Source: Rhodococcus tukisamuensis NBRC 100609
GTDB taxonomy: Bacteria; Actinomycetota; Actinomycetes; Mycobacteriales; Mycobacteriaceae
NCBI RefSeq assembly: GCF_001894985.1
Contig: NZ_BCXG01000008.1
Span: 62,001-126,000, forward strand
DNA: 64,000 nt
Reading direction: 5' to 3'
A model generated the notes under the pieces. The model saw only the letters and a list, made by a program, of their open reading frames with translations, did not search any database and had not been told where the DNA came from. A program made the position numbers and the translations under genes. Numbering within the stretch: the stretch's first letter is position 1; each line of letters starts with the position of its first letter. This document shows, piece by piece, positions 1 through 64,000 of the stretch.

Positions 1-2
1 CG

Positions 3-740
3 CTGCCCGAGGTCGGCGACGTGGACAAACCCAAGCTGGTGTTCATCTTCGACGAGGCGCACCTGCTGTTCGCGGACGCGTCGAAGGCGTTCCTGCAGCA
101 GGTCGAGCAGACCGTCAAGCTGATCCGCTCCAAGGGCGTCGGCGTGTTCTTCTGCACGCAGCTGCCCACCGACGTGCCCAACAACGTGCTCTCGCAGCTC
201 GGGGCCCGGATCCAGCACGCGCTGCGCGCGTTCACCCCGGACGACCAGAAGGCACTCAACAAGACCGTCCGGACGTACCCGAAGACCGCGCACTACGACC
301 TGGAGAAGGCGCTGACCTCGCTGGGCACCGGCGAGGCCGTGGTGACCGTGCTCTCGGAGAAGGGCGCACCGACGCCGGTCGCGTGGGCGATGATCCCGCC
401 GCCGCGGTCGCTGATGGACACCGTGGGCGAGCCCGCCATCCGGGCCGCCGCCGCGGCCAGCCCGCTGAACGCGAAGTACGGGCAGACCGTCGACCGCGAG
501 TCGGCCTACGAGCGGCTCACGGCCAAGGTCTCCGGCGCGCCGAACGCGGACGGCCTGGACCTGCCGCCGCTGCTGCCGGACCTGCCGGACCTGCCGCCCC
601 CGCCGCCGGACGAGCCCAGCGCGGTCGAGCGGATCATGGAGAATGCCGCGGTCAAGAGCTTCCTGCGGTCCGCGGCCACCGTCGCCGGCCGGGAAATCTC
701 GCGGTCCATCTTCGGCACCGGCCGCCGCCGCAAGCGCTGA
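3..740 (+). CDS. HerA/DUF853-type ATPase, C-terminal part (5' end outside window)
   Basis: This is the C-terminal 245 residues of a helicase HerA-like/DUF853 ATPase; the reading frame is open from base 3, so the start lies before the window. A Walker B strand (VFIFDEAHLLF) is followed by the segment seen in DUF853/YjgR proteins: sensor-like FFCTQLPTDVP, then LGARIQHALRAFTPDDQKAL. The tail carries a Pro-rich linker (DLPDLPPPPPDEPS) and ends in basic residues (GRRRKR). The family is predicted to be a ring-forming DNA-pumping ATPase, but its role in actinobacteria is not established. A GTG at 21 is only an internal codon. A dispersed palindrome arm follows the stop. Confidence 0.85.
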   Translation: MPEVGDVDKPKLVFIFDEAHLLFADASKAFLQQVEQTVKLIRSKGVGVFFCTQLPTDVPNNVLSQLGARIQHALRAFTPDDQKALNKTVRTYPKTAHYDLEKALTSLGTGEAVVTVLSEKGAPTPVAWAMIPPPRSLMDTVGEPAIRAAAAASPLNAKYGQTVDRESAYERLTAKVSGAPNADGLDLPPLLPDLPDLPPPPPDEPSAVERIMENAAVKSFLRSAATVAGREISRSIFGTGRRRKR

Positions 741-762
741 CGCACGAGCGGCGGAGCCGCCT
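741..762. repeat. Partial copy of dispersed palindromic element
   Basis: The segment gcacgagcggcggagccgcc occurs directly after the stop of the ATPase gene and again near 4836 and 52671, each time just outside a coding region. Its inner part (ggcgg-ag-ccgcc) is itself a short hairpin that could end transcription. This copy lacks the GTTGACGGGTCC arms present in the fuller copies. Confidence 0.6.
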
Positions 763-2401
763 AGACCGGAGGGAGCAGGCGGGGGACCACCTTGCCCGCG
801 GGGTTGCGGGGCAGTTCGTCGAGGAAGACCACCTCGCGGGGCACACAGAAGCGGGCCAGGTGGGCCTTCACGTGGGTGCGGATGCCGTCCTCGCTGAGCG
901 TCTCGCCGTCGGCGTCCCCGCTGCGCACCACGTAGGCGACCAGGCGGGCGCCGAACTCGGGGTCCTCGGCGCCGACCACCGCGTTCTCCAGCACCCCGGG
1001 CAGCAGGCTGAGCAGGTCCTCGACCTCGCGCGGGTAGACGTTCTCGCCGCCGGAGACGATCATGTCGTCGCTGCGCCCGTCCAGGAACAGCAGGCCGTCC
1101 GCATCGAAGTGGCCGAGGTCGCCGGTGGACATCAGGCCGTCCCGGACCTCCTTCTCGCTGCCGTTGCGGGTGTAGCCCTCGAAGAGCATGCCGTTGCCGA
1201 CGAACACCCGGCCGACGGTGCCGCGGGGCACCTCGGCGCCGCGGTCGTCGAGGATCCGCAGCACCGTGCCGAGGGGGGGACGGCCGGCGGTGGTCGGGTG
1301 CGCGTCGAGCTCGTGGGGCTGCGCGATGGACGCCCAGCTCACCTCGGTCGAGCCGTAGAAGTTGTAGAGGACCGGGCCGAACACCTCGCGGGTCCGGTGC
1401 ACGACGCCGGTCGGGATGGCGGAGCCGCTGGCCGCGATCACCCGCAGCGTCGACAGGTCCGCCGCGCGCTCGCCCACGGGCAGGTCGGTGATGCGCTGGA
1501 GCATCGTCGGCACCACCCAGAGCACGCTGGCCCGGTGCTCGGCGACCAGCGCGACGGTGGCGGCGGGGTCGAAGCGCCGGCTGAGCACCATGGTCGAGCG
1601 CAGCGCGAGCGCGATCTGCACGGCGGCCAGGCCCCAGGTGTGGAAGATCGGCGACGCGACCACCGTCGTCTCCGCGCTGCGCAGCGGCAGCCGCGACAGC
1701 AGCGCCGACGCGGGCATCCAGCTGCGCGGTTCGGGTCGGTTGGCGCCCTTCGGGGTGCCGGTGGTGCCGGAGGTGAGGACGACGATCCGGCCGCGGCGCG
1801 GGCGGGCGGGCAGCCCGGATACGCCGCCGCGCCGGCCGTCCTCGAGGAGCCCGTCGAACCGCGCCCAGCCGTCGGCGCGGGTGTCGTCGGGGGCCGCGTC
1901 GGGGTCGTGGAAGACGGCGACCCGCAGCGTCGAATGGGGGATCAGCGCCGCGAACTCGGGGTCGACCAGCAGCCAGTCCAACTTCTGCTCGGCGGCGACC
2001 TCCGCGAGCTGGGCGGCCGAGGCCCCGGTGTTGAGCAGCACCAGGTCGGTGCCGAGCCGCGACGAGGCGCCCATCGCGACGAGGAAGCCGCGGTGGTTGC
2101 GGGCCAGGATGCCGATCCGCCCGCGTTCGCGCAGGCCCCGGTCGTGCAGGGCGACGGCGAGGGCGTGCGCGTCGGCGTCGAGCCGGCGGTAGCTGATCGC
2201 GCCGAGGTCGTCGACGACGGCCACCCGGTCGCCGTCGCGGCGCGCCGCCACCGCCAGCAGCCCGCCGGCGGTGAAGTCCCACTGGTACCAGGCGGAGATC
2301 ACCCCGGCGAGCCGGCCCGGCCCGATCGGCTCGACGATGCCGGCGCGGGTGATGGGGACCAGGCCCTTGATCAGGTCGGTGGCTCCGGAAAGGCGCGGCA
2401 T
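761..2401 (-). CDS. Acyl-CoA synthetase (FadD-type AMP-dependent ligase)
   Basis: A 546-residue ANL-superfamily ligase predicted to activate a carboxylic or fatty acid to its CoA ester through an acyl-adenylate. Seen: the phosphate-binding loop TSGTTGTPKG near residue 210, the adenylate motif FYGSTE, the hinge region STGDLGHFDADG followed by GRSDDMIVSGGENVYP, and the C-terminal catalytic lysine motif NPAGK. The length fits the family. The ATG at 2401 is preceded by AGGAGG at 10 nt, which is better than the longer frame starting at 2476. A monocistronic layout is likely. The substrate cannot be told from sequence; mycobacterial FadD12-like enzymes are the closest type I recall. Confidence 0.88.
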   Translation of the reverse strand: MPRLSGATDLIKGLVPITRAGIVEPIGPGRLAGVISAWYQWDFTAGGLLAVAARRDGDRVAVVDDLGAISYRRLDADAHALAVALHDRGLRERGRIGILARNHRGFLVAMGASSRLGTDLVLLNTGASAAQLAEVAAEQKLDWLLVDPEFAALIPHSTLRVAVFHDPDAAPDDTRADGWARFDGLLEDGRRGGVSGLPARPRRGRIVVLTSGTTGTPKGANRPEPRSWMPASALLSRLPLRSAETTVVASPIFHTWGLAAVQIALALRSTMVLSRRFDPAATVALVAEHRASVLWVVPTMLQRITDLPVGERAADLSTLRVIAASGSAIPTGVVHRTREVFGPVLYNFYGSTEVSWASIAQPHELDAHPTTAGRPPLGTVLRILDDRGAEVPRGTVGRVFVGNGMLFEGYTRNGSEKEVRDGLMSTGDLGHFDADGLLFLDGRSDDMIVSGGENVYPREVEDLLSLLPGVLENAVVGAEDPEFGARLVAYVVRSGDADGETLSEDGIRTHVKAHLARFCVPREVVFLDELPRNPAGKVVPRLLPPV

Positions 2402-2506
2402 CGGCTGGTGTCCTCCTGGTGGCGGTGAGGTGTGCCCGGGCGGCGGCGATGATGTCGCCCGCCACACGGGTCCCAACTTACTTGCCGGTAAGGACTGGCG
2501 CCACGC

Positions 2507-3850
2507 CTACCCGGACACCTCGCGCCGCAGCAGGTCCTCGACGGTCTCGCGCCGGATCAACTCGCGACTGCGGCCGTCGCGCACCGCAACGATCGGCGGC
2601 CGCCCGACCGCGTTGTAGGTCGACGCGAGGCTGTGGTGGTAGGCGCCGGTCCCGGGGACGGCGAGAACGTCGCCGGGGTGCAGGTCGGAGGGCAGCTGCA
2701 CGTCTACCGCCAGCTCGTCACCCGCTTCGCAGTGCCTACCTGCGACCGTGACCACGGCGGGCGCGGCGATCGAGTGCCGATTCGCCAGGGCGACGCTGTA
2801 GTGCGCGCCGTACAGCGCGACCCGCGGGTTGTCGCTCATCCCGCCGTCGACGCAGACGAACGTCCGGCCGCCGGTCACGTGCTTGACCGACACCACCCGG
2901 TAGACGGTCACCCCGGCCCTGCCTGCAACCGCGCGGCCGGGCTCGAGGGTGATGCGCGGTCGCGGGAAGCGGTGCCGCGCGCAGGCGTCGTCGAGCGCGT
3001 CGTCGAGTGTCGCGGCCAACGAGCTCAGGTCCAGCTGTGGGTCGCCGCAGACATACGAGATGCCGTGCCCGCCACCGAGGTTGAGTTCGGTCAGGATGGT
3101 GCCGTGGTCGATCCGGATCTGTGCCATCTGCGCGATCATCCGATCCACCGCCGTGCGGAAGTGCTCGACCTCGGTGATCTGCGAACCGAGGTGGCAGTGC
3201 AGGCCGATCAGGTTCAGGCGGGGCTGTCCGAGCACCCTCCTGACGGCCTCGTCGGCCTGGCCGTGCTCGAGGGGAAAGCCGAACTTCTGGTCGGTGACGC
3301 CGGTCGCGACCGCCCGGTGCGTGTGCGCATCGATCCCCGGGGTGACCCGCACGAGGACGTTCTGGCGGCGGGTCAGCGTCGCGGCCAGCAGGGTGATCTC
3401 GGCATGAGAGTCGATCACGATCCGTCCCACGCCGGCGTCCCGGGCGGCGGACAGCTCTGCCGGGGTCTTGGCGTTGCCGTGCATGATGATTCGGCGGGGA
3501 TTGACGCCCGCGGACAGGGCGATGGCCAGCTCGCCCGCCGAGCACACGTCGAGCGAGAGGCCCTCCTCGGTGACCCAGGTGGCCACGGCCCGGGTCAGCA
3601 ACGCCTTTCCGGCGTAGGCGATCTCGGCCTCGGGGAAGACTTCTCGGTAGGTGCGGCAGCGGTGCCGCAGGTCCAGTTCGTCGAGGACGTAGCTCGGAGT
3701 GCCGTACTGGTCCGCGATGTCCGCCAGCGCGACCCCGGCCACCGTGATCCGGTCGTGGTCGTCGACGTGGGTGCTGGCCGGCCAGACGGCGGGGTCGAGG
3801 CGCGGGGTCATCGCCGAGCGCAACGAGGGGAAGATCTCGAGCAGGGTCAC
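2507..3850 (-). CDS. lysA: Diaminopimelate decarboxylase (LysA type), stand-alone copy
   Basis: A 447-residue fold-type III PLP enzyme predicted to decarboxylate meso-diaminopimelate to L-lysine. Seen: the PLP lysine in AYAGKALL (K82), the LHCHLGSQI strand, the phosphate-binding GGGHGISY, EPGRAVAGRAG, and the C-terminal CVDGGMSDNPR loop that closes the dimer active site. Start is GTG at 3850, with AAGGAG 6 nt upstream. The usual actinobacterial lysA sits with argS, hom and thrB. None of those is here, so this may be a second copy or a related amino-acid decarboxylase. The neighbours (acyl-CoA ligase, SDR) give no pathway clue. Confidence 0.85.
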   Translation of the reverse strand: MTLLEIFPSLRSAMTPRLDPAVWPASTHVDDHDRITVAGVALADIADQYGTPSYVLDELDLRHRCRTYREVFPEAEIAYAGKALLTRAVATWVTEEGLSLDVCSAGELAIALSAGVNPRRIIMHGNAKTPAELSAARDAGVGRIVIDSHAEITLLAATLTRRQNVLVRVTPGIDAHTHRAVATGVTDQKFGFPLEHGQADEAVRRVLGQPRLNLIGLHCHLGSQITEVEHFRTAVDRMIAQMAQIRIDHGTILTELNLGGGHGISYVCGDPQLDLSSLAATLDDALDDACARHRFPRPRITLEPGRAVAGRAGVTVYRVVSVKHVTGGRTFVCVDGGMSDNPRVALYGAHYSVALANRHSIAAPAVVTVAGRHCEAGDELAVDVQLPSDLHPGDVLAVPGTGAYHHSLASTYNAVGRPPIVAVRDGRSRELIRRETVEDLLRREVSG

Positions 3851-3953
3851 CGTGGGCTCCTTGGGTGGGGTTCACCCTCCGGAGTACCCGCCGCGGCCGC
3901 CGGATCCGTCGTCCTTGACGGGACCCTGACGGCCGCGTGGCAAAGGCTTACGC

Positions 3954-4757
3954 CTACCCGCCGAGTTTCTTGTAGAACGTGCCGACGATCGGCGCGATCA
4001 AGGCGCGGGGGGTGTACTGCCCGGCCACCGACATGCCCTTGCTGATCAGGCCCGGCACCACGCGCATCTTGTTCTTGGCCAGCGAGTCCAGCGAGAGCTT
4101 CGCGGTGTACTCGCTGGAGATCCACAGGAAGTCGGGGACCAGCTTGTCGACGATGGAGGCCTCGGCGGGATCGGGCTCCACGGTGCGTACCGGGCCCGGC
4201 GCCAGCAGGGTGACGTGGACGCCGGTGCCGGCCAGTTCGCCGCGCAGCGACTCGGAGAAGGTGTTCACGAACGCCTTCGACGCGGCGTAGGTGGCGTTGT
4301 TCGGGATCGGCATGTTGCCGGCCGCCGACCCCACCATCAGGATGCCGCCGCTGTTGCGGGCCAGCATCCCCGGCAGCACGGCGAGCGTGAGGTCGTGCAC
4401 GGCAACGGTATTGAGCTCGACCTGGTCCCGCTCATAGCCGGGGTCCAGCTCCGCGATCGGGCCGAACGTCGCGATGCCGGCGTTGTTGCACAGGATGCTG
4501 ACCGGGCGGTCGGCGAGCTCGGCGGTCAGCACGGCGCGGGCGTCGCGGTCGGACAGGTCCACCGCACGCACCTCCACCGTGACGCCGTGCGCCTCGGTCA
4601 GGCGCTGCGCCAGCGCCTCGAGCAGCTCGCCGCGCCGGGCGACGAGGATCAGCGAGTGGCCGCGCGCGGCCAGTTCGGCGGCCAGCGCCTCGCCGATGCC
4701 GGAGGAGGCGCCGGTCACGACCGCGCGGGTGTCGGGGGTGGGGATAGGCAGGCTCAC
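3954..4757 (-). CDS. Short-chain dehydrogenase/reductase
   Basis: A 267-residue classical SDR. Seen: the cofactor loop TGASSGIG at residues 15-22, NNAG near 91, a catalytic serine region (GSAAGNMP) and the YAASK catalytic dyad near 158. A basic ARR after the second strand suggests NADP(H) preference (inference). The C-terminal extension with PDFLWISSEYTAK is like DltE/SDR proteins of mycobacteria. The GTG start lies 6 nt downstream of a TAGCCT -10 box (complement of 4764-4769), so the mRNA is probably leaderless. Substrate unknown. Confidence 0.85.
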   Translation of the reverse strand: MSLPIPTPDTRAVVTGASSGIGEALAAELAARGHSLILVARRGELLEALAQRLTEAHGVTVEVRAVDLSDRDARAVLTAELADRPVSILCNNAGIATFGPIAELDPGYERDQVELNTVAVHDLTLAVLPGMLARNSGGILMVGSAAGNMPIPNNATYAASKAFVNTFSESLRGELAGTGVHVTLLAPGPVRTVEPDPAEASIVDKLVPDFLWISSEYTAKLSLDSLAKNKMRVVPGLISKGMSVAGQYTPRALIAPIVGTFYKKLGG

Positions 4758-4763
4758 GGGGTC

Positions 4764-4769
4764 AGGCTA
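4764..4769 (-). promoter_or_regulatory. -10 element (TAGCCT) for a leaderless transcript
   Basis: TAGCCT on the minus strand ends 6 nt before the GTG start of the SDR gene, with no Shine-Dalgarno between. The same geometry recurs at several genes here. Confidence 0.5.
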
Positions 4770-4790
4770 GCGGGTCGCCGAGACGGCCCA

Positions 4791-4857
4791 CGGCTCGTGC
4801 GCGGTTTGCGGGTCCGGGGGGGGACGGTTGCCGCGCACGAGCGGCGGAGCCGCCTGC
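4791..4857. repeat. Dispersed palindromic element, degenerate copy
   Basis: The outer arms ctcgtgcgcgg and ccgcgcacgag pair around a degenerate centre with a run of eight G, followed by the shared tail gcggcggagccgcct. It lies between the SDR promoter and the stop of the dienoyl-CoA reductase gene. It is related to the copies at 49045 and 52632. Confidence 0.6.
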
Positions 4858-4861
4858 GTTC

Positions 4862-7490
<2,629 letters not shown>

Positions 7491-7497
7491 GGGTAGG

Positions 7498-7526
7498 AGT
7501 ATCTATGCAACGAGGTGACTATGCAA
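7498..7526 (-). promoter_or_regulatory. padR-fadH promoter: TTGCAT, 17 nt, GATACT
   Basis: On the minus strand a -35 TTGCAT (complement of 7521-7526) is separated by exactly 17 nt from a -10 GATACT (complement of 7498-7503). The -10 ends 7 nt before the GTG start, which predicts a leaderless transcript. The -35 is inside the second copy of a triple repeat. Confidence 0.65.
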
Positions 7527-7550
7527 CGAGGTGACTATGCAACGAGGTGC
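7503..7550. repeat. Three tandem 16-bp repeats, probable PadR operator
   Basis: The unit ctatgcaacgaggtga occurs three times back to back (7503-7518, 7519-7534, 7535-7550), the third with one final mismatch. The 16-bp period puts copies about 1.5 helical turns apart. The array covers the -35 and spacer of the padR promoter, so binding would block transcription. Confidence 0.75.
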
Positions 7551-7588
7551 ATTCGCTTGGGCGTCGGCCGCGCGCCGACGGCCCGGGT

Positions 7589-8515
7589 TCAGGAGGCGTC
7601 GGCGGACCCCGTGCCCGGACCGGGCGCGGCCGTCAGGAGCGGCAGGAAGGCCTGCGCGATCACCCGGTGTCCGGTCGGGTTCGCGTGGATGTCCTGGTCG
7701 GTGCACATCCAGGTCCACGTGCAGATCGACGCGACATTGCGGGGGAGCGACCCGAACCCGGGGACGTCGACCGGATTGCCGAAGTCGTTGTTGAAGAACG
7801 CGCCGGCCACGTCGGCCGTCTGCCATCCGACCGCGCTGTTGGCGCCGGCGATGGTCGCGGACAGGACGTTGGCGGCGGCCGCGGTCGCCGCCGCCATCGC
7901 GCGGCCCGCCCCGCCGTCGACCCAGCCGGCGAGCGCGGGGTCGTAGTAGTTCATCCCGACGTAGCGGGGGCCGTCGCCGCCGGCCTCGCGCAACTGGCCG
8001 TTGATCTTGGTGAGGTTGCCGCCGATGGTGCCGAGGCTCTGCGTGATGCAGCCGATGTCGGGCACCCCGGACGAGCCGGCGGAACCGGTCGAGTCACGGA
8101 GACAGTGGTAGATGTCGTTGGCGCCGATGTCCTCGGTGACGTACCGGACCTGTCCCGGGTGCTCACGCAGGAACTTGGTGGCGTAGGCGAGTTGGGAACT
8201 CGCGCCGGGGTAGGTGCAACTGCCGCCGCTGATCATTGTCTCGGTGGTCTCGCCGGAACATCCGAGCCGGACGAACTGCAGGTTGGGATCGGACTGGCGC
8301 AACGTGGCGTACAGGTCGTCGCTGTACGAGACCGGTTCGTCCCGGTCGGTGTCCGGCTGGTAGCCGGCGGCCAACGAGTCGCCGAGCGAGAGGTAGTACG
8401 TGTCGGCGGGCTGACCGGCGCCGGCGGCCGGATCGGCGCCGGCGGGCGAGCCGGCGAGCGCCGCCGAGGCGGCCGCGACGGCAACGGCGAGGGACAGCAG
8501 TCTCGGGCAGCGCAT
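7589..8515 (-). CDS. Secreted GDSL/SGNH-family lipase or esterase
   Basis: A 308-residue exported hydrolase. A Sec signal peptide spans about residues 1-27 (LLSLAVAVAAASAALAGSPAGA). The SGNH blocks are visible: LGDSLAAGY with Ser46, GAND near 131-134, and the C-terminal DIHANPTGH with Asp275 and His277. Paired cysteines (LGCSG, GSCTY, YHCLR, IGCITQ, SICTW, WMCTD) suggest disulfides, as in Streptomyces secreted lipases of this fold. Start ATG at 8515 has a GGGAG site upstream. The gene stands alone and is divergent from the MFS transporter. It probably cleaves extracellular esters; the exact substrate is unknown. Confidence 0.88.
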   Translation of the reverse strand: MRCPRLLSLAVAVAAASAALAGSPAGADPAAGAGQPADTYYLSLGDSLAAGYQPDTDRDEPVSYSDDLYATLRQSDPNLQFVRLGCSGETTETMISGGSCTYPGASSQLAYATKFLREHPGQVRYVTEDIGANDIYHCLRDSTGSAGSSGVPDIGCITQSLGTIGGNLTKINGQLREAGGDGPRYVGMNYYDPALAGWVDGGAGRAMAAATAAAANVLSATIAGANSAVGWQTADVAGAFFNNDFGNPVDVPGFGSLPRNVASICTWTWMCTDQDIHANPTGHRVIAQAFLPLLTAAPGPGTGSADAS

Positions 8516-8654
8516 GCGTGGACTCCCGTTCTTTGGCGACGGACCGACACAGAAGGGTTGCTCGAAAGACTAGGAACCGCGCGGTGGGCGGCGCCGGGCT
8601 CCGGGGTAATCGTTACTCCGAAGTGACGTCCCGGCGACGGGCCACGTCTCGCCC

Positions 8655-8660
8655 TAGGCT
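8655..8660 (+). promoter_or_regulatory. -10 element (TAGGCT) for a leaderless MFS transcript
   Basis: TAGGCT ends 6 nt before the ATG of the MFS gene and no ribosome binding site lies between, as expected for a leaderless mRNA. Confidence 0.5.
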
Positions 8661-8666
8661 CGCGTT

Positions 8667-10043
8667 ATGGCGACAGCGGCGATCGGGCCGGCGGCGATCG
8701 GGTCGGCGACCTCCAGGGGGCAGGTGCTGGCCTGGGCGATGTGGGACTGGGGCTCGGCCGCGTTCTCGGCGGTGATCGTGACGTTCGTGTTCTCGGTGTA
8801 CCTCACCGACTCGGTGGGCGCGGACCTGCCGGGCTCGGTCTCGGCCAGCAGCTGGCTCGGCTGGGCGCTCGGGGCGTCGGGCCTGCTGATCGCGGTGCTG
8901 GCCCCGGTGACCGGTCAGCGGTCGGACGCCACCGGGCACCGCAAGCGTTCGCTCGCGCTGCTCACCGGGGCGGTGGTGGTCGCCATGACGGCGATGAGCC
9001 TGGTGCAGGACCGGTACCAGTATCTGTGGCTGGGCTTGACGCTGCTCGGCGCGGCGACGGTGCTCTTCGAGCTCGCCCAGGTGCCCTACAGCGCGATGCT
9101 CCGGCAGGTGTCCACCCCGCAGAACATCGGCAGGGTCTCCGGGTTCGGCTGGGCGATGGGCTACTTCGGTGGCATCGCGTTGCTGCTGATCTGCTACTTC
9201 GGCTTCATCGCCGGTGACGGCGACGCGCGGGGACTGCTCGGCGTCAGCACCGACGGCGGGCTGAACATCCGGCTGGTGGTGCTGCTCGCCGCGGTCTGGT
9301 TCGCGGCGTTCGCGATCCCGGTGCTGCTCGCGGTCCCGGAACTGCCCCGCGCCCAGGTGCAGACGTTCTCGGGCGGAGCCTCGGGCAATTCTGCAGAACA
9401 GATCGGCTTCCTCGGCTCCTACCGGGTGCTGTGGCGGGACCTGCGCGAGCTGTGGGACGCCGACCGGCACACCGTCTACTACCTCGGGGCCAGCGCGCTG
9501 TTCCGAGACGGGCTGGCCGGCGTCTTCACCTTCGGTGCGGTGCTCGCGGTCAACGTCTACGGCATCGCGACCGCCGACGTGCTGCTGTTCGGGGTGGCGG
9601 CGAACGTGGTGGCGGCGGCGGGCGCGCTGGCCGCGGGCCGCTTCGACGACCGGATGGGGCCCAAGCCGGTCATCGTCGGGTCCCTGATCGCGATGCTCGG
9701 CGCGGGCGCAGTCCTGCTCGTGGTGTCGGGTCCGTTCGCCTTCTGGGTGCTGGGCCTGGTGTTGTGCCTGTTCGTCGGTCCGGCGCAGTCCGCGGCCCGC
9801 ACCTTCCTCGCCCGGATCACCCTGCCGGGCCGTGAGGGTCAGATGTTCGGCCTGTACGCGACCACCGGCCGGGCCGCGTCGTTCCTGGCGCCGACCCTGT
9901 TCGGGCTGTGTGCGTGGCTCTTCGGGAGCGACCGCGCCGGGATCCTGGGCCTGCTGATCGTGCTGGCGGTGGGGCTGGCCGCGCTGCTCCCGGTCCGTCC
10001 GCCGCGGCCGGGCTACCTCCTCTTGGCGCCCTCGTCGGACTGA
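8667..10043 (+). CDS. MFS transporter, UMF1/Atg22-like family
   Basis: A 458-residue integral membrane protein with about 12 hydrophobic segments. The N-terminal MWDWGSAAFSAVIVTFVFSVYL and the loop GQRSDATGHRKR after the second segment resemble the UMF1/Atg22-like branch of the major facilitator superfamily, whose bacterial members are mostly uncharacterised exporters. A second MFS-type signature (GRFDDRMGPK) follows the mid-protein loop. Start ATG at 8667 is leaderless. The 3' end overlaps the convergent DUF4203-like gene by 31 nt. The substrate cannot be predicted. Confidence 0.82.
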   Translation: MATAAIGPAAIGSATSRGQVLAWAMWDWGSAAFSAVIVTFVFSVYLTDSVGADLPGSVSASSWLGWALGASGLLIAVLAPVTGQRSDATGHRKRSLALLTGAVVVAMTAMSLVQDRYQYLWLGLTLLGAATVLFELAQVPYSAMLRQVSTPQNIGRVSGFGWAMGYFGGIALLLICYFGFIAGDGDARGLLGVSTDGGLNIRLVVLLAAVWFAAFAIPVLLAVPELPRAQVQTFSGGASGNSAEQIGFLGSYRVLWRDLRELWDADRHTVYYLGASALFRDGLAGVFTFGAVLAVNVYGIATADVLLFGVAANVVAAAGALAAGRFDDRMGPKPVIVGSLIAMLGAGAVLLVVSGPFAFWVLGLVLCLFVGPAQSAARTFLARITLPGREGQMFGLYATTGRAASFLAPTLFGLCAWLFGSDRAGILGLLIVLAVGLAALLPVRPPRPGYLLLAPSSD

Positions 10044-10597
10044 ATCCGGAGCTTGTCGGGGAAGAGTCGGCGCTGGACGAGCCAGCCGGCCGCGGCGAGC
10101 GCGATCCACAGCACCGTCGAGGTGACCTGCTCCCAGCCCTGGCTCGGGTGTGCCAGGAAGTCGAGCGAACTGGTGGTCCGGCCGAGGCCGCTCAGGATCA
10201 TGCTGGCGCCACCGATCGAGGTCAGCCACAGCAGCGCCCGGGCACGGTACTTGTCGGCGAGGAAGGCGGCGGCCACCGCAACCGCGACGATCACGATGCC
10301 GCTCATGGCCCAGTTGTTCTCGCCCGGCTGCAGTACGTCCGCGATCTTGGCACCGGCCATCGCACCGGTGAGGCCGCCGATGAAGTAGGCGGAGAACTTG
10401 AAGACCAGCGTGGTGACGACCCACGAGGCGACGGCCCCGATCAGGGCGAACAGGAAGAGGGTGGCGAGCGACGCGCTGAACAGGTCGGCGATCAACCAGC
10501 CGAGGCCGAAGCCGGCCGCCAGCACCGCGACGTGCAGCGATCCGATTCCCCAGAAACAGAGGACGATTCCGACCAGCAGTACCGCAATTCCGCTCAT
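10013..10597 (-). CDS. DUF4203-like polytopic membrane protein
   Basis: A 194-residue protein with about six or seven hydrophobic helices rich in Gly and Ala, starting [19 protein letters not shown]. The layout, including small-residue helices such as [18 protein letters not shown], resembles DUF4203/TMEM198-type proteins of unknown function. The C-terminal tail is charged ([12 protein letters not shown]). Its ATG overlaps the stop of the alpha/beta hydrolase gene as ATGA, so the two are translationally coupled. No function is assigned. Confidence 0.7.
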
Positions 10598-11457
10598 CGC
10601 TCATTCCCTTCGACGCGTGCCAGCACCGCCTCGGCGAGCGCCGGGGCGGCGACCTCGGGGATCCAGTGGCTGACCCCGTCCAGTTCCACGAAACGGTACG
10701 GGGCTTCGACGTATTCGCCGCACATCTGCGCCCCGGCGCGGCCGATCGCCGCATCGCCGGTGCTCCACACGAAGGTGGTGGGCACCCGGACCGCCGGCAG
10801 CGAGTTCGACTCCCGGGTCATGGCCCGGTACCAGGACAGTGCCGCGGTGAGGGCGCCCGGCTCGGTGAGTGCCCGCAGGTGCGCCTCCACCCGGACCGGA
10901 TCGACGTCGCCGAACACGGCCCGCAGCCGGCGGCCGTCGTCGGCCAGCAGCAGGCTCTCGGCGCGGTCGCCGTCGCGGAAGAGGTCGATGTAGCGGGACC
11001 GGTCGCGCTGGTCGTCGTCCTCGCGCCGGGCGCGGCTGAACGCGGTGGGGTGCGGGACCGACACCGCGGTGAGGGTGCGGATGCGGTCGGGGTGCGTCGC
11101 GGCCACGGCCCAGGCCACCGCGGCACCCCAGTCGTGGCCGACCAGGTGGACCGAGTCCAGGCCCAGGGCGTCGAACAGGCCCACGACGTCGCCGACGAGG
11201 TGGTGCATCGCGTAGTGCTCGACGCCGACGGGGCGGGCGCCGGGGGAGTAGCCGCGCTGTGCCGGCGCAATCACCCGCAGTCCGGCGGCGGTGAGGTACC
11301 CGGTCAGCTCCAGCCAGCACGCCGGGGTCTCGGGACACCCGTGCAACAGGACCGCCGGAGGGCCCTCGGGTGGCCCCGCGGAGGTGATTTCGAAGGTGAA
11401 ATCTCCCACCTCGACCGCGCCTGTCCGGACATCGTTCCTGGCGCTGCGTGGCCTCAT
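10594..11457 (-). CDS. Alpha/beta hydrolase, epoxide hydrolase/dehalogenase-like
   Basis: A 287-residue alpha/beta hydrolase. Seen: the oxyanion-side [12 protein letters not shown] and the nucleophile elbow [10 protein letters not shown], where the nucleophile is Asp rather than Ser. This points to the epoxide hydrolase/haloalkane dehalogenase branch. The late acid falls near [10 protein letters not shown] and the catalytic His in DGVSHWIPE. The start ATG at 11457 is 8 nt after a TACGGT -10 box (complement of 11466-11471), so it is probably leaderless. It is coupled downstream to the DUF4203-like membrane protein and divergent from the PucR regulator. The natural substrate is unknown. Confidence 0.85.
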
Positions 11458-11597
11458 GGTCGAAAACCGTACCGGCGCTTGAGGTGTGGCGTCCGGATGA
11501 TCGGGACGGTTCCGTTGTGTGTGGAATCGGCAACATGGTATGCATCACATGTATCGCGGTGAGCGGCGCTATTCATGAGAAACGTCGGGGTCGGATT

Positions 11598-12839
11598 GTG
11601 ACAGATACCAACAAGGTCGTTTGGAGAGATGAACCCCTGCGAATCGGCGGCCGGCCGATCGCGAACTGGCTGAACGCGTCGGCATCGGAGCTCACCGCGC
11701 GGGTCATCGCCCGGCTCGTCGACGAGTTGCCGATCTATCGCGAGTTGCCGCGTGAAGAGGTCTACGGCGAGATCTCCGCCATCATCCAGCACAACATGGA
11801 GCTGTTCGCCACCCTGATCCGTGAGCGCCGCGCCGCGTACGACTCCGAGCTCGTCGAGCAGCGCAACTCGGCCGCCCGCCGCGCCGAGGAGGGTGTCCCG
11901 CTCGACGCGATCCTGCACGCCTACCACGTGGGCATCGGGCTGGCCGCCGAGGAACTGTTCGCCGGCGCCGACCCCGACGAGATGGGCGACACCCAGGTGG
12001 TGATCGGGATGGTCCTGGACTTCCTGCGCCGGCTCACCATCGCGGTCAGTGCCGCGTACCTCGAAGAACGCCAGATCATGGAGAGTCAGGAGAACTCGGG
12101 GCGGCGCTCGCTGATGTCGGCGCTGGTGGCCGGCGAACCGGTGGACGCGGTGGTGCGCCGCACCGGCCTCCGGGTGGCGCCGCACTACCTGGCGTTGAGC
12201 CTGGCGATCGACGAGAACACCGACGAACGCGGCTACGGGGTGAGCGGCACCGTCGCCGCCCGCCGCAAGCTGCGCCGGCTGCAGGCCGAGCTCGACCGGA
12301 TCACCGGCGAGCCCGCGCTCACCGTGATCGACAGCGGCGGCGGTACCGCCCTGATCCCCTGCCCGGCCTCGCCGCCGGACTGGGAGGAACTGCGGCAGAT
12401 GGTCGAGCGGGCGCGGGTGGTCGTCGGCGCCGACCTGCGGGTCGCCGGCGCGATCGCCGAACCCGCCGCCGTGCCCGCCGCCGTGCACGAGACCTCGGAG
12501 ATCATCGCGCTCGTCGCCCGCTCCGGCCGCCCGCCCGGCCTGTACCGGCTCTCCGACGTCCTGCTCGAGTACCAGCTGAGCCGGCCGAGTCCGGCACACC
12601 TCGAACTGGCCCGGCTGCTCGAACCACTGGCCTCGAAGCCGGAGCTGATGCAGACCCTCGAGGCGTACGTGGCCAGCGGGCTGAACCGTCGCGCCACCGC
12701 CGCCACGCTGCACGTCCACGCCAACACCGTCGACTACCGAATGCGCCGGGTCTTCGAGCTGACGGGACTGAATCCGTCGGATCCGTCGGATCTGCCGCAG
12801 GTCGGCGCGGCGCTGGTGGCCAAGCGCGCACTGGGCTGA
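11598..12839 (+). CDS. PucR/CdaR-type transcriptional regulator
   Basis: A 413-residue regulator. The N-terminal part is a helical RsbRD-like sensor region (ELTARVIARLVDELPIYREL, YHVGIGLAAEELF). A middle GGDEF-like domain of the PucR family follows, then the C-terminal PucR helix-turn-helix (MQTLEAYVASGLNRRATAAT, VHANTVDYRMRRVFELTGL) near residues 350-410. GTG at 11598 is preferred because residues from the upstream ATGs are not family-like; the ribosome binding site is weak. It lies divergent from the alpha/beta hydrolase gene, which it may control. A GC-rich hairpin follows the stop. Confidence 0.82.
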   Translation: MTDTNKVVWRDEPLRIGGRPIANWLNASASELTARVIARLVDELPIYRELPREEVYGEISAIIQHNMELFATLIRERRAAYDSELVEQRNSAARRAEEGVPLDAILHAYHVGIGLAAEELFAGADPDEMGDTQVVIGMVLDFLRRLTIAVSAAYLEERQIMESQENSGRRSLMSALVAGEPVDAVVRRTGLRVAPHYLALSLAIDENTDERGYGVSGTVAARRKLRRLQAELDRITGEPALTVIDSGGGTALIPCPASPPDWEELRQMVERARVVVGADLRVAGAIAEPAAVPAAVHETSEIIALVARSGRPPGLYRLSDVLLEYQLSRPSPAHLELARLLEPLASKPELMQTLEAYVASGLNRRATAATLHVHANTVDYRMRRVFELTGLNPSDPSDLPQVGAALVAKRALG

Positions 12840-12848
12840 CCGGCCGGA

Positions 12849-12876
12849 ACGCCGACCCCGGTCGGGGTCGTGGCGT
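12849..12876 (+). terminator. Hairpin terminator of the PucR-type gene
   Basis: GACCCCG-gt-CGGGGTC, with outer ACGCC and GGCGT pairing, forms a strong stem starting 10 nt after the stop. There is no T-tract. Confidence 0.6.
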
Positions 12877-12949
12877 CCCGCCGGCCCGGCTGTTCCCGCG
12901 ACCTCTCGCCCGTAGGGCACACTCGGGCGACGACCTGGAGGGGAATTCG

Positions 12950-13930
12950 ATGCGGTGGGTTCGGCGTGCGGCGGTGGCGTTCGGGTCGTTGGCGGTATTG
13001 GTGGCCGCGGTCGGCGTCGGTGCGCACTACCTCGACACCACCGTGACGACCCTGGTGGTGCTGGCCTCGGCGGCGCCGCTGCTGATGGCGTCCAGCGTCG
13101 TCGGGCTGGCCGCGTTCGCCGCGGCCCGGCAGTGGGCGGGGGCCGCGGTCGCGGCGGTGGTGCTGGCGGCCGCCGTCTGGACGCAGCTGCCGCTCTACAC
13201 CGCCGACCGCGTCGCCGATGCGGCCGCGGAGCTGACGGTCATGCAGGCGAACATCTTCTTCGGCAACGACGACCTGGAGGGCGTGGTCGCGCAGGTCCGG
13301 TCGAGGCAGGTCGACGTGCTGACGGTCAACGAGCTCACGCCCGGGGCGGTGCCGGCGCTCGGCGCGGCCGGCCTCGACGAGGAGTTGCCGTTCCGGTACC
13401 TGCGCCCGATGGACCTGGGCGGCGGGACCGGGATCTGGAGCCGGCACCCGTTGTCGGAGGAGACCGAGCATCTCGGGTTCGTGTTGAACATGGTCTCGGC
13501 GCGGGTGCAGCCGCCGACCGGGCCGTCGTTCGTGCTCGTGGCCGCGCACCCGCTGCCGCCGGTGCCGCGGCCGCAGACAGACATCTGGTCGCGCGAACTC
13601 GGGCAGGTCCGGGGGATCCTGCGGGACCTGCGGGCGGGCGGCGGGACCGTCGTCGTGGGAGCGGACTTCAACGCGACCTTCGACCACGCGCAGTACCGGG
13701 CGCTGATCGACGACGGGTTCCGGGACGCCGCCGAGCAGTCCGGTGCCGGGGTGTTGCGCACCTACCCCGCGGACCGCTGGTGGCCGCCGCTGCTCGCGAT
13801 CGACCACATCCTGGTCGCCGGGGCGTGTGCCACCGGCGCCGAGGCGGTCGAACTGCCCGGGTCGGACCACCGCGGGGTGGTCGCGACCGTGGCGGTGCAC
13901 CCGGCCGGTGGCTACTCCGCGCCGGACTGA
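12950..13930 (+). CDS. Membrane-anchored endonuclease/exonuclease/phosphatase-fold protein
   Basis: A 326-residue protein. Three hydrophobic helices occupy residues 1-85. The rest has the EEP (DNase I-like) fold: VMQANIFFGNDD (metal-binding Asn), DVLTVNELTP (metal-binding Glu), GTGIWSRHPL, AAHPLPPVP, VVVGADFNAT, AIDHILV and GSDHRGVVATV (catalytic Asp-His). The catalytic domain probably faces the outside. Relatives include secreted phosphodiesterases and sphingomyelinase-like enzymes, so the substrate could be lipid, nucleic acid or phosphate ester. Start ATG has GGAGGGG upstream. The 3' end overlaps the convergent TetR gene by 19 nt. Confidence 0.82.
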   Translation: MRWVRRAAVAFGSLAVLVAAVGVGAHYLDTTVTTLVVLASAAPLLMASSVVGLAAFAAARQWAGAAVAAVVLAAAVWTQLPLYTADRVADAAAELTVMQANIFFGNDDLEGVVAQVRSRQVDVLTVNELTPGAVPALGAAGLDEELPFRYLRPMDLGGGTGIWSRHPLSEETEHLGFVLNMVSARVQPPTGPSFVLVAAHPLPPVPRPQTDIWSRELGQVRGILRDLRAGGGTVVVGADFNATFDHAQYRALIDDGFRDAAEQSGAGVLRTYPADRWWPPLLAIDHILVAGACATGAEAVELPGSDHRGVVATVAVHPAGGYSAPD

Positions 13931-14721
13931 TCCGGCCGCGACGAGGCGGAGTCCCGATGCGCGCGTGAGCCGATGAGCTCGGCGACGCCGTCGAGGATGC
14001 GGTCCAGCCCGAAGCGCAGCGCATGGATAGGGTCGGACGCGGCGTCGAACTCGGTGCCGGCGGCGGTGCCCACCCGGCCGGAGACCGGGAACTGCTCGCC
14101 GTCCATGACGCGGTCGAGGATCGGGCCGACGATGCCCCACCACTGCGCGTCGGTGAGCCCGGACTCCTCCACGGTCGCGGCCACGCTGGCCAGCTGTCGG
14201 GCGGTGCCGACGACGTGCGCCAGCACCAGCGTCAGGACCGAGTCCATCTCGACGTCGGTGAGGCCGATGCCGTCGAGCGGCCGCAGTTCCGCCTCGTACT
14301 TGCGGCTCGTGTTCGGCCCGAGGACCGGGCGGGCCCCGGCCAGGTGCAGCATCCACGGGTGTCGCTGGTAGAGCGCCCAGTTGCGTTCGGCGACGAACTC
14401 GATGCCGCCGCGCCAGCCGCCCGGCGCGCGGGCGGGTTCGTCGAGGTCCGCGTACAGCCCGGCGAGCGCCGCGTCCTGCATCAGGTCCATCAGGTCGGCC
14501 TTGCCCGGGACGTGGGTGTAGAGGGACATGGCGCCGACGTCGAGTCGCTCGGCCACCCGCCGCATGGAGACGGCGTCGAGCCCCTCGGCGTCGGCCAGGG
14601 CGATGCCGGCCGCGACGATCGAGTCCACGCTCAGACCCCTGCGTCCGGCCTTGCCTTCGAGGCCCCACAGCAGTGCCAGGGTGCGGGCCGGATCGGTCGG
14701 AACGTCCTTCTTTGCTGCCAC
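13912..14721 (-). CDS. TetR family regulator with TetR-type C-terminal domain
   Basis: A 269-residue repressor. The DNA-binding domain lies at about residues 30-80 (LSVDSIVAAGIALADAEG, VSMRRVAERLDVGAMSLYTH). The longer C-terminal domain (WRGGIEFVAERNWALYQRHP onward) is like that of the tetracycline repressor group. Start GTG at 14721 has GGAGGAG 11 nt upstream. The adjacent downstream and upstream genes do not reveal its target, and no clear operator is seen in the short gap before it. It could be autoregulated or act on the second TetR gene. Confidence 0.85.
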   Translation of the reverse strand: MAAKKDVPTDPARTLALLWGLEGKAGRRGLSVDSIVAAGIALADAEGLDAVSMRRVAERLDVGAMSLYTHVPGKADLMDLMQDAALAGLYADLDEPARAPGGWRGGIEFVAERNWALYQRHPWMLHLAGARPVLGPNTSRKYEAELRPLDGIGLTDVEMDSVLTLVLAHVVGTARQLASVAATVEESGLTDAQWWGIVGPILDRVMDGEQFPVSGRVGTAAGTEFDAASDPIHALRFGLDRILDGVAELIGSRAHRDSASSRPDQSGAE

Positions 14722-14760
14722 AACAGTGGATTCTCCTCCAGCGCGCCGCCCACGCCGCCC

Positions 14761-15399
14761 TCAGCCGGCCTCCGAGTTCGGGCGCCACGACCCCATGCCG
14801 ACCAGGATCAGGCGCAGCTGGCGCTCGGCACGGGCGACCACGGCTCGCTCCTCGCGGCTGCCCGCGGGGACCTCGAGCACGTCGACGACGGTCGTCATCA
14901 TCACCGCGACGATCAGGTCGGCCGCCATCTCCAGGTCCTCGACCGGCCAGCTCGCCAGCGCCGGCATCCGGGAGAGGTCGATGGTCAGTTCGCTCGCGAA
15001 CAGTCGCAGCTCGGTCGAGATCGCGCGGCGCACCGCGGGGGCGCCGCCCTGGCGTTCGCGGCCGAGGAACCGGAACTGGCCCTCGTGGGCGCGCACCTCA
15101 CGCAGCAGGATGTCCAGCGACGCGCGGACGGTGGTGGTGCCGGCGGCGCCGCGGTCGCGTCGGGCCTCGCGCAGCATCCGGCGCAGCACCCGCATGCCGT
15201 CCTCGGCGAGGGTCACCCCGAGGTCCTCCATCGAGCTGAAGTGCCGGTAGAAGGCCGTCGGCACGATGCCCGCCGAGCGGGCGACCTCGCGCAGGCTCAG
15301 GCTCGCGAAGCCGCGGTCCGCGAGCATCTCCAGCGTCCCGTCGAGCAGGGCCTGGCGGGTGCGCTCCTTGCGTTCGGCTCTGGTTTCCGGCTCCGTCAC
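14761..15399 (-). CDS. FabR/DesT-like TetR regulator of unsaturated fatty acid synthesis
   Basis: A 212-residue TetR protein whose DNA-binding region (FASLSLREVARSAGIVPTAF, then YRHFSSMEDLGVTL) closely resembles E. coli FabR and Pseudomonas DesT. The ligand domain also resembles FabR (RFLGRERQGGAPAVRRAI). FabR and DesT sense the saturated/unsaturated acyl balance and repress desaturation genes. Here the gene is divergent from a reductase-desaturase operon, the same arrangement as desT-desCB. GTG at 15399 is preferred over 15498 because a TACACT -10 box ends 7 nt upstream of it and the family-like sequence begins there. Confident for the family, inferred for the target. Confidence 0.85.
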   Translation of the reverse strand: MTEPETRAERKERTRQALLDGTLEMLADRGFASLSLREVARSAGIVPTAFYRHFSSMEDLGVTLAEDGMRVLRRMLREARRDRGAAGTTTVRASLDILLREVRAHEGQFRFLGRERQGGAPAVRRAISTELRLFASELTIDLSRMPALASWPVEDLEMAADLIVAVMMTTVVDVLEVPAGSREERAVVARAERQLRLILVGMGSWRPNSEAG

Positions 15400-15406
15400 G
15401 GCTCCG

Positions 15407-15412
15407 AGTGTA
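15407..15412 (-). promoter_or_regulatory. -10 element (TACACT) of the FabR/DesT-like gene
   Basis: TACACT on the minus strand ends 7 nt before the GTG at 15399, predicting a leaderless mRNA and deciding the start. Confidence 0.5.
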
Positions 15413-15437
15413 GGCGAGCTCGGTTCGGTGTCCGGGT

Positions 15438-15474
15438 GTGCACCGTATTTGTGCACGGGTGTGTCATGAGACAC
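15438..15474. promoter_or_regulatory. Candidate operators between FabR-like regulator and desaturase operon
   Basis: Two inverted repeats lie in the divergent intergenic region: GTGCAC-n7-GTGCAC (15438-15456) and GTGTC-atga-GACAC (15461-15474). They sit between the regulator promoter and a TTGACA hexamer at 15492-15497 facing the desaturase operon, a good position for shared repression. Confidence 0.45.
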
Positions 15475-15606
15475 GAGTTCGGCCCGGACTGTTGACATCT
15501 ACCTGCCACTTCCTGTCACACTAATTGGAGTACGACTGTTCACTGAAAGTATCGAAGTCTGATCCCCGCGTCCGACCCGTTCCCTTGTCCAACTCAGGAG
15601 GTCGCA

Positions 15607-16704
15607 GTGGCCCTGCAGTCCCGCCCGTCACGGCCCGCCCGCCGGCCCTCGCTGGTCTCGTTGCTCGAGTCGCTCGCGACCCCGCACCGCCTCGATCGCT
15701 ACCTGGAACTGGTCGATCCGATGGTCACGGTCCGCGACCTGCGGGCCGAGGTCACCGCGGTCCGGCGCGGTACCGGCTCCGTCACCCTCACCCTGCGGCC
15801 GACCCGCCAGTGGCGGGGCTTCGAGGCCGGGCAGTTCGTCCAGGTGGGCGTGGTCGTCGACGGCGTCCGGCACACCCGCTGCTACTCGCCCGCCGGCTCG
15901 CAGCACGACGCCGGCATCGAGCTCACCGTCAAGGAGCATGCGGGTGGTGTGGTCTCGGGCTACCTGAACAGGGAGGCCCGGGTGGGGCTGGTGGTGGACC
16001 TCTCGCCCGCCGACGGCGCCTTCCGGCTCCCGGACCGGCGGCCCGGGCATGTCCTGCTGATCAGCGGCGGCAGCGGCATCACCCCGGTGCTGGCGATACT
16101 GCGGACCCTCCTCGCGGAGGGCCACGCCGGCCCGATCGCGTTCCTGCACTACGCCCGCACCGCCGGCGACGTCGCCTACCTGCCGGAGCTGACGGCCCTG
16201 GCCGACCGGCACGCCAACCTCACGCTCGAGCTCGTGTACACCGGCGACGGCGGCGGGGGAGACCTGCGCGGACACTTCGGGCCCGCGCACCTCGACGCCG
16301 TCGCGCCGTGGGCCGACGGGGCCCAGACCTACCTGTGCGGGCCGGCCGCGCTGATGCGCTCGGTGCGCGAACTCTACGACGGCCGTGGGCTCGCCGACCG
16401 GCTGCACAGCGAGGAGTTCACGATCGCGCCGGCCGCGGCCGACGCGGACGCCACCGGCGAGCTGACCTTCGCCGCCTCCGGCGTCAGCGCACCGAACTCG
16501 GGCGCCAGCCTGCTCGAGCAGGCCGAGTCGGCGGGCCTGAACCCGGACTTCGGCTGCCGGATGGGCATCTGCTTCACCTGCACCACGGTCAAGACCAGCG
16601 GATGCACCCGAAACCTGCGGACCGGCGAGATCGACGCCGACCCGGACCGGCCGATCCAACTGTGCATCTCGGCAGCGGTCGGCGACGTCAGCCTCGACCT
16701 CTGA
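15607..16704 (+). CDS. Ferredoxin-NADP reductase-type electron donor to acyl desaturase
   Basis: A 365-residue flavoprotein with an FAD-binding barrel (RHTRCYSPAGS), a nucleotide domain (LLISGGSGITPVLAIL, YLCGPAALM) and a C-terminal plant-type 2Fe-2S domain with cysteines C317, C322, C325 and C353 (GCRMGICFTC). It passes electrons from NAD(P)H to the di-iron desaturase encoded next. Mycobacterial Rv3230c with DesA3 is the known parallel. Start GTG has AGGAGG 5 nt upstream. It is the first gene of an operon with the desaturase and a small protein. An extra Cys at 333 lies inside the cluster loop. Confidence 0.88.
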   Translation: MALQSRPSRPARRPSLVSLLESLATPHRLDRYLELVDPMVTVRDLRAEVTAVRRGTGSVTLTLRPTRQWRGFEAGQFVQVGVVVDGVRHTRCYSPAGSQHDAGIELTVKEHAGGVVSGYLNREARVGLVVDLSPADGAFRLPDRRPGHVLLISGGSGITPVLAILRTLLAEGHAGPIAFLHYARTAGDVAYLPELTALADRHANLTLELVYTGDGGGGDLRGHFGPAHLDAVAPWADGAQTYLCGPAALMRSVRELYDGRGLADRLHSEEFTIAPAAADADATGELTFAASGVSAPNSGASLLEQAESAGLNPDFGCRMGICFTCTTVKTSGCTRNLRTGEIDADPDRPIQLCISAAVGDVSLDL

Positions 16705-16747
16705 GCCCCACGCCACGAAACTTCGTCGAATCGTCAGGAGAAGTCCA

Positions 16748-17926
16748 ATGCTCGGTCTGTCCATCCGCACGCTGCCGTTCCTGGGCGGCGGCAAGTCCGA
16801 CACCGGCACGTCCGACGGGCCGGTTGTACTCAGCTACGACCAGGTCGAGGAGATCGGCCGCGAACTCGACGAACTGCGCGCCCGCGTCGTCGCCGACCTC
16901 GGCGCCGCGGACCGCGAGTACATCTACAAGGTGATCAAGGCGCAGCGCGGCTTCGAGGTCGCCGGCCGGGGCCTGATGTACCTCGGCTTCCTGCCGCCGT
17001 TCTGGCTCGCCGCCGTGGGCGCGCTCGGAATCTCCAAGATCCTCGACAACATGGAGATCGGGCACAACGTCATGCACGGCCAGTACGACTGGATGCGCGA
17101 GCCCGGGCTCAACTCCCGGGTGTTCGAGTGGGACACCGTCTGCCCGGCCGACCAGTGGCGGCACTCGCACAACTACATGCACCACACGTACACCAACATC
17201 GTCGGCCGCGACCGGGACATCGGGTACGGCATCCTGCGCATGGACGAGGGGCAGAAGTGGAACCCCTACTACCTGGGGAACCCGGTCTACGCGTTCGCGC
17301 TGATGACGTTCTTCGAGTGGGGCGTCATGCTGCACGACCTCGAGGTGGAGAACATTGTGAGCGGCAAGCGGTCCTGGTACGACGTGAAGCCGCTGCTGCA
17401 GGGGATGTGGCGCAAGGCCGGCCGCCAGGTGCTCAAGGACTACGTGCTGTTCCCGGCGCTGACCGGCCCGCTCTTCGTCAGCACCCTGCTCGGCAATGCC
17501 GCCGCGAACCTGGTGCGCAACGTGTGGACCTACTCGATCATCTTCTGCGGTCACTTCCCGACGGGGGTGCAGACTTTCAGTGAGGACGAGACCGCCGACG
17601 AGACGCGGGGTCAGTGGTACGTGCGGCAGATGCTCGGCAGCGCCAACATCGAGGGCAGCCCGCTGTTCCACGTCATGTCCGGAAACCTCTCCCACCAGAT
17701 CGAGCACCACCTGTTCCCCGACGTGCCCGCGCACCGGTACCCAGAGATGGCACCGCAGGTCCGGGCGCTGTGCGCCAAGCACGGCCTGCCCTACAACACC
17801 GGCGGCTTCTTCAAGCAGATCGGATCGGTGTGGGGCAAGATCTTCGCCCTGGCCCTGCCGCCGTTCATCGCCGGTCCCGGACGTCCGCCCGGTGTTATCG
17901 TCGAGCGCCAGAAGGCCACCGTCTGA
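16748..17926 (+). CDS. Membrane acyl-CoA/fatty acid desaturase (DesA3-like)
   Basis: A 392-residue di-iron membrane desaturase, probably a Delta-9 stearoyl-CoA desaturase as for DesA3. The three histidine boxes are present: HNVMH at 106-110, HSHNYMHH around 139-146 and HQIEHH at 316-321. Hydrophobic segments flank them (LGFLPPFWLAAVGALG and others). The ATG at 16748 follows AGGAGA. The gene starts 43 nt after the reductase stop, so the pair forms an electron-transfer operon. It introduces double bonds into membrane or triacylglycerol fatty acids. Control by the divergent FabR/DesT-like protein is likely. Confidence 0.9.
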   Translation: MLGLSIRTLPFLGGGKSDTGTSDGPVVLSYDQVEEIGRELDELRARVVADLGAADREYIYKVIKAQRGFEVAGRGLMYLGFLPPFWLAAVGALGISKILDNMEIGHNVMHGQYDWMREPGLNSRVFEWDTVCPADQWRHSHNYMHHTYTNIVGRDRDIGYGILRMDEGQKWNPYYLGNPVYAFALMTFFEWGVMLHDLEVENIVSGKRSWYDVKPLLQGMWRKAGRQVLKDYVLFPALTGPLFVSTLLGNAAANLVRNVWTYSIIFCGHFPTGVQTFSEDETADETRGQWYVRQMLGSANIEGSPLFHVMSGNLSHQIEHHLFPDVPAHRYPEMAPQVRALCAKHGLPYNTGGFFKQIGSVWGKIFALALPPFIAGPGRPPGVIVERQKATV

Positions 17927-17938
17927 GGGGGATCAGAA

Positions 17939-18172
17939 ATGGAACACCGAATCGGGATCGACTTCGAGTTGGGCAAGGACACAGTCCAGGAGCTGGCAGA
18001 GTCCGGCGCCGAGCGGGTCGGGAACATCGCGGTGATCATCGCCGGTGCCGTCCGGGACGTGACCCGCGAGATCGGCGACTGGATCACCGACGGCCTCGAG
18101 ATGCGGGAGGCCGCCGCGAAGGCGAAGGCAGATCGCGAATCGGCGGCGGGCGACGGCGCGACCGGCGAGTAG
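17939..18172 (+). CDS. Small conserved-looking protein in the desaturase operon
   Basis: A 77-residue protein of unknown function, 12 nt after the desaturase stop with a GAGGGGGATC ribosome site. It starts MEHRIGIDFELGKDTVQELA, then has a moderately hydrophobic, amphipathic stretch (VGNIAVIIAGAVRDV) and ends in an Ala/Lys/Glu-rich charged helix. No signal peptide is visible. Its tight coupling suggests a role linked to desaturation, for example binding the enzyme or membrane, but this is inference. Confidence 0.65.
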   Translation: MEHRIGIDFELGKDTVQELAESGAERVGNIAVIIAGAVRDVTREIGDWITDGLEMREAAAKAKADRESAAGDGATGE

Positions 18173-18325
18173 CGGCGAGTAGCGGCGCCGATCCGCGACA
18201 TCCGGCGGGTTCGGGTGGTCCGCGCGTGAGCGCGGTTACATCGCGCGCGATAATTGTCTGTGTCGACCGAGGTGTCGGCGGGCGCGCCGTCGCGTGCCCC
18301 AGCGAGCGTGGAGGCAGAGAGTTCG

Positions 18326-18496
18326 ATGAGCGAGACCGTGCAGGTCGGAGACCTGGTGCACATTTCGGACACGGCTGGAACCTGGGCGGTCGAGGAGGTC
18401 CGGTCCGGCATTGCCCTGCTGCGTGACGGTGAGGACCGCCGGATCTCGTCGCGGCTGTCCAAGCTGACGGTGGTACGCAAGGGCGCGTCGAACTGA
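18326..18496 (+). CDS. Small hypothetical protein, beta-rich
   Basis: A 56-residue protein (MSETVQVGDLVHISDTAGTW...) with alternating hydrophobic residues and the segment RDGEDRRISSRLSKLTVV, suggesting a small SH3-like beta barrel. The ATG at 18326 has GGAGG upstream; the longer frame from 18254 has a low-complexity start. It lies alone between the desaturase operon and a convergent secreted protein gene. No function can be assigned. Confidence 0.5.
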   Translation: MSETVQVGDLVHISDTAGTWAVEEVRSGIALLRDGEDRRISSRLSKLTVVRKGASN

Positions 18497-18536
18497 CGGC
18501 GCCCGCCCCTGCGCACCCCGCCGGACGGTCAGTGCG

Positions 18537-19133
18537 TCATGGTGTGGCCATGAATTCCTGAACCGCGACCTTCGCGTTCGGGTTGCCCTCGTCGATGCCG
18601 ATGATGGCGCCGACGCCGGCGCCCACGACGTTGCCGATCATGCAGCCGGCCATGAAGTTCGGGAAGATCGACACGCAGCCGACGAGCATGCCGACGACCG
18701 AGCCGACCATCATCTTCTGCTGACCGCCGTTGGCCCAGCCGATGCTGACCTCGTCCGCCGCGTGTTGGAAGGCCTCCTGCTTGGCCTGGTTCTCCGGCCA
18801 GGCCTGGTCCGCGATCATCGTGGTCACCTGCGAAGCGTCGGGGACCGCGGGGATTCCGGGGACCGCGGGCGGTCCGGGGACCGCCGGTGGTCCGGGGACC
18901 GTGGGCAGCGGGGGCAGGCCGGGGATCGCGGGGAGACCGGGCAGCACCGGATCTGCGACGTTGAACTGCGGAAGCGGCGGAAGCGGCGGCAGTTGAGGTG
19001 GCGGCGGCAGAGCCGGAAGCGCGGGCATTTCGGGAAGACCCGGCAGGATCGGCTGCGCGCCGGCGGTGCCCGAGCCCGCGGCGACGGCGGCGAAGACGAG
19101 CGCGGGCATGACAAGAGCCTTGGCCATTTTCAT
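18537..19133 (-). CDS. Secreted Pro-rich protein with C-terminal glycine-rich hydrophobic domain
   Basis: A 198-residue exported protein. A signal peptide occupies residues 1-26 (MKMAKALVMPALVFAAVAAG, cleavage after AGA). Next come degenerate LPxLP and VPGPPAVPG repeats to about residue 100, then a short helix (QAKQEAFQHAADE). A hydrophobic Gly-rich domain with two Cys follows (GMLVGCVSIFPNFMAGCMIG, then GNVVGAGVGAIIGID). Such glycine-zipper-like segments may insert into membranes or the mycolate outer layer (inference). The ATG at 19133 has GGGGA upstream and overlaps the stop of a possible 67-codon upstream ORF. Function unknown. Confidence 0.72.
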   Translation of the reverse strand: MKMAKALVMPALVFAAVAAGSGTAGAQPILPGLPEMPALPALPPPPQLPPLPPLPQFNVADPVLPGLPAIPGLPPLPTVPGPPAVPGPPAVPGIPAVPDASQVTTMIADQAWPENQAKQEAFQHAADEVSIGWANGGQQKMMVGSVVGMLVGCVSIFPNFMAGCMIGNVVGAGVGAIIGIDEGNPNAKVAVQEFMATP

Positions 19134-19465
19134 GGCAATCCCCAATGGTGAACTCGACGATGGACCTCGAATCGGCGGCCCGGTCGGGGGCCACTCGACG
19201 GCAGTGCCGCAGCTCGTGCGGCGTCGTATCGCGGTTGATGCGTACTCCCGCTGCGCCTGCTGATCGCGCACGGGTTCTCTTGGGAGGTGTTGCAGCCCGG
19301 GTGTTTCAGGCCCAGGCCCCCGGCTGGTTCCATGTAGCGCTCCTCGAGAGGTCGCCAAATGCCTGACTGACTCTACCGCGGGAGCGGCGCCCCTATACAG
19401 GAAACGAACGGCTGGAGCGGGAGCGACTCGCCGGTAACGCAGGGGATGAATGTGGCGAAAGGGAC
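19134..19465. other. Divergent intergenic region
   Basis: 332 nt separate two divergent genes. The only notable content is a minus-strand frame (19130-19333) with a GAGGAG site, discussed as a finding. No tRNA, repeat or clear terminator was recognised. Promoters for both neighbours must lie here but no convincing -35/-10 pair stands out. Confidence 0.5.
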
Positions 19466-20800
19466 ATGAGGGACGACGAGTCGAGGGATGGGGAACGGGT
19501 GGACGAGGCGACGACACGGCCGTGGTGGCGCAGGACGGCCTTCTGGACGAACACCCTGGTGGTGGTGTCGATCGTGGCGACCGGGGTGGTGGTCGCCGGG
19601 CTGACGCGGCCGCCGGAGCGGCCGTCCGAGGACCCGCGGGCGGCCGCGGAGGACTACCTCACGCCGCCGGTGCAGTACCCGGCGCAGATCCCCGGCTGCG
19701 ACGCGGTCGAGCCCCCGTCCACGGCGGAGTGGGCGGCCTACTCGAGCTTCGGGGAGCAGACGTACGACAATCCCCGTGAGCCGTGGTTCTCCGGACCCAA
19801 GGCGACGGCGATGGCGCAGGCGCTGGCCGCGGCGCTGCCGCCGGACGCGGCGGTGGACCTCGCGAGGCCGCTGGTGTTCGACCCGATCGCCGACTTCGGC
19901 GGAGATGATCGGGACGACGTCCCCGGCTGGACCTCGCTCTGGACCAACCTCGACCGCGGGTCCGGCCCCGGCGAGTTCAACGTGCAGGTGGCCAACTGGG
20001 ACCGTGCCGTGCCGGCCTGTGTGGCAGGCGATCTCGTGCGCCGCATCGCCGGGCCCGGCGACGCGGTCGTCGACCTGCAGGAGACCTGGTACCAGGTCGG
20101 CCCGTTCCGGACGTTCAGCCGGTCGGCGACGGGCTACCTGCCCGACGGGTCGTCCGTGCTTGCTCAGGTCACCGACCAGGTGGCGGTGGGGAGCGGCGGG
20201 GAGCCGGAGGTCGCGGCGGAGTTCCCGCTGACCCTCGACGAGCTGACCGCGATCGTGACCGCCCCAGGGCTGCGGGTCACCGCGCCGGTGCCGCCGGGCA
20301 CCCCGGCGCCGCGGGAGAGATGCAGCGCCGACTCCGAGGCCTCCGGTCGGGAACTGACCCGGGAGGACATCGCCCGCCTGGGCGGCGCGCTCGACGCCTC
20401 GTGGCGGGCCGGCACGCCCGCCGGCGTCACCCTCGACGGGACGCTGGACGCCTTGCAGCTCGGCGGGGCCGGCCGCAACGCGGTCTGCGTCGAGGTCGGG
20501 ACCTCCGGGCCGGGCGGTCCCGGGGCGCTGACCGTCGGGATCGGAGGCGGTCACAGGCCGCCAGTCCCGCTCGATCCGTACGACCCGGCGGCCGAGCACG
20601 ATCGCACCGAGATCCGTTCTCTCCCGGACGGTTCCGTCAGTGCCCGGACCGGACCGAGCGGCCAGTTCGGCAGCTACCGCCAGGTGGCCGTCACCCGGCC
20701 GTCCGGCACCCGGGTCTCCGTGAGCTGGCGGGGGCCCGAGTTGCCGACGTTCGAGCAACTCGAATCCTTGGCGGTCGCACCGGGTCTGGATCTGCCGTGA
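19466..20800 (+). CDS. Membrane-anchored hypothetical protein, first of a coupled pair
   Basis: A 444-residue protein with a cytoplasmic N-terminus rich in charged residues, one transmembrane helix (TNTLVVVSIVATGVVVAGLT, about residues 28-48) and a large extracytoplasmic domain. Cys residues (IPGCDAVE, VPACVAG, RERCSAD, NAVCVEV) could form disulfides. No known domain is recognised. Start ATG at 19466 has AAAGGGAC. It shares a GTGA overlap with the next gene, which also has one N-terminal helix, so the two products may act together at the cell surface. Confidence 0.7.
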   Translation: MRDDESRDGERVDEATTRPWWRRTAFWTNTLVVVSIVATGVVVAGLTRPPERPSEDPRAAAEDYLTPPVQYPAQIPGCDAVEPPSTAEWAAYSSFGEQTYDNPREPWFSGPKATAMAQALAAALPPDAAVDLARPLVFDPIADFGGDDRDDVPGWTSLWTNLDRGSGPGEFNVQVANWDRAVPACVAGDLVRRIAGPGDAVVDLQETWYQVGPFRTFSRSATGYLPDGSSVLAQVTDQVAVGSGGEPEVAAEFPLTLDELTAIVTAPGLRVTAPVPPGTPAPRERCSADSEASGRELTREDIARLGGALDASWRAGTPAGVTLDGTLDALQLGGAGRNAVCVEVGTSGPGGPGALTVGIGGGHRPPVPLDPYDPAAEHDRTEIRSLPDGSVSARTGPSGQFGSYRQVAVTRPSGTRVSVSWRGPELPTFEQLESLAVAPGLDLP

Positions 20801-22176
20801 CGAGGGAGACGCGGAACCTGATCGCGGCGGCGGTGGTCGCCGTCGTCACCGTGACTGCGGCCGTGGCGGTGCTCGTCCGGGACCAGCCGCCCGCCGAGAC
20901 CTTCCCGGCGTTCACCGGACCCGGGTACACCGACTACCTGCCGGGGCCGACCGAGGACGTGCAGCCGGCAGGGCCACCGGCCGTCGAGTCCTGGCGCCTG
21001 GACGCCGAGCAGGCATACGGGCGGAAGTTCGCGCAGTTCCGGAACCCGTTGTGGGGCACCGAGTTCGACTCCGACGACACCGGTGGCATCGCGGTGGGCA
21101 GCACCGTCGTCGCCGCGATCGGGCTGCCCAAGCCGGGCGGCTACTCGCTCGACCACGCGCGGCTGGTCGGCGTCGACGCGGGCAGCGGCGCGGTGCGCTG
21201 GCAGGTGCCGGCGGACGGCCTGGGCGGCTGTGCCCCGAGGCCGCTGGGCGAGAGCGTCGTCTGCTTCACCACCGGGTACGACGGGCGGGACGAGATCGTC
21301 GCCGTCGACGCCCGCTCGGGCGAGGTCACCCGCACCGCGACCGACTGGATGTCGTTCGGCATCGCCGTCGGCGGCGACCGGGTGTTCACGGTGGAGGGCA
21401 ACCCGGAGGACGCCGACGTGCGGGTGCACGCCGGCAGCGTCGCGGACCCGGCCGCGCACTGGAGCACCCCCGTCGAGGTGAGCGGCGGCTGGGAGGACGT
21501 GCCCGGCACGGCGGTGCTGACGGTGGCCGGTGACGTCGCGCTGGTGCAGGTGGCCGGGGAGGCCGTCGGACTCGACGCCCGCACCGGCCGGCAGACGTGG
21601 GCCAGGGTCGTGCCGGACTGCGTCGAGTCGGCCGCGATCGTCGCCGGTCCGGTGACACTGGTCGGCCGCACCGACTGCTCCGGCCACCTGCGGGAGATCG
21701 AGGCCCGCGCCGCCGACGGACGAGTGCTGACCAGCGTGGCCACGGGTGTGGCGGCGCAGCCGGAGCGGCAGGTCGATCCCGAGCTTCCGATGGTGATCGG
21801 TGACGGCGCCTACGACCGGACCACCGGCAAGCGGGTGTGGCGCAGCGACGACATTCGGGACGCCACCTCGGTCGCGGTGGTGGGGGAGACAGTGCTGGTG
21901 CACGCTGCTGACACCGCGTCGGGCATCGACCTGGCGACCGGCGAGCGGCTGTGGCAACGGGAGACCGATGTCGCGGCCGAGTACGTCGGCTACGACGGCG
22001 ACGTGGCGTACGGCGGAAACGGTCGCGGGGCGTTCGCGATGGCGCCGCGCACCGGGGAGGTCGTGTGGGCCCTCGAGGACCTGGGCGAGCCGGGAGGGCA
22101 ACCCCGGTTGGTGGTTGCGGGGGATTCCGTTGTTGCGGTGAGTGGTTCGGCGATGGCGGGGGTGGGCGCTGCCTGA
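20797..22176 (+). CDS. Membrane-anchored PQQ-like beta-propeller protein
   Basis: A 459-residue protein with one N-terminal transmembrane helix (NLIAAAVVAVVTVTAAVAVL) and repeated blade motifs typical of PQQ-like beta-propellers: VGVDAGSGAVRWQVP, VAVDARSGEVTRT, VGLDARTGRQTWAR, GIDLATGERLWQR and AMAPRTGEVVWALE. These repeats suggest a BamB-like or WD40-like seven- or eight-blade scaffold outside the membrane. There is no sign of enzyme activity. The GTG start overlaps the preceding stop as GTGA. The last residues (MAGVGAA) run into decayed sequence, so the native C-terminus may have been altered. Confidence 0.75.
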   Translation: MTRETRNLIAAAVVAVVTVTAAVAVLVRDQPPAETFPAFTGPGYTDYLPGPTEDVQPAGPPAVESWRLDAEQAYGRKFAQFRNPLWGTEFDSDDTGGIAVGSTVVAAIGLPKPGGYSLDHARLVGVDAGSGAVRWQVPADGLGGCAPRPLGESVVCFTTGYDGRDEIVAVDARSGEVTRTATDWMSFGIAVGGDRVFTVEGNPEDADVRVHAGSVADPAAHWSTPVEVSGGWEDVPGTAVLTVAGDVALVQVAGEAVGLDARTGRQTWARVVPDCVESAAIVAGPVTLVGRTDCSGHLREIEARAADGRVLTSVATGVAAQPERQVDPELPMVIGDGAYDRTTGKRVWRSDDIRDATSVAVVGETVLVHAADTASGIDLATGERLWQRETDVAAEYVGYDGDVAYGGNGRGAFAMAPRTGEVVWALEDLGEPGGQPRLVVAGDSVVAVSGSAMAGVGAA

Positions 22177-22371
22177 ACTGCGCAGCGAGATCGCCGAGGT
22201 GCTCGCTGAGGGCTGGTCGAGCATCATGGCGAGTTCCCCGACTCCGGGCGTCTGCAGATCGGCCCCGTCACGGAGCGGGTAACGGACGTGAAGGTGATGC
22301 CGTGGACGCCGCTCGGCCTGCCGATGGACTGCCCGCTCGAGGCGAAGCAGGACGCGGTCCGCCTGCAGTGA
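22157..22371 (+). pseudogene. Frameshifted C-terminal gene fragment
   Basis: One frame reads WALPELRSEIAEVLAEGW then SSIM up to about 22230. A shifted frame then continues EFPDSGRLQIGPVTERV... to PLEAKQDAVRLQ, stopping at 22369-22371. Codon choice is strongly GC3-biased in both pieces, which supports former coding. There is no start codon with a ribosome site. The family is not recognised. It marks the left edge of a decayed segment that follows the beta-propeller gene. Confidence 0.45.
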
Positions 22372-22530
22372 TAGGGCTGTTTACCAGCAACAACGGTGAT
22401 AGTGCTTCCAAGCGGAGAGGGATTCGGCCTGTTTGCGAGGGCCTGGGACCGATCACTTTTGGCCGGCTGTCTGGAGGTCTAGCGTTGACCAGACGGATCG
22501 GCCCGGGACCGGAGGGGCGGGGATTTTGGA
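22372..22530 (+). other. Leader region before the micropeptide array
   Basis: 159 nt with no confident gene. A TTGACC hexamer at about 22493 could be a -35, but no good -10 follows. A 29-codon GTG frame is present but has no ribosome site. The promoter of the small-ORF array is expected here. Confidence 0.3.
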
Positions 22531-22653
22531 ATGACGCCAGAGACGAACCCGCAGTTTCAGAGCACCTGGATGTACCGACTGCCGTTCCCGATGGAATGGC
22601 GAGTCATCTTGTGGTCGATCGTCGGCTGCGACCTCGGTGGACACTGCCCGTAA
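22531..22653 (+). CDS. Micropeptide 1 of the Trp-rich C-x-LGG-x-C array (40 aa)
   Basis: The ORF encodes a 40-residue peptide starting MTPETNPQFQSTWMYRLPFP, with hydrophobic WRVILWSIVG and ending CDLGGHCP. The C-terminal CxLGGxCP motif is shared with three downstream ORFs. GGAGGGGCGGGG lies upstream at longer spacing than in the others. The peptide is rich in Trp and Pro and has a hydrophobic core before two Cys, suiting a membrane-active, disulfide-bonded or modified peptide. No known family is recognised. Confidence 0.5.
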   Translation: MTPETNPQFQSTWMYRLPFPMEWRVILWSIVGCDLGGHCP

Positions 22654-22678
22654 TCCAGCCAGAACTGAGGTGATCGAG

Positions 22679-22789
22679 ATGGACTTTCCACCGATCTGGT
22701 GGCTAATGCCCTACGGAATCGTCCCGGACAACATTCGGGTCTGGGTCCGGGACAATGCATCCTGTTGGCTGGGGGGATACTGCCCGTAA
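22679..22789 (+). CDS. Micropeptide 2 of the array (36 aa)
   Basis: A 36-residue peptide: MDFPPIWWLMPYGIVPDNIR followed by VWVRDNAS and CWLGGYCP. The ribosome site GAGGTGATC (22667-22675) is fully complementary to the 3' end of 16S rRNA, with GAG before the ATG. The coding segment from PYGIVPD to CP is homologous to micropeptide 4, and most differences between them are silent, which is direct evidence of selection at protein level. Function unknown; candidates are a bacteriocin-like, signalling or toxin peptide. Confidence 0.7.
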   Translation: MDFPPIWWLMPYGIVPDNIRVWVRDNASCWLGGYCP

Positions 22790-22809
22790 CCAACTTCGAG
22801 GTGATCTAG

Positions 22810-22905
22810 ATGGTGGACACATTCTGGTTCGAATGGATCCCGTACCCCATCAAAATCTGGCTACTGGCTGCCTTGGCCTGCAACCTGGGCGGGTGGAACT
22901 GCTAG
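22810..22905 (+). CDS. Micropeptide 3 of the array (31 aa)
   Basis: A 31-residue peptide: MVDTFWFEWIPYPIKIWLLA then ALACNLGGWNC. It shares the P-[FY]-[PG] turn, a hydrophobic stretch and the C-x-LGG-x(1-2)-C ending with its neighbours. The ribosome site GAGGTGATC (22798-22806) is identical to that of micropeptide 2 and lies 3 nt before ATG. Trp and Phe make up a large share of residues. The stop is in the same frame as the next ORF. Confidence 0.65.
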   Translation: MVDTFWFEWIPYPIKIWLLAALACNLGGWNC

Positions 22906-22908
22906 TGA

Positions 22909-23028
22909 TTGGGGGCGCGAATCCTCCTGCGGACCTCGGGGTTTCTGCCCTACGGGATTGTCCCGGACCCCATCCGAATCTGGATCCGGGACAACGCCCC
23001 GTGCTGGTTGGGCGGGCACTGCCCCTGA
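22909..23028 (+). CDS. Micropeptide 4 of the array, duplicate of micropeptide 2, start degraded
   Basis: From PYGIVPDPIRIWIRDNAP to CWLGGHCP the sequence is a diverged copy of micropeptide 2 (26 aligned codons). The upstream part aligns only with a single-base shift, and the position of the ATG appears as GCG. The only start is a TTG at 22909 directly after two stop codons, giving 39 residues. It may be translated by re-initiation after micropeptide 3 or may be a recent pseudogene. Confidence 0.45.
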   Translation: MGARILLRTSGFLPYGIVPDPIRIWIRDNAPCWLGGHCP

Positions 23029-23043
23029 GAGGAGGTGAACGAG

Positions 23044-23124
23044 ATGGACACCTGGACTTTTTGGTACGGCCCCATCGGCACTGTCATCGACGTCGTGCTC
23101 GCTTGGTGGAATACGACGTTCTGA
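23044..23124 (+). CDS. Micropeptide 5 of the array (26 aa, lacks the Cys motif)
   Basis: A 26-residue peptide: MDTWTFWYGPIGTVIDVVLA then WWNTTF. It has the strongest ribosome site of the cluster (AGGAGGTGA at 23030-23038), starting 2 nt after the stop of micropeptide 4. It is Trp-rich and hydrophobic like the others but has no cysteine, so it may be a partner or immunity-type peptide (speculation). A perfect hairpin follows the stop. Confidence 0.55.
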   Translation: MDTWTFWYGPIGTVIDVVLAWWNTTF

Positions 23125-23126
23125 CA

Positions 23127-23166
23127 AATGACGGGCCAGCGAGATTTAGATCGCTGGCCCGTCATT
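23127..23166 (+). terminator. Perfect 16-bp hairpin ending the micropeptide array
   Basis: AATGACGGGCCAGCGA (23127-23142) pairs without mismatch with 23151-23166 across an 8-nt loop. It starts 2 nt after the last micropeptide stop. No T-tract follows on either strand. It faces a minus-strand fragment ending at 23173 and could serve both directions. Confidence 0.75.
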
Positions 23167-23172
23167 GTGTGA

Positions 23173-23320
23173 TCAGTTGTTGGTGGCCATGAATCCCTTG
23201 CCGACCGGGAATGGGCTACCGGGGGAGTTGATCTCGTTGAGCACCGCCGAGAACTTCACGTGCTCGAACGACGTCGTGCTGGCAGCCAGGCCGGACACCC
23301 CGAGGTCTACGTCGGCTCGA
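23173..23320 (-). pseudogene. C-terminal fragment of an unrecognised gene
   Basis: On the minus strand a frame reads ADVDLGVSGLAASTTSFEHV then KFSAVLNEINSPGSPFPVGK and GFMATNN, with a stop at 23173-23175. The sequence looks protein-like but has no start with a ribosome site; a GTG before SGLAA would give 41 residues. The family is not recognised. It is one piece of the decayed segment next to tRNA-Arg. Confidence 0.4.
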
Positions 23321-23420
23321 CGAGGTCCGCGTACGCGCGCAACTGGTCGGCGATCACCCGGGCCTCACGCGGGCTGAGCGTCAGACAGCCGTCGCCGTAC
23401 TCCGCACCCTGTCGGCTGAT
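23307..23420 (-). pseudogene. Short C-terminal fragment (LTLSPREAR...)
   Basis: The minus frame ending at 23307 closes with CLTLSPREARVIADQLRAYA then DLVEPT, a pattern seen at the C-termini of many small actinobacterial and phage proteins. The preceding residues of the longer frame (to 23576) look like a shadow of the opposite strand, so only the last 35 or so residues are credited. Function unknown. Confidence 0.35.
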
Positions 23421-23699
23421 ATCGCGATCAGCGGCACGGCGGTACGTACCGACGAGACCGAGACAGAGCGGCGGGCCCGGCTGGTCGCGGACCTCACGGA
23501 TGGGCATGCTGCGACGACCGAGCGGGTCGATCAGGTGACGGCGGACCTTGCTGCCGACCGCGCCCGAGCCCAGCATTCTCTCGAGAGTCTGGCCGATGAG
23601 CTGGATCAGGAGGCGAAGGCGGATGCCCGGCTGGCCGGATGGGGTGTTGTCGCGATTGGGGCCGGAATCATCCTGCAGACGGTCGGATCGCTGCTGTGA
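23400..23699 (+). pseudogene. Truncated coiled-coil protein with C-terminal membrane helix
   Basis: The plus frame ending with the TGA at 23697-23699 reads VLRTLSADIAISGTAVRTDE onward, with long charged helical stretches (ERRARLVADLTDGHAATTER, RAQHSLESLADELDQEAKAD) and a final transmembrane helix (GWGVVAIGAGIILQTVGSLL). Codon use is coding-like, yet no start codon exists upstream, so the N-terminus is lost. The architecture recalls small phage or plasmid coiled-coil membrane proteins (inference). Confidence 0.45.
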
Positions 23700-23790
23700 A
23701 CTCGCCCGACAACTCGGGCTTCAAGGGAACGTAGAGGGAATGCGGCAGGAGCGGGACGCCTAAAAGCAGTCGTGAACTGCGCAAACAGAG
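23700..23790. other. Short gap between island and tRNA-Arg
   Basis: 91 nt with a small hairpin (GCCCGA-caac-TCGGGC) and no gene. It lies immediately 3' of tRNA-Arg. No second copy of the tRNA 3' end was found in the island. Confidence 0.4.
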
Positions 23791-23864
23791 TGCCCCCGGC
23801 AGGAATCGAACCTGCGACCTAGAGATTAGAAGGCTCTTGCTCTATCCAACTGAGCTACGGAGGC
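23791..23864 (-). tRNA. tRNA-Arg (anticodon TCT)
   Basis: The minus strand folds as a tRNA: acceptor GCCTCCG pairs with CGGGGGC, anticodon loop CTTCTAA gives TCT, and the T-loop is TTCGATT. The CCA is not encoded. Its 3' end faces the accessory segment at 22.2-23.8 kb, which is the usual orientation for integration into tRNA genes. Confidence 0.95.
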
Positions 23865-23987
23865 GTGATCCCCGGGGGGATCGGCACAGGAGTCTACCGG
23901 TACCGCTCCGCGCCTCTTGGGAGGCGTGGGTCACGCCGTGCCGACCTGGGAGGAACGCACCCGCGCGGAACTTCTACCCTGGTGTCC

Positions 23988-26018
23988 ATGGCATCACCCG
24001 AGCTCGCCCCCTCGCCAGCGCCGTCGCCACGAAAGGTCGGTGAGACCTCGGCACCGATCTTCGTGACGCTCGGGATCGTGGCCGGTCTGGTCGCGGCCAT
24101 CGTGGTCGGGCTGTCCGCCTCGGAGGCCCTGATCCGGCTCGGCATCCCGGACCCGGGCCCGCTCACCACCTACGGCCTGCCCGCGGTCAAGGCGGCGGGC
24201 GAGGTGTCCGCCGTGCTCGCGATCGGGTCGCTGCTGCTCGCCGCGTTCCTGGTGCCGCCGCAGCGCAGCGGTGTCCTTGACGTCGGCGGCTATCGGGCGG
24301 TGCGGATCGCCGGCCACGCCGCGATCGTGTGGGCGGCCTGCGCGCTGGTGCTGGTGCCGTTGACCGTCTCGGACACCTCCGGTCAGCCGTTGAGCGAGTC
24401 CATCCAGCCCGCCAATCTGTGGAAGGCGCTGCCGCAGATCGAGCTCGCCGGGGCCTGGCGCAACACCGCCATCCTCGCGGTCCTGCTCGCGATCGGCTGC
24501 CGCCTCGTGCTGCGCTGGGCCTGGACTCCGGCGCTGCTGGTGCTCGGCCTCGCGACCCTGGTCCCGCTCGGCCTGACGGGCCACTCCTCTTCGGGCGGCT
24601 CGCACGACGTCGCCACCAACAGCCTGCTGTGGCACCTGGGCGCGGCGGCGTTGTGGGCCGGCGGGCTGATCGCGCTGCTCGCGCACGCCCGACGACGCGG
24701 CGAGCACACCGACCTCGCGGCCCGACGGTTCTCACTGGTCGCCACCTGCGCGTTCGTGGTGATGGCGATCTCCGGCGTCCTCAACGGCCTGGTCCGGCTC
24801 CCGGTGAGCGAGCTGTTCACCAGCACCTACGGCTGGCTGCTGGTGGCCAAGACCGTCGCGCTGGTGATCCTGGGCGTGTTCGGTTTCGTGCAGCGTCGCC
24901 GCGCGCTGCCCGCACTGGCCGCCGATCCCAACTCGCGGGGCGCGCTGATCCGGTTCGCCGGCGCGGAGGCGCTCGTGTTCGCCGCGACGATCGGTATCGC
25001 CGTCGGCCTGGGCCGCACCCCGCCGCCGCCGTCGGACATCCGCCCCAGCCCGGCCGAGGTGTACCTGGGCTACACCCTGGACGGCCCGCCGACGCTCGCG
25101 CGGCTGGCGTTCGACTGGCGCTTCGACCTGATCTTCGGGACCGCGGCGATCATCGCCGCCGTCGTCTACGTCCTCGGCGTGCGCCGACTGCGCAAGCGCG
25201 GCGACAGCTGGCCGATCGGCCGGACCATCTCCTGGGTGCTGGGCTGCGCGGTGCTGCTGGTGGCCACCTCCTCCGGCCTCGGCCGGTACTCGCCCGCGGT
25301 GTTCAGCGTGCACATGGGCGCGCACATGGCGCTGTCGATGCTCGCGCCGGTGCTGCTGGTGCTCGGCGGCCCGATGACGCTGGCGCTGCGCGCGCTCAAG
25401 CCGGCCGGATCCGACGGTCCGCCCGGCCCGCGCGAGTGGCTGCTCGCCGCGTTGCACAGCCCCGTCTCACGGTTCCTCACCCACCCGCTGGTGGCGTCGG
25501 TGCTGTTCGTCGGCGGCTTCTACGCGCTGTACCTCGGCGGCATCTTCGGCGCGACGCTCGACGCGCACGGCGCCCACCTGCTGATGAACCTGCACTTCAT
25601 CCTCAGCGGCTACCTCTTCTACTGGGTCGTCATCGGCATCGACCCGGCGCCGCGAACGCTCTCCCCGGTGACCAAGCTGGCGATGGTGTTCGGCTCGCTG
25701 CCGTTCCACGCGTTCTTCGGCATCGCGCTGATGAGCATGGGCGAGGTGATGGGCGGCTGGTACTACCGTTCCCTGGCGCTGGGCTGGAACGACGACCTGC
25801 TCGGTGACCAGCAGCTCGGCGGCGGCATCGCCTGGGCCACCGGCGAGATCCCGCTCGTGCTGGTGATGATGGCGCTGCTGGTGCAGTGGTCGCGCAGCGA
25901 CAAGAAGACGGCCACCCGGATCGACCGGGCCGCCGTCCGAGATGAAGACGCCGAACTGGCCGCGCACAACGCGATGTTCGCGGAGCTGGCTCGCCGGGAC
26001 CGCGAAGCCGGCCGGTGA
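23988..26018 (+). CDS. Fused CopD-CtaG copper/cytochrome oxidase assembly membrane protein
   Basis: A 676-residue polytopic protein. The N-terminal half (about residues 60-340, with GHSSSGGSHDVATNSLLWHL and GLVRLPVSELFTSTYGWLLV) is CopD-like. The C-terminal half (about 380-640, with FSVHMGAHMALSMLAPVLLV, HLLMNLHFILSGYLFYWVVI and LPFHAFFGIALMSM) is caa3-type CtaG-like. Conserved His and Met residues probably handle copper for the cytochrome aa3 oxidase. The ATG at 23988 was chosen; upstream codons have no support. The product is the common actinobacterial fusion. The next gene overlaps its stop as GTGA. Confidence 0.9.
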   Translation: MASPELAPSPAPSPRKVGETSAPIFVTLGIVAGLVAAIVVGLSASEALIRLGIPDPGPLTTYGLPAVKAAGEVSAVLAIGSLLLAAFLVPPQRSGVLDVGGYRAVRIAGHAAIVWAACALVLVPLTVSDTSGQPLSESIQPANLWKALPQIELAGAWRNTAILAVLLAIGCRLVLRWAWTPALLVLGLATLVPLGLTGHSSSGGSHDVATNSLLWHLGAAALWAGGLIALLAHARRRGEHTDLAARRFSLVATCAFVVMAISGVLNGLVRLPVSELFTSTYGWLLVAKTVALVILGVFGFVQRRRALPALAADPNSRGALIRFAGAEALVFAATIGIAVGLGRTPPPPSDIRPSPAEVYLGYTLDGPPTLARLAFDWRFDLIFGTAAIIAAVVYVLGVRRLRKRGDSWPIGRTISWVLGCAVLLVATSSGLGRYSPAVFSVHMGAHMALSMLAPVLLVLGGPMTLALRALKPAGSDGPPGPREWLLAALHSPVSRFLTHPLVASVLFVGGFYALYLGGIFGATLDAHGAHLLMNLHFILSGYLFYWVVIGIDPAPRTLSPVTKLAMVFGSLPFHAFFGIALMSMGEVMGGWYYRSLALGWNDDLLGDQQLGGGIAWATGEIPLVLVMMALLVQWSRSDKKTATRIDRAAVRDEDAELAAHNAMFAELARRDREAGR

Positions 26019-26950
26019 TCACCCGCGAGGACGTGCTCGCCGCCCGGTCACGGGTGGGCGACCGGGTGCGGCGCACCCCGGTCCTGCGGGTGGGCGTGCC
26101 GACGCCCGGCGGTGAGTTCCCGGTCGCGCTCAAGCTCGAGCACCTGCAGCTGGGCGGCTCGTTCAAGATCCGGGGCAGCCTCAACGCCCTGCTGCACCGG
26201 CCCGCCGCGCAGCGTGACGCGCCGGTGGTGATCGCGTCGGGCGGCAACGCCGGGATCGCGGCGGCGACGGCGTCGCGGATGCTGGGCGTGGCCTGCACGG
26301 TGGTCGTTCCCGCGTCCGCGCCCGTCGTCAAGGTCGAGCGGCTCCGGGCCCTCGGCGCCGAGGTGGTCCTCGACGGCGAGCGCTACACCGACGCGTACGC
26401 GCGGGCGACTGCGATCGCCGTCGAGCGCGGCGCCCAGCAACTGCATGCCTACGACCTGCCCGACGTTGTCGCGGGCGCCGGGGTGATCGGGCTCGAGCTG
26501 GCCGAGCAGGTGCCCGACGCGACCACCGTGCTGGTCGCGGTCGGTGGCGGCGGGCTGGCCGCGGGTATCGCCGCGGCGCTGTCGGGGGATACGGCCGTCG
26601 TCGGGGTGGAGCCGACTGGTGCGCCCACCCTGCACCGCGCGCTCGCCGCGGGCCGGCCCGTGGACGTCCCGGTGGACAGCGTCGCAGCCGACGCGCTCGG
26701 GGCCACCCGGCTCGGAGACATCGCGATGGACGTCGCGCGTAGCACCGCGATGGTCTCGGTGCTGGTCGACGACGACGTCATCGTCGACGCCCGGAACCTG
26801 CTGTGGCGCGAGTACCGGCTGGCCGTCGAGTATTCGGCCGCCGCGCCGATCGCGGCCCTGCTCAGCGGCGCCTACGCGCCTGCCCCGGGCGAGCGGGTGG
26901 TCGCCGTGGTCTGCGGCGCGAACACCGACCCCACGACGCTGCCCGCGTGA
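26015..26950 (+). CDS. Threonine/serine dehydratase-like PLP enzyme
   Basis: A 311-residue fold-type II PLP enzyme. Seen: the PLP lysine in GGSFKIRGSLNAL (K near 49), the substrate loop VIASGGNAGIAAA and the phosphate-binding VAVGGGGLAAGI. The length fits catabolic threonine dehydratases or serine racemases, with no C-terminal ACT regulatory domain. It deaminates hydroxy amino acids to keto acids (family knowledge). The GTG start overlaps the stop of the CtaG gene, so translation is coupled, though no functional link is evident. Confidence 0.87.
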   Translation: MITREDVLAARSRVGDRVRRTPVLRVGVPTPGGEFPVALKLEHLQLGGSFKIRGSLNALLHRPAAQRDAPVVIASGGNAGIAAATASRMLGVACTVVVPASAPVVKVERLRALGAEVVLDGERYTDAYARATAIAVERGAQQLHAYDLPDVVAGAGVIGLELAEQVPDATTVLVAVGGGGLAAGIAAALSGDTAVVGVEPTGAPTLHRALAAGRPVDVPVDSVAADALGATRLGDIAMDVARSTAMVSVLVDDDVIVDARNLLWREYRLAVEYSAAAPIAALLSGAYAPAPGERVVAVVCGANTDPTTLPA

Positions 26951-26978
26951 CCGAGCGGTCCTCGGACCCGACGGGCGA

Positions 26979-27959
26979 CTAGCCCGGCCGGCCCGCGAGC
27001 CCGCGTTGTCGCCCGCCCGACCGGGCCCCGGGCAGCTCTCGCGCGGCGGCCGGCGTCAGGGTCTCGGCGCGCTCGGGCGGGGCCCCGTTGAAGTGCTGGT
27101 CGAGGACAGAGTGGGTCATCGGGAGCAGGCGCCGGATCACGGCCAGCTCCACCCGGGGGGTGCTGGTGGCACGGACCGCGGCGCGCGCGAACGGGGTGAC
27201 GGCCCGGTCCACGAGGACGGGCTGGTCGAAGCCGCCGAGCTCGCGCATCCACTTCGGCAGGGTCGCGATCGTCGCGGGCGCCATGGCCCGGCTCATCGCC
27301 CACAACGCGAGCCGGCCCTTCCCGGCCCGGGTGCGCAGCAGGTAGTGCATGCCCTCGAGCGCGCTTTCGGAGACGCACAACCGCGACCGAACCGCGTCGA
27401 AGTACTCGTGGACCTCCGCGCGCGACCGGGGGACGTCCGCGGCCCGGCAGGTCTGCAGTTCGGCGGCGACGGCGCAGTCCGCCCAGTACTGCGTCTCCTC
27501 CACCTCGGTCAGCGGGCCGGGTCCGAACATCTCGTAGCACTTGAGCACCGAATGCCAGCCCGTGACGTGGATCCACAACTGGCTGTCGGGGTTGTTCGCG
27601 CTGTAGCGCCGGCCGCTGATCGGCTCGATGCCGGTGGCCTTGGCGTGCACCCGCATCAACAGCTCCGACGTCTCGATCGCGGAGCGGGTGTCGCCGACCG
27701 CGACGATCAGGAAGTAGGAGAGGGTGCCGTCGAGACGGCCGCGCGGGTCCAGGTAGATCCCGCGGGCATCGGCGACCGCGGCTGTGAGGAACGGGTCGAA
27801 GTGCTCGAGGGTGACCGCGCGCTGGAATCCGAGCAGCGCGGTCGGGTGCGTCCACACCTTCCAGGTCGGCGACCCCGGCCCGAAGAACCCGTGGTCCTCG
27901 CGGCGGCGCGACGGGTCGAACGGCCAGCCGTGGCCGGCCGTCGTGCGGGGTTCGCTCAT
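26979..27959 (-). CDS. Oxygenase MpaB family protein (DUF2236, Lcp-like)
   Basis: A 326-residue protein of the MpaB/latex-clearing-protein-like family, thought to bind heme and cleave or oxidise lipid-like substrates. Seen: the conserved N-terminal region (DHGFFGPGSPTWKVWTHPTA), GFQRAVTLEHFDPFLTAAV, an ARGIYLDP turn, and the histidine-bearing WIHVTGWHSVLKCYEMFG. Start ATG has AGGAG 5 nt upstream. It is divergent from a TetR gene that probably represses it. Rhodococci carry many such proteins; the substrate is unknown. Confidence 0.85.
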   Translation of the reverse strand: MSEPRTTAGHGWPFDPSRRREDHGFFGPGSPTWKVWTHPTALLGFQRAVTLEHFDPFLTAAVADARGIYLDPRGRLDGTLSYFLIVAVGDTRSAIETSELLMRVHAKATGIEPISGRRYSANNPDSQLWIHVTGWHSVLKCYEMFGPGPLTEVEETQYWADCAVAAELQTCRAADVPRSRAEVHEYFDAVRSRLCVSESALEGMHYLLRTRAGKGRLALWAMSRAMAPATIATLPKWMRELGGFDQPVLVDRAVTPFARAAVRATSTPRVELAVIRRLLPMTHSVLDQHFNGAPPERAETLTPAAARELPGARSGGRQRGLAGRPG

Positions 27960-28007
27960 GGTGTTCTCCTGCCGAGGGCGGCCGCGTTGGTGCCGCCGGC
28001 CGGGAGT

Positions 28008-28055
28008 GAATACAACGCGACCGTAGCAATGGTCGGTCGCAAATACAACGGGTGC
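28008..28055. promoter_or_regulatory. Candidate TetR operator between mpaB-like gene and its TetR
   Basis: AATACAACG occurs twice flanking an inverted repeat, GCGACC (from 28017) and GGTCGC (to 28040). The composite lies in the 111-nt divergent gap before the TetR gene. Confidence 0.4.
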
Positions 28056-28070
28056 GTAGGATCGGCCCCC

Positions 28071-28727
28071 GTGACGACGCGACCCCAGGCGGCGACCCCG
28101 GCGGACCGGCCCCGGCGCAAGTACGCGCCGCGGCTACCCCCGGAGCAGCGCCGCGCGCAACTGCTCGACGCCGCCTTCGAGGTGACCCGCCGGTCCGGTC
28201 TGCACGACCTCAGCATGGAGGCCGTCGCGGACGAGGCGGGCGTGGGGAAGCCCGTGCTGTACACGGTCTTCCGCACCCGCGTGGACCTGGTCGAGGCGCT
28301 GCTGCAGCGCGAGCACGACCTCGCGATCGGGCAGGTTCTCGCGGCGATGCCGACGGATCTTCGGCCGTTGGGACCGGCCGCGGCCTACGCGGGCACGGTC
28401 TCGGCGTTCGTGCACGTGGTGCTCGAGAACCCGACCCGGTGGCGACTGATCCTCACCGCCCCCGACACCGCGCCCGGCGAGTACCGCGAGCACCTGCGTG
28501 CCGCCCGTGGCGCGGTGCTGGCACGGGCCGAGGTGCTGGCCCGAGCCGGGATCGAGCTCGAGCCGGGACTCGCCGGCCTGGACCCGGTGCTACTTGCCCA
28601 CACGATGCTCTCCATCGCGGAGATGCTCGGCCGGCTCGCGGTCAGCGACCCCGACACCTACACCAGCGAGCGGCTCGAGACCTACGCCGCCGCCCTCGCC
28701 GCGTCGGTCACCGGCCGCCGCACCTGA
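28071..28727 (+). CDS. TetR family regulator divergent from MpaB-like oxygenase
   Basis: A 218-residue TetR repressor. The DNA-binding domain spans about residues 25-75 (RRAQLLDAAFEVTRRSGLHD, SMEAVADEAGVGKPVLYTVF). The C-terminal helices carry the ligand pocket. The GTG at 28071 is taken because the preceding codons of the open frame are not family-like; the Shine-Dalgarno is weak. It is divergent from the MpaB-type oxygenase gene, and local regulation of it is likely but not proven. Confidence 0.83.
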   Translation: MTTRPQAATPADRPRRKYAPRLPPEQRRAQLLDAAFEVTRRSGLHDLSMEAVADEAGVGKPVLYTVFRTRVDLVEALLQREHDLAIGQVLAAMPTDLRPLGPAAAYAGTVSAFVHVVLENPTRWRLILTAPDTAPGEYREHLRAARGAVLARAEVLARAGIELEPGLAGLDPVLLAHTMLSIAEMLGRLAVSDPDTYTSERLETYAAALAASVTGRRT

Positions 28728-28962
28728 GCGTGTGGCGCCGGGCCTGCCCTGATCTGACGGGGCGGGTCCGAAGGCCCCATCTGAATCTCCCGCTCCTACC
28801 ACGTGGCTGCGACGGAAAACCCTCTCCGGGCGCCGAACTCGGTTTCCTGTGGACAACCGGTTTCGTCATCCCCAGATTCGCTCCGGCGCTCAATCTCGGC
28901 GCCGCTCGGGGCACCGTTGTTGCCGAGGGCCGCGTGGCCCGTCGAAGGCAAAGGGGCAGAAC

Positions 28963-29460
28963 ATGTACGAGACACACACGGCGGTGGTCGGCACCGTCAT
29001 CACCAACCCGGTCAAGCGTCCGACGAACTCCGGGGAGGAGGTGCTCAGCTTCCGGATGGCGAGCAACGTCCGGCGCTGGGATCAGGCCACGGGGGACTGG
29101 ACGGACGGCGGCACGCTCTACCTGACGGTGACCTGCTGGCGCCGGCTGGTTGCGGGGGTGGGGGCCTCGTTGATGAAGGGAGACCCCGTCATCGCGTACG
29201 GGCAGCTGCGGACCAACGAGTACACCACCCGAGACGGGGTGGAGCGGGCCGACCTGGAGATGCGCGCCAGTGCGGTCGGCCCTGACCTGGCCCGGTGCAT
29301 CGCCCGGCTCGAACGGGGAACGCGTGGCGTGAAGCCCGCGTCGGAGAGCGGTCAGGAAGCGGAGCCCGACGGTGGCACGGAGCAGCGCGCAGACGGGACC
29401 GACACGCAACACGAAGCGGCCGAGAGGGTCGAGATCGAGGCGGTCGCGGCGGCGAGTTGA
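28963..29460 (+). CDS. ssb: Single-stranded DNA-binding protein (second, Rv2478c type)
   Basis: A 165-residue protein with an N-terminal OB fold (VVGTVITNPVKRPTNSGEEV, FRMASNVRRWD, VTCWRRLV, VIAYGQLRTNEYTTRDG). The C-terminal tail is acidic and Gln-rich but ends EAVAAAS and lacks the DDDIPF-like tip that recruits partner proteins in the main SSB. It therefore matches the paralogous mycobacterial SSBb next to EttA. Start ATG at 28963 has AAGGGG. It probably has a specialised DNA role, such as stress or competence-like processes (inference). Confidence 0.85.
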   Translation: MYETHTAVVGTVITNPVKRPTNSGEEVLSFRMASNVRRWDQATGDWTDGGTLYLTVTCWRRLVAGVGASLMKGDPVIAYGQLRTNEYTTRDGVERADLEMRASAVGPDLARCIARLERGTRGVKPASESGQEAEPDGGTEQRADGTDTQHEAAERVEIEAVAAAS

Positions 29461-29549
29461 ACGCAATATGCCGGTTGGGCGGTGTACGAAGGCCTACTGT
29501 TGGTCCGTCCGACTGCGTGGGCCGATCCGGCGAGCGGGAGACGATCGCG

Positions 29550-30680
29550 ATGGAACGCACCAGAATTCACGCTCTGACCGTGCTACTCGTGACCCTCGCG
29601 GTCGCCTGGGTGGCGGTGCCCGCCGCCGTTGGTGCCGCTCCGGCGGCGCCGGGCGAGGTGCTCTCGAAACAGGAGATGCCCGCGGCCGTGGCGGTCCCCG
29701 GGGCGGCCCGGGCATACCGCCTGACCTACCGGACCACCGACCACTTCGGGGCGCCCGCCGTGAGCAGCGGGGCGGTGTACCTGCCGCCGGGCACCGCACC
29801 GGCGGGCGGTTGGCCGGTCATCTCGTACGCGCACGGCACCATCGGTGTCGCGGACGCCTGCGCGCCGTCCGTCGTCGGGCTGTACGAACCGGAGTCCCAG
29901 TACGTGGCGCGGTGGCTGGCCCGCGGATACGCGGTGGTGGCCACCGACTACATCGGCCTCGGCACCGACGGTCCGCTGCCCTACCTCGACGGACTGGCCG
30001 CCGCGTATTCGGTCATCGACATGGTGCGCGCCTCCCGCTCCGCGGTCGGTGACCTGGCGCCGCGGTGGCTGGTGGCCGGACTCTCGCAGGGCGGACACGC
30101 GGCGATGTTCGCCGCGCACGAGGCCACCCGGTACGCGCCGGAGCTCGACTACCGCGGCGCCGTCGCGCTGGGTGTGCCGTCGAACCTGGAGCAGATATTT
30201 CCGCTCGCCGGCCCGGGGATCCCGAACTTCGGGGTTGCCGGGCTCACCGTGTTCCTGCTGTACACGGTGATGGGTCTCGGTGAGGTGCGTCCGGATCTGA
30301 ACCTGGACGGGTATCTCTCGCCGCGTGGTCGGGACCTGGCAGCGAAGGCCGAGCAGGTGTGCACCGTCGACCTGCGACCGTCCATCGGCAACGCGTCGGT
30401 CGGCGACCTGTTCTCGAGGTCTCTGAACAACACCCAGGTCAGGCGCGCGTTCGCCGACTACCTGGCCGTTCCGACCGCTGGCTACGACAGGCCGGTCTTC
30501 CTCGGCCAGGGCCTCTCGGACCTGGTTGTGCCCTTCCCGCTGAACGTGAAGCTGGCCGCCGACCTCGCGCTGCGCGGCGCCCGGGTGGACTTCCGTACCT
30601 ATCCCGGCACCGACCACGTCGGAACCCTCGCGGCATCCTTCGACGACTCAGCGCGTTTCGTCGACCGGATACTGCGCTGA
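29550..30680 (+). CDS. Secreted lipase, LIP family (copy 1)
   Basis: A 376-residue secretory lipase with a signal peptide (about residues 1-29, ending AVGAAPA) and an alpha/beta hydrolase fold. The nucleophile elbow is GLSQGGHAAM; YAHGTIGVADACAPS gives the oxyanion region and an N-terminal Cys loop; the late Asp lies near GLSDLVVP and the His in YPGTDHVGTL. The start ATG at 29550 has GGGAG 9 nt upstream. The following gene is a paralog in tandem. It likely degrades extracellular lipids or esters. Confidence 0.87.
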   Translation: MERTRIHALTVLLVTLAVAWVAVPAAVGAAPAAPGEVLSKQEMPAAVAVPGAARAYRLTYRTTDHFGAPAVSSGAVYLPPGTAPAGGWPVISYAHGTIGVADACAPSVVGLYEPESQYVARWLARGYAVVATDYIGLGTDGPLPYLDGLAAAYSVIDMVRASRSAVGDLAPRWLVAGLSQGGHAAMFAAHEATRYAPELDYRGAVALGVPSNLEQIFPLAGPGIPNFGVAGLTVFLLYTVMGLGEVRPDLNLDGYLSPRGRDLAAKAEQVCTVDLRPSIGNASVGDLFSRSLNNTQVRRAFADYLAVPTAGYDRPVFLGQGLSDLVVPFPLNVKLAADLALRGARVDFRTYPGTDHVGTLAASFDDSARFVDRILR

Positions 30681-30718
30681 GCTCTGGCCCGGCGCGTCCG
30701 AACGCGGCGGGCCAGAGC
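30681..30718 (+). terminator. Hairpin terminator after lipase copy 1
   Basis: GCTCTGGCCCG (30681-30691) pairs with CGGGCCAGAGC (30708-30718), starting at the first base after the stop. Confidence 0.65.
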
Positions 30719-30843
30719 GCGGCGGGCCGGCGGCGTCGTTGCCGGACGCGGCCGCCGTTGTGCGACCACGGTTTTGATTCTGTGGACATGGATTCCAGGT
30801 CGGGAACATAACCGCCCGCTGTGCTGTCGAAGTGCGGTAGACA

Positions 30844-32013
30844 ATGACCGTGGCGCAGACACCGACGAAGAGACCGACCACCGAGACCACCCGTTTCCGC
30901 CGACTCGGCATCGTGACAGCCGCGGTGGCGGTGCTTGCGCTGACGGCTCCGGCCGCGGTGTCGGCGGCCCCAGCGCCGGCCGGGGCGCCGGGGACGGTCG
31001 TGTCCGTCGAGACGCTGCCTGCCGATGCCCAGCTCGTCGGTGCCCACGACTCGGAGCGCCTCACCTACTGGACGGAGGGTCCGACCGGCGGGCCCGCGCT
31101 CAGCACCGGCGCGGTGTACGTGCCCGACGGCCCGTCACCGGCCGGCGGCTGGCCGGTGGTCTCCTGGGCGCACGGCACCACCGGAGTCGCGGACGCCTGC
31201 GCCCCGTCGCACGGGGAGATCTCCGACTTTGCCCGCACGTACCTCGGGACGTGGCTGGCGCAGGGCTTCGCGGTGGTGGCCTCGGACTTCGTCGGGCTCG
31301 GTACCGACGGAACGCATGCGTACCTGCACGGCCGCAGCGAGGGACGCGCGGTCATCGACATGGTCCGCGCCGCCCGCGCGGTGACGCCGGAGCTGTCGCC
31401 GACGTGGGTGGCGGTCGGGCATTCGCAGGGCGGGCACGCCGCGATGTTCGCCGCGCACGAGGCGACTCGGTACGCACCCGAACTCGACTACCGGGGAGCG
31501 GTCGCCACCGGGACCCCGGCGAACCTGGAGGACCTGTTCCCGCTCGGCGGGCCGGGATTTCCGAACCTGGGGCTGAGCGGACTGCCCGCGTTTGCCGCCT
31601 ACGTGGTCGACGGGCTGCGGGTGGCCCGGCCGGACATCCGCGTCGACGACTACCTCACTCCGGTAGGTGCCGGGCTGGTCCGCAGGTCCGAGCAGCTCTG
31701 CTTCACCGAACTGTTGGCCGAGGCCGGGGACGTCGGGGTGGGCGAGATGCTCTCCCGGCCGCTCGGCGACGACACGTTCCGCACCGCGATCCGCGAATAC
31801 CTTTCGGTGCCCACCACCGGCTACGACCGGCCGCTGTTCGTCGGGCACGGACTGCCGGACACGACGGTGCCGTACCCGCTCGGCGCGAAGCTGGCCGCGG
31901 ACCTGGCGCTGAACGGACAGAACGTGACGTTCCGGACCTATCCGGGCACGCACCGGGTGTCGGCGTTGGAGTCGTTGCCGGACGTCACCGCGTTCGTGCG
32001 GGCCCTGATCTGA
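30844..32013 (+). CDS. Secreted lipase, LIP family (copy 2)
   Basis: A 389-residue paralog of the preceding lipase. The signal peptide is longer (about residues 1-42, with a twin-Arg-like RRLG and a hydrophobic VTAAVAVLALTAPAAVSA). The elbow is GHSQGGHAAM, the oxyanion region WAHGTTGVADACAPS, and acid/His are near GLPDTTVP and YPGTHRVS. A stretch of 20 or more residues around AAMFAAHEATRYAPELDYRG is shared with copy 1, showing tandem duplication. Separate terminators and spacing suggest independent transcription. Confidence 0.87.
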   Translation: MTVAQTPTKRPTTETTRFRRLGIVTAAVAVLALTAPAAVSAAPAPAGAPGTVVSVETLPADAQLVGAHDSERLTYWTEGPTGGPALSTGAVYVPDGPSPAGGWPVVSWAHGTTGVADACAPSHGEISDFARTYLGTWLAQGFAVVASDFVGLGTDGTHAYLHGRSEGRAVIDMVRAARAVTPELSPTWVAVGHSQGGHAAMFAAHEATRYAPELDYRGAVATGTPANLEDLFPLGGPGFPNLGLSGLPAFAAYVVDGLRVARPDIRVDDYLTPVGAGLVRRSEQLCFTELLAEAGDVGVGEMLSRPLGDDTFRTAIREYLSVPTTGYDRPLFVGHGLPDTTVPYPLGAKLAADLALNGQNVTFRTYPGTHRVSALESLPDVTAFVRALI

Positions 32014-32047
32014 CCTGCGGCGGGGCCGGTTCTCGGCCCTGCCGCGG

Positions 32048-32091
32048 GTGGATCGGGGCCCTGCCCCGCGTGGATTGGGGCGCCGCCCCGG
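32048..32091. repeat. Imperfect 22-bp tandem repeat before ettA
   Basis: gtggatcggggccctgcccc and gtggattggggcgccgcccc are back to back (periods at 32048 and 32070). Each folds as a GGGGC/GCCCC hairpin. They lie between the lipase stop and the ettA promoter and could end lipase transcription. Confidence 0.5.
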
Positions 32092-32096
32092 CGGGC

Positions 32097-32102
32097 GATA
32101 CT
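32097..32102 (+). promoter_or_regulatory. -10 element (GATACT) of ettA
   Basis: GATACT ends 9 nt before the ettA ATG, which implies a leader of at most a few nucleotides and no Shine-Dalgarno. Confidence 0.5.
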
Positions 32103-32111
32103 CTGGTGCCC

Positions 32112-33791
<1,680 letters not shown>

Positions 33792-33794
33792 TCT

Positions 33795-34217
33795 GTGCCG
33801 AACAAGACGTACACCTGCGAGATCCAGGTGCGCTGGGGCGATTCCGACCGCCTCGGCCATGTGAACAACGTGCTCTTCGTCGAGTACGCACAGGAGGCGC
33901 GGGTCAAGTTCTTCCGCGACTGCATCTGGACCGCGGGCGTACAGGCCACCGCCACGGTGGTCCGCAAGATGGAGATCGAGTACCTGCGGCCGGTCACCGA
34001 CGAGTCGGGTCCGCTCACGGCGGAGGTCTACATCCTGCACATCGGGAACAGTTCGTTCGAGGTCCGGCACGTCATGCGGGACCGGCACGGCCACACCTGC
34101 GCGGTCGCGGACAGCGTGCTGGTCGGCTTCGACCGCAAGACGGACAAGTCGACGCCGCTCGCCGACGCGGTCCGGACGGCGCTGGCCGAGTACGCTGTCG
34201 CGGCCGTCGTCGACTGA
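33795..34217 (+). CDS. Acyl-CoA thioesterase, 4HBT hotdog family
   Basis: A 140-residue hotdog-fold protein. The catalytic-loop motif VRWGDSDRLGHVNNVLFVEY matches 4-hydroxybenzoyl-CoA thioesterase-like enzymes, followed by EIEYLRPV and ILHIGNSSFEV strands. It hydrolyses acyl-CoA esters (family knowledge). The GTG start at 33795 is 3 nt after the ettA stop, so it is co-transcribed with ettA. It is a paralog of the gene at 39280 after gdh. I do not recall it in the M. tuberculosis order, so it may be an extra copy. Confidence 0.85.
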   Translation: MPNKTYTCEIQVRWGDSDRLGHVNNVLFVEYAQEARVKFFRDCIWTAGVQATATVVRKMEIEYLRPVTDESGPLTAEVYILHIGNSSFEVRHVMRDRHGHTCAVADSVLVGFDRKTDKSTPLADAVRTALAEYAVAAVVD

Positions 34218-34229
34218 CCCCGAGCCACC

Positions 34230-34286
34230 CCGGCGCAGCAGCGCCGGCGTCCGTGTCGCCCGGCCACCGGTTCCCGGTCGGGCGAC
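34230..34286 (+). terminator. Two hairpins ending the ettA operon
   Basis: CCGGCGC-agca-GCGCCGG (34230-34247) and GTCGCCCG (34255-34262) with CGGGCGAC (34279-34286) form successive stems after the thioesterase stop. Confidence 0.55.
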
Positions 34287-34296
34287 GCGGACGAGG

Positions 34297-34302
34297 TTAG
34301 GC
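34297..34302 (+). promoter_or_regulatory. Probable -10 (TAGGCT) of gdh
   Basis: A TAGGCT-type hexamer lies about 44 nt before the gdh start, after the upstream terminators. The transcript would carry a short leader with a GGGAG site. Confidence 0.35.
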
Positions 34303-34345
34303 TCAGCGGAGCACACCTGTCACATCGACCAGGGAGTGGCCCGCG

Positions 34346-37300
34346 ATGACCGTATCGGCAGATCGTTTCGACGAGCAGTGGGCGATGAGCCTGCCCGCGG
34401 CCCTCGTCTCCCACCTGGAGGAGGTGGCGGCCGCCTACTTCCGCAACACCGATTTCGCGTGGACCGGGGGCGTGGTCTCGGACGACGCGATGCGCGGGTT
34501 CCGCGAACATCTGATATTCGCGCGCCACCGCCGGCCGGGCCAGTCGCTGTCCCGGGTGTTCACCCCCGCGGTCGGGTCTCCGGCCGTGCAGATCGCCACC
34601 GACGACATGCCGATGCTGGTCGAGTCGGTGACCGCGTTGCTCACCAGGCTCGGTGTCACCGTCGTGGAGATCGTGCATCCCGTCCTGCGGGTGCGACGCG
34701 GCCCAGCCGGCGACCTCGAAGACGTCCTGGTCAACGGCGCGTCGACCGCCGAGGAGGCGGGCTCCGACACCGGCACGGACGGGTCGCTGTGGCCGGAGTC
34801 GTGGATGCACCTGCAGTTGCACCCCGCCACGGACGCGGCCCTGCTCGGGCAGATCGGCGAGGCGGTCCACGACGTGTTGCTCGACGTCCGTCAGGTGATC
34901 GCGGACACCGACGCGATGCGCTACAGCCAACTCGCACTCGCCGAGGAACTCGAGGCTCACGCGGACCGCGAGGACTGCCGGTACCCGGAGGACGAGGTCC
35001 GGGACTGCGCGGAGCTGCTGCACTGGCTCGCGGGCGGAAACTTCGCCCTGCTCGGCTACCGGCGCTACGAGTTCGAGGACACCACCGGCACCGGCCGCCC
35101 GCGGGCTCACATCGTCCCCGACAGCGGACTCGGAGTGCTCGGCTCCCACACCCTCACGGACCACGGCATCGACCTGCCCGCGCCGGTGCTCTGGCCGGAG
35201 CGCCCGCTGCTGATGTTCTCGCAGGGGCCCGCCCCGGCGACCGTGCACCGATCGGTGTACCCGTTCTTCGTCGCGGTCACCGCGCTTGGGGAGGACGGAC
35301 GGACCGTCGGCGAACACCGCTTCCTCGGTGTGTTCACGGTCACCGCGTTGCACGAGAACATCCTCGACATCCCGGTGATTGCCCGGCGGGCCCACTCGGT
35401 GATCGAGCGGGCCGGCTTCGACCTGCACTCGTTCTCCGGTCAGGCGATGCTCGAGGTGATCCAGTCCTTCCCTCGCGCGGAACTGTTCGCCAGCGACGAG
35501 GACACGCTGTACGAGACGGTGCTGTCGGTGCTGGCCATCGGCGTGCGCCGGCAGGCGCGGCTGTTCCTGCGCGACGACCGCTACGGACACTTCACCTCGG
35601 CGCTGGTGTACCTGTCCCGGGACCGGTACAACACCCGGGCCCGCCTGGCGATGCAGTCGATCCTGATGCGCGAGCTGCGCGGCGCCAGCCTCGAGTACAG
35701 CGTGCGGGTCACCGAGTCCGACCTCGCGATGGTGCACTTCACGATCCGCCGGACCACGGAAGACGGTGCGGCGGTGGATGTCTCGGAAAAGAACCGGGAA
35801 CGCATCGAGGGCCTGCTCGCGGCGGCGACCCGGGCCTGGGACGACGATCTGATGGACGCGACGGTGGACGAGCCGCGAGTGACGACGCTGACCGCTCAGC
35901 GCTACGCCACGGCGCTGCCCGAGGGCTACAAGGAGGACTTCGGCCAGGCCCGGGCGACCCACGACATCGTCCGACTCGAGGCGCTGACGGGGGACTCGAT
36001 CGACCTGCAGCTCTACCGCCGGCGCAACGCCGCGCCCGGCCAGTGGCGGTTCACGCTGTACATCGCGGGCGGGGACGGGGTGTCCCTGAGTCAGGTGCTG
36101 CCGGTGCTCCAGTCCCTCGGCGTCGAGGTGATCGACGAGCGACCCTACGAGGTGACCCGGCCCGACGGAATGCGCTGCTGGATCTACGATTTCGGTCTGT
36201 CCGCGGCCCCGGAACTGATCGACTCGTCGGTGGAGGAAGACCTGGACCGGGAACTCGACGAGGCCGACGACCTGGACGAGTCGGTGGCGGCCCGCGAGTT
36301 GCAGCGACGCTTCACCGAGGCGTTCACCGCGGTCTGGCAGGGTCGGTCCGAGCCGGACCGGTTCAACGAGTTGGTGCTGCGGTCGGGCCTCGAGTGGCGG
36401 CAGGCGGTGGTGCTGCGGGCATACGCAAAGTACCTGCGGCAGGCCAGGTTCCCGTACAGCCAGTTCCACATCGAGGGTGTGTTGGTCGACCACGCGCACA
36501 CCACCAGACTGCTCAGCGAGCTGTTCTGTGCGATTTTCGACCCCGACGCGGCGTCCGCGGACCGTGCCGAGACCCTGGTCGCCGAACTGCGGTCCCGGAT
36601 CGACGCCGTGCTCAGCCTCGACGAGGACCGGATCCTGCGCGGCATGCTCGGGCTGGTACTGGCGACGCTGCGTACCAACGCCTACGTCACCGACGCCGAC
36701 GCCGCGTACCGGGACGTCCTGGTGTTCAAGCTCGATCCGAGCCAGATCGCCGACCTGCCCAGGCCGCGTCCGCGTTTCGAGGTGTTCGTCTACTCGCCGC
36801 GGGTCGAGGGCGTGCACCTGCGGTTCGGCCCGGTGGCCCGCGGCGGGCTGCGCTGGTCCGACCGCCGGGAGGACTTCCGCACCGAGGTGCTCGGGCTGGT
36901 CAAGGCGCAGGCGGTGAAGAACGCGGTGATCGTGCCCGTCGGCGCGAAGGGCGGGTTCGTGGTGAAGCGTCCGCCCGCGCCCACCGGGGACGCCGGGGTG
37001 GACCGGCAGGCGGCCCTCGCCGAGGGGCAGGCGTGCTACCGGCTGTTCGTCTCCGGACTGCTCGACGTCACCGACAACGTTGATCGGGCGAGCGGCGCGG
37101 TGCTGCCCGCACCGCGGGTGGTGCGGCGCGACGGCGACGACACCTACCTGGTGGTGGCGGCCGACAAGGGGACCGCGGCGTTCTCCGATCTTGCCAACGA
37201 CGTCGCGGCACAGTACGACTACTGGCTCGGCGACGCATTCGCCTCGGGCGGCTCGGTCGGGTACGACCACAAGGCGATGGGCATCACCGCACGGGGCGCC

Positions 37301-39283
37301 TGGGAGTCGGTCAAGCGGCACTTCCGGGAGTTGGGGCTCGACACCGCCGCCGAGGACTTCACGGTGGCCGGCATCGGTGACATGAGCGGCGACGTGTTCG
37401 GGAACGGGATGCTGCTCAGCCGGCACATCCGCCTGGTCGCGGCGTTCGACCACCGGCACATCTTCCTGGACCCGAACCCGGTGGCGGAGAGCTCCTTTGC
37501 CGAGCGGCAGCGGCTGTTCGGGTTGCCGCGATCCTCGTGGGCGGACTACGACGCCTCGCTGATCGGTGCGGGCGGTGGGGTCTGGGAACGCACCCGCAAG
37601 TCGGTCGCGATCAGTGCCGAGGCGCGCGCGGTGCTCGGACTGGACGACGAGGTGGTCGAGCTGTCCCCGCCCGAACTGGTGCGCGCGATCCTGCGGGCTC
37701 CGGTGGACCTGTTGTGGAACGGCGGTATCGGGACCTACGTCAAGGCGGCCGACGAGACCGACGCGCAGGTGGGGGACAAGTCGAACGACGGGGTCCGGGT
37801 CGACGGCTGCGAGCTGCGGGCGCGGGTGGTGGGTGAGGGCGGCAACCTCGGGTTCACCTCGCGCGGGCGCATCGAGTACGACCTGGCCGGCGGCCGGATC
37901 AACACCGATGCGGTGGACAACTCCGCCGGCGTGGACTGCTCCGACCACGAGGTGAACATCAAGATCCTGCTGGACGCGGCCGTCCACACCGGCGCGCTGC
38001 CGAGGCAGGAGCGCAACGAGCTGCTCGCCTCGATGACCGACGAGGTCACCCGGCTGGTGCTTGCCGACAACGTCCTGCAGAACGAGTTGATGGGGGCCTC
38101 TCGGGCGGACGCGCCGTTGATGCTCTCGGTGCACGAGCGCCTGATCGATCGGCTGGAGAGCAAGCGGGGCCTGGACCGGGAGCTCGAGGCGCTGCCCACG
38201 ACCGCGGAGATCGCCCGACGCCGCACCGCCGGGATCGGTCTCACCTCACCGGAACTGGCCACCCTGCTGGCCCATGTGAAGCTCGAGCTCAAGGATGACC
38301 TGCTCGCCAGCGAGCTTCCCGACAGCGACACCTACGCCGGCCGCCTGCCCCGGTACTTCCCGGTCCCGCTGCGGGACCGGTTCGCCGCGCAGATCCGGGG
38401 GCACCGGCTGCGGCGGCAGATCGTGGCCACCCTGCTGGCCAACGAGACCGTCGACCGGGGCGGCATCAGCTACGTGTACCGGCTCCGCGAGGAGGCCGGG
38501 GCCAACAGCACCGACGCCACCCGGGCCTTCAGCGCCGCCGCCGAGATCTTCGACCTGCGTGCGGTGTGGGTCGAGATCGGCTCGGCGTCGGTCGATTCCA
38601 CTGTCAGCGACGAGCTGACCCTGGAGTCGTGCCGGCTGCTCGACCGGGCCTCACGCTGGCTGCTGTCCAACCGTCCGCAGCCGGTGGCCGTCGGCGCCGA
38701 GATCAACCGGTACGCCGCGCGGGTGCGGGCGCTGACCCCGCGGATCGCGGGCTGGCTGACCGGGCACCACGTGACCTACCTCGACGCCCGGATGGCGGGA
38801 GTGATCGAGCGGGGCTGCCCGCACGAGCTGGCGGAGCGGGTGTACCGGTTGCTCGACGTGTTCCCGGTGCTCGACATCATCGACATCGCGGACATCACCG
38901 AACGTGAGCACGACGAGGTCGGGCAGCTGTACTACGCGCTCGACGAGCACCTCGGGATCGACGAACTGCTCACGGCCGTATCGGGTCTCGAACGCGGCGA
39001 CCGGTGGCACTCGCTGGCCCGGCTGGCGTTGCGCGACGACCTGTACGGTTCGTTGCGGTCGCTGACCATGGACGTACTCGTCGCGGGCGAACCGGACGAG
39101 AGCGCGGCCGAGAAGATCGCGGACTGGGAGTCCACGAATTCGTCGCGGCTCGCCAGGGCACGGGCCGCGCTCACCGAGATCATCGAGTCTGGGACGCTGG
39201 ACCTGGCGACGCTCTCGGTGGCGGCGCGTCAGGTACGGAGCATGGTGCGCGGAGCGGGCACCCGATCGGAAGGAACTCGATGA
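34346..39283 (+). CDS. gdh: NAD-specific glutamate dehydrogenase, large (180-kDa) type
   Basis: A 1645-residue enzyme of the L_180 class (Rv2476c/MSMEG_4699 type), interconverting glutamate and 2-oxoglutarate plus ammonium with NAD. The first 700 residues are regulatory ACT-like domains. The catalytic core follows ([31 protein letters not shown] with the substrate lysine, [29 protein letters not shown]). The C-terminal part is helical. In mycobacteria this enzyme is catabolic and is inhibited by unphosphorylated GarA. Start ATG has GGGAG upstream. ATGA coupling to the next gene keeps the conserved cluster. Confidence 0.95.
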   Translation: [1645 protein letters not shown]

Positions 39284-39732
39284 CTGTCGAGGCTGTAGGC
39301 ACCACGACGGCGGGAGCGGTGGGCTTCCACACGAAGGTCGGGGTGCGGTGGTCCGACATGGACGTCTTCCAGCACATCAACCACGCCCGCATGGTGACGC
39401 TGCTCGAGGAGGCCCGCATCCCCTGGCTGTTCGAGGAGGGGCGGCCGACGGTGTCACTGCGGGAGGGCGCGGTGATCGCGGACCTGCACGTGCGCTACCG
39501 CGGCCAGTTGCGGCACGACGACGGCCCGCTCGACGTGTTGATGTGGATCGAGTCGGTGCGCGCGGTCGACTTCACCATCGGGTACGAGGTGCGGGCGGGC
39601 GGCGCCGACCCGGCGTCGGCGCCGGCGATCGTGGCGTCCACCCAGATTGCGGCGTTCGACATCGACACCCAGCGCCTGCGTCGGCTCACCGCCGGCGAGC
39701 GCGGCTACCTGGAGAGCTGGAAGCGTGCATGA
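39280..39732 (+). CDS. Acyl-CoA thioesterase, hotdog family (Rv2475c-like)
   Basis: A 150-residue hotdog protein with the motif VRWSDMDVFQHINHARMVTL, followed by LHVRYRGQLRHDDG and a C-terminal helix. It is predicted to hydrolyse an acyl-CoA or fatty acyl thioester. Its ATG overlaps the gdh stop (ATGA), and its own stop overlaps the following start by 8 nt, so gdh and these two genes are one translational unit. Why a thioesterase is coupled to glutamate dehydrogenase is not known. Confidence 0.87.
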   Translation: MTVEAVGTTTAGAVGFHTKVGVRWSDMDVFQHINHARMVTLLEEARIPWLFEEGRPTVSLREGAVIADLHVRYRGQLRHDDGPLDVLMWIESVRAVDFTIGYEVRAGGADPASAPAIVASTQIAAFDIDTQRLRRLTAGERGYLESWKRA

Positions 39733-40408
39733 ACGCGGCCTGACCGTCCCGGACCGGGGTGAGCGGGAGAACCTCGCGACCTTCCTCGCCCGGGCGATCA
39801 GGTTGGACGAGGCCGTGGTCGTGCGACTGCGCCAGCGCGGCGAGGATATGTTGGAGGCTTGGGCGACAACGGGTTTCGATGCCCTCGCGGCGCGGGTGGT
39901 GTCCGGACAGGTCGCACCCGCAGACACCACGGCGGCCGGTGACGCGCTGCTGCGCGCACTGACCGAGGCGACGGGTGCCCACGTCGACCCTGGTTTCTCG
40001 ATGGACTCGGCCTGGCAGGGTGCGTTGCCGCCGGTCGAGGGATTCGTGCACGTCGACGACGTGCCGGCACGAGTGCTCGTGGAGTTGGCGCAGCAGGGCG
40101 TGGCGGTGGCCAAGGACTTCGGCAGCAGCCAGGGCCCGCCCGCGTCCCTGCTCGCGCAGGAGGTACTCACCGTCGACGGCGCGGGGGAGCAGGTCGCGGT
40201 GTCGATGCGCACGGTGTTCGCATTGGCGGCAATGGGATTCATCCCGCACGCCGGTGCGGCGCCGCTGGCGTTGGACGCCGACCTGGCGCGGATCGACGCG
40301 GACGAGACGGTGCGGATCCGGGTGACCAGGGGCTGGCTCCGGCTCGATGCCCGCTTCGGTTCGGTGTTCGCCCGGCGCGGCGGATCGCTGCCGCTGACCG
40401 TCATCTGA
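39725..40408 (+). CDS. Conserved hypothetical protein (Rv2474c-like)
   Basis: A 227-residue protein of unknown function encoded last in the gdh unit. The N-terminal part is helical (ENLATFLARAIRLDEAVVVR) and the C-terminal part is mixed, with SMRTVFALAAMGFIPHAG. No catalytic motif is recognised. The GTG at 39725 overlaps the previous stop. Its position matches the mycobacterial Rv2474c gene, so a role linked to the thioesterase or to gdh is possible (inference). Confidence 0.75.
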   Translation: MHERGLTVPDRGERENLATFLARAIRLDEAVVVRLRQRGEDMLEAWATTGFDALAARVVSGQVAPADTTAAGDALLRALTEATGAHVDPGFSMDSAWQGALPPVEGFVHVDDVPARVLVELAQQGVAVAKDFGSSQGPPASLLAQEVLTVDGAGEQVAVSMRTVFALAAMGFIPHAGAAPLALDADLARIDADETVRIRVTRGWLRLDARFGSVFARRGGSLPLTVI

Positions 40409-40461
40409 CCGCACCCCGACCGACCCGGCCGGGCTCCCGGGCCCGGTCGGGTCCGGGGCGG
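40409..40461. terminator. Convergent terminator between gdh operon and alpha-glucosidase
   Basis: A long imperfect GC-rich palindrome (CCCGACCGACCCGGCCGGG facing CCCGGTCGGGTCCGGGGCGG) fills the whole gap between two convergent stops. Confidence 0.6.
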
Positions 40462-40465
40462 AGTG

Positions 40466-42055
40466 TCAGACCAGCCAGACCGCCGCGTTCGGCGGGAGCT
40501 CGCCGGCCGTCAGCGGGACACTGGCGAGCAGTACCTCGCCCGGCGGCATCGGGATGGGCGCGTCGGAGGCGTTGAGTGCGCAGATGAGTCCGCCGCGCCG
40601 ACGGAACGCCAGGCAGCTGGGAGGGCTTCCGTACCAGTCGATCTCGGCTCCGCTGAACTCCGGGCGGGTGGCCCGCAGGTCCAGCGCGGTGCGGTAGAGC
40701 GTCAGCATCGATCCCAGGTCCTCGAGCTGGGCCTCGACGGTGAGCGGGGCCCACTCGGGCGGCATCGGCAGCCACGGCGAGGCGCCGGAGGTGAACCCGA
40801 ACGGCGGTGCGCCGCCCTCCCAGGGCAGCGGCACCCGGCAGCCGTCCCGGCCGCGCTCGGTGTGCCCGGACCGCTCCCAGACCGGGTCCTGCAGTGCCGC
40901 GTCGGGCAGCTCCACGTTCGGCAGTCCCAGCTCCGCCCCGTTGTAGACGAAGGTGGCACCCGGCAGCGCCAGTTCGACCAGTGCCATCGCCCGCGCCCGG
41001 TCCGTGCCGACCCGGCCGCCGCCGTAGCGGGTGACCTCGCGTTCGACGTCGTGGTTGGACAGCGTCCAGGTGGGCGTGCCGCCGACGCCGGCGACCGCGG
41101 CCATCGAGTTCTCGATCGCCGCCCGCACCGGCTCGGCGCCGAACTCGGCCTCGGCGAGCCGGAAGTTGAAGCCCAGGTGGAGCTCGTCCGGGCGGATGTA
41201 CTGGCCGAACCGCTCGTTGTCGCGGACCCAGATCTCGCCGACGGCCACCGTGCCCGGGTACTCGTCCATCACCTTGCGCAGCCTGCGGTGGATCTCGTGG
41301 ACGCCGGGGTTGTTGAACCGCGGATCGTCGTCGTCGTTGCGCATCAGCCGGTTGGTGTCCCAGTCGTGGTCCGGCAGGCCCTCGGGCTTGGCCATGCCGT
41401 GCGCGACGTCGATGCGGAAGCCGTCCACGCCGCGGTCCAGCCAGAACCGCAGGGTCTTCGCCAGGTCCTCTGCGACCTCCGGGTTGTCCCAGTTCAGGTC
41501 GGGCTGTTCGCGGGCGAAGATGTGCAGGTACCACTGGCCGGGCGAGCCGTCGGCCTCGGTGACCCGGGTCCAGGCCGGGCCGCCGAAGATGCTCGGCCAG
41601 TTGTTCGGCGGCTCGGCGCCGTCCGGGCCGCGGCCGTCGCGGAACAGGTAGCGGGCACGCTCCGGGCTGCCCGGGGCGGCCGCCAGCGCCGCCCGGAACC
41701 ACGGGTGCTCGGAGCTGGTGTGGTTGGGCACCAGGTCCATGGTGACCTTGATCTTGCGGGCGTGCGCCTCCTCGACGAGCGCCGTCATGACGTCCAGGTC
41801 GCCGAACAGCGGGTCGATGTCGCGGGGGTCGGAGACGTCGTAGCCGTGGTCGGCCATCGGCGAGCGCATCACCGGGCTCAGCCAGAGGGCGTCGACACCG
41901 AGCAGTTCGAGATAACCGAGCCGCTCCCGGACGCCGCCCAGGTCACCGACCCCGTCGCCGTTCGAGTCGGAGAACGAGCGCGGGTAGATCTGGTAGAACA
42001 CCGCATTCGTCCACCACGGTTCTGCCGCCTGCGGCGCGTTCTCCTCGGTGCTCAC
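40466..42055 (-). CDS. aglA: Alpha-glucosidase/oligo-1,6-glucosidase, GH13 family
   Basis: A 529-residue cytoplasmic GH13 enzyme releasing glucose from alpha-glucosides such as maltose, isomaltose or trehalose-related sugars. Seen: FYQIYPRSFSDSNGDGVGD, substrate-binding DLVPNHTS, nucleophile region GFRIDVAHG, acid/base VGEIW and transition-state Asp in LSNHDVER. It corresponds to Rv2471. GTG at 42055 is preferred: the longer frame begins with TTG at 42073, and a CACTAT -10-like box lies 8 nt before the GTG. No signal peptide. Transcribed towards the gdh operon. Confidence 0.9.
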   Translation of the reverse strand: MSTEENAPQAAEPWWTNAVFYQIYPRSFSDSNGDGVGDLGGVRERLGYLELLGVDALWLSPVMRSPMADHGYDVSDPRDIDPLFGDLDVMTALVEEAHARKIKVTMDLVPNHTSSEHPWFRAALAAAPGSPERARYLFRDGRGPDGAEPPNNWPSIFGGPAWTRVTEADGSPGQWYLHIFAREQPDLNWDNPEVAEDLAKTLRFWLDRGVDGFRIDVAHGMAKPEGLPDHDWDTNRLMRNDDDDPRFNNPGVHEIHRRLRKVMDEYPGTVAVGEIWVRDNERFGQYIRPDELHLGFNFRLAEAEFGAEPVRAAIENSMAAVAGVGGTPTWTLSNHDVEREVTRYGGGRVGTDRARAMALVELALPGATFVYNGAELGLPNVELPDAALQDPVWERSGHTERGRDGCRVPLPWEGGAPPFGFTSGASPWLPMPPEWAPLTVEAQLEDLGSMLTLYRTALDLRATRPEFSGAEIDWYGSPPSCLAFRRRGGLICALNASDAPIPMPPGEVLLASVPLTAGELPPNAAVWLV

Positions 42056-42121
42056 AGGTTCACATAGTGCCAAACACCCGCTGCCGCCACGACCCGAGCG
42101 GCACCGCGCGGGCGTAGTCGG

Positions 42122-42517
42122 TCAGATCGGCGCGTTCACCATCGACGCGGCCGCCATGTCCATGTAGTCGGTGAGGGCGCGGCGGTGCGCGTCGTCGAGG
42201 ATCTCCGGCTCGATCGACGCGATCGCGATGTGCATGCACCGCAGCCAGGCGTCCCGCTCGATCGGGCCGATCCGGAACGGCTGGTGGCGCAGCCGCAGCC
42301 GCGGGTGGCCGCGCTCGTCGGAGTAGGTGCGCGGGCCGCCCCAGTACTGCTCGAGGAACAACCGCATGCGGCGCTCGGCGGGGCCGAGGTCCTCTTCCGG
42401 GTACAGCGGCCGGACGATCTCGTCCTTGGCCACCTCCTCGTAGAACCGGGCGGTGAGCCGGCGGAACGTCTCGGCACCGCCGACTGCGTCGTAGAAGCTC
42501 ATCTCGGGTTCAGTCAT
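42122..42517 (-). CDS. glbO: Truncated hemoglobin, group II (GlbO)
   Basis: A 131-residue trHbO globin. Seen: [20 protein letters not shown] with Tyr at B10, [20 protein letters not shown] with Tyr at CD1, proximal His in [10 protein letters not shown] and Trp G8 in RDAWLRCM. In mycobacteria it binds oxygen and interacts with terminal oxidase or lipids. ATG at 42517 is chosen because the residues of the longer frame are not globin-like. It sits upstream of aglA on the same strand and near the cytochrome-oxidase accessory genes. Confidence 0.92.
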
Positions 42518-42749
42518 GGCGTCACCATTGTGCCTGCCACCGGGTGCGGTGTCGAAGGCAGTGCCCATGGGTCGTAGCGCTGGCCTGTGGGGTGTGGTGC
42601 TGACGTGTGGATTGTGTTGGTGACGTGCCGCGCCGGTGACACGGTCGTTGCCCAGTGTTCACCCGATGTCCGGTGTCCGATGTCAAAAATGGGCGTGCGC
42701 ACGGCCGTCATCCGTGGTCAACTTGGAGGCACTTGTTTCCGGAGGTCGC

Positions 42750-43409
42750 ATGAAGCACCGACAGGGCGCACGCGCGCATCGACAACTCGAGCCCACCGCT
42801 TCCCGCATGTCACGGGGACCGGGGGCTTCTCCGCTGCAATTGATCAACGAGGGCGCCAGACCCTCGGACCTGGGCGAGGACGCGGTACCCGCCTGGGTGA
42901 AACGCCGGGTGCTGCTGCTCAACGCCACCTACGAACCGCTCACCGCACTGCCCGTCCGTCGGGCCGTCGTCCTGCTGGTCTGCGCCAAGGCCGACGCCGT
43001 CCACGAGGACCCGCTGGGCCAGGTCATCCACTCTGCTGAGTACTCGCTGCAGGTGCCGTCCGTGATCCGGCTGCGTACTTACGTGCGCGTCCCGTACCGG
43101 GCCCGGATCCCCTTGACCCGCGCCGCGCTGATGCACCGGGACCGCTTCCGCTGCGCCTACTGCGGCGACAAGGCCGAGACCATCGACCACGTGGTCCCGC
43201 GCAGCCGAGGCGGCGGCCATTCCTGGGAGAACTGCGTCGCGTGCTGCGCGCCGTGCAACCACCGCAAGGCCGACAAGCTGCTCAGCGAGCTCGGCTGGAC
43301 GCTGCGAGCCACATTGGTGCCGCCGAAGGGGCAGCACTGGCGGTTGCTTGCGGACAACAAGGAGCTCGACCCGGTGTGGTTGCGCTACCTGGGTGAGGGC
43401 GCGGCGTAG
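42750..43409 (+). CDS. HNH endonuclease-domain protein (Rv2469c-like)
   Basis: A 219-residue protein. The N-terminal region (VLLLNATYEPLTALPVRRAV) is a conserved domain of this family and the C-terminal half is an HNH nuclease. CAYCG and CAPCNH form the zinc knuckle around IDHVVPRSRGGGHSWENC, which holds the catalytic His-His/Asn set. The role in the cell is unknown; it is a conserved chromosomal gene in mycobacteria rather than part of a mobile element. The ATG at 42750 has GGAGGTCGC immediately upstream. Confidence 0.88.
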   Translation: MKHRQGARAHRQLEPTASRMSRGPGASPLQLINEGARPSDLGEDAVPAWVKRRVLLLNATYEPLTALPVRRAVVLLVCAKADAVHEDPLGQVIHSAEYSLQVPSVIRLRTYVRVPYRARIPLTRAALMHRDRFRCAYCGDKAETIDHVVPRSRGGGHSWENCVACCAPCNHRKADKLLSELGWTLRATLVPPKGQHWRLLADNKELDPVWLRYLGEGAA

Positions 43410-43459
43410 GCGGCTCGCGCGGAGTTGGCCCCGACGGTACAAATTGCCGTCGACTGGGC

Positions 43460-43465
43460 TACCGT
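43460..43465 (+). promoter_or_regulatory. -10-like element (TACCGT) of ctaJ
   Basis: TACCGT ends 7 nt before the GTG at 43473, consistent with a leaderless mRNA. Confidence 0.4.
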
Positions 43466-43472
43466 TTGCCTC

Positions 43473-43733
43473 GTGAGCATTCTTGAGACAGTGCTGATCT
43501 TCGTAGCGATCCCCGTGGTCATCACGGCGATCATCGCGGGACTGTCCTACCTTGCCAAGCCGGTGGCGGGCACGACGCCCGAGCACTACTCGCTGGACAA
43601 GGAATGGACGCACAAGCCGGTGTTGTGGTCCGCAGTCGACGAGGTGACCGTTGCCGGTCACCACGGTGGACATGCGGCCATCGAGGCCGGTTCCGCAGAT
43701 CTGATCGGAGGTACGGCAAGTGGCAGGTGGTAA
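43473..43733 (+). CDS. ctaJ: aa3-type cytochrome oxidase accessory subunit CtaJ-like
   Basis: An 86-residue protein with one N-terminal transmembrane helix (ETVLIFVAIPVVITAIIAGL) and a soluble tail (PEHYSLDKEWTHKPVLWSAV). Size, topology and position between the HNH gene and the TPM-domain gene match M. smegmatis MSMEG_4693, which I recall as the CtaJ subunit found in the III2-IV2 respiratory supercomplex structures. The start GTG at 43473 is leaderless. The stop overlaps the next start by 14 nt. The assignment rests on synteny and memory of that work. Confidence 0.72.
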   Translation: MSILETVLIFVAIPVVITAIIAGLSYLAKPVAGTTPEHYSLDKEWTHKPVLWSAVDEVTVAGHHGGHAAIEAGSADLIGGTASGRW

Positions 43734-44190
43734 CCGTTTCCCGGCAGTGATCGAGGCCGACCTCCCGGTGGGGTCCGTGTTGACCGCCAGTGGTCGCGTC
43801 TCGTCGGTGCACCGCATCGGCGAGCCGTACGACGATCTGCCGTTCACCGTGGACGAGCTGGTGGCGCTCGACGACGCCATGACCGACGCGACCCGCGCGA
43901 CCAAGGTGCGCTTCAACGCGTACATCGGCCCGCTCGGCGACGACCCGGCGGCCGGCGCGGAGGAGCTGTTCCCGACGACGCCCGAGGCCGAGCGTTCGGT
44001 GCTCATCGCGGTGTCGCCGAACCAGCGCGCCGTGGAGATCCGTTCGGGCAAGGCCGTGGCAGACCGGGTCACCGACCGGGTCGCGCAGCTCGGCGTGACC
44101 GCGGCGGTCTCCTCGTTCGGCGAGGCCGACCTGATCGACGGCCTGATCAGCGCGATCCGCGTGATGAGCGCGGCCATCGCCCGCCCGTAG
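43720..44190 (+). CDS. DUF5130/TPM-domain protein, PRSAF1-like supercomplex factor
   Basis: A 156-residue protein with a TPM-like domain: LPFTVDELVALDDAMTDATR, VRFNAYIGPLGDDP and SVLIAVSPNQRAVEIRSGKA. The C-terminus is amphipathic (LIDGLISAIRVMSAAI). It corresponds to Rv2468c/MSMEG_4692, which I recall as PRSAF1, a factor associated with the mycobacterial respiratory supercomplex. The GTG start overlaps ctaJ, so the two are co-translated and probably form one assembly or stability module. Confidence 0.75.
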   Translation: MAGGNRFPAVIEADLPVGSVLTASGRVSSVHRIGEPYDDLPFTVDELVALDDAMTDATRATKVRFNAYIGPLGDDPAAGAEELFPTTPEAERSVLIAVSPNQRAVEIRSGKAVADRVTDRVAQLGVTAAVSSFGEADLIDGLISAIRVMSAAIARP

Positions 44191-44229
44191 TTCTATGAGC
44201 TGGCGGGGACGTTCAGTCCCCACCCCCGT

Positions 44230-44284
44230 GTGACCGAATGTCGCATTCATTCAGCTGAGCTGAACGAATGCGACATTCGGTCAC
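44230..44284. terminator. 55-bp near-perfect palindrome between convergent genes
   Basis: GTGACCGAATGTCGCATTC (44230-44248) pairs with 44266-44284, and inside it TTCAGCT pairs with AGCTGAA around a single G. One a/c mismatch interrupts 26 base pairs. It lies between the DUF5130 stop and the pepN stop and can act as a bidirectional terminator. Confidence 0.75.
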
Positions 44285-44300
44285 TGGCGTCTGCGGGGGG

Positions 44301-46880
44301 TCAGCCGGCGTCGAACGCCCGCGCCGCGAGCGACCGCACGATCCCGGCCCGGCCCTCGACCACCAGCCGCCGCAGCGCCGGCGGGTGCTCACCGGCGAGG
44401 AACTCGTCCGCCGCGGCGACCGCCGCCTCGCTGATCGCCCACGCCGGGTACAGACCGATCACCACCGTCTGCGCGACCTCGCTCGAGCGTCGTTCCCACA
44501 CGCCGGGGATGTCCGCGAAGTAGCGGGTCAGGTACGGCTCGAGCACCGCGTCCTGCCCCAGTCCGGCGAACCCGCCGATGATGGCGCGGGCGGTGATGTT
44601 CGGGACTGAGTCGTCGTCGACGACCTTCGCCCAGGCCAGCGCCTTGGCCTCCGCCTGCGGCCGCAACGCCCGCGCGGCAGCCGCATGACGTGACCCGGCC
44701 GCGGTCGGGTCACGCTGCGCCTCGGCGTCGATGAAAGGCGACGCCACCGACTCCGCGTCCACCTCGCCGGCCGCGGCCAGCGCGTGCACCAGCCGCCAGC
44801 GCAGGTCGGTGTCCACCGTCAGGCCCGGCAGGCCGAGGCTGGCCGGGTCCGCGTCGAGCAGTTCCGTCAGCACCTCGGTGTGCCAGGCGGACAGCTGCGC
44901 GCCGGTCAGCGCGTTGACGAACGCGAGCTGGTGGTCGGAGCCCGCCTCGGCCTCGCGGGCCAGTTCCAGCAGCCGGTTCGCGAAGCCGGGCCAGCCGGTC
45001 TCGGCAGCCCAGTCCGGCTCGGCGTAGCTGCTCAGCGCGGTGTGCGCCTGCATCAGCAGCCGCTGCACGACGCCGACCTCGGTCTCGGCGCCGATGCCGC
45101 GCTGCACCAGCGCCACGAAGTCCCGGGCCTTGAGCTCGGCCTGCCGGGTCATCTCCCAGGCCGCGGACCAGGCGAGGGTGCGGGGCAGGGGGTCGGCGAT
45201 GTCGCCGATCCGCTCGATCAGGGTGGACAGCGACTCGGCGTCGAGGCGCACCGAGCAGTAGGTGAGGTCGTCGTCGTTGACCAGGATCAGCTTGCCGCGG
45301 GCGACGCCGATCAGCTCCGGCACCTCGGTGCGCGGGCCCTCGACGTCCAGCTCGATGCGTTCGGTCCGGACCAGCTTCCCGGCGTCCGAGTCGTCGTAGA
45401 TGCCGACGGCCAGCCGGTGCACCCGGGTCTCGCCCGCACCCGGCGCGGCGCCGTCCTGCAGCACCGCGAACGAGGTGAACCGGCCCTGCTCGTCGACGGT
45501 GAACTCCGGCCGCAGGATGTTCAGGCCGGTGGTCTTGAGCCACTGCGCGCCCCACTCGGACAGGTCGCGGCCCGAGGACTTCTCGAGCGCCGCGAGCAGG
45601 TCGTCGAAGGTGGCGTTGCCGAAGGCGTGCTCGGCGAAGTAGGCGCGCAGGCCGGCCAGGAACGGCTCCAGGCCGACGTACGCGACCAGCTGCTTGAGCA
45701 CGCTGGCGCCCTTGGCGTAGGTGATGCCGTCGAAGTTCACCTCCACGGCGGCCAGGTCCGGGATGTCGGCGGCGATCGGGTGCGTCGAGGGCAGCTGGTC
45801 CTGCCGGTACGCCCAGGACTTCTCCACGTTCGCGAAGGTCGTCCAGGCGTTGGTGTACTCGGTGGCCTCGCTCTGGCACAGCACTGAGGCGAAGGTCGCG
45901 AACGACTCGTTGAGCCACAGGTCGTCCCACCAGGTCATCGTCACCAGGTCGCCGAACCACATGTGCGCCATCTCGTGCAGCACCGTCTCCGCGCGCCGTT
46001 CGTACGACGCCCGGGTGACCTTGGACCGGAAGACGTAGTCCTCCAGGAAGGTCACGGCGCCGGCGTTCTCCATTGCGCCCGCGTTGAATTCGGGCACGAA
46101 CAACTGGTCGTACTTGCCGAACGCGTACGGCACCCCGAAGTTGCGGTGGTAGAACTCGAAACCCTGCTTGGTCTCGGTGAACAACCGCTCGGCGTCCATG
46201 TGCTCGGCGAGCGAGGCGCGGCAGAAGATGCCCAGCGGGACGTGGCCGTGCTCGTCGGAGTAGCTGTCGCTCCACTGCGCGTAGGGGCCGGCGATCAGGG
46301 CGACCAGGTAGGTGCTCATCCTCGGCGTGGTGCGGAAGTGGTGCTCGCCGGGTGTCGCGGCCAGGGTCTCGACCACGGCGGAGTTGGAGATCACCTGCCA
46401 CTCGGTGGGCGCGGTGACCCGAACGTCGAAGGTGGCCTTGAGGTCCGGCTGGTCGAAGCAGGCGAACATCCGCTTGGCGTCGGCCGTCTCGAACTGCGAG
46501 TACAGGTAGACGGACTGGTCGGTGGGGTCGACGAAGCGGTGCAGGCCCTCACCGGTGTGCGAGTAGACGCAGTCGGCCTCCACGGTCAGCTCGTTGCGCT
46601 CGGCCAGGTCCGTCAACGTGATGCCGGTGGACTCGTCGTACCCGCTCACGTCCACCGCGCGCCCGTTGAGGGTGGCGCCGTGCACGGTCTGGGCGATGAG
46701 GTCCACGAACGTCGAGCCGCCGGCCTTCGCGCCGAACGTGACCGTGGTGCGGGAGCGGAAGGTGTGCTCGCCCGGGGCCCCGTTGCCGTCGGTCAGGTCC
46801 AGTTCGATGCGGTAGTTGTCGACCGTCAACAGCTCCGCGCGCTGCGCTGCCTGGTCGCGGGTCAGGTTCGGTGGGGCCAC
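44301..46880 (-). CDS. pepN: Aminopeptidase N (M1 family)
   Basis: An 859-residue cytoplasmic zinc aminopeptidase that removes N-terminal residues from peptides. Seen: the substrate-binding GAMENAGAVTF near 260, zinc motif HEMAHMWFGD with the third ligand Glu in LWLNESFATF near 320, and the ERAP1-like helical C-terminal domain. It corresponds to Rv2467. GTG at 46880 has GAGGAG 8 nt upstream. It could act downstream of the ClpP1P2 protease encoded in the same window by finishing peptide breakdown (inference). Confidence 0.94.
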   Translation of the reverse strand: MAPPNLTRDQAAQRAELLTVDNYRIELDLTDGNGAPGEHTFRSRTTVTFGAKAGGSTFVDLIAQTVHGATLNGRAVDVSGYDESTGITLTDLAERNELTVEADCVYSHTGEGLHRFVDPTDQSVYLYSQFETADAKRMFACFDQPDLKATFDVRVTAPTEWQVISNSAVVETLAATPGEHHFRTTPRMSTYLVALIAGPYAQWSDSYSDEHGHVPLGIFCRASLAEHMDAERLFTETKQGFEFYHRNFGVPYAFGKYDQLFVPEFNAGAMENAGAVTFLEDYVFRSKVTRASYERRAETVLHEMAHMWFGDLVTMTWWDDLWLNESFATFASVLCQSEATEYTNAWTTFANVEKSWAYRQDQLPSTHPIAADIPDLAAVEVNFDGITYAKGASVLKQLVAYVGLEPFLAGLRAYFAEHAFGNATFDDLLAALEKSSGRDLSEWGAQWLKTTGLNILRPEFTVDEQGRFTSFAVLQDGAAPGAGETRVHRLAVGIYDDSDAGKLVRTERIELDVEGPRTEVPELIGVARGKLILVNDDDLTYCSVRLDAESLSTLIERIGDIADPLPRTLAWSAAWEMTRQAELKARDFVALVQRGIGAETEVGVVQRLLMQAHTALSSYAEPDWAAETGWPGFANRLLELAREAEAGSDHQLAFVNALTGAQLSAWHTEVLTELLDADPASLGLPGLTVDTDLRWRLVHALAAAGEVDAESVASPFIDAEAQRDPTAAGSRHAAAARALRPQAEAKALAWAKVVDDDSVPNITARAIIGGFAGLGQDAVLEPYLTRYFADIPGVWERRSSEVAQTVVIGLYPAWAISEAAVAAADEFLAGEHPPALRRLVVEGRAGIVRSLAARAFDAG

Positions 46881-46964
46881 GTCGGACGCTCCTCGGGGTC
46901 GGGAAAGGTGTACGCCTCCATCCCATCACGACGTGCCGGACCTCACGACCGCTCGCACCGACTC

Positions 46965-48194
46965 TCAGGCGGCGACCTCGGTGAGCGGCACGTTCGGATC
47001 GGACAGCGCCACCGGGTCGACCGGCATCCGGCCGAGGATCAGGGCCCGCACCACGTCACCGACATCCCAGACGTTGACGTTCATCGCGGCCAGGACCCGA
47101 TGGTCGCCGTCGAGCCAGAACGCGACGAACTCGCGTCGGGCGACGTCGCCGCGCACCACGATCCGGGCGTAGTGGGGTGCGTAGCCGACGTACTCCATGC
47201 CGAGGTCGTACTGGTCGGTGAAGAAATACGGCAGGTTCGTGTAGTCGGTGGGGTGACCGAGCATGGTCGCCGCGGCCGCCGCCGGCTGGTTGAGCGCATT
47301 GGCCCAGTGCTCCACGCGGATTCGGGTGTCGAGCACCGGGTGGAAGTGCGCGGCGATGTCGCCGACCGCGACGATGTCCGGGTCGCTGGTCCGCAGCGCG
47401 GAGTCGACGACCACGCCGCCGTCCATGGTCAGTCCGGCCGACTCGGCCAGTTCGATGTTCGGTTGCGCGCCCACGGCGACGAGGACCGCGTCGGCGGCCA
47501 GCACGTCACCGGAGGCCAGCCGTACGCCCGTGGCCCGGCCGTCGGCGGTGGTGATCTCCTCGACCCGGGCCTGGAACCGGAGGTCGACGCCGTGCTCGCG
47601 GTGCATTTCGGCGAACACGGTGCCCATCTCGGCGCCCAGGGCGGCGAGCAACGGCAGTTCGGCCGCCTCGAGGACGGTGACGATCACGCCACGGTCGCGG
47701 GCGACGGCGGTGACCTCGAGCCCGATCCAGCCCGCGCCGATCACCACCAGCCGTGCGCCGGGGGACAGGGCGTCGAGCAGGGCGTCGGACTCCTCGACGG
47801 TGCGCAGGAAGTGGACTCCGTCGGCGTCGGCGCCCGGGATCGGGGGGCGCCGGGAGCGGGACCCGGTGGCCAGCGCGAGCTTGTCGTAGCCCAGCGTCGA
47901 GCCGTCGGGGAGGGTGACCAGGTGGGCGTCGCGGTCCAGGGCGGTGGCCGTGGTGCCGAGCCGCAGGTCGACGTGGTGGTCGCGGTACCAGTCGCCGTGG
48001 TGGACGGTGAACTCCGCGAGGGACTTCTTGCCCGCCATGTGTTCCTTGGACAGCGGCGGACGTTCGTAGGGGAGGTGGTCCTCCTCGCTCAGCAGCACGA
48101 TCGAACCGTCGAAGTCCTTCTCACGGAGGGCTTCCGCCGTCTTCGCGCCGGCCAGGCCGCCGCCGACGATGACAAATGTGCGGTTCGATGACAT
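46965..48194 (-). CDS. FAD-dependent ferredoxin/rhodocoxin reductase-like oxidoreductase
   Basis: A 409-residue flavoprotein of the NAD(P)H:rubredoxin/ferredoxin reductase family (rhodocoxin reductase type). Seen: FAD-binding [17 protein letters not shown], the ALATGSRSR turn, NAD-binding [20 protein letters not shown] and the second FAD motif [16 protein letters not shown]. The C-terminal reductase domain has [16 protein letters not shown]. It passes electrons from NADH to a small ferredoxin for P450s or oxygenases. No ferredoxin or P450 gene is adjacent. It is divergent from the mycothiol-dependent oxidoreductase gene. Confidence 0.88.
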
Positions 48195-48310
48195 CGCGTC
48201 ACGCTCCGTTTCCCCAGGTTCTGGCGAACGATCGGATCCGAACGGGTCTTCGTCCCGACCCTACTGCCCGTGGGCGGTCCGTGGACCGAGAGCGGCGCAC
48301 CCGGTCGCGC

Positions 48311-48337
48311 GGGAAGGAATCGGGGCCGTGGCAGGTT
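48311..48337 (+). promoter_or_regulatory. Candidate SigH/SigR-type promoter
   Basis: GGGAAG (48311-48316), 18 nt, then GTT (48335-48337) resembles the GGAA-n17-19-GTT pattern of the thiol-stress sigma factors SigH/SigR. The M. tuberculosis homolog of the downstream gene belongs to the SigH regulon, as I recall. The last base of the -35 is not consensus. Confidence 0.4.
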
Positions 48338-48425
48338 GGCATGGCAGGAGACCCGTGTCTCGAGTTCGTACCGATCCGCGTCGGGGTGGTTCGCCCCGAC
48401 GATGCAGCTGACAGGAGACCAGCCC

Positions 48426-49034
48426 GTGACCGCCAAGGACACCGCCGACTTTTGGTTCGACCCGCTCTGCCCGTGGTGCTGGATCACCTCGCGCTGGATC
48501 CTCGAGGTCGAGAAGGTCCGCGACATCGACGCCAACTTCCACGTGATGAGCCTGGCCGTGCTCAACGAGGGCCGCGACCTGCCCGAGGAGTACCAGGAAC
48601 TGATGGTGCGCGCGTGGGGGCCGGTCCGGGTGGCGATCGCCGCGGCCCGCGACCACGGCGACAAGGTGCTGCTGCCGCTCTACACGGCGATGGGCACGCG
48701 CATCCACGACCAGGGCAACAAGGATCTGCCCGTCGTCATCGCGGAGGCACTCGAGGAGGTCGGCCTGCCCGCGGAACTGGCCGCGGCGGCCGAGTCGGGC
48801 GACTACGACGAGGAACTGCGCGCCAGCCACAAGGCGGGCATGGACGCCGTCGGCCCAGACGTCGGCACCCCGACCATCCACGTCAACGGCGTCGCGTTCT
48901 TCGGGCCCGTGCTCTCGCGCATCCCGCGCGGCGAGGACGCGGGCAGGGTCTGGGACGGCACCGTCGCGCTGGCGTCGTACCCGCACTTCTTCGAGCTCAA
49001 GCGCACCCGGACCGAGGACCCCTCCTTCGACTGA
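48426..49034 (+). CDS. Mycothiol-dependent thioredoxin-fold oxidoreductase (Rv2466c-like)
   Basis: A 202-residue DsbA/FrnE-like protein with active-site CPWC near residues 15-18 ([18 protein letters not shown]), [16 protein letters not shown] and the cis-Pro region [15 protein letters not shown]. It is nearly identical in layout to Rv2466c, a mycothiol-dependent nitroreductase/reductase involved in oxidative stress. GTG at 48426 has AGGAGA 9 nt upstream; an ATG at 48402 would add 8 residues. A SigH-like promoter is seen upstream. It protects thiols in this mycothiol-using lineage. Confidence 0.9.
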
Positions 49035-49052
49035 GCACTGCGCACTCGTGCG

Positions 49053-49083
49053 CGGTTGACGGGTCCGACGGACCCGTCAACCG
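49053..49083. terminator. Palindromic element copy, 15-bp perfect stem
   Basis: CGGTTGACGGGTCCG (49053-49067) pairs perfectly with 49069-49083 around one base. The sequence is shared with the element at 52632. It lies between convergent stops and can serve both strands. Confidence 0.7.
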
Positions 49084-49099
49084 AGCCTAGGGGGAGCGC

Positions 49100-50161
49100 C
49101 TAGGGCAGGACCAGGATCTTGACGTGCTCGTCGGGGCTGCGCAGCGCGGTGAACGCGTCCGCGACCCCGTCCAGCCCCACCCGCCCCGTGATGATCGCGT
49201 CCGCGTCGATCTCCCCGTCGGCCAGGCGCCGCAGCGTGATGTCGTAGGCGTCCTCGTACGGGCCGTGGCCGAAGTTGATCGCGATCCGGCGGAACTGTCC
49301 GACCACGGGGATGATCGTCTCGTCCCCGAACGGCGCCGCCAGCACCTGGATCCGCGAGTTGAACGGCAGCGTGTGCATCAGGGTGCCCAGGACCCCGGCG
49401 CGGCCGCTGCACTCGTAGGCGATCAGGATGCCCCCGCCCGCCTGCCCGACGAGGGTGTTGCCCTCGGCGACCATCCGGTTCCACAGCTCGATCGGGTCCT
49501 GCTCGTTCGGGTCGACGACGATGTCGGCGCCCATCTTTGCGGCCAGCTCGCGACGTTTCGGTGACGGCTCGGACGCGATCACCAGCCGAGCCCCGCGGGC
49601 TTTGGCGGCCACGACGGCGCCGAGCCCGATGGTGCCGCAGCCGATCACCAGCGCCGAGTCCGCGGCGGTGAGACCGGACTGCTGCATGTGCATCTCGCCG
49701 ACGTGCAGCGGTTCGGCGAGGGTGGCGTGCTCGAGCGAGAGTCCCTCGGGGACCCGGCGGACCCAGAAGGCGTCGACGACGATGTGCTCGCCGAAGGCGC
49801 CGTGGTACTCGTTGGAGTAGCCGATGATCTTCGGGATGCCCGTGGCGGTGTCGGTCGCGAGCCCGATGCCCGCGACCCGGTCACCGACGGCGAACTCGGT
49901 GACGGCCGAGCCGATCTCGGCGACGGTGCCCGCGTACTCGTGACCGAGCACGACGGGGCGGTCGGTGTCGAAGGTGGCCAGCGGGTAGCCCGCGTTCTCC
50001 GCGACGTGGACGAACCGGCAGGGGTCCTTGGACATGCTCAGGTCGCTGCCGCAGATGCCGCAGGCGACGACGTCGATCCGGACCTGACCGGGGCCGACGG
50101 CAGGCGGGCCCGGGACCTCGGTGACCGTGAACGCGCCGTCGGCGAACTGCGCCGCCCTCAT
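49100..50161 (-). CDS. Zinc-type alcohol dehydrogenase/threonine dehydrogenase-like (MDR)
   Basis: A 353-residue medium-chain dehydrogenase. Seen: catalytic zinc ligands CGICGSDLS and GHEYAG, the Rossmann motif VIGCGTIGLGAVVAAKARGA and an N-terminal GroES-like domain. The four-Cys structural zinc lobe is missing; its place is taken by GIGLATDTATGIPKIIGYSN. Its ATG overlaps the stop of the luciferase-like monooxygenase gene (ATGA). The pair may oxidise an alcohol or aldehyde made or used by the monooxygenase (inference). Three matching operators flank the module. Confidence 0.87.
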   Translation of the reverse strand: MRAAQFADGAFTVTEVPGPPAVGPGQVRIDVVACGICGSDLSMSKDPCRFVHVAENAGYPLATFDTDRPVVLGHEYAGTVAEIGSAVTEFAVGDRVAGIGLATDTATGIPKIIGYSNEYHGAFGEHIVVDAFWVRRVPEGLSLEHATLAEPLHVGEMHMQQSGLTAADSALVIGCGTIGLGAVVAAKARGARLVIASEPSPKRRELAAKMGADIVVDPNEQDPIELWNRMVAEGNTLVGQAGGGILIAYECSGRAGVLGTLMHTLPFNSRIQVLAAPFGDETIIPVVGQFRRIAINFGHGPYEDAYDITLRRLADGEIDADAIITGRVGLDGVADAFTALRSPDEHVKILVLP

Positions 50162-51342
50162 GCCTGTGCTCCCGCGGGCTGGCCGTAGTAGTCGGTGTGC
50201 GCCTTGGTGATTGCGCCGATCAGTCCGCCGATCAGGTAGTCGCGGTTGTCGGCCGCGTACTGCAGGCTGGCCTCGCGGCCGGCGTTTCGGTTCTTGAAGT
50301 GCGGGACCACCTCGGAGGCGAACAGCTCGTAACTGCGCTTGGTGTCCTCCCAGCTCGCCATGTCCACGTGCAGGACGAGCAGGGTGCCGAACCCGCCGGT
50401 CTGCTCGATCAGCCGCTCGATCTGCGCGATGGCGTCGTCCGGGGTGCCGATGATCGCCTGCCCGAACTCGCCGAGGGTGTCGCCCCGCCACTGGTCGACG
50501 ATCCCCTTGGGGGTCTGCGCCCACTCCGGGTTCTGCCCGGTCTGCCGATTGACGTAGGCGGCCATCGAGCCGATCCGGCGGCTGACGGCGCGTTCGGCGT
50601 CTGCGCGGGTCTCGGCGAGGAACATCGGGTTGACCACGCGCCAGGTGGAGCGGTCCGCGACGTGGCCGTGTTCGGCCGAGACCTGCTCGTAGATGTCCCA
50701 GTTGCGGCCGAGTGCCTCGAAACCGGTCGGCGAGCTCGCCGCGAGCGAGAGCAGCGACAGGCCGTGGGTGCCCGCGAGCACCGAGCCGTTGGGGGAGATG
50801 GTCGAGGCGGTCGCGATCTCGATGCCGGCCGGGTTGTAGGTGGGCAGCTGGGCCCGCGCGTCGCGCAGCGTGAACCAGTCGGTCTCCATGTTCACCACCT
50901 CGCCGCGCAGCAGCGGCAGGATCGCCTCGAGCGCCTCGCCCTGCATGCGGCGCTGGTCGGACGGGTCGATGCCCATCATGTGCGCGTCGAGGGGGATCTT
51001 GCCCGGGCCGGTCCCGAAGATCAGGCGCCCACGGGTCTGCAGGTCCAGTTGGGTGATGCGGTCCGCGGTGACGAGCGGATGGTGGTAGGGCAGCGAGGTG
51101 ACGCCGGTGCCGAACCGGATCCGCTGGGTGCGTTCGGCCGCGGCGGCGATGAACATGTCGGGCGCCGGCACGATCTCGGCCCCGGTCGAGTGGTGCTCAC
51201 CCATCCACGCCTCGGCGAAGCCGAGGTGGTCGAGGTGTTCCATCAGGTCGATGTCCCGGCGCAGTTGCAGCGCGGGGTCGGCGTTGAGCGGGTGGTAGGG
51301 CGCGAGGAACGCGCCGAATTCGAGGGAATCTCTGGTCCACAC
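50158..51342 (-). CDS. LLM-class flavin-dependent monooxygenase
   Basis: A 394-residue luciferase-like (bacterial luciferase alpha/alkanal monooxygenase group) enzyme using reduced FMN or F420. Seen: FGAFLAPYHPLNADPALQLR, the HLGFAEAWMGEHH segment, VTSLPYHHPLVTADRITQLD, GRLIFGTGPGKIPLDAHMMG and a C-terminal lid region. GTG at 51342 has AGGAG 9 nt upstream; the ATG at 51351 directly abuts that site. Probably Baeyer-Villiger-like or alkane/terpene oxidation, not determinable here. It is in an operon with the ADH and downstream of the TetR gene. Confidence 0.87.
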   Translation of the reverse strand: MWTRDSLEFGAFLAPYHPLNADPALQLRRDIDLMEHLDHLGFAEAWMGEHHSTGAEIVPAPDMFIAAAAERTQRIRFGTGVTSLPYHHPLVTADRITQLDLQTRGRLIFGTGPGKIPLDAHMMGIDPSDQRRMQGEALEAILPLLRGEVVNMETDWFTLRDARAQLPTYNPAGIEIATASTISPNGSVLAGTHGLSLLSLAASSPTGFEALGRNWDIYEQVSAEHGHVADRSTWRVVNPMFLAETRADAERAVSRRIGSMAAYVNRQTGQNPEWAQTPKGIVDQWRGDTLGEFGQAIIGTPDDAIAQIERLIEQTGGFGTLLVLHVDMASWEDTKRSYELFASEVVPHFKNRNAGREASLQYAADNRDYLIGGLIGAITKAHTDYYGQPAGAQA

Positions 51343-51434
51343 GAGCGTCATCTCCTGACGGGCGACTGTTGACACGGCGAAGGTTGTGGCGTGAGCGACA
51401 TCACATGCGCTCGGTCGATTCCTATCACCTAACT

Positions 51435-51448
51435 GGATCAGATGATCC
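51435..51448. promoter_or_regulatory. TetR operator site 1 (GGATCA-ga-TGATCC)
   Basis: A perfect inverted repeat, extended by T and A to 7-bp arms, 92 nt upstream of the monooxygenase start. The same motif occurs at 51483 and 52237. Confidence 0.75.
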
Positions 51449-51482
51449 AAAAATATCCCGCTCAGCGGTCACTCCAGTTTCT

Positions 51483-51496
51483 GGATCAGGTGATCC
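51483..51496. promoter_or_regulatory. TetR operator site 2 (GGATCA-gg-TGATCC)
   Basis: A second perfect 6-bp-arm copy, 48 bp from site 1, still in the gap between the TetR stop and the monooxygenase start. Confidence 0.75.
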
Positions 51497-51539
51497 GAAT
51501 GTGTCGGCGGCCAGGGGCCGGGTGTGGGTGAAGTCGGTT

Positions 51540-52178
51540 TCAGCTGGCGAGCAGCCGTTCGAGTCCGCCGACCACGAAGACAACCAGGTCCTCGTGGAAC
51601 GAGGCGAGCTCGTCGGGGGACAGGCGGCCGCCGTCCCGGCGCCACTCGTCGGCGCGGCTCAGGGATTGCAGGAAGCTCGTCACCGAGATCGCCCAGCGCC
51701 GTTCCAGTCGAGCCGGGTCGGCCTCGGGGTAGGTCCGGCGGACCTCGCCGAGCAGTGCGACCTGCAGCTCCCGTCCGGCCGCCTCCAGTGTCGGGTGACC
51801 TTCCGGCGAGATCTGCGCGATGATCTTGACCCAGCGCATGCCTCGGGTGCGTTGGCGCAGAAGGAGTTCCAGGTACGGCCCGGTGACCGCGCGCACCAGC
51901 GCGTCGGCGTCGGCCGGCTGCGGCCCCGCCGCCAGTTCCGCGACGTTCGCCGTGATCTGGTCGCGCACCGCACCGCCGAGATCGACGAGGACCGCCGTGA
52001 GCAGGTCCTCCTTGGTGCCGAAGTGGTAGTGCACCGACGCGGGGCCCAGTCCGGCGGCGGCGTTGACCGCGCGCACCGACACGGCGTCGAAGCCCTGGGT
52101 GGCGAAGAGTCGTTCGGCCGTCTTGATCAGGCGCAGGCGGGTGGCGGTGCCCTGTCGGTTCCCGGAGGCGGTGGACAT
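51540..52178 (-). CDS. TetR family regulator of the monooxygenase-dehydrogenase module
   Basis: A 212-residue TetR regulator. The DNA-binding domain is at residues 12-60 (TRLRLIKTAERLFATQGFDA, VSVRAVNAAAGLGPASVHYH). The C-terminal helices (WVKIIAQISPEGHPTLEAAG) form the ligand domain. ATG at 52178 is chosen; the longer frame to 52424 reads through the divergent promoter. Three near-identical 14-bp palindromes, one before its own gene and two before the monooxygenase, mark a local regulon. The inducer is probably the monooxygenase substrate (inference). Confidence 0.87.
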   Translation of the reverse strand: MSTASGNRQGTATRLRLIKTAERLFATQGFDAVSVRAVNAAAGLGPASVHYHFGTKEDLLTAVLVDLGGAVRDQITANVAELAAGPQPADADALVRAVTGPYLELLLRQRTRGMRWVKIIAQISPEGHPTLEAAGRELQVALLGEVRRTYPEADPARLERRWAISVTSFLQSLSRADEWRRDGGRLSPDELASFHEDLVVFVVGGLERLLAS

Positions 52179-52236
52179 GCGCCGAGCATTCCACATCTTG
52201 ACTGCGGCCCGGCGATGGCTTCCAATGGCACTGATT

Positions 52237-52250
52237 GGATCGGCTGATCC
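52237..52250. promoter_or_regulatory. TetR operator site 3 (GGATCG-gc-TGATCC)
   Basis: Extended to ATTGGATC-ggct-GATCCAAT (52234-52253), it lies between the divergent TetR gene and the small gene at 52285, so it can control both. Confidence 0.75.
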
Positions 52251-52284
52251 AATTGGTGACATCGATGTCGGAGGAGTGCGTGCC

Positions 52285-52611
52285 ATGCAGCTCGAGGTGG
52301 ACCTGGATTCGGACGTCGCGCCGGTGACACTGACCGGTGTCGACGAGTTCACGCGGCTCGCGGTGACGGTGTCCGGGGACCCCGACGCCGATCGGATGGC
52401 CTCGGTGCTCGGCGGGTGGGGCATCGTCGCCGACGGTCACGTCTGGCTCGAGATCGCCGAGCTGGAACGCGCGGTGCGCGCGCACCCCGACCGGGTGACC
52501 GACTGGCTGCCGCGGTTCGTCTCGATGATCGACTACGCCGAGTCCAAGGGCTGGGTGGACGGCGAGAACCGGCGGGTGCGCGCCCACTGCGAGCGTGTGG
52601 TCCGGTCCTAG
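52285..52611 (+). CDS. Small hypothetical protein divergent from TetR
   Basis: A 108-residue protein of unknown function: MQLEVDLDSDVAPVTLTGVD at the start, a beta-rich first half (TRLAVTVSGDPDADRMASVL, IVADGHVWLEIAELE) and a helical C-terminus (WLPRFVSMIDYAESKGWV). The ATG has GGAGGAG upstream. It shares the operator at 52237 with the TetR gene, so it probably belongs to the same regulon as the monooxygenase and dehydrogenase. No cofactor motif is seen. Confidence 0.7.
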   Translation: MQLEVDLDSDVAPVTLTGVDEFTRLAVTVSGDPDADRMASVLGGWGIVADGHVWLEIAELERAVRAHPDRVTDWLPRFVSMIDYAESKGWVDGENRRVRAHCERVVRS

Positions 52612-52631
52612 CGACTGGTGGCCGGGTCCGG

Positions 52632-52693
52632 CTCGTGCGCGGTTGACGGGTCCCCGGACCCGTCAACCGCGCACGAGCGGCGGAGCCGCCTAG
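52632..52693. repeat. Dispersed palindromic element, most complete copy
   Basis: A 22-bp perfect stem (52632-52653 with 52656-52677, 2-nt loop) begins CTCGTGCGCGGTTGACGGG and is followed by the tail cggcggagccgcctag. It lies 20 nt after the stop of the small gene at 52285. The other copies at 741, 4791 and 49045 share parts of it. Confidence 0.75.
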
Positions 52694-52731
52694 ATCATGT
52701 CTCCTTAATCTGATCGTGTCTGTGGCGCACC

Positions 52732-52836
52732 ATGCTCGGTGTGGTGCGCACGAGTGTGATCTGTGATGAGCAGTGGGTGATTGTCGAGCCCCTGGTGCCG
52801 TCGTCGGACGGCAACAGGGGACGCCCGTTTCGGTGA
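52732..52836 (+). pseudogene. IS5-type transposase N-terminal remnant
   Basis: A 34-codon frame reads MLGVVRTSVICDEQWVIVEP then LVPSSDGNRGRPFR before a stop. The pattern DEQW-x3-EPL-P-x(6)-GRPFR is the N-terminus of IS5-family (IS1182/IS112-like) transposases. The DDE domain is absent, so this is a decayed insertion sequence. A nearby CATGTCTC at 52697 recurs at 53342 and may be part of old element ends. Confidence 0.65.
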
Positions 52837-53033
52837 CCACCGGCAACCCACGGCGGCAGGACCGCAGCGCGGTGGGGGGTCCTGCCGTCGGTCGTGTTTA
52901 ACGGTTTGACCTGCGGGAAGTCGAGTCTGATTCGGCTGCCGTCCTGGCCGATTCGCCCTATTCTGGCTCGGTCGGGGGGCGTTCCGTTAGGTGTGGGCAC
53001 CCCGGTCCTACACATTCGAACGAAGGAAGTTTC
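52837..53033. other. Gap between IS remnant and small secreted protein gene
   Basis: 197 nt with no gene. It must hold the promoter of the secreted protein gene. Nothing else is recognised. Confidence 0.4.
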
Positions 53034-53339
53034 ATGTCTCGAAATCTGGCGCGCCGCGGCGCGTCCGTCCTGGTCGCGGCGGCTCTGCTCGGCGGTGGCC
53101 TGGCACTCGGTGGGGGCACGGCGTCGGCTGAGGAGCCCAACCCCGCCATCGGCGATTCGTTCCAAGTTCTCCTTGCAGCCATTGTTCTCCCACTGACGGG
53201 CAGCGCTGCGGGCCCCGTTCAGTCGGGCAGCGCTGCTGTGGGCAGCAGCGAGACCTGCAGCGGGGCCTACGAAGGGGTGCCCCGCCCTGGCTGTCTTGGT
53301 TTCATCCGCATCCTCCCCTCTGAGCTGGCTGCCAGTTAG
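53034..53339 (+). CDS. Small secreted protein of unknown function
   Basis: A 101-residue exported protein with a signal peptide (residues 1-31, RRGASVLVAAALLGGGLALG, cleavage after ASA). The mature part has a hydrophobic stretch (FQVLLAAIVLPLTGSAAG), a Ser/Gly-rich linker and two Cys (ETCSGAY, PGCLGF) that could form one disulfide. The ATG has AAGGAAG at 5 nt. It resembles small secreted proteins common in Rhodococcus and Nocardia, but no family is recognised. Confidence 0.7.
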   Translation: MSRNLARRGASVLVAAALLGGGLALGGGTASAEEPNPAIGDSFQVLLAAIVLPLTGSAAGPVQSGSAAVGSSETCSGAYEGVPRPGCLGFIRILPSELAAS

Positions 53340-53381
53340 GGCATGTCTCGCGATCCCTGTTGCGGGATTGGGAGGCACGCC

Positions 53382-54266
53382 TTAGGGGCGGAAGAAGATC
53401 CGGCCGTGCCGGGACCGGTCCCGCAGGGCGGCCGCCCGCCAGGTCAGCACCGGGTGGCTGGCCAGGATGTTGACCAGCCACGGGAAGAACCCGCGTTCGG
53501 TGCCGGCTCGGTCGGCCATCTCGTGGAAGCTCACCAGCCCCATCAGGTACTTGCCCGCGCCCAGCACCCCGATGGCCCCGGCCGCCCCGGTGGGCCGGTT
53601 GCAGAGCCCGTGGTTGTCGGCGGTGTACTCCTGTGCCCGCGAGAGCGACGAGCCGATCACCGGGACGTAGTTGGCGCCGAACATGCCGAGCTGACGCCAG
53701 TACGACGTGTGCCCGGCCGCGATGTGCCCCACCTCGTGGCCGACGATGAACGCGAGGGCGTCGGGATCGCGGGCCTGGCCGCCGACCTCGAACAGGTCGC
53801 TGTAGACCACCACGTACCGCCGGAACCCGTGCCCGGACGCGAACGCGTTGATCTGCCCGTTGCCGAGGACCACGTAGCCGTCCGGCACCCGTGACATGCC
53901 GAACCGGGCCGCCGCCTCGGCGACCATCCGGTACCCGTCGGGGAACTGGGTGGGGCTCATCTTCACGCCGTTCACCCGCTGTGCGGCGTACATCCGGCCG
54001 CGGGCCAGGTAGACCAGAAGCGGTGCCAGCAGCAGGATTCCGATCCAGGTGTCCAGCCGCCCGCTGACCAGCAGCGCGATCGAGACCAGGTAGGCGAGCG
54101 CGGTGACGGTGATCGCGAGGACCAGCAGCGCGTTCTCGAACCGGTGCCGCGCGGGCATGCCCCAGGGCGAGAGGCCGCGCGGCGGCAGCATCGGTGGCGG
54201 GCCGTGGGTCGGTTGGGGGTGTGCAGGCTGGACGGGATGAGGGGCCAGGGGCGGGATCTGCTCCAT
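53382..54266 (-). CDS. M48-family membrane zinc metallopeptidase
   Basis: A 294-residue protein. A Pro/His-rich cytoplasmic N-terminus is followed by two transmembrane helices (residues 45-85, ALLVLAITVTALAYLVSIAL). The peptidase domain has the zinc motif HEVGHIAAGH and the third-ligand region SRAQEYTADNHG. Relatives (HtpX, M48) degrade misfolded membrane proteins under stress. Start ATG at 54266. It is divergent from rpiB with 61 nt between them. Confidence 0.88.
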   Translation of the reverse strand: MEQIPPLAPHPVQPAHPQPTHGPPPMLPPRGLSPWGMPARHRFENALLVLAITVTALAYLVSIALLVSGRLDTWIGILLLAPLLVYLARGRMYAAQRVNGVKMSPTQFPDGYRMVAEAAARFGMSRVPDGYVVLGNGQINAFASGHGFRRYVVVYSDLFEVGGQARDPDALAFIVGHEVGHIAAGHTSYWRQLGMFGANYVPVIGSSLSRAQEYTADNHGLCNRPTGAAGAIGVLGAGKYLMGLVSFHEMADRAGTERGFFPWLVNILASHPVLTWRAAALRDRSRHGRIFFRP

Positions 54267-54315
54267 GACGGTGACCCTATGTGTGGTCGGTTCCGGTGAC
54301 GTCGCCGCGACCTGT

Positions 54316-54321
54316 CAGAAT
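54316..54321 (+). promoter_or_regulatory. -10 element (CAGAAT) of rpiB
   Basis: CAGAAT ends 6 nt before the rpiB ATG with no Shine-Dalgarno, predicting a leaderless mRNA. Confidence 0.45.
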
Positions 54322-54327
54322 TGGGTC

Positions 54328-54801
54328 ATGCGCGTATACCTGGGTGCCGACCATGCTGGCTTCGAGCTCAAGAACCAGATCATCGACCATCTCACCGCCA
54401 ACGGACACGAGGCAGTCGACTGCGGCGCCCACGTGTACGACGCGGTCGACGACTACCCGGCCTTCTGCGTCGAGGCCGCCCGCCGGGTGGTCGAGGACGA
54501 GGGCAGCCTGGGCATCGTCCTCGGCGGCAGCGGCAACGGCGAGCAGATCGCCGCGAACAAGGTGCCCGGCGCCCGTTGCGCCCTGGCCTGGAGCGTGGAG
54601 ACGGCGCAGCTGGCCCGCCAGCACAACAAGGCGCAGCTGATCGGCATCGGCGGCCGCATGCACTCCCTGGAGGAGGCGCTGGCCATCGTCGACGCATTCC
54701 TCGCGACCCCGTGGTCGGGGGAGGAGCGGCACCAGCGTCGCATCGACATCCTGTCCGAGTACGAGCGCACCGGCGTGCCGCCGGCGCTGCCGGAGGCGTG
54801 A
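54328..54801 (+). CDS. rpiB: Ribose-5-phosphate isomerase B
   Basis: A 157-residue enzyme interconverting ribose-5-phosphate and ribulose-5-phosphate in the pentose phosphate pathway. Seen: MRVYLGADHAGFELK, DYPAFCVEAARRVVEDEG, the phosphate and active-site loop GSGNGEQIAANKVPGARCAL, and HNKAQLIGIGGR. Mycobacterial-type RpiB uses Glu instead of the Cys of the E. coli enzyme; here GSGNGEQIA provides that Glu. ATG at 54328 is chosen because the family starts at MRVYLG. It runs into nei with a 9-nt gap. Confidence 0.94.
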   Translation: MRVYLGADHAGFELKNQIIDHLTANGHEAVDCGAHVYDAVDDYPAFCVEAARRVVEDEGSLGIVLGGSGNGEQIAANKVPGARCALAWSVETAQLARQHNKAQLIGIGGRMHSLEEALAIVDAFLATPWSGEERHQRRIDILSEYERTGVPPALPEA

Positions 54802-54810
54802 GCTCGCAGC

Positions 54811-55608
54811 ATGCCTGAGGGACACACCCTCCACCGCCTGGCACGGGAGCACCAGCGAGACTTCGCGGGTGCTCCCGTCCGCGTCTCCAGCCCGCAGGGC
54901 CGGTTCGAGGCGGGGGCCGCGCTCGTCGACCGCCGGGTGCTGGTCCGCGCGGAGGCGTGGGGGAAACACCTGCTGCACCACTACGAGGGCGGCCGCATCG
55001 TCCACGTGCACCTCGGCCTGTACGGCAAGTTCACCGACCTGCCGCTGCCGATGGGCGCACCGGTGGGGCAGGTGCGCATGCGGATGGTCGGCGCCGCGAT
55101 CGGCACCGACCTGCGCGGGCCCACCGCGTGCGAGATCTACGACGAGGAACAGCTGCACGCGCTCGAGCGCCGGCTGGGACCCGACCCGCTGCGCGTCGAC
55201 GCCGACCCGGACCGCGCCTGGCGCCGAATCTCCAAGTCGCGGACCGCGATCGGCGCGCTGCTGATGGACCAGGCGGTGCTCGCCGGGGTGGGGAACGTCT
55301 ACCGGGCCGAGGTCCTGTTCCGTCACGAGATCAACCCGAACCGGCCCGGCGTCGAGGTGTCCGAGCAGCAGTGGACCGCGCTGTGGGCCGACCTGGTCAC
55401 GCTGATGAACGTCGGTGTGCGGGAGGGCGTCATGCACGTGGTGCGGCCCGAGCACGACAACGGCGACCCGGCCTACGCCAAGAACCGTCCCCGCACGTAC
55501 GTCTACCGCCGGACCGGGTCGGCGTGCCGGGTCTGCGGGACGCCGGTCACCGGCTCGGTCATGAAGGCGCGCAACCTGTTCTGGTGCCCCACCTGTCAGC
55601 CGGGCTGA
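54811..55608 (+). CDS. nei: Fpg/Nei family DNA glycosylase (Rv2464c-like)
   Basis: A 265-residue bifunctional glycosylase/AP lyase that removes oxidised bases. Seen: N-terminal MPEGHTLHR, with Pro2 and Glu3 catalytic after Met removal, the H2TH region (LLMDQAVLAGVGNVYRAEVL) and the C-terminal zinc finger (CRVCGTPV and CPTCQPG). PEGH rather than PELP places it in the Nei group. It is 9 nt after rpiB in an operon, as in mycobacteria. A strong palindrome follows the stop. Confidence 0.92.
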   Translation: MPEGHTLHRLAREHQRDFAGAPVRVSSPQGRFEAGAALVDRRVLVRAEAWGKHLLHHYEGGRIVHVHLGLYGKFTDLPLPMGAPVGQVRMRMVGAAIGTDLRGPTACEIYDEEQLHALERRLGPDPLRVDADPDRAWRRISKSRTAIGALLMDQAVLAGVGNVYRAEVLFRHEINPNRPGVEVSEQQWTALWADLVTLMNVGVREGVMHVVRPEHDNGDPAYAKNRPRTYVYRRTGSACRVCGTPVTGSVMKARNLFWCPTCQPG

Positions 55609-55613
55609 ACGAA

Positions 55614-55658
55614 CTTCGGCAGGATTCCGCCCGGAATCCGGGCGGAATCCTGCCGAAG
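55614..55658. terminator. Perfect 22-bp palindrome between convergent genes
   Basis: The arm starting CTTCGGCAGGATTCCGCCCG (55614-55635) pairs without mismatch with 55637-55658 around a single A. It starts 5 nt after the nei stop and ends 15 nt before the stop of the opposite gene. Confidence 0.75.
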
Positions 55659-55672
55659 ATGCGTGGGCGGAA

Positions 55673-56488
55673 CTAGAAGCCGCCGAAGTCGCCCCCGCCG
55701 TCGAAGCCCCCGCCGTCGAACCCGCCGCCACCGAAGTCCTCACCGCCGGCGTAGTTGTCACCGCCGCCGAAGTCCTCGCCGCCCCCGTCGGTTCCGCCGT
55801 CGGCACCACCGTCCGCGCCGCCGTCGGCACCGGCGTCGCTGCCGTCACCCTGGCCGTCCTCGAAATGCTGGGCGTCGTAGGGCACGCCCGCCATGCCGCT
55901 GAACATCGTCGAGAACAGCAGCATCGAGCCGACGCCCCAGGCGCCGGCCACCAGTGCCGGCTTCCACCACGGCTCGGAGTACCAGCCGGCGGGCACCGGA
56001 CGGCCCGCGACCCGGCCGCCGGGATAGTAGTTCGGGGTGCGCTGCGACGGGTTCGGTGACGCGGCAACCTGTCGCCCCTCGAAGTCGACCTCGCGGTCCT
56101 CGGTGACCTGGCCGGCGGCGCGCTGGCCGTCGATGCTGGGCACCTCGGGGCCGGGGTCCATGCCCATGGCCGTGCGGGCGGCGCGAATGTAGTAGAGCCC
56201 CTCGAGCGCGGTCTGCTTGGCGAGTCGGGCCTGCGCCGGGGTGGTGGCCTGGTCGATCTGGGAGCCCGCGGCGATGTTCCGCTCGGAGGCGTCCGCCAAG
56301 GCCTGCTTGGAGGCGGTGTCAGTGCCGGTCAGGATGTACACCTGGCCGGCGAGCCGCTCGATGGCCTGGCGTGCGTCGGCCTTCGCATCCTCGAGCTGGT
56401 TGGCGGCGTGGCCGGCCGAGCGCTTCTGGCTCCGCATGACCAGGTAGACGACGGCGGCGATGATGACGACGATCAGAAGGAGTTCCAC
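55673..56488 (-). CDS. Membrane protein with Gly/Asp-rich C-terminus
   Basis: A 271-residue protein. The N-terminal helix (VELLLIVVIIAAVVYLVMRS) is followed by a helical segment (NQLEDAKADARQAIERLAGQ) and a conserved domain through about residue 150. A second hydrophobic helix follows (KPALVAGAWGVGSMLLFSTM), and the tail of about 60 residues is made of Asp/Gly repeats (GADGGADGG, FDGGGFDGGG). GTG at 56488 has GGGAAGG. No enzyme motif is seen; such tails occur in surface or low-complexity membrane proteins. Function unknown. Confidence 0.72.
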   Translation of the reverse strand: MELLLIVVIIAAVVYLVMRSQKRSAGHAANQLEDAKADARQAIERLAGQVYILTGTDTASKQALADASERNIAAGSQIDQATTPAQARLAKQTALEGLYYIRAARTAMGMDPGPEVPSIDGQRAAGQVTEDREVDFEGRQVAASPNPSQRTPNYYPGGRVAGRPVPAGWYSEPWWKPALVAGAWGVGSMLLFSTMFSGMAGVPYDAQHFEDGQGDGSDAGADGGADGGADGGTDGGGEDFGGGDNYAGGEDFGGGGFDGGGFDGGGDFGGF

Positions 56489-56573
56489 TGGAGCCTTCCC
56501 GAAGGAGCGATCCGGACAGTGCCCAGCGTACCGGCGATCCGGTCGGGACAGGCGGCATGTCGGTGCTGGGTGG

Positions 56574-56585
56574 GAACATGTGTTC
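56574..56585. promoter_or_regulatory. LexA/SOS-box-like site before dinB
   Basis: GAAC-atgt-GTTC is a perfect core of the actinobacterial SOS box (TCGAAC-n4-GTTCGA), with one outer G matching on the right. It abuts the dinB GTG at 56586, so LexA could repress dinB. Confidence 0.5.
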
Positions 56586-57866
56586 GTGTCCATTTTCGGT
56601 TCGGAGATCCCGGGGCAGGCGGCCGTCCCGTCGGTGCGGTCCGCCGCGACGGCGACGATCCTGCACGCCGACCTCGACGCCTTCTACGCCTCGGTCGAGC
56701 AACGCGACGACGCCACGCTGCGCGGGCGGCCGGTGATCGTCGGCGGGGGTGTGGTGCTCGCGGCCAGCTACGAGGCGAAGGCGTTCGGGGTGCGCACGGC
56801 GAGCAGCGCCGCGCAGGCACTGCGGCTGTGCCCGCAGGCTGTGGTGGTCCCGCCGCGGATGTTCGCGTACGCGGAGGCGAGCCGGGCGGTGTTCGAGGTG
56901 TTCGCCGACACCACGCCGCTGGTCGAGGGCATCTCGATCGACGAGGCGTTCCTCGATGTCGGGGGACTGGCCCGGGTGTCGGGCACCCCGTTCGAGATCG
57001 CAGCCCGGCTGCGCGGCGCGGTGCGCGAGCGGGTGGGTCTGCCGATCACCGTCGGCGTGGCCCGGACCAAGTTCCTTGCGAAGGTCGCCAGTGCGGTGGG
57101 CAAGCCGGACGGCCTGCTGCTGGTGCCGCCCGACCGTGAGCTGGCCTTCCTGCATCCGCTGCCGATCGAGCGGCTGTGGGGGGTGGGCAAGGTGACGGCG
57201 GGCAAGCTGCGCGGTTACGGGATTGGCACCGTCGGCCAGATCGCCGAGGTGTCCGAGCGGGAGCTGGCGACGGTGCTGGGCGTGGCTGCGGCCCGCCACC
57301 TGCACGAGCTCGCCTGGGCCCGCGACCCGCGGGCGGTCCAGACCGGCAGGCGCAGGCACTCAGTCGGCGCGCAGCATGCGCTCGGCCGCGGGTCGCACTC
57401 GCCGGCCGAGGTCGACGCAGCGCTGGCCGCGCTGGTCGACCGGGTCGCGCGGCGGCTGCGCGCGGCCGGCCGGACCTGCCGGACGGTGGTGCTGCGCCTG
57501 CGCTTCGGCGACTTCGAGCGCATCACCCGCTCGCGGACCCTCGGGCAGGCGTCGGCCCGCACCGAGGTGATCCTCGTGACGGCCCGGGAACTGCTGACCG
57601 CGGCGCGGCCGATGATCGCCGACCGCGGGCTGACGCTGGTCGGGGTGGCGCTCACCAACCTCGACGACGAGGGCGCGGAGCAACTCGCGCTGCCGTTCGA
57701 GCGGGATTTCGACCGGGGAGCGGGCGCGGCCGCACCGCCGGAGCGCGGCCGGGAACTCGACGCCACCCTCGACGTCCTGCGGGCGAAGTTCGGCGCGGTC
57801 GCGGTCACCCGCGCGGCCCTGCTCGGCCGGGACCGGGGCGTCAGTGTGCCGATACTTCCGGAGTAG
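56586..57866 (+). CDS. dinB: DNA polymerase IV (Y-family, DinB)
   Basis: A 426-residue translesion polymerase. Seen: the catalytic HADLDAFYASVEQRDD with its metal Asp, SIDEAFLDV with the catalytic Asp-Glu, GVARTKFLAKVASAVGKPDG, the helix-hairpin-helix thumb (LWGVGKVTAGKLRGYGIGTV) and the little-finger domain. A clamp-binding-like EQLALPF lies near residue 380. GTG at 56586 is chosen since upstream codons are not family-like. It is divergent from the Gly/Asp-rich protein gene. A LexA-like box lies immediately upstream. Confidence 0.92.
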   Translation: MSIFGSEIPGQAAVPSVRSAATATILHADLDAFYASVEQRDDATLRGRPVIVGGGVVLAASYEAKAFGVRTASSAAQALRLCPQAVVVPPRMFAYAEASRAVFEVFADTTPLVEGISIDEAFLDVGGLARVSGTPFEIAARLRGAVRERVGLPITVGVARTKFLAKVASAVGKPDGLLLVPPDRELAFLHPLPIERLWGVGKVTAGKLRGYGIGTVGQIAEVSERELATVLGVAAARHLHELAWARDPRAVQTGRRRHSVGAQHALGRGSHSPAEVDAALAALVDRVARRLRAAGRTCRTVVLRLRFGDFERITRSRTLGQASARTEVILVTARELLTAARPMIADRGLTLVGVALTNLDDEGAEQLALPFERDFDRGAGAAAPPERGRELDATLDVLRAKFGAVAVTRAALLGRDRGVSVPILPE

Positions 57867-57988
57867 GGCGGAGGCGTGCCGCGTCCCGGCGATCGGGCCG
57901 GTTGGGGACGTCTGCGAGGTTTGCGCTGGAATCGCTTGATGCCAAACATGTTTCGCGTTCGTCGTTGCGCGGGCGCGTCGGCGGGCAC

Positions 57989-58022
57989 GAAAAAACCCGC
58001 CACCGACCGAGGTCGACGACGG
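57989..58022 (-). terminator. Terminator of tRNA-Gly
   Basis: On the minus strand CCCG, inner CGACC/GGTCG and CGGG form a stem followed by six T (complement of 57989-57994), the only classic T-tract terminator seen here. Confidence 0.7.
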
Positions 58023-58037
58023 GCTCTGTGAAGAACG

Positions 58038-58111
58038 TGGAGGGGATGACGGGAATCGAACCCGCATCATCTGCTTGGAAGGCAGAGGCTTTACCACTAA
58101 GCTACATCCCC
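58038..58111 (-). tRNA. tRNA-Gly (anticodon TCC)
   Basis: The minus strand folds with acceptor GGGGATG/CATCCCC, anticodon loop CTTCCAA (TCC) and T-loop TTCGATT. The CCA end is encoded. It is divergent from tRNA-Pro. Confidence 0.95.
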
Positions 58112-58265
58112 GCGCATACGACAACCTGGGATCGCCACTGATGTCGTCTGCGAGTCAGACTGTACATAACCTCGCTTTGTCATCGCCAATCGGGTGCCCG
58201 TAGGATTCGTTCCGGAGTCGTCGCCGCAGCGCAACATTGCGGTCGCCGGAGCCTTGCGGACCTAA

Positions 58266-58343
<78 letters not shown>

Positions 58344-58421
58344 GAACAACGACGCAACATGTGCGGTGCTGAAGATCAGTGCCGCATGGCAACTAGTAAG
58401 ACCACACGAAGGAGCATGTCC

Positions 58422-59786
58422 GTGAAGAGCACCGTCGAGCAGCTGAGCCCGACACGGGTCCGTATCAACGTCGAGGTGCCCTTCGCGGAGCTCAAGCCTG
58501 ACTTCGACAAGGCATACAAGGCCCTCGCGCAGCAGATCCGTCTCCCCGGCTTCCGTCCCGGCAAGGCCCCGGCCAAGCTGCTCGAGGCCCGCGTCGGCCG
58601 TGGCGCCGTGCTGGAGCAGGTCGTCAACGACGCACTGCCCTCGCGCTACTCCGAGGCTGTCGAGGCCGGCCAGGTCAAGGTCATCGGCCAGCCCGAGATC
58701 GAGATCACCAAGCTGGAGGACGGCGAGCAGCTGACCTTCACCGCCGAGGTGGACGTCCGCCCCGAGATCGAGCTGCCCGACTACAGCGCGCTCACCGTCA
58801 CCGTCGACCCGGTCGAGATCACCGACGAGGCCGTCGACGAGCAGCTGCTCTCGCTGCGTCAGCGTTTCGGCACCCTCACGGGCGTCGAGCGGGGCGTGCA
58901 GGACGGCGACTTCGTCTCCATCGACCTCGCGGCGACCGTCGACGGCGAGGCCGTCCCGGAGGCCACCGCGAGCGGCCTGTCCCACGAGGTGGGCTCGGGT
59001 CAGCTGATCCAGGGCCTCGACGAGGCGCTCATCGGTCTGAAGGCCGGCGAGTCCAAGGAGTTCACCTCCACGCTGGTCGCCGGTGAGCACGCCGGCAAGG
59101 AGGCCGTCGTCACTGTCACCGTCGGCACCGTCAAGGAGCGCGAGCTGCCCGAGGCCGACGACGAGTTCGCCCAGCTGGCGAGCGAGTTCGACACCCTCGA
59201 GGAGCTCAAGGCCGACCTGACCGAGCGTGTCGGTCGCGTCCGCAAGGTCGAGCAGGCCGGTCAGATCCGCGACAAGGTCCTCGAGACCCTGCTCGAGACC
59301 GTCGAGGTCCCGCTGCCCGAGGCCATCGTCAAGGCCGAGGTCGACGCCGCACTGCACGACGCCGTGCACGGCCTGGACCACGACGAGGCCGCCCTCGACA
59401 AGCTGCTCGAGGAGCAGGGCAGCAGCCGCGAGGAGTTCAACAAGGACACCACCGACGCCGCCGAGCGCAGCGTCAAGACCCAGCTGCTGCTCGACGCGAT
59501 CGCCGAGGCCGAGGGCACGCAGGTCGACCAGCAGGAGCTGACCGAGCGGATCATCTTCCAGGCGCAGCGCTACGGCATCTCGCCCGACCAGTTCATCCAG
59601 CAGGTCCAGCAGGCCGGTCAGCTCGGCGCGGTGTTCGCCGACGTCCGTCGCGGCAAGGCGCTGGCCTCGGTCGTCGAGAAGTTCACCGTGACCGACACCG
59701 CCGGCGAGACCGTCGACACCGCCGAGATGTTCGGCAACGGCAAGGCCGACGACTCGGCCGAGGCCGCGGAGTCCGACGAGAGCTAG
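58422..59786 (+). CDS. tig: Trigger factor
   Basis: A 454-residue ribosome-bound chaperone with peptidyl-prolyl isomerase activity. Seen: the N-terminal ribosome-binding domain with the signature [10 protein letters not shown] near residue 45, the FKBP-like domain ([36 protein letters not shown]) and the helical C-terminal arms; the tail is acidic. GTG at 58422 is chosen over the ATG at 58416: AAGGAG is 7 nt from GTG but 1 nt from ATG, and homologs begin [19 protein letters not shown]. Next to clpP1, as in mycobacteria. Confidence 0.95.
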
Positions 59787-59801
59787 GTTTCACGCCTACA
59801 G

Positions 59802-59843
59802 CGAACAGGGACGGCACCGGGACTCCGGGGCCGTCCCTGTTCG
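59802..59843 (+). terminator. Terminator of tig
   Basis: CGAACAGGGACGGC (59802-59815) pairs perfectly with 59830-59843 over a 14-nt loop, before the clpP1 promoter region. Confidence 0.75.
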
Positions 59844-59894
59844 TTAGTGTCAGTGACAAGAACCAACGTTTCAGTTATGGAGAAGGCAGGTACC

Positions 59895-60521
59895 GTGACT
59901 TCACAGAACCCGGGGACTTTTCAGAGTCCCGCCATGACTTCGGCCACTTCGGGCCTGAACCTCAGCGACTCGGTGTTCGAGCGCCTGCTGCGCGAGCGCA
60001 TCATCTTCCTCGGTACCCAGGTCGACGACGACATCGCCAACAAGCTCTGCGCCCAGATCCTGCTGCTCTCGGCGGAGGATCCGACGCGCGACATCTCCCT
60101 GTACATCAACTCGCCGGGCGGCTCGGTCACCGCCGGCATGGCCATCTTCGACACCATGCAGTTCGCGGAGTGCGACATCGCGACCTTCGGCATGGGCCTG
60201 GCCGCGTCGATGGGCCAGTTCCTGCTCTCGGCAGGTACCAAGGGCAAGCGCTACGCCCTGCCGCACGCGCGGATCATGATGCACCAGCCGTCGGCCGGAA
60301 TCGGCGGCTCGGCCAGCGACATCGCGATCATGGCGGAGCAGTTCAAGCACACCAAGCGCGAGATGGCCGAGCTGATCGCCGAGCACACCGGTCAGACGCT
60401 CGAGCAGATCACCATCGACTCGGATCGTGACCGCTGGTTCACGGCGCAGGAAGCCCTCGACTACGGCTTCGTCGACCACGTCGTCTCCCGCGCACGCGAG
60501 GCCGGTGGCGCCGGCAACTGA
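59895..60521 (+). CDS. clpP1: ATP-dependent Clp protease proteolytic subunit 1
   Basis: A 208-residue serine protease subunit. Seen: catalytic Ser in [17 protein letters not shown], His in [11 protein letters not shown] and Asp in the later [10 protein letters not shown] region; the N-terminal axial loop precedes [20 protein letters not shown]. In actinobacteria ClpP1 pairs with ClpP2 in a mixed tetradecamer that is essential for growth. GTG at 59895 is taken, with GAAGG upstream; an ATG at 59877 is an alternative. It forms an operon with clpP2. Confidence 0.95.
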
Positions 60522-60566
60522 GCCGGCCCGCCCCGTCCTGCGTCCACTTCATCCATTGGAGAACTG

Positions 60567-61229
60567 ATGAGCAACCTCTTCGATCCCCGCGCTCTAGGCG
60601 GCCAGGCACCGGCCGCGCCGCAGTCCCGCTACATCCTGCCGTCGTTCATCGAGCACTCCAGCTACGGCGTCAAGGAGTCCAACCCGTACAACAAGCTGTT
60701 CGAGGAGCGCATCATCTTCCTCGGCGTGCAGGTTGACGACGCCTCCGCGAACGACGTGATGGCGCAGCTGCTGGTGCTCGAGTCGCTCGATCCCGACCGC
60801 GACATCACCATGTACATCAACTCGCCCGGTGGCTCGTTCACCTCGCTGATGGCGATCTACGACACGATGCAGTACGTGCGCGCCGACATCACCACCGTCT
60901 GCCTCGGCCAGGCGGCGTCCGCGGCCGCGGTGCTGCTGGCGGCCGGTACCCCCGGCAAGCGCCTGGCCCTGCCGAACGCCCGCGTGCTGATCCATCAGCC
61001 GTCGAGCGGCGGAATCCAGGGTCAGGTTTCGGATCTCGAGATCCAGGCCGCCGAGATCGAGCGCATGCGTCGCCTGATGGAGGAGACCCTTGCCCGGCAC
61101 ACCGGCAAGGACGCCGACGTGATCCGCAAGGACACCGACCGCGACAAGATCCTCACGGCCGCGCAGGCCAAGGAGTACGGAATCATCGACGACGTGCTCG
61201 AGTACCGGAAGCTTTCCGCACAGAAGTAG
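60567..61229 (+). CDS. clpP2: ATP-dependent Clp protease proteolytic subunit 2
   Basis: A 220-residue subunit that joins ClpP1 in the mixed ClpP1P2 barrel and offers the surface for ClpX and ClpC1 docking (mycobacterial knowledge). Seen: catalytic Ser in [15 protein letters not shown], His in VLIHQPSSG and Asp in [11 protein letters not shown]. The N-terminal [20 protein letters not shown] precedes the core. ATG has GGAGAA 5 nt upstream. The gap after clpP1 is 45 nt. Two stem-loops follow. Confidence 0.95.
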
Positions 61230-61240
61230 TCGTCCGCGCC

Positions 61241-61291
61241 GCCCGGACCCGTCACGGGTCCGGGCCGCGCGCCGCCGCGACAGGCGGCGCG
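61241..61291 (+). terminator. Tandem hairpins after clpP2
   Basis: GCCCGGACCCGT (61241-61252) pairs with 61254-61265, followed by a second GC-rich stem (CGCGCCGCC with GGCGGCGCG). They separate clpP2 from clpX. Confidence 0.65.
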
Positions 61292-61448
61292 AAACCCCGC
61301 CAAGAAGTGACCTGGTTCCCGGAGTGCGGGTACCGTCACATGAGGGGCATTCGCCCGCGGAGGGTCCGGGATTCGAGACCCGTCCGCTCGCGGAGTCCGG
61401 CGGGCTCCGTAGCTAGTGCAGCTGAGAAGGAAGTAGGGACCTGACGAG

Positions 61449-62726
<1,278 letters not shown>

Positions 62727-62736
62727 GTCGAACTGC

Positions 62737-62776
62737 CGCCGAAGGCCCCCACTCGACCGAGTGGGGGCCTTCGGCG
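62737..62776 (+). terminator. Strong intrinsic terminator of clpX
   Basis: CGCCGAAGGCCCCCACTCG (62737-62755) pairs perfectly with 62758-62776, then TTCCTCCTTT. Confidence 0.85.
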
Positions 62777-62784
62777 TTCCTCCT

Positions 62785-62880
62785 TTGCAGCCAGGCGCTC
62801 GAAGACGGCAGCAAGGCCCTGCCCGCCACCGATGCACATCGTCTCGAGGCCGTAGCGTGACTCGCGACGAACCGTGGACC
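62785..62880 (-). pseudogene. C-terminal remnant of a thiolase (acetyl-/beta-ketoadipyl-CoA)
   Basis: The minus strand reads RYGLETMCIGGGQGLAAVFE then RLA, the hallmark end of thiolases including the catalytic CxGGG motif. The rest of the gene is absent and the native stop is lost, since the frame runs into the clpX terminator. The nearby IclR-type regulator and the known linkage of thiolase PcaF with such regulators suggest a deleted aromatic-degradation gene (inference). Confidence 0.7.
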
Positions 62881-63047
62881 CGGTGCACGGCTCCGAGCGG
62901 GTCATCTGCTTACCGACGCTGGTCCAAGGCTTCCGCGCGGGGGCGCCTCGGCCGATCTGCCGGGGCGCCGTCGTCGGCGGGTCCGGGCCCGCGACAGGAT
63001 ACCGACGGAACGGCTGACTGAGATCGGTCGACAGGACAGAGGTGACA
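62881..63047. other. Gap between thiolase remnant and IclR gene
   Basis: No gene is recognised. It carries the IclR promoter region; no clear promoter hexamers stand out. Confidence 0.4.
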
Positions 63048-63866
63048 ATGGCCGGACAACCACGCGAGCCGGGGCGGACCACGACCTCCCGTGTGCTGGC
63101 GATCCTCGAGACCTTCGAATCCGCGCCGGGGCCGCTGCAGCTGACCGACATCGCGACCACTGCGGGACTGCCGCTCAGCACGGTGCACCGCCTCGTCGCC
63201 GAGCTCGAGCAGTGGGGTGCACTTCAGCGCGGTCCGGACGGGCGCTATCAGGTGGGCATCCGGCTGTGGGAGATCGGCCAGAATGCCGGCCGGCGGCTGC
63301 GCGACATCGTTCACCCGCCGCTCCAGGACCTGTTCGACCTGACGCACGAGACCGTCCACTTCGCCGTCCGGCGCGGCACCGAAGTCATCTACGTGGACCG
63401 GATCTACGGCAGCCGCCGGGTGCCGCGGATTGCCCGGGTCGGCGCCCGGCTCCCGCTGCACCCGACGGCCGTCGGCAAGGTCCTTCTCGCCTACGAGGAG
63501 GACTGGTTCCGCGAGGCCTACCTGGCACACGCGCTCGAACGGCGGTCGCGCTACACGATCACCGACCCACGTCGCCTCGCTCGTGAGCTGGAGGTCGTGC
63601 GCGAGGACGGGTATGCACAGACTCAGGAGGAGATCGCACTCGGGCTCTGTTCGGTGGCGGTGCCGGTGCGCGCGCCCCGGGGCGACGTCGTCGCGGCCGT
63701 CGGCATCGTGTTGCCCAGCGTGCGCTTCGCCGAGATCCCGCGGTTCCTCCCCTCGATGCGGGGGACGGTCGTCCGGCTCGAGAAGCTCTTTCGCGGCCTT
63801 CCTCAGCCTGTTGAACAGGCAATTCGAACCTTCTGGCTCGGCTCTTCCGTTGAACGGAAGCAATAG
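63048..63866 (+). CDS. IclR family transcriptional regulator
   Basis: A 272-residue IclR regulator. The N-terminal winged helix (TSRVLAILETFESAPGPLQL, ATTAGLPLSTVHRLVAELEQ) is followed by the ligand domain (HETVHFAVRRGTEVIYVDRI, GARLPLHPTAVGKVLLAY, LCSVAVPVRAPRGDVVAAVG). IclR proteins in this group (PcaR/PobR) often control aromatic-acid catabolism. ATG at 63048 follows GAGG at 5 nt; GTG at 63042 would add two residues. Its target is likely the gene starting at 63921. Confidence 0.88.
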   Translation: MAGQPREPGRTTTSRVLAILETFESAPGPLQLTDIATTAGLPLSTVHRLVAELEQWGALQRGPDGRYQVGIRLWEIGQNAGRRLRDIVHPPLQDLFDLTHETVHFAVRRGTEVIYVDRIYGSRRVPRIARVGARLPLHPTAVGKVLLAYEEDWFREAYLAHALERRSRYTITDPRRLARELEVVREDGYAQTQEEIALGLCSVAVPVRAPRGDVVAAVGIVLPSVRFAEIPRFLPSMRGTVVRLEKLFRGLPQPVEQAIRTFWLGSSVERKQ

Positions 63867-63920
63867 CTAGGTCGGTTGCCCGCGGCGCGAGAGGGTGGTC
63901 TCCATCACAAGGAGGATTGC

Positions 63921-64000
63921 ATGGAGACCAGTATCACCGCCCCGTCTCGGGGGTCGGCTCACGGGGACGGCCTGCTCGGCCGCGACGTGTCGGCATTCGT
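63921..64000 (+). CDS. Start of an unidentified gene, cut by window end
   Basis: Only 26 residues are visible (METSITAPSRGSAHGDGLLG then RDVSAFV). AAGGAGG at 6 nt before the ATG makes the start convincing. It follows the IclR regulator by 54 nt and may be controlled by it. The family cannot be told. Confidence 0.6.
   Translation, partial: METSITAPSRGSAHGDGLLGRDVSAF

Follow-up and report, generated by a model that had tools for sequence, protein, structure and literature searches.

The window, a stretch of 64,000 nucleotides from Rhodococcus tukisamuensis NBRC 100609, carries a polycistronic, self-contained unit of genes for apparently leaderless micropeptides, one of many mosaic arrays that draw on three peptide classes (here called alpha, beta and gamma). 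Both the family and the array type appear to be new. Pfam and NCBIfam returned no match at E values up to 1, assignment to a known family was dropped after a best PDB match of E 0.59 and weak PHROG matches of E 0.31 (ORF5) and E 0.46 (a gamma peptide), and in the open-licence literature the motif strings are absent and nothing relevant is found on such peptides in Rhodococcus. A sequence-only reading of the same DNA had known of no family that fits, and the library searches bear this out: none of the libraries searched contains the family, and the plasmid and phage records that were opened, those of the R. equi virulence plasmids among them, annotate little of it.

The window's array and its flanks

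The five consecutive tiny ORFs that the sequence-only reading had described, four of them with cysteine endings, are confirmed at the stated place, as is the perfect 16-bp hairpin that it saw closing the array (Table 1). ORFs 1 to 4 end in CDLGGHCP, CWLGGYCP, CNLGGWNC and CWLGGHCP, respectively. Its description of ORF5 as Trp-rich and without Cys is correct and was incomplete, in that the peptide is a member of a second family (beta), and there is a third (gamma) besides. By eye, none of the window's five peptides has a signal-like start. Alpha peptides of the same type as ORF1 stand first in several arrays, and an in-frame relic on another contig of this genome (C7) has, as read by eye, the N-terminus of ORF1. 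ORF2 is 86% identical to an R. equi plasmid peptide and is modeled by AF2 with a helix at residues 17-30 (mean pLDDT 69.5, a moderate model of one peptide), and a relative of ORF3 is present on contig C24. ORF4 shares 75% identity with ORF2 over 93 nt (repeat D1) and is probably a decaying copy, because it has a TTG start, lacks a Shine-Dalgarno sequence and differs at its N-terminus from its sister ORF2. An 18-nt repeat (D3) comprising the Shine-Dalgarno sequence and the start is found in three copies, ahead of ORFs 2, 3 and 5, with 83-100% identity to the reference copy.

Table 1. Positions of the array, its signals and adjoining features in the window, and of secreted protein genes beside other arrays (L, locus)
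Feature	Position	Strand	Remarks
Presumed promoter -10, TAGCGT	22480-22485	+	By-eye comparison of 20 upstream regions
Leader element GGATCGGCCCGGGAC	22495-22509	+	GGTCGGGAC, the leader in other arrays, in interrupted form
Shine-Dalgarno-like GGAGGGG	22511-22517	+	By-eye comparison of 20 upstream regions
ORF1	22531-22653	+	40 aa; alpha peptide of CDLGGHCP type
Shine-Dalgarno GAGGTGA of ORF2	22667-22673	+	Repeat D3
ORF2	22679-22789	+	36 aa; alpha peptide MDFPPIWWLMPYGIVPDNIRVWVRDNASCWLGGYCP
Shine-Dalgarno GAGGTGA of ORF3	22798-22804	+	Repeat D3
ORF3	22810-22905	+	31 aa; alpha peptide MVDTFWFEWIPYPIKIWLLAALACNLGGWNC
ORF4	22909-23028	+	39 aa; alpha copy of ORF2 with eroded N-terminus
Shine-Dalgarno GAGGTGA of ORF5	23032-23038	+	Repeat D3
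ORF5	23044-23124	+	26 aa; beta peptide MDTWTFWYGPIGTVIDVVLAWWNTTF, matched by the beta profile
Hairpin	23127-23166	+	Perfect 16-bp stem, 8-nt loop
3' remnant of convergent gene for a probable secreted trypsin-like protease	23173-23364	-	
tRNA-Arg(tct)	23790-23864	-	Conserved edge of the variable segment holding the array
Genes for a ~140-aa secreted protein	L025:7684-8118, L026:16256-16702, L027:7353-7787, L068:6471-6931, others		Extra copies beside arrays

The heptamer GGTCGGG occurs no more than 75 nt before the start in 13 of 20 upstream regions, which were chosen by us, against ∼0.34 predicted by its abundance in the same loci, an excess that is partly due to common ancestry; the window is one of the seven regions without it. 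A scan of the window's upstream region for a sigma-70 consensus promoter gave no call. At the other end, the hairpin folds at -34.9 kcal/mol (z -7.6), has no T-run and is not called by a terminator scan; it is presumed to be the common 3' end of the array and the convergent protease gene. A stem 3' of an array in genome G152 has a z of -6.9, and the stretch tested 3' of the Prescottella defluvii array shows no unusual folding (z -0.85). Two other ideas about these flanks were discarded, a structured RNA because Rfam finds only the tRNA, and an SOS box after inspection by eye.

The tRNA-Arg(tct) gene occupies the same position in five congeners. To its left, similarity returns only at ∼18.75-19.1 kb of the window in three of the five, and never within the fetched 9 kb in the other two. 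In genome G001 an ORF2-like relic with an in-frame stop adjoins the tRNA. The segment of the window that varies relative to the congeners (∼18750-23788) ends at this tRNA and resembles a turnover hotspot.

Coding evidence and peptide classes

The family almost certainly represents real coding operons. The micropeptide genes are under purifying selection, with dN/dS values of 0.04-0.31: 0.08 for the window's ORF2 against its counterpart on plasmid pVAPA, 0.15 for ORF4 against ORF2, 0.04-0.25 across other pairs and 0.05-0.31 for pooled subfamilies. Third codon positions are the most variable in 11 of the 12 comparisons and tie in the remaining one, and the 14 pooled type-2 copies have a pS of 0.63 and a pN of 0.25. 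The ORFs are short, start after a Shine-Dalgarno sequence and are conserved over their whole length. Such a sequence precedes 79 of the 102 ATG starts in our catalogue, compared with 852 of the 8678 ATGs present in the catalogue's loci, an excess that arises partly by construction since the choice of starts favours it. Same-strand gaps shorter than 300 nt (n = 66) have a median of 16 nt. There are six 1-nt TGATG overlaps, five joining different genes and one lying inside a frameshifted copy on contig C6.

Alpha and beta genes tend to keep company. Of 30 beta matches, 22 have an alpha no more than 300 nt away, and among 59 genomes 14 have both classes, 5 alpha only, 1 beta only and 39 neither (Fisher p 1.2e-8), figures that come from profiles seeded from many of the same genomes and from genomes that are not independent. 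Each class is also found alone, alpha at L032 and L033, and beta in two phages, in genome G003 and on contig C28 of G092, and therefore no fixed pair is obligatory.

The catalogue comprises 123 profile matches (75 alpha, 41 beta and 7 gamma, counts that include fragments and a few weak matches) at 41 of 42 loci. Alpha peptides have two Cys near the C-terminus; beta peptides, including the window's ORF5, have F-x-GP and no Cys; gamma peptides are recognised by P-x-WLYDxLYQLWLWGIPP and occur on pVAPB and pVAPN1572 and in G152, G092, G141 and G162. Exactly two Cys are present in 59 of the 62 distinct alpha peptides that reach 24 aa (with five residues between them in 36 of the 59) and P-C in 55 of the 62, features that the profile itself rewards; G-P is present in 35 of 38 beta peptides. 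Trp makes up 11.6% of alpha, 7.1% of beta and 9.5% of gamma residues, mean net charges are -0.95, -0.90 and -1.14, respectively, and beta has a GRAVY of +0.71. Ser is missing from 29 of the 62 alpha and 21 of the 38 beta peptides, and the arrays of pVAPA, pVAPB, pVAPN1557 and G141 contain no peptide with Ser. The best conserved part of alpha is the C-terminal Cys tail, unlike the conserved leader and variable core of a RiPP precursor.

Arrays on chromosomes, plasmids and phages

A lack of homologues with a conserved reading frame in related genomes would have counted against the sequence-only reading, and such homologues were found: alpha profile A2 (17 rows) gave matches in 20 of 401 genomes from the taxonomic family, which belong to 5 of 31 genera, with purifying selection as described above. 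A larger profile, A7 (32 rows), run on 59 chosen genomes, matched 19, namely 17 of the 20 found with A2 plus G141 and G172 as new; weak A2 matches in G229, G237 and G242 (E 3.7e-4 to 5.0e-4) were absent with A7 and were dropped, at the loss of one genus. In two samples of the order (397 and 387 genomes) and one of the class (256), the profiles match only the window's own genome, and the concentration of matches in the family is therefore more than chance. A pattern scan of named genomes found a single locus, in Prescottella defluvii (CP121458.1); its DNA is identical to that of G192, and our genus g10 therefore includes Prescottella, whereas the window's genome falls in a different genus, g1. 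Genomes G152, G092, G129 and G182 have common flanking DNA and different array contents. A hotspot common to four g10 genomes was observed (L068, L074, L078 and L086), its array content varying between species. The window's genome (G000) has relatives of the array on contigs C6, C7, C15 and C24, the last of which carries a further, degraded one at a distance of 9 kb. A serine recombinase beside the array was considered as a general link and dropped, being present in 4 of 43 sources.

A tblastn search with ORF2 identified 28 plasmids (22 from R. equi, 6 from Rhodococcus), and no listed gene underlies any of the 28 matches in a plasmid gene table that describes itself as incomplete; a beta query matched 36 plasmids. 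The gene order is beta-alpha-beta on pVAPA (the first beta lacking a normal start), beta-gamma-alpha-beta on pVAPB, beta-gamma-beta-alpha-beta on pVAPN1572 and alpha-beta on pVAPN1557. In these four R. equi stretches, the last pVAPB beta alone falls in a listed gene (WP_257792819.1). All three host-associated types of R. equi virulence plasmid were seen to carry arrays (L008:2898-3235, L123:2202-2608, L125:2221-2727 and L124:1323-1558).

A beta query also located a phage of R. equi NRRL B-16538, Rhodococcus phage Madraxi (PP978820.1), which encodes three consecutive beta peptides (L146:3812-4114); 16 nt separate the first from the second, and the second and third are joined by a 1-nt TGATG overlap. 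GGTCGGG lies 27 nt upstream of the first peptide and a GGGCCAGC...GCCTGGCCCGC hairpin 3' of the array. Annotated gene 4 (L146:3725-4138) is antisense to all three betas and is probably not real, because at 0.64 its third-position GC falls well short of the 0.83-0.92 of its neighbours. The convergent gene 3 (L146:4169-4960), annotated as a minor tail protein, has by eye a signal-like start and the motif GPGDSGGP, and its match to trypsin families is weak and does not reach the cutoff (E 0.015). With Madraxi DNA as query a second phage, Jflix2, was located, which has a single beta between its genes 2 and 3, the place corresponding to the Madraxi array; this peptide is 75-80% identical to the first of Madraxi, with a profile E of only 0.005. 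Both phages possess a serine integrase and an immunity repressor, and their arrays are on the opposite strand from the adjoining tail genes. A moron is a prophage-carried gene that benefits the host, and the arrays of Madraxi and Jflix2 are placed like one, each being a separate unit of a temperate phage that stands apart from the main phage operons. Neither alpha nor gamma turned up in the scanned phage stretches, nor in phage records searched with two alpha queries and one gamma query. Viral contigs screened with two alpha patterns yielded a single match, whose frame is unrelated, and a query with the Madraxi protease confirmed none. Phage or plasmid products had been among the roles first proposed for the window's peptides, and the plasmid arrays and the two temperate phages make good that proposal.

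The window and Madraxi share one end of the cassette. Window positions 23132-23270 align at 81% with Madraxi L146:4128-4266, spanning the hairpin and the protease end, and the window remnant is therefore the 3' end of that protease gene; by tblastn it matches Madraxi gene 3 at 56% over 66 residues (E 4e-13 to 5e-13). Protease copies converge on arrays in G152 (L141:1955-2740; intact, 60 nt away), at L074 (61 nt) and at L026 (138 nt), and further pieces lie at L027 (matching over 34 nt of DNA) and L070 (interrupted by a stop), making seven places with Madraxi and the window, at five of which only a remnant is left. Intact relatives also exist apart from arrays (in G092, G077 and G061, among others), and a host origin of the protease is therefore as likely as a phage origin. 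Beside the window's array, no phage gene other than the protease remnant was found, and we therefore call it a copy of the same cassette and not a prophage remnant.

Candidate functions

Our preferred reading, advanced tentatively and by analogy, is that the arrays may be moron-like mobile cassettes whose leaderless peptides would assemble at the mycolate envelope, altering the surface and perhaps excluding competitors. The peptides of an array would be made jointly via translational coupling and would leave the cytoplasm without a signal peptide. The alpha tail would be closed by a disulfide, the conserved Cys pair suggesting an oxidising place, and hetero-oligomers like those of PorA, PorH and ProtX, tiny leaderless peptides from the same order of bacteria, might form at the mycolate envelope. 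Exclusion of rivals is a frequent gain for phages and plasmids, and here the carrier's gain would be a changed surface, most likely one that excludes competing phages or incoming plasmids; the swapping of array content would follow from such an arms race.

The passages of two sources that deal with these Corynebacterium glutamicum proteins describe PorA (45 aa) and PorH (57 aa) as encoded in one operon, PorA, PorH and ProtX as small, helical, without signal sequences and located in the mycolate outer membrane, phage Cog as requiring ProtX and PorA, and O-mycoloylation as required for PorH surface assembly (PMC12632848, PMC9671496). The route of the three proteins to that membrane is described as unclear (PMC12632848). 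The array peptides are likewise shorter than 60 aa, with two different small peptides per operon (the exceptions being L032, L033 and the phages). Unlike the corynebacterial proteins, the arrays are mosaic and mobile, alpha has a two-Cys tail, none being mentioned for PorA, PorH or ProtX in the same passages, and about half of the array peptides lack Ser, so that O-mycoloylation of the PorH type cannot work there. No sequence link between PorA or PorH and the array peptides emerged from the Pfam and NCBIfam searches. Phage morons and superinfection-exclusion genes resemble the arrays in being self-contained, in lying opposite tail genes and in differing in content between related phages, and differ from them in that no moron family is known to match and that several micropeptide classes are common to plasmids and chromosomes.

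Because phages, plasmids and chromosomes all carry them, the arrays are candidates for a part in envelope-level competition among the mobile elements of mycolate bacteria. They may also give a second protein set with which to study the passage of leaderless peptides to the mycolate outer membrane. Exclusion, if proven, would place them among prophage exclusion systems. By a bolder analogy, which we consider doubtful, chromosomes, conjugative plasmids and temperate phages of Rhodococcus-type bacteria might share an exchangeable three-class repertoire whose products form alternative hetero-oligomeric complexes in the mycolate outer membrane and act there as a modular surface code that shuts out rival phages and plasmids. 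If true, this code would be in use by resident replicons including all three host-associated R. equi plasmid types.

An unlikely but serious alternative is a leaderless multi-peptide bacteriocin whose peptides would jointly permeabilise competing mycolate actinobacteria. The peptides are Trp-rich, apparently leaderless, tandem, mobile, mosaic and decaying, as competition genes are, and at L028 a gene of SMI1/KNR4, which we take to be a family that includes immunity proteins, lies 1.4 kb from the array. As described in part of one source, aureocin A53-like leaderless bacteriocins are Trp-rich and aureocin A70 consists of four peptides (PMC6131525). Aureocin A70, garvicin KS and enterocin L50 also resemble the arrays in comprising several leaderless peptides of ∼30-45 aa. 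However, those are strongly cationic, leaderless bacteriocins having charges of +4 to +8 among the rows listed (PMC6131525), whereas the array peptides are acidic, with a charge of about -1 and no Lys in 49 of the 62 alpha peptides, and have in alpha a two-Cys tail. Transport and immunity genes are also missing: no transporter adjoins the arrays, an amino-acid ABC transporter at L030 being 2 kb away, and 11 of 12 annotated plasmid stretches (4-10 kb) have no ABC transporter gene. The charge likewise disfavours the antimicrobial role raised in the sequence-only reading, if meant as a classical cationic peptide. Its remark that no modification or export gene is adjacent holds: no RiPP modification enzyme or leader peptidase is annotated in the 12 plasmid stretches, and neither kind of gene emerged from a recurrence search of 35 loci, a weak search in which the gene caller recovered one of nine array-side genes for the ∼140-aa protein. 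Phenol-soluble modulins are tandem leaderless amphipathic peptides, and Rana-box frog peptides combine a helix with a C-terminal Cys ring; for both, the architecture alone is alike, and organisms and composition differ.

We regard it as quite improbable that the peptides are partners or substrates of cassette-encoded secreted proteins, for example matured or sensed extracellularly. The protease or its 3' remnant does converge on the array in seven places, and a gene for a ∼140-aa protein that seems to have a signal peptide stands beside the peptides on the same strand in nine loci (on the other strand in G192). However, the protease is only a remnant in most of those places, and the ∼140-aa family, which has no Pfam match, is far wider than alpha (109 versus 20 of 401 genomes), has no match on plasmids and is missing from the window's array.

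There is little to recommend intracellular membrane-acting toxins either, serving plasmid or prophage stability or phage-triggered growth arrest. Tiny hydrophobic peptides near parB on plasmids and on temperate phages would suit such a role, but operons for several distinct peptides, and a conserved Cys tail, are unusual for type I toxins, and PADLOC gave no match for four window peptides.

Regulatory leader peptides or functionless repeat debris can hardly account for the arrays: some copies do have stops or frameshifts (on C6, C7 and C24 and in G001), but purifying selection acts along the peptides, each unit holds several of them, there is no constant downstream gene, and phages and plasmids carry arrays.

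As a separate observation, a 52-aa hydrophobic ORF (MGSSISTLPAYFDTVYQVG...) with no Pfam match is located near the degraded array on contig C24, on the minus strand at L021:1640-1800.
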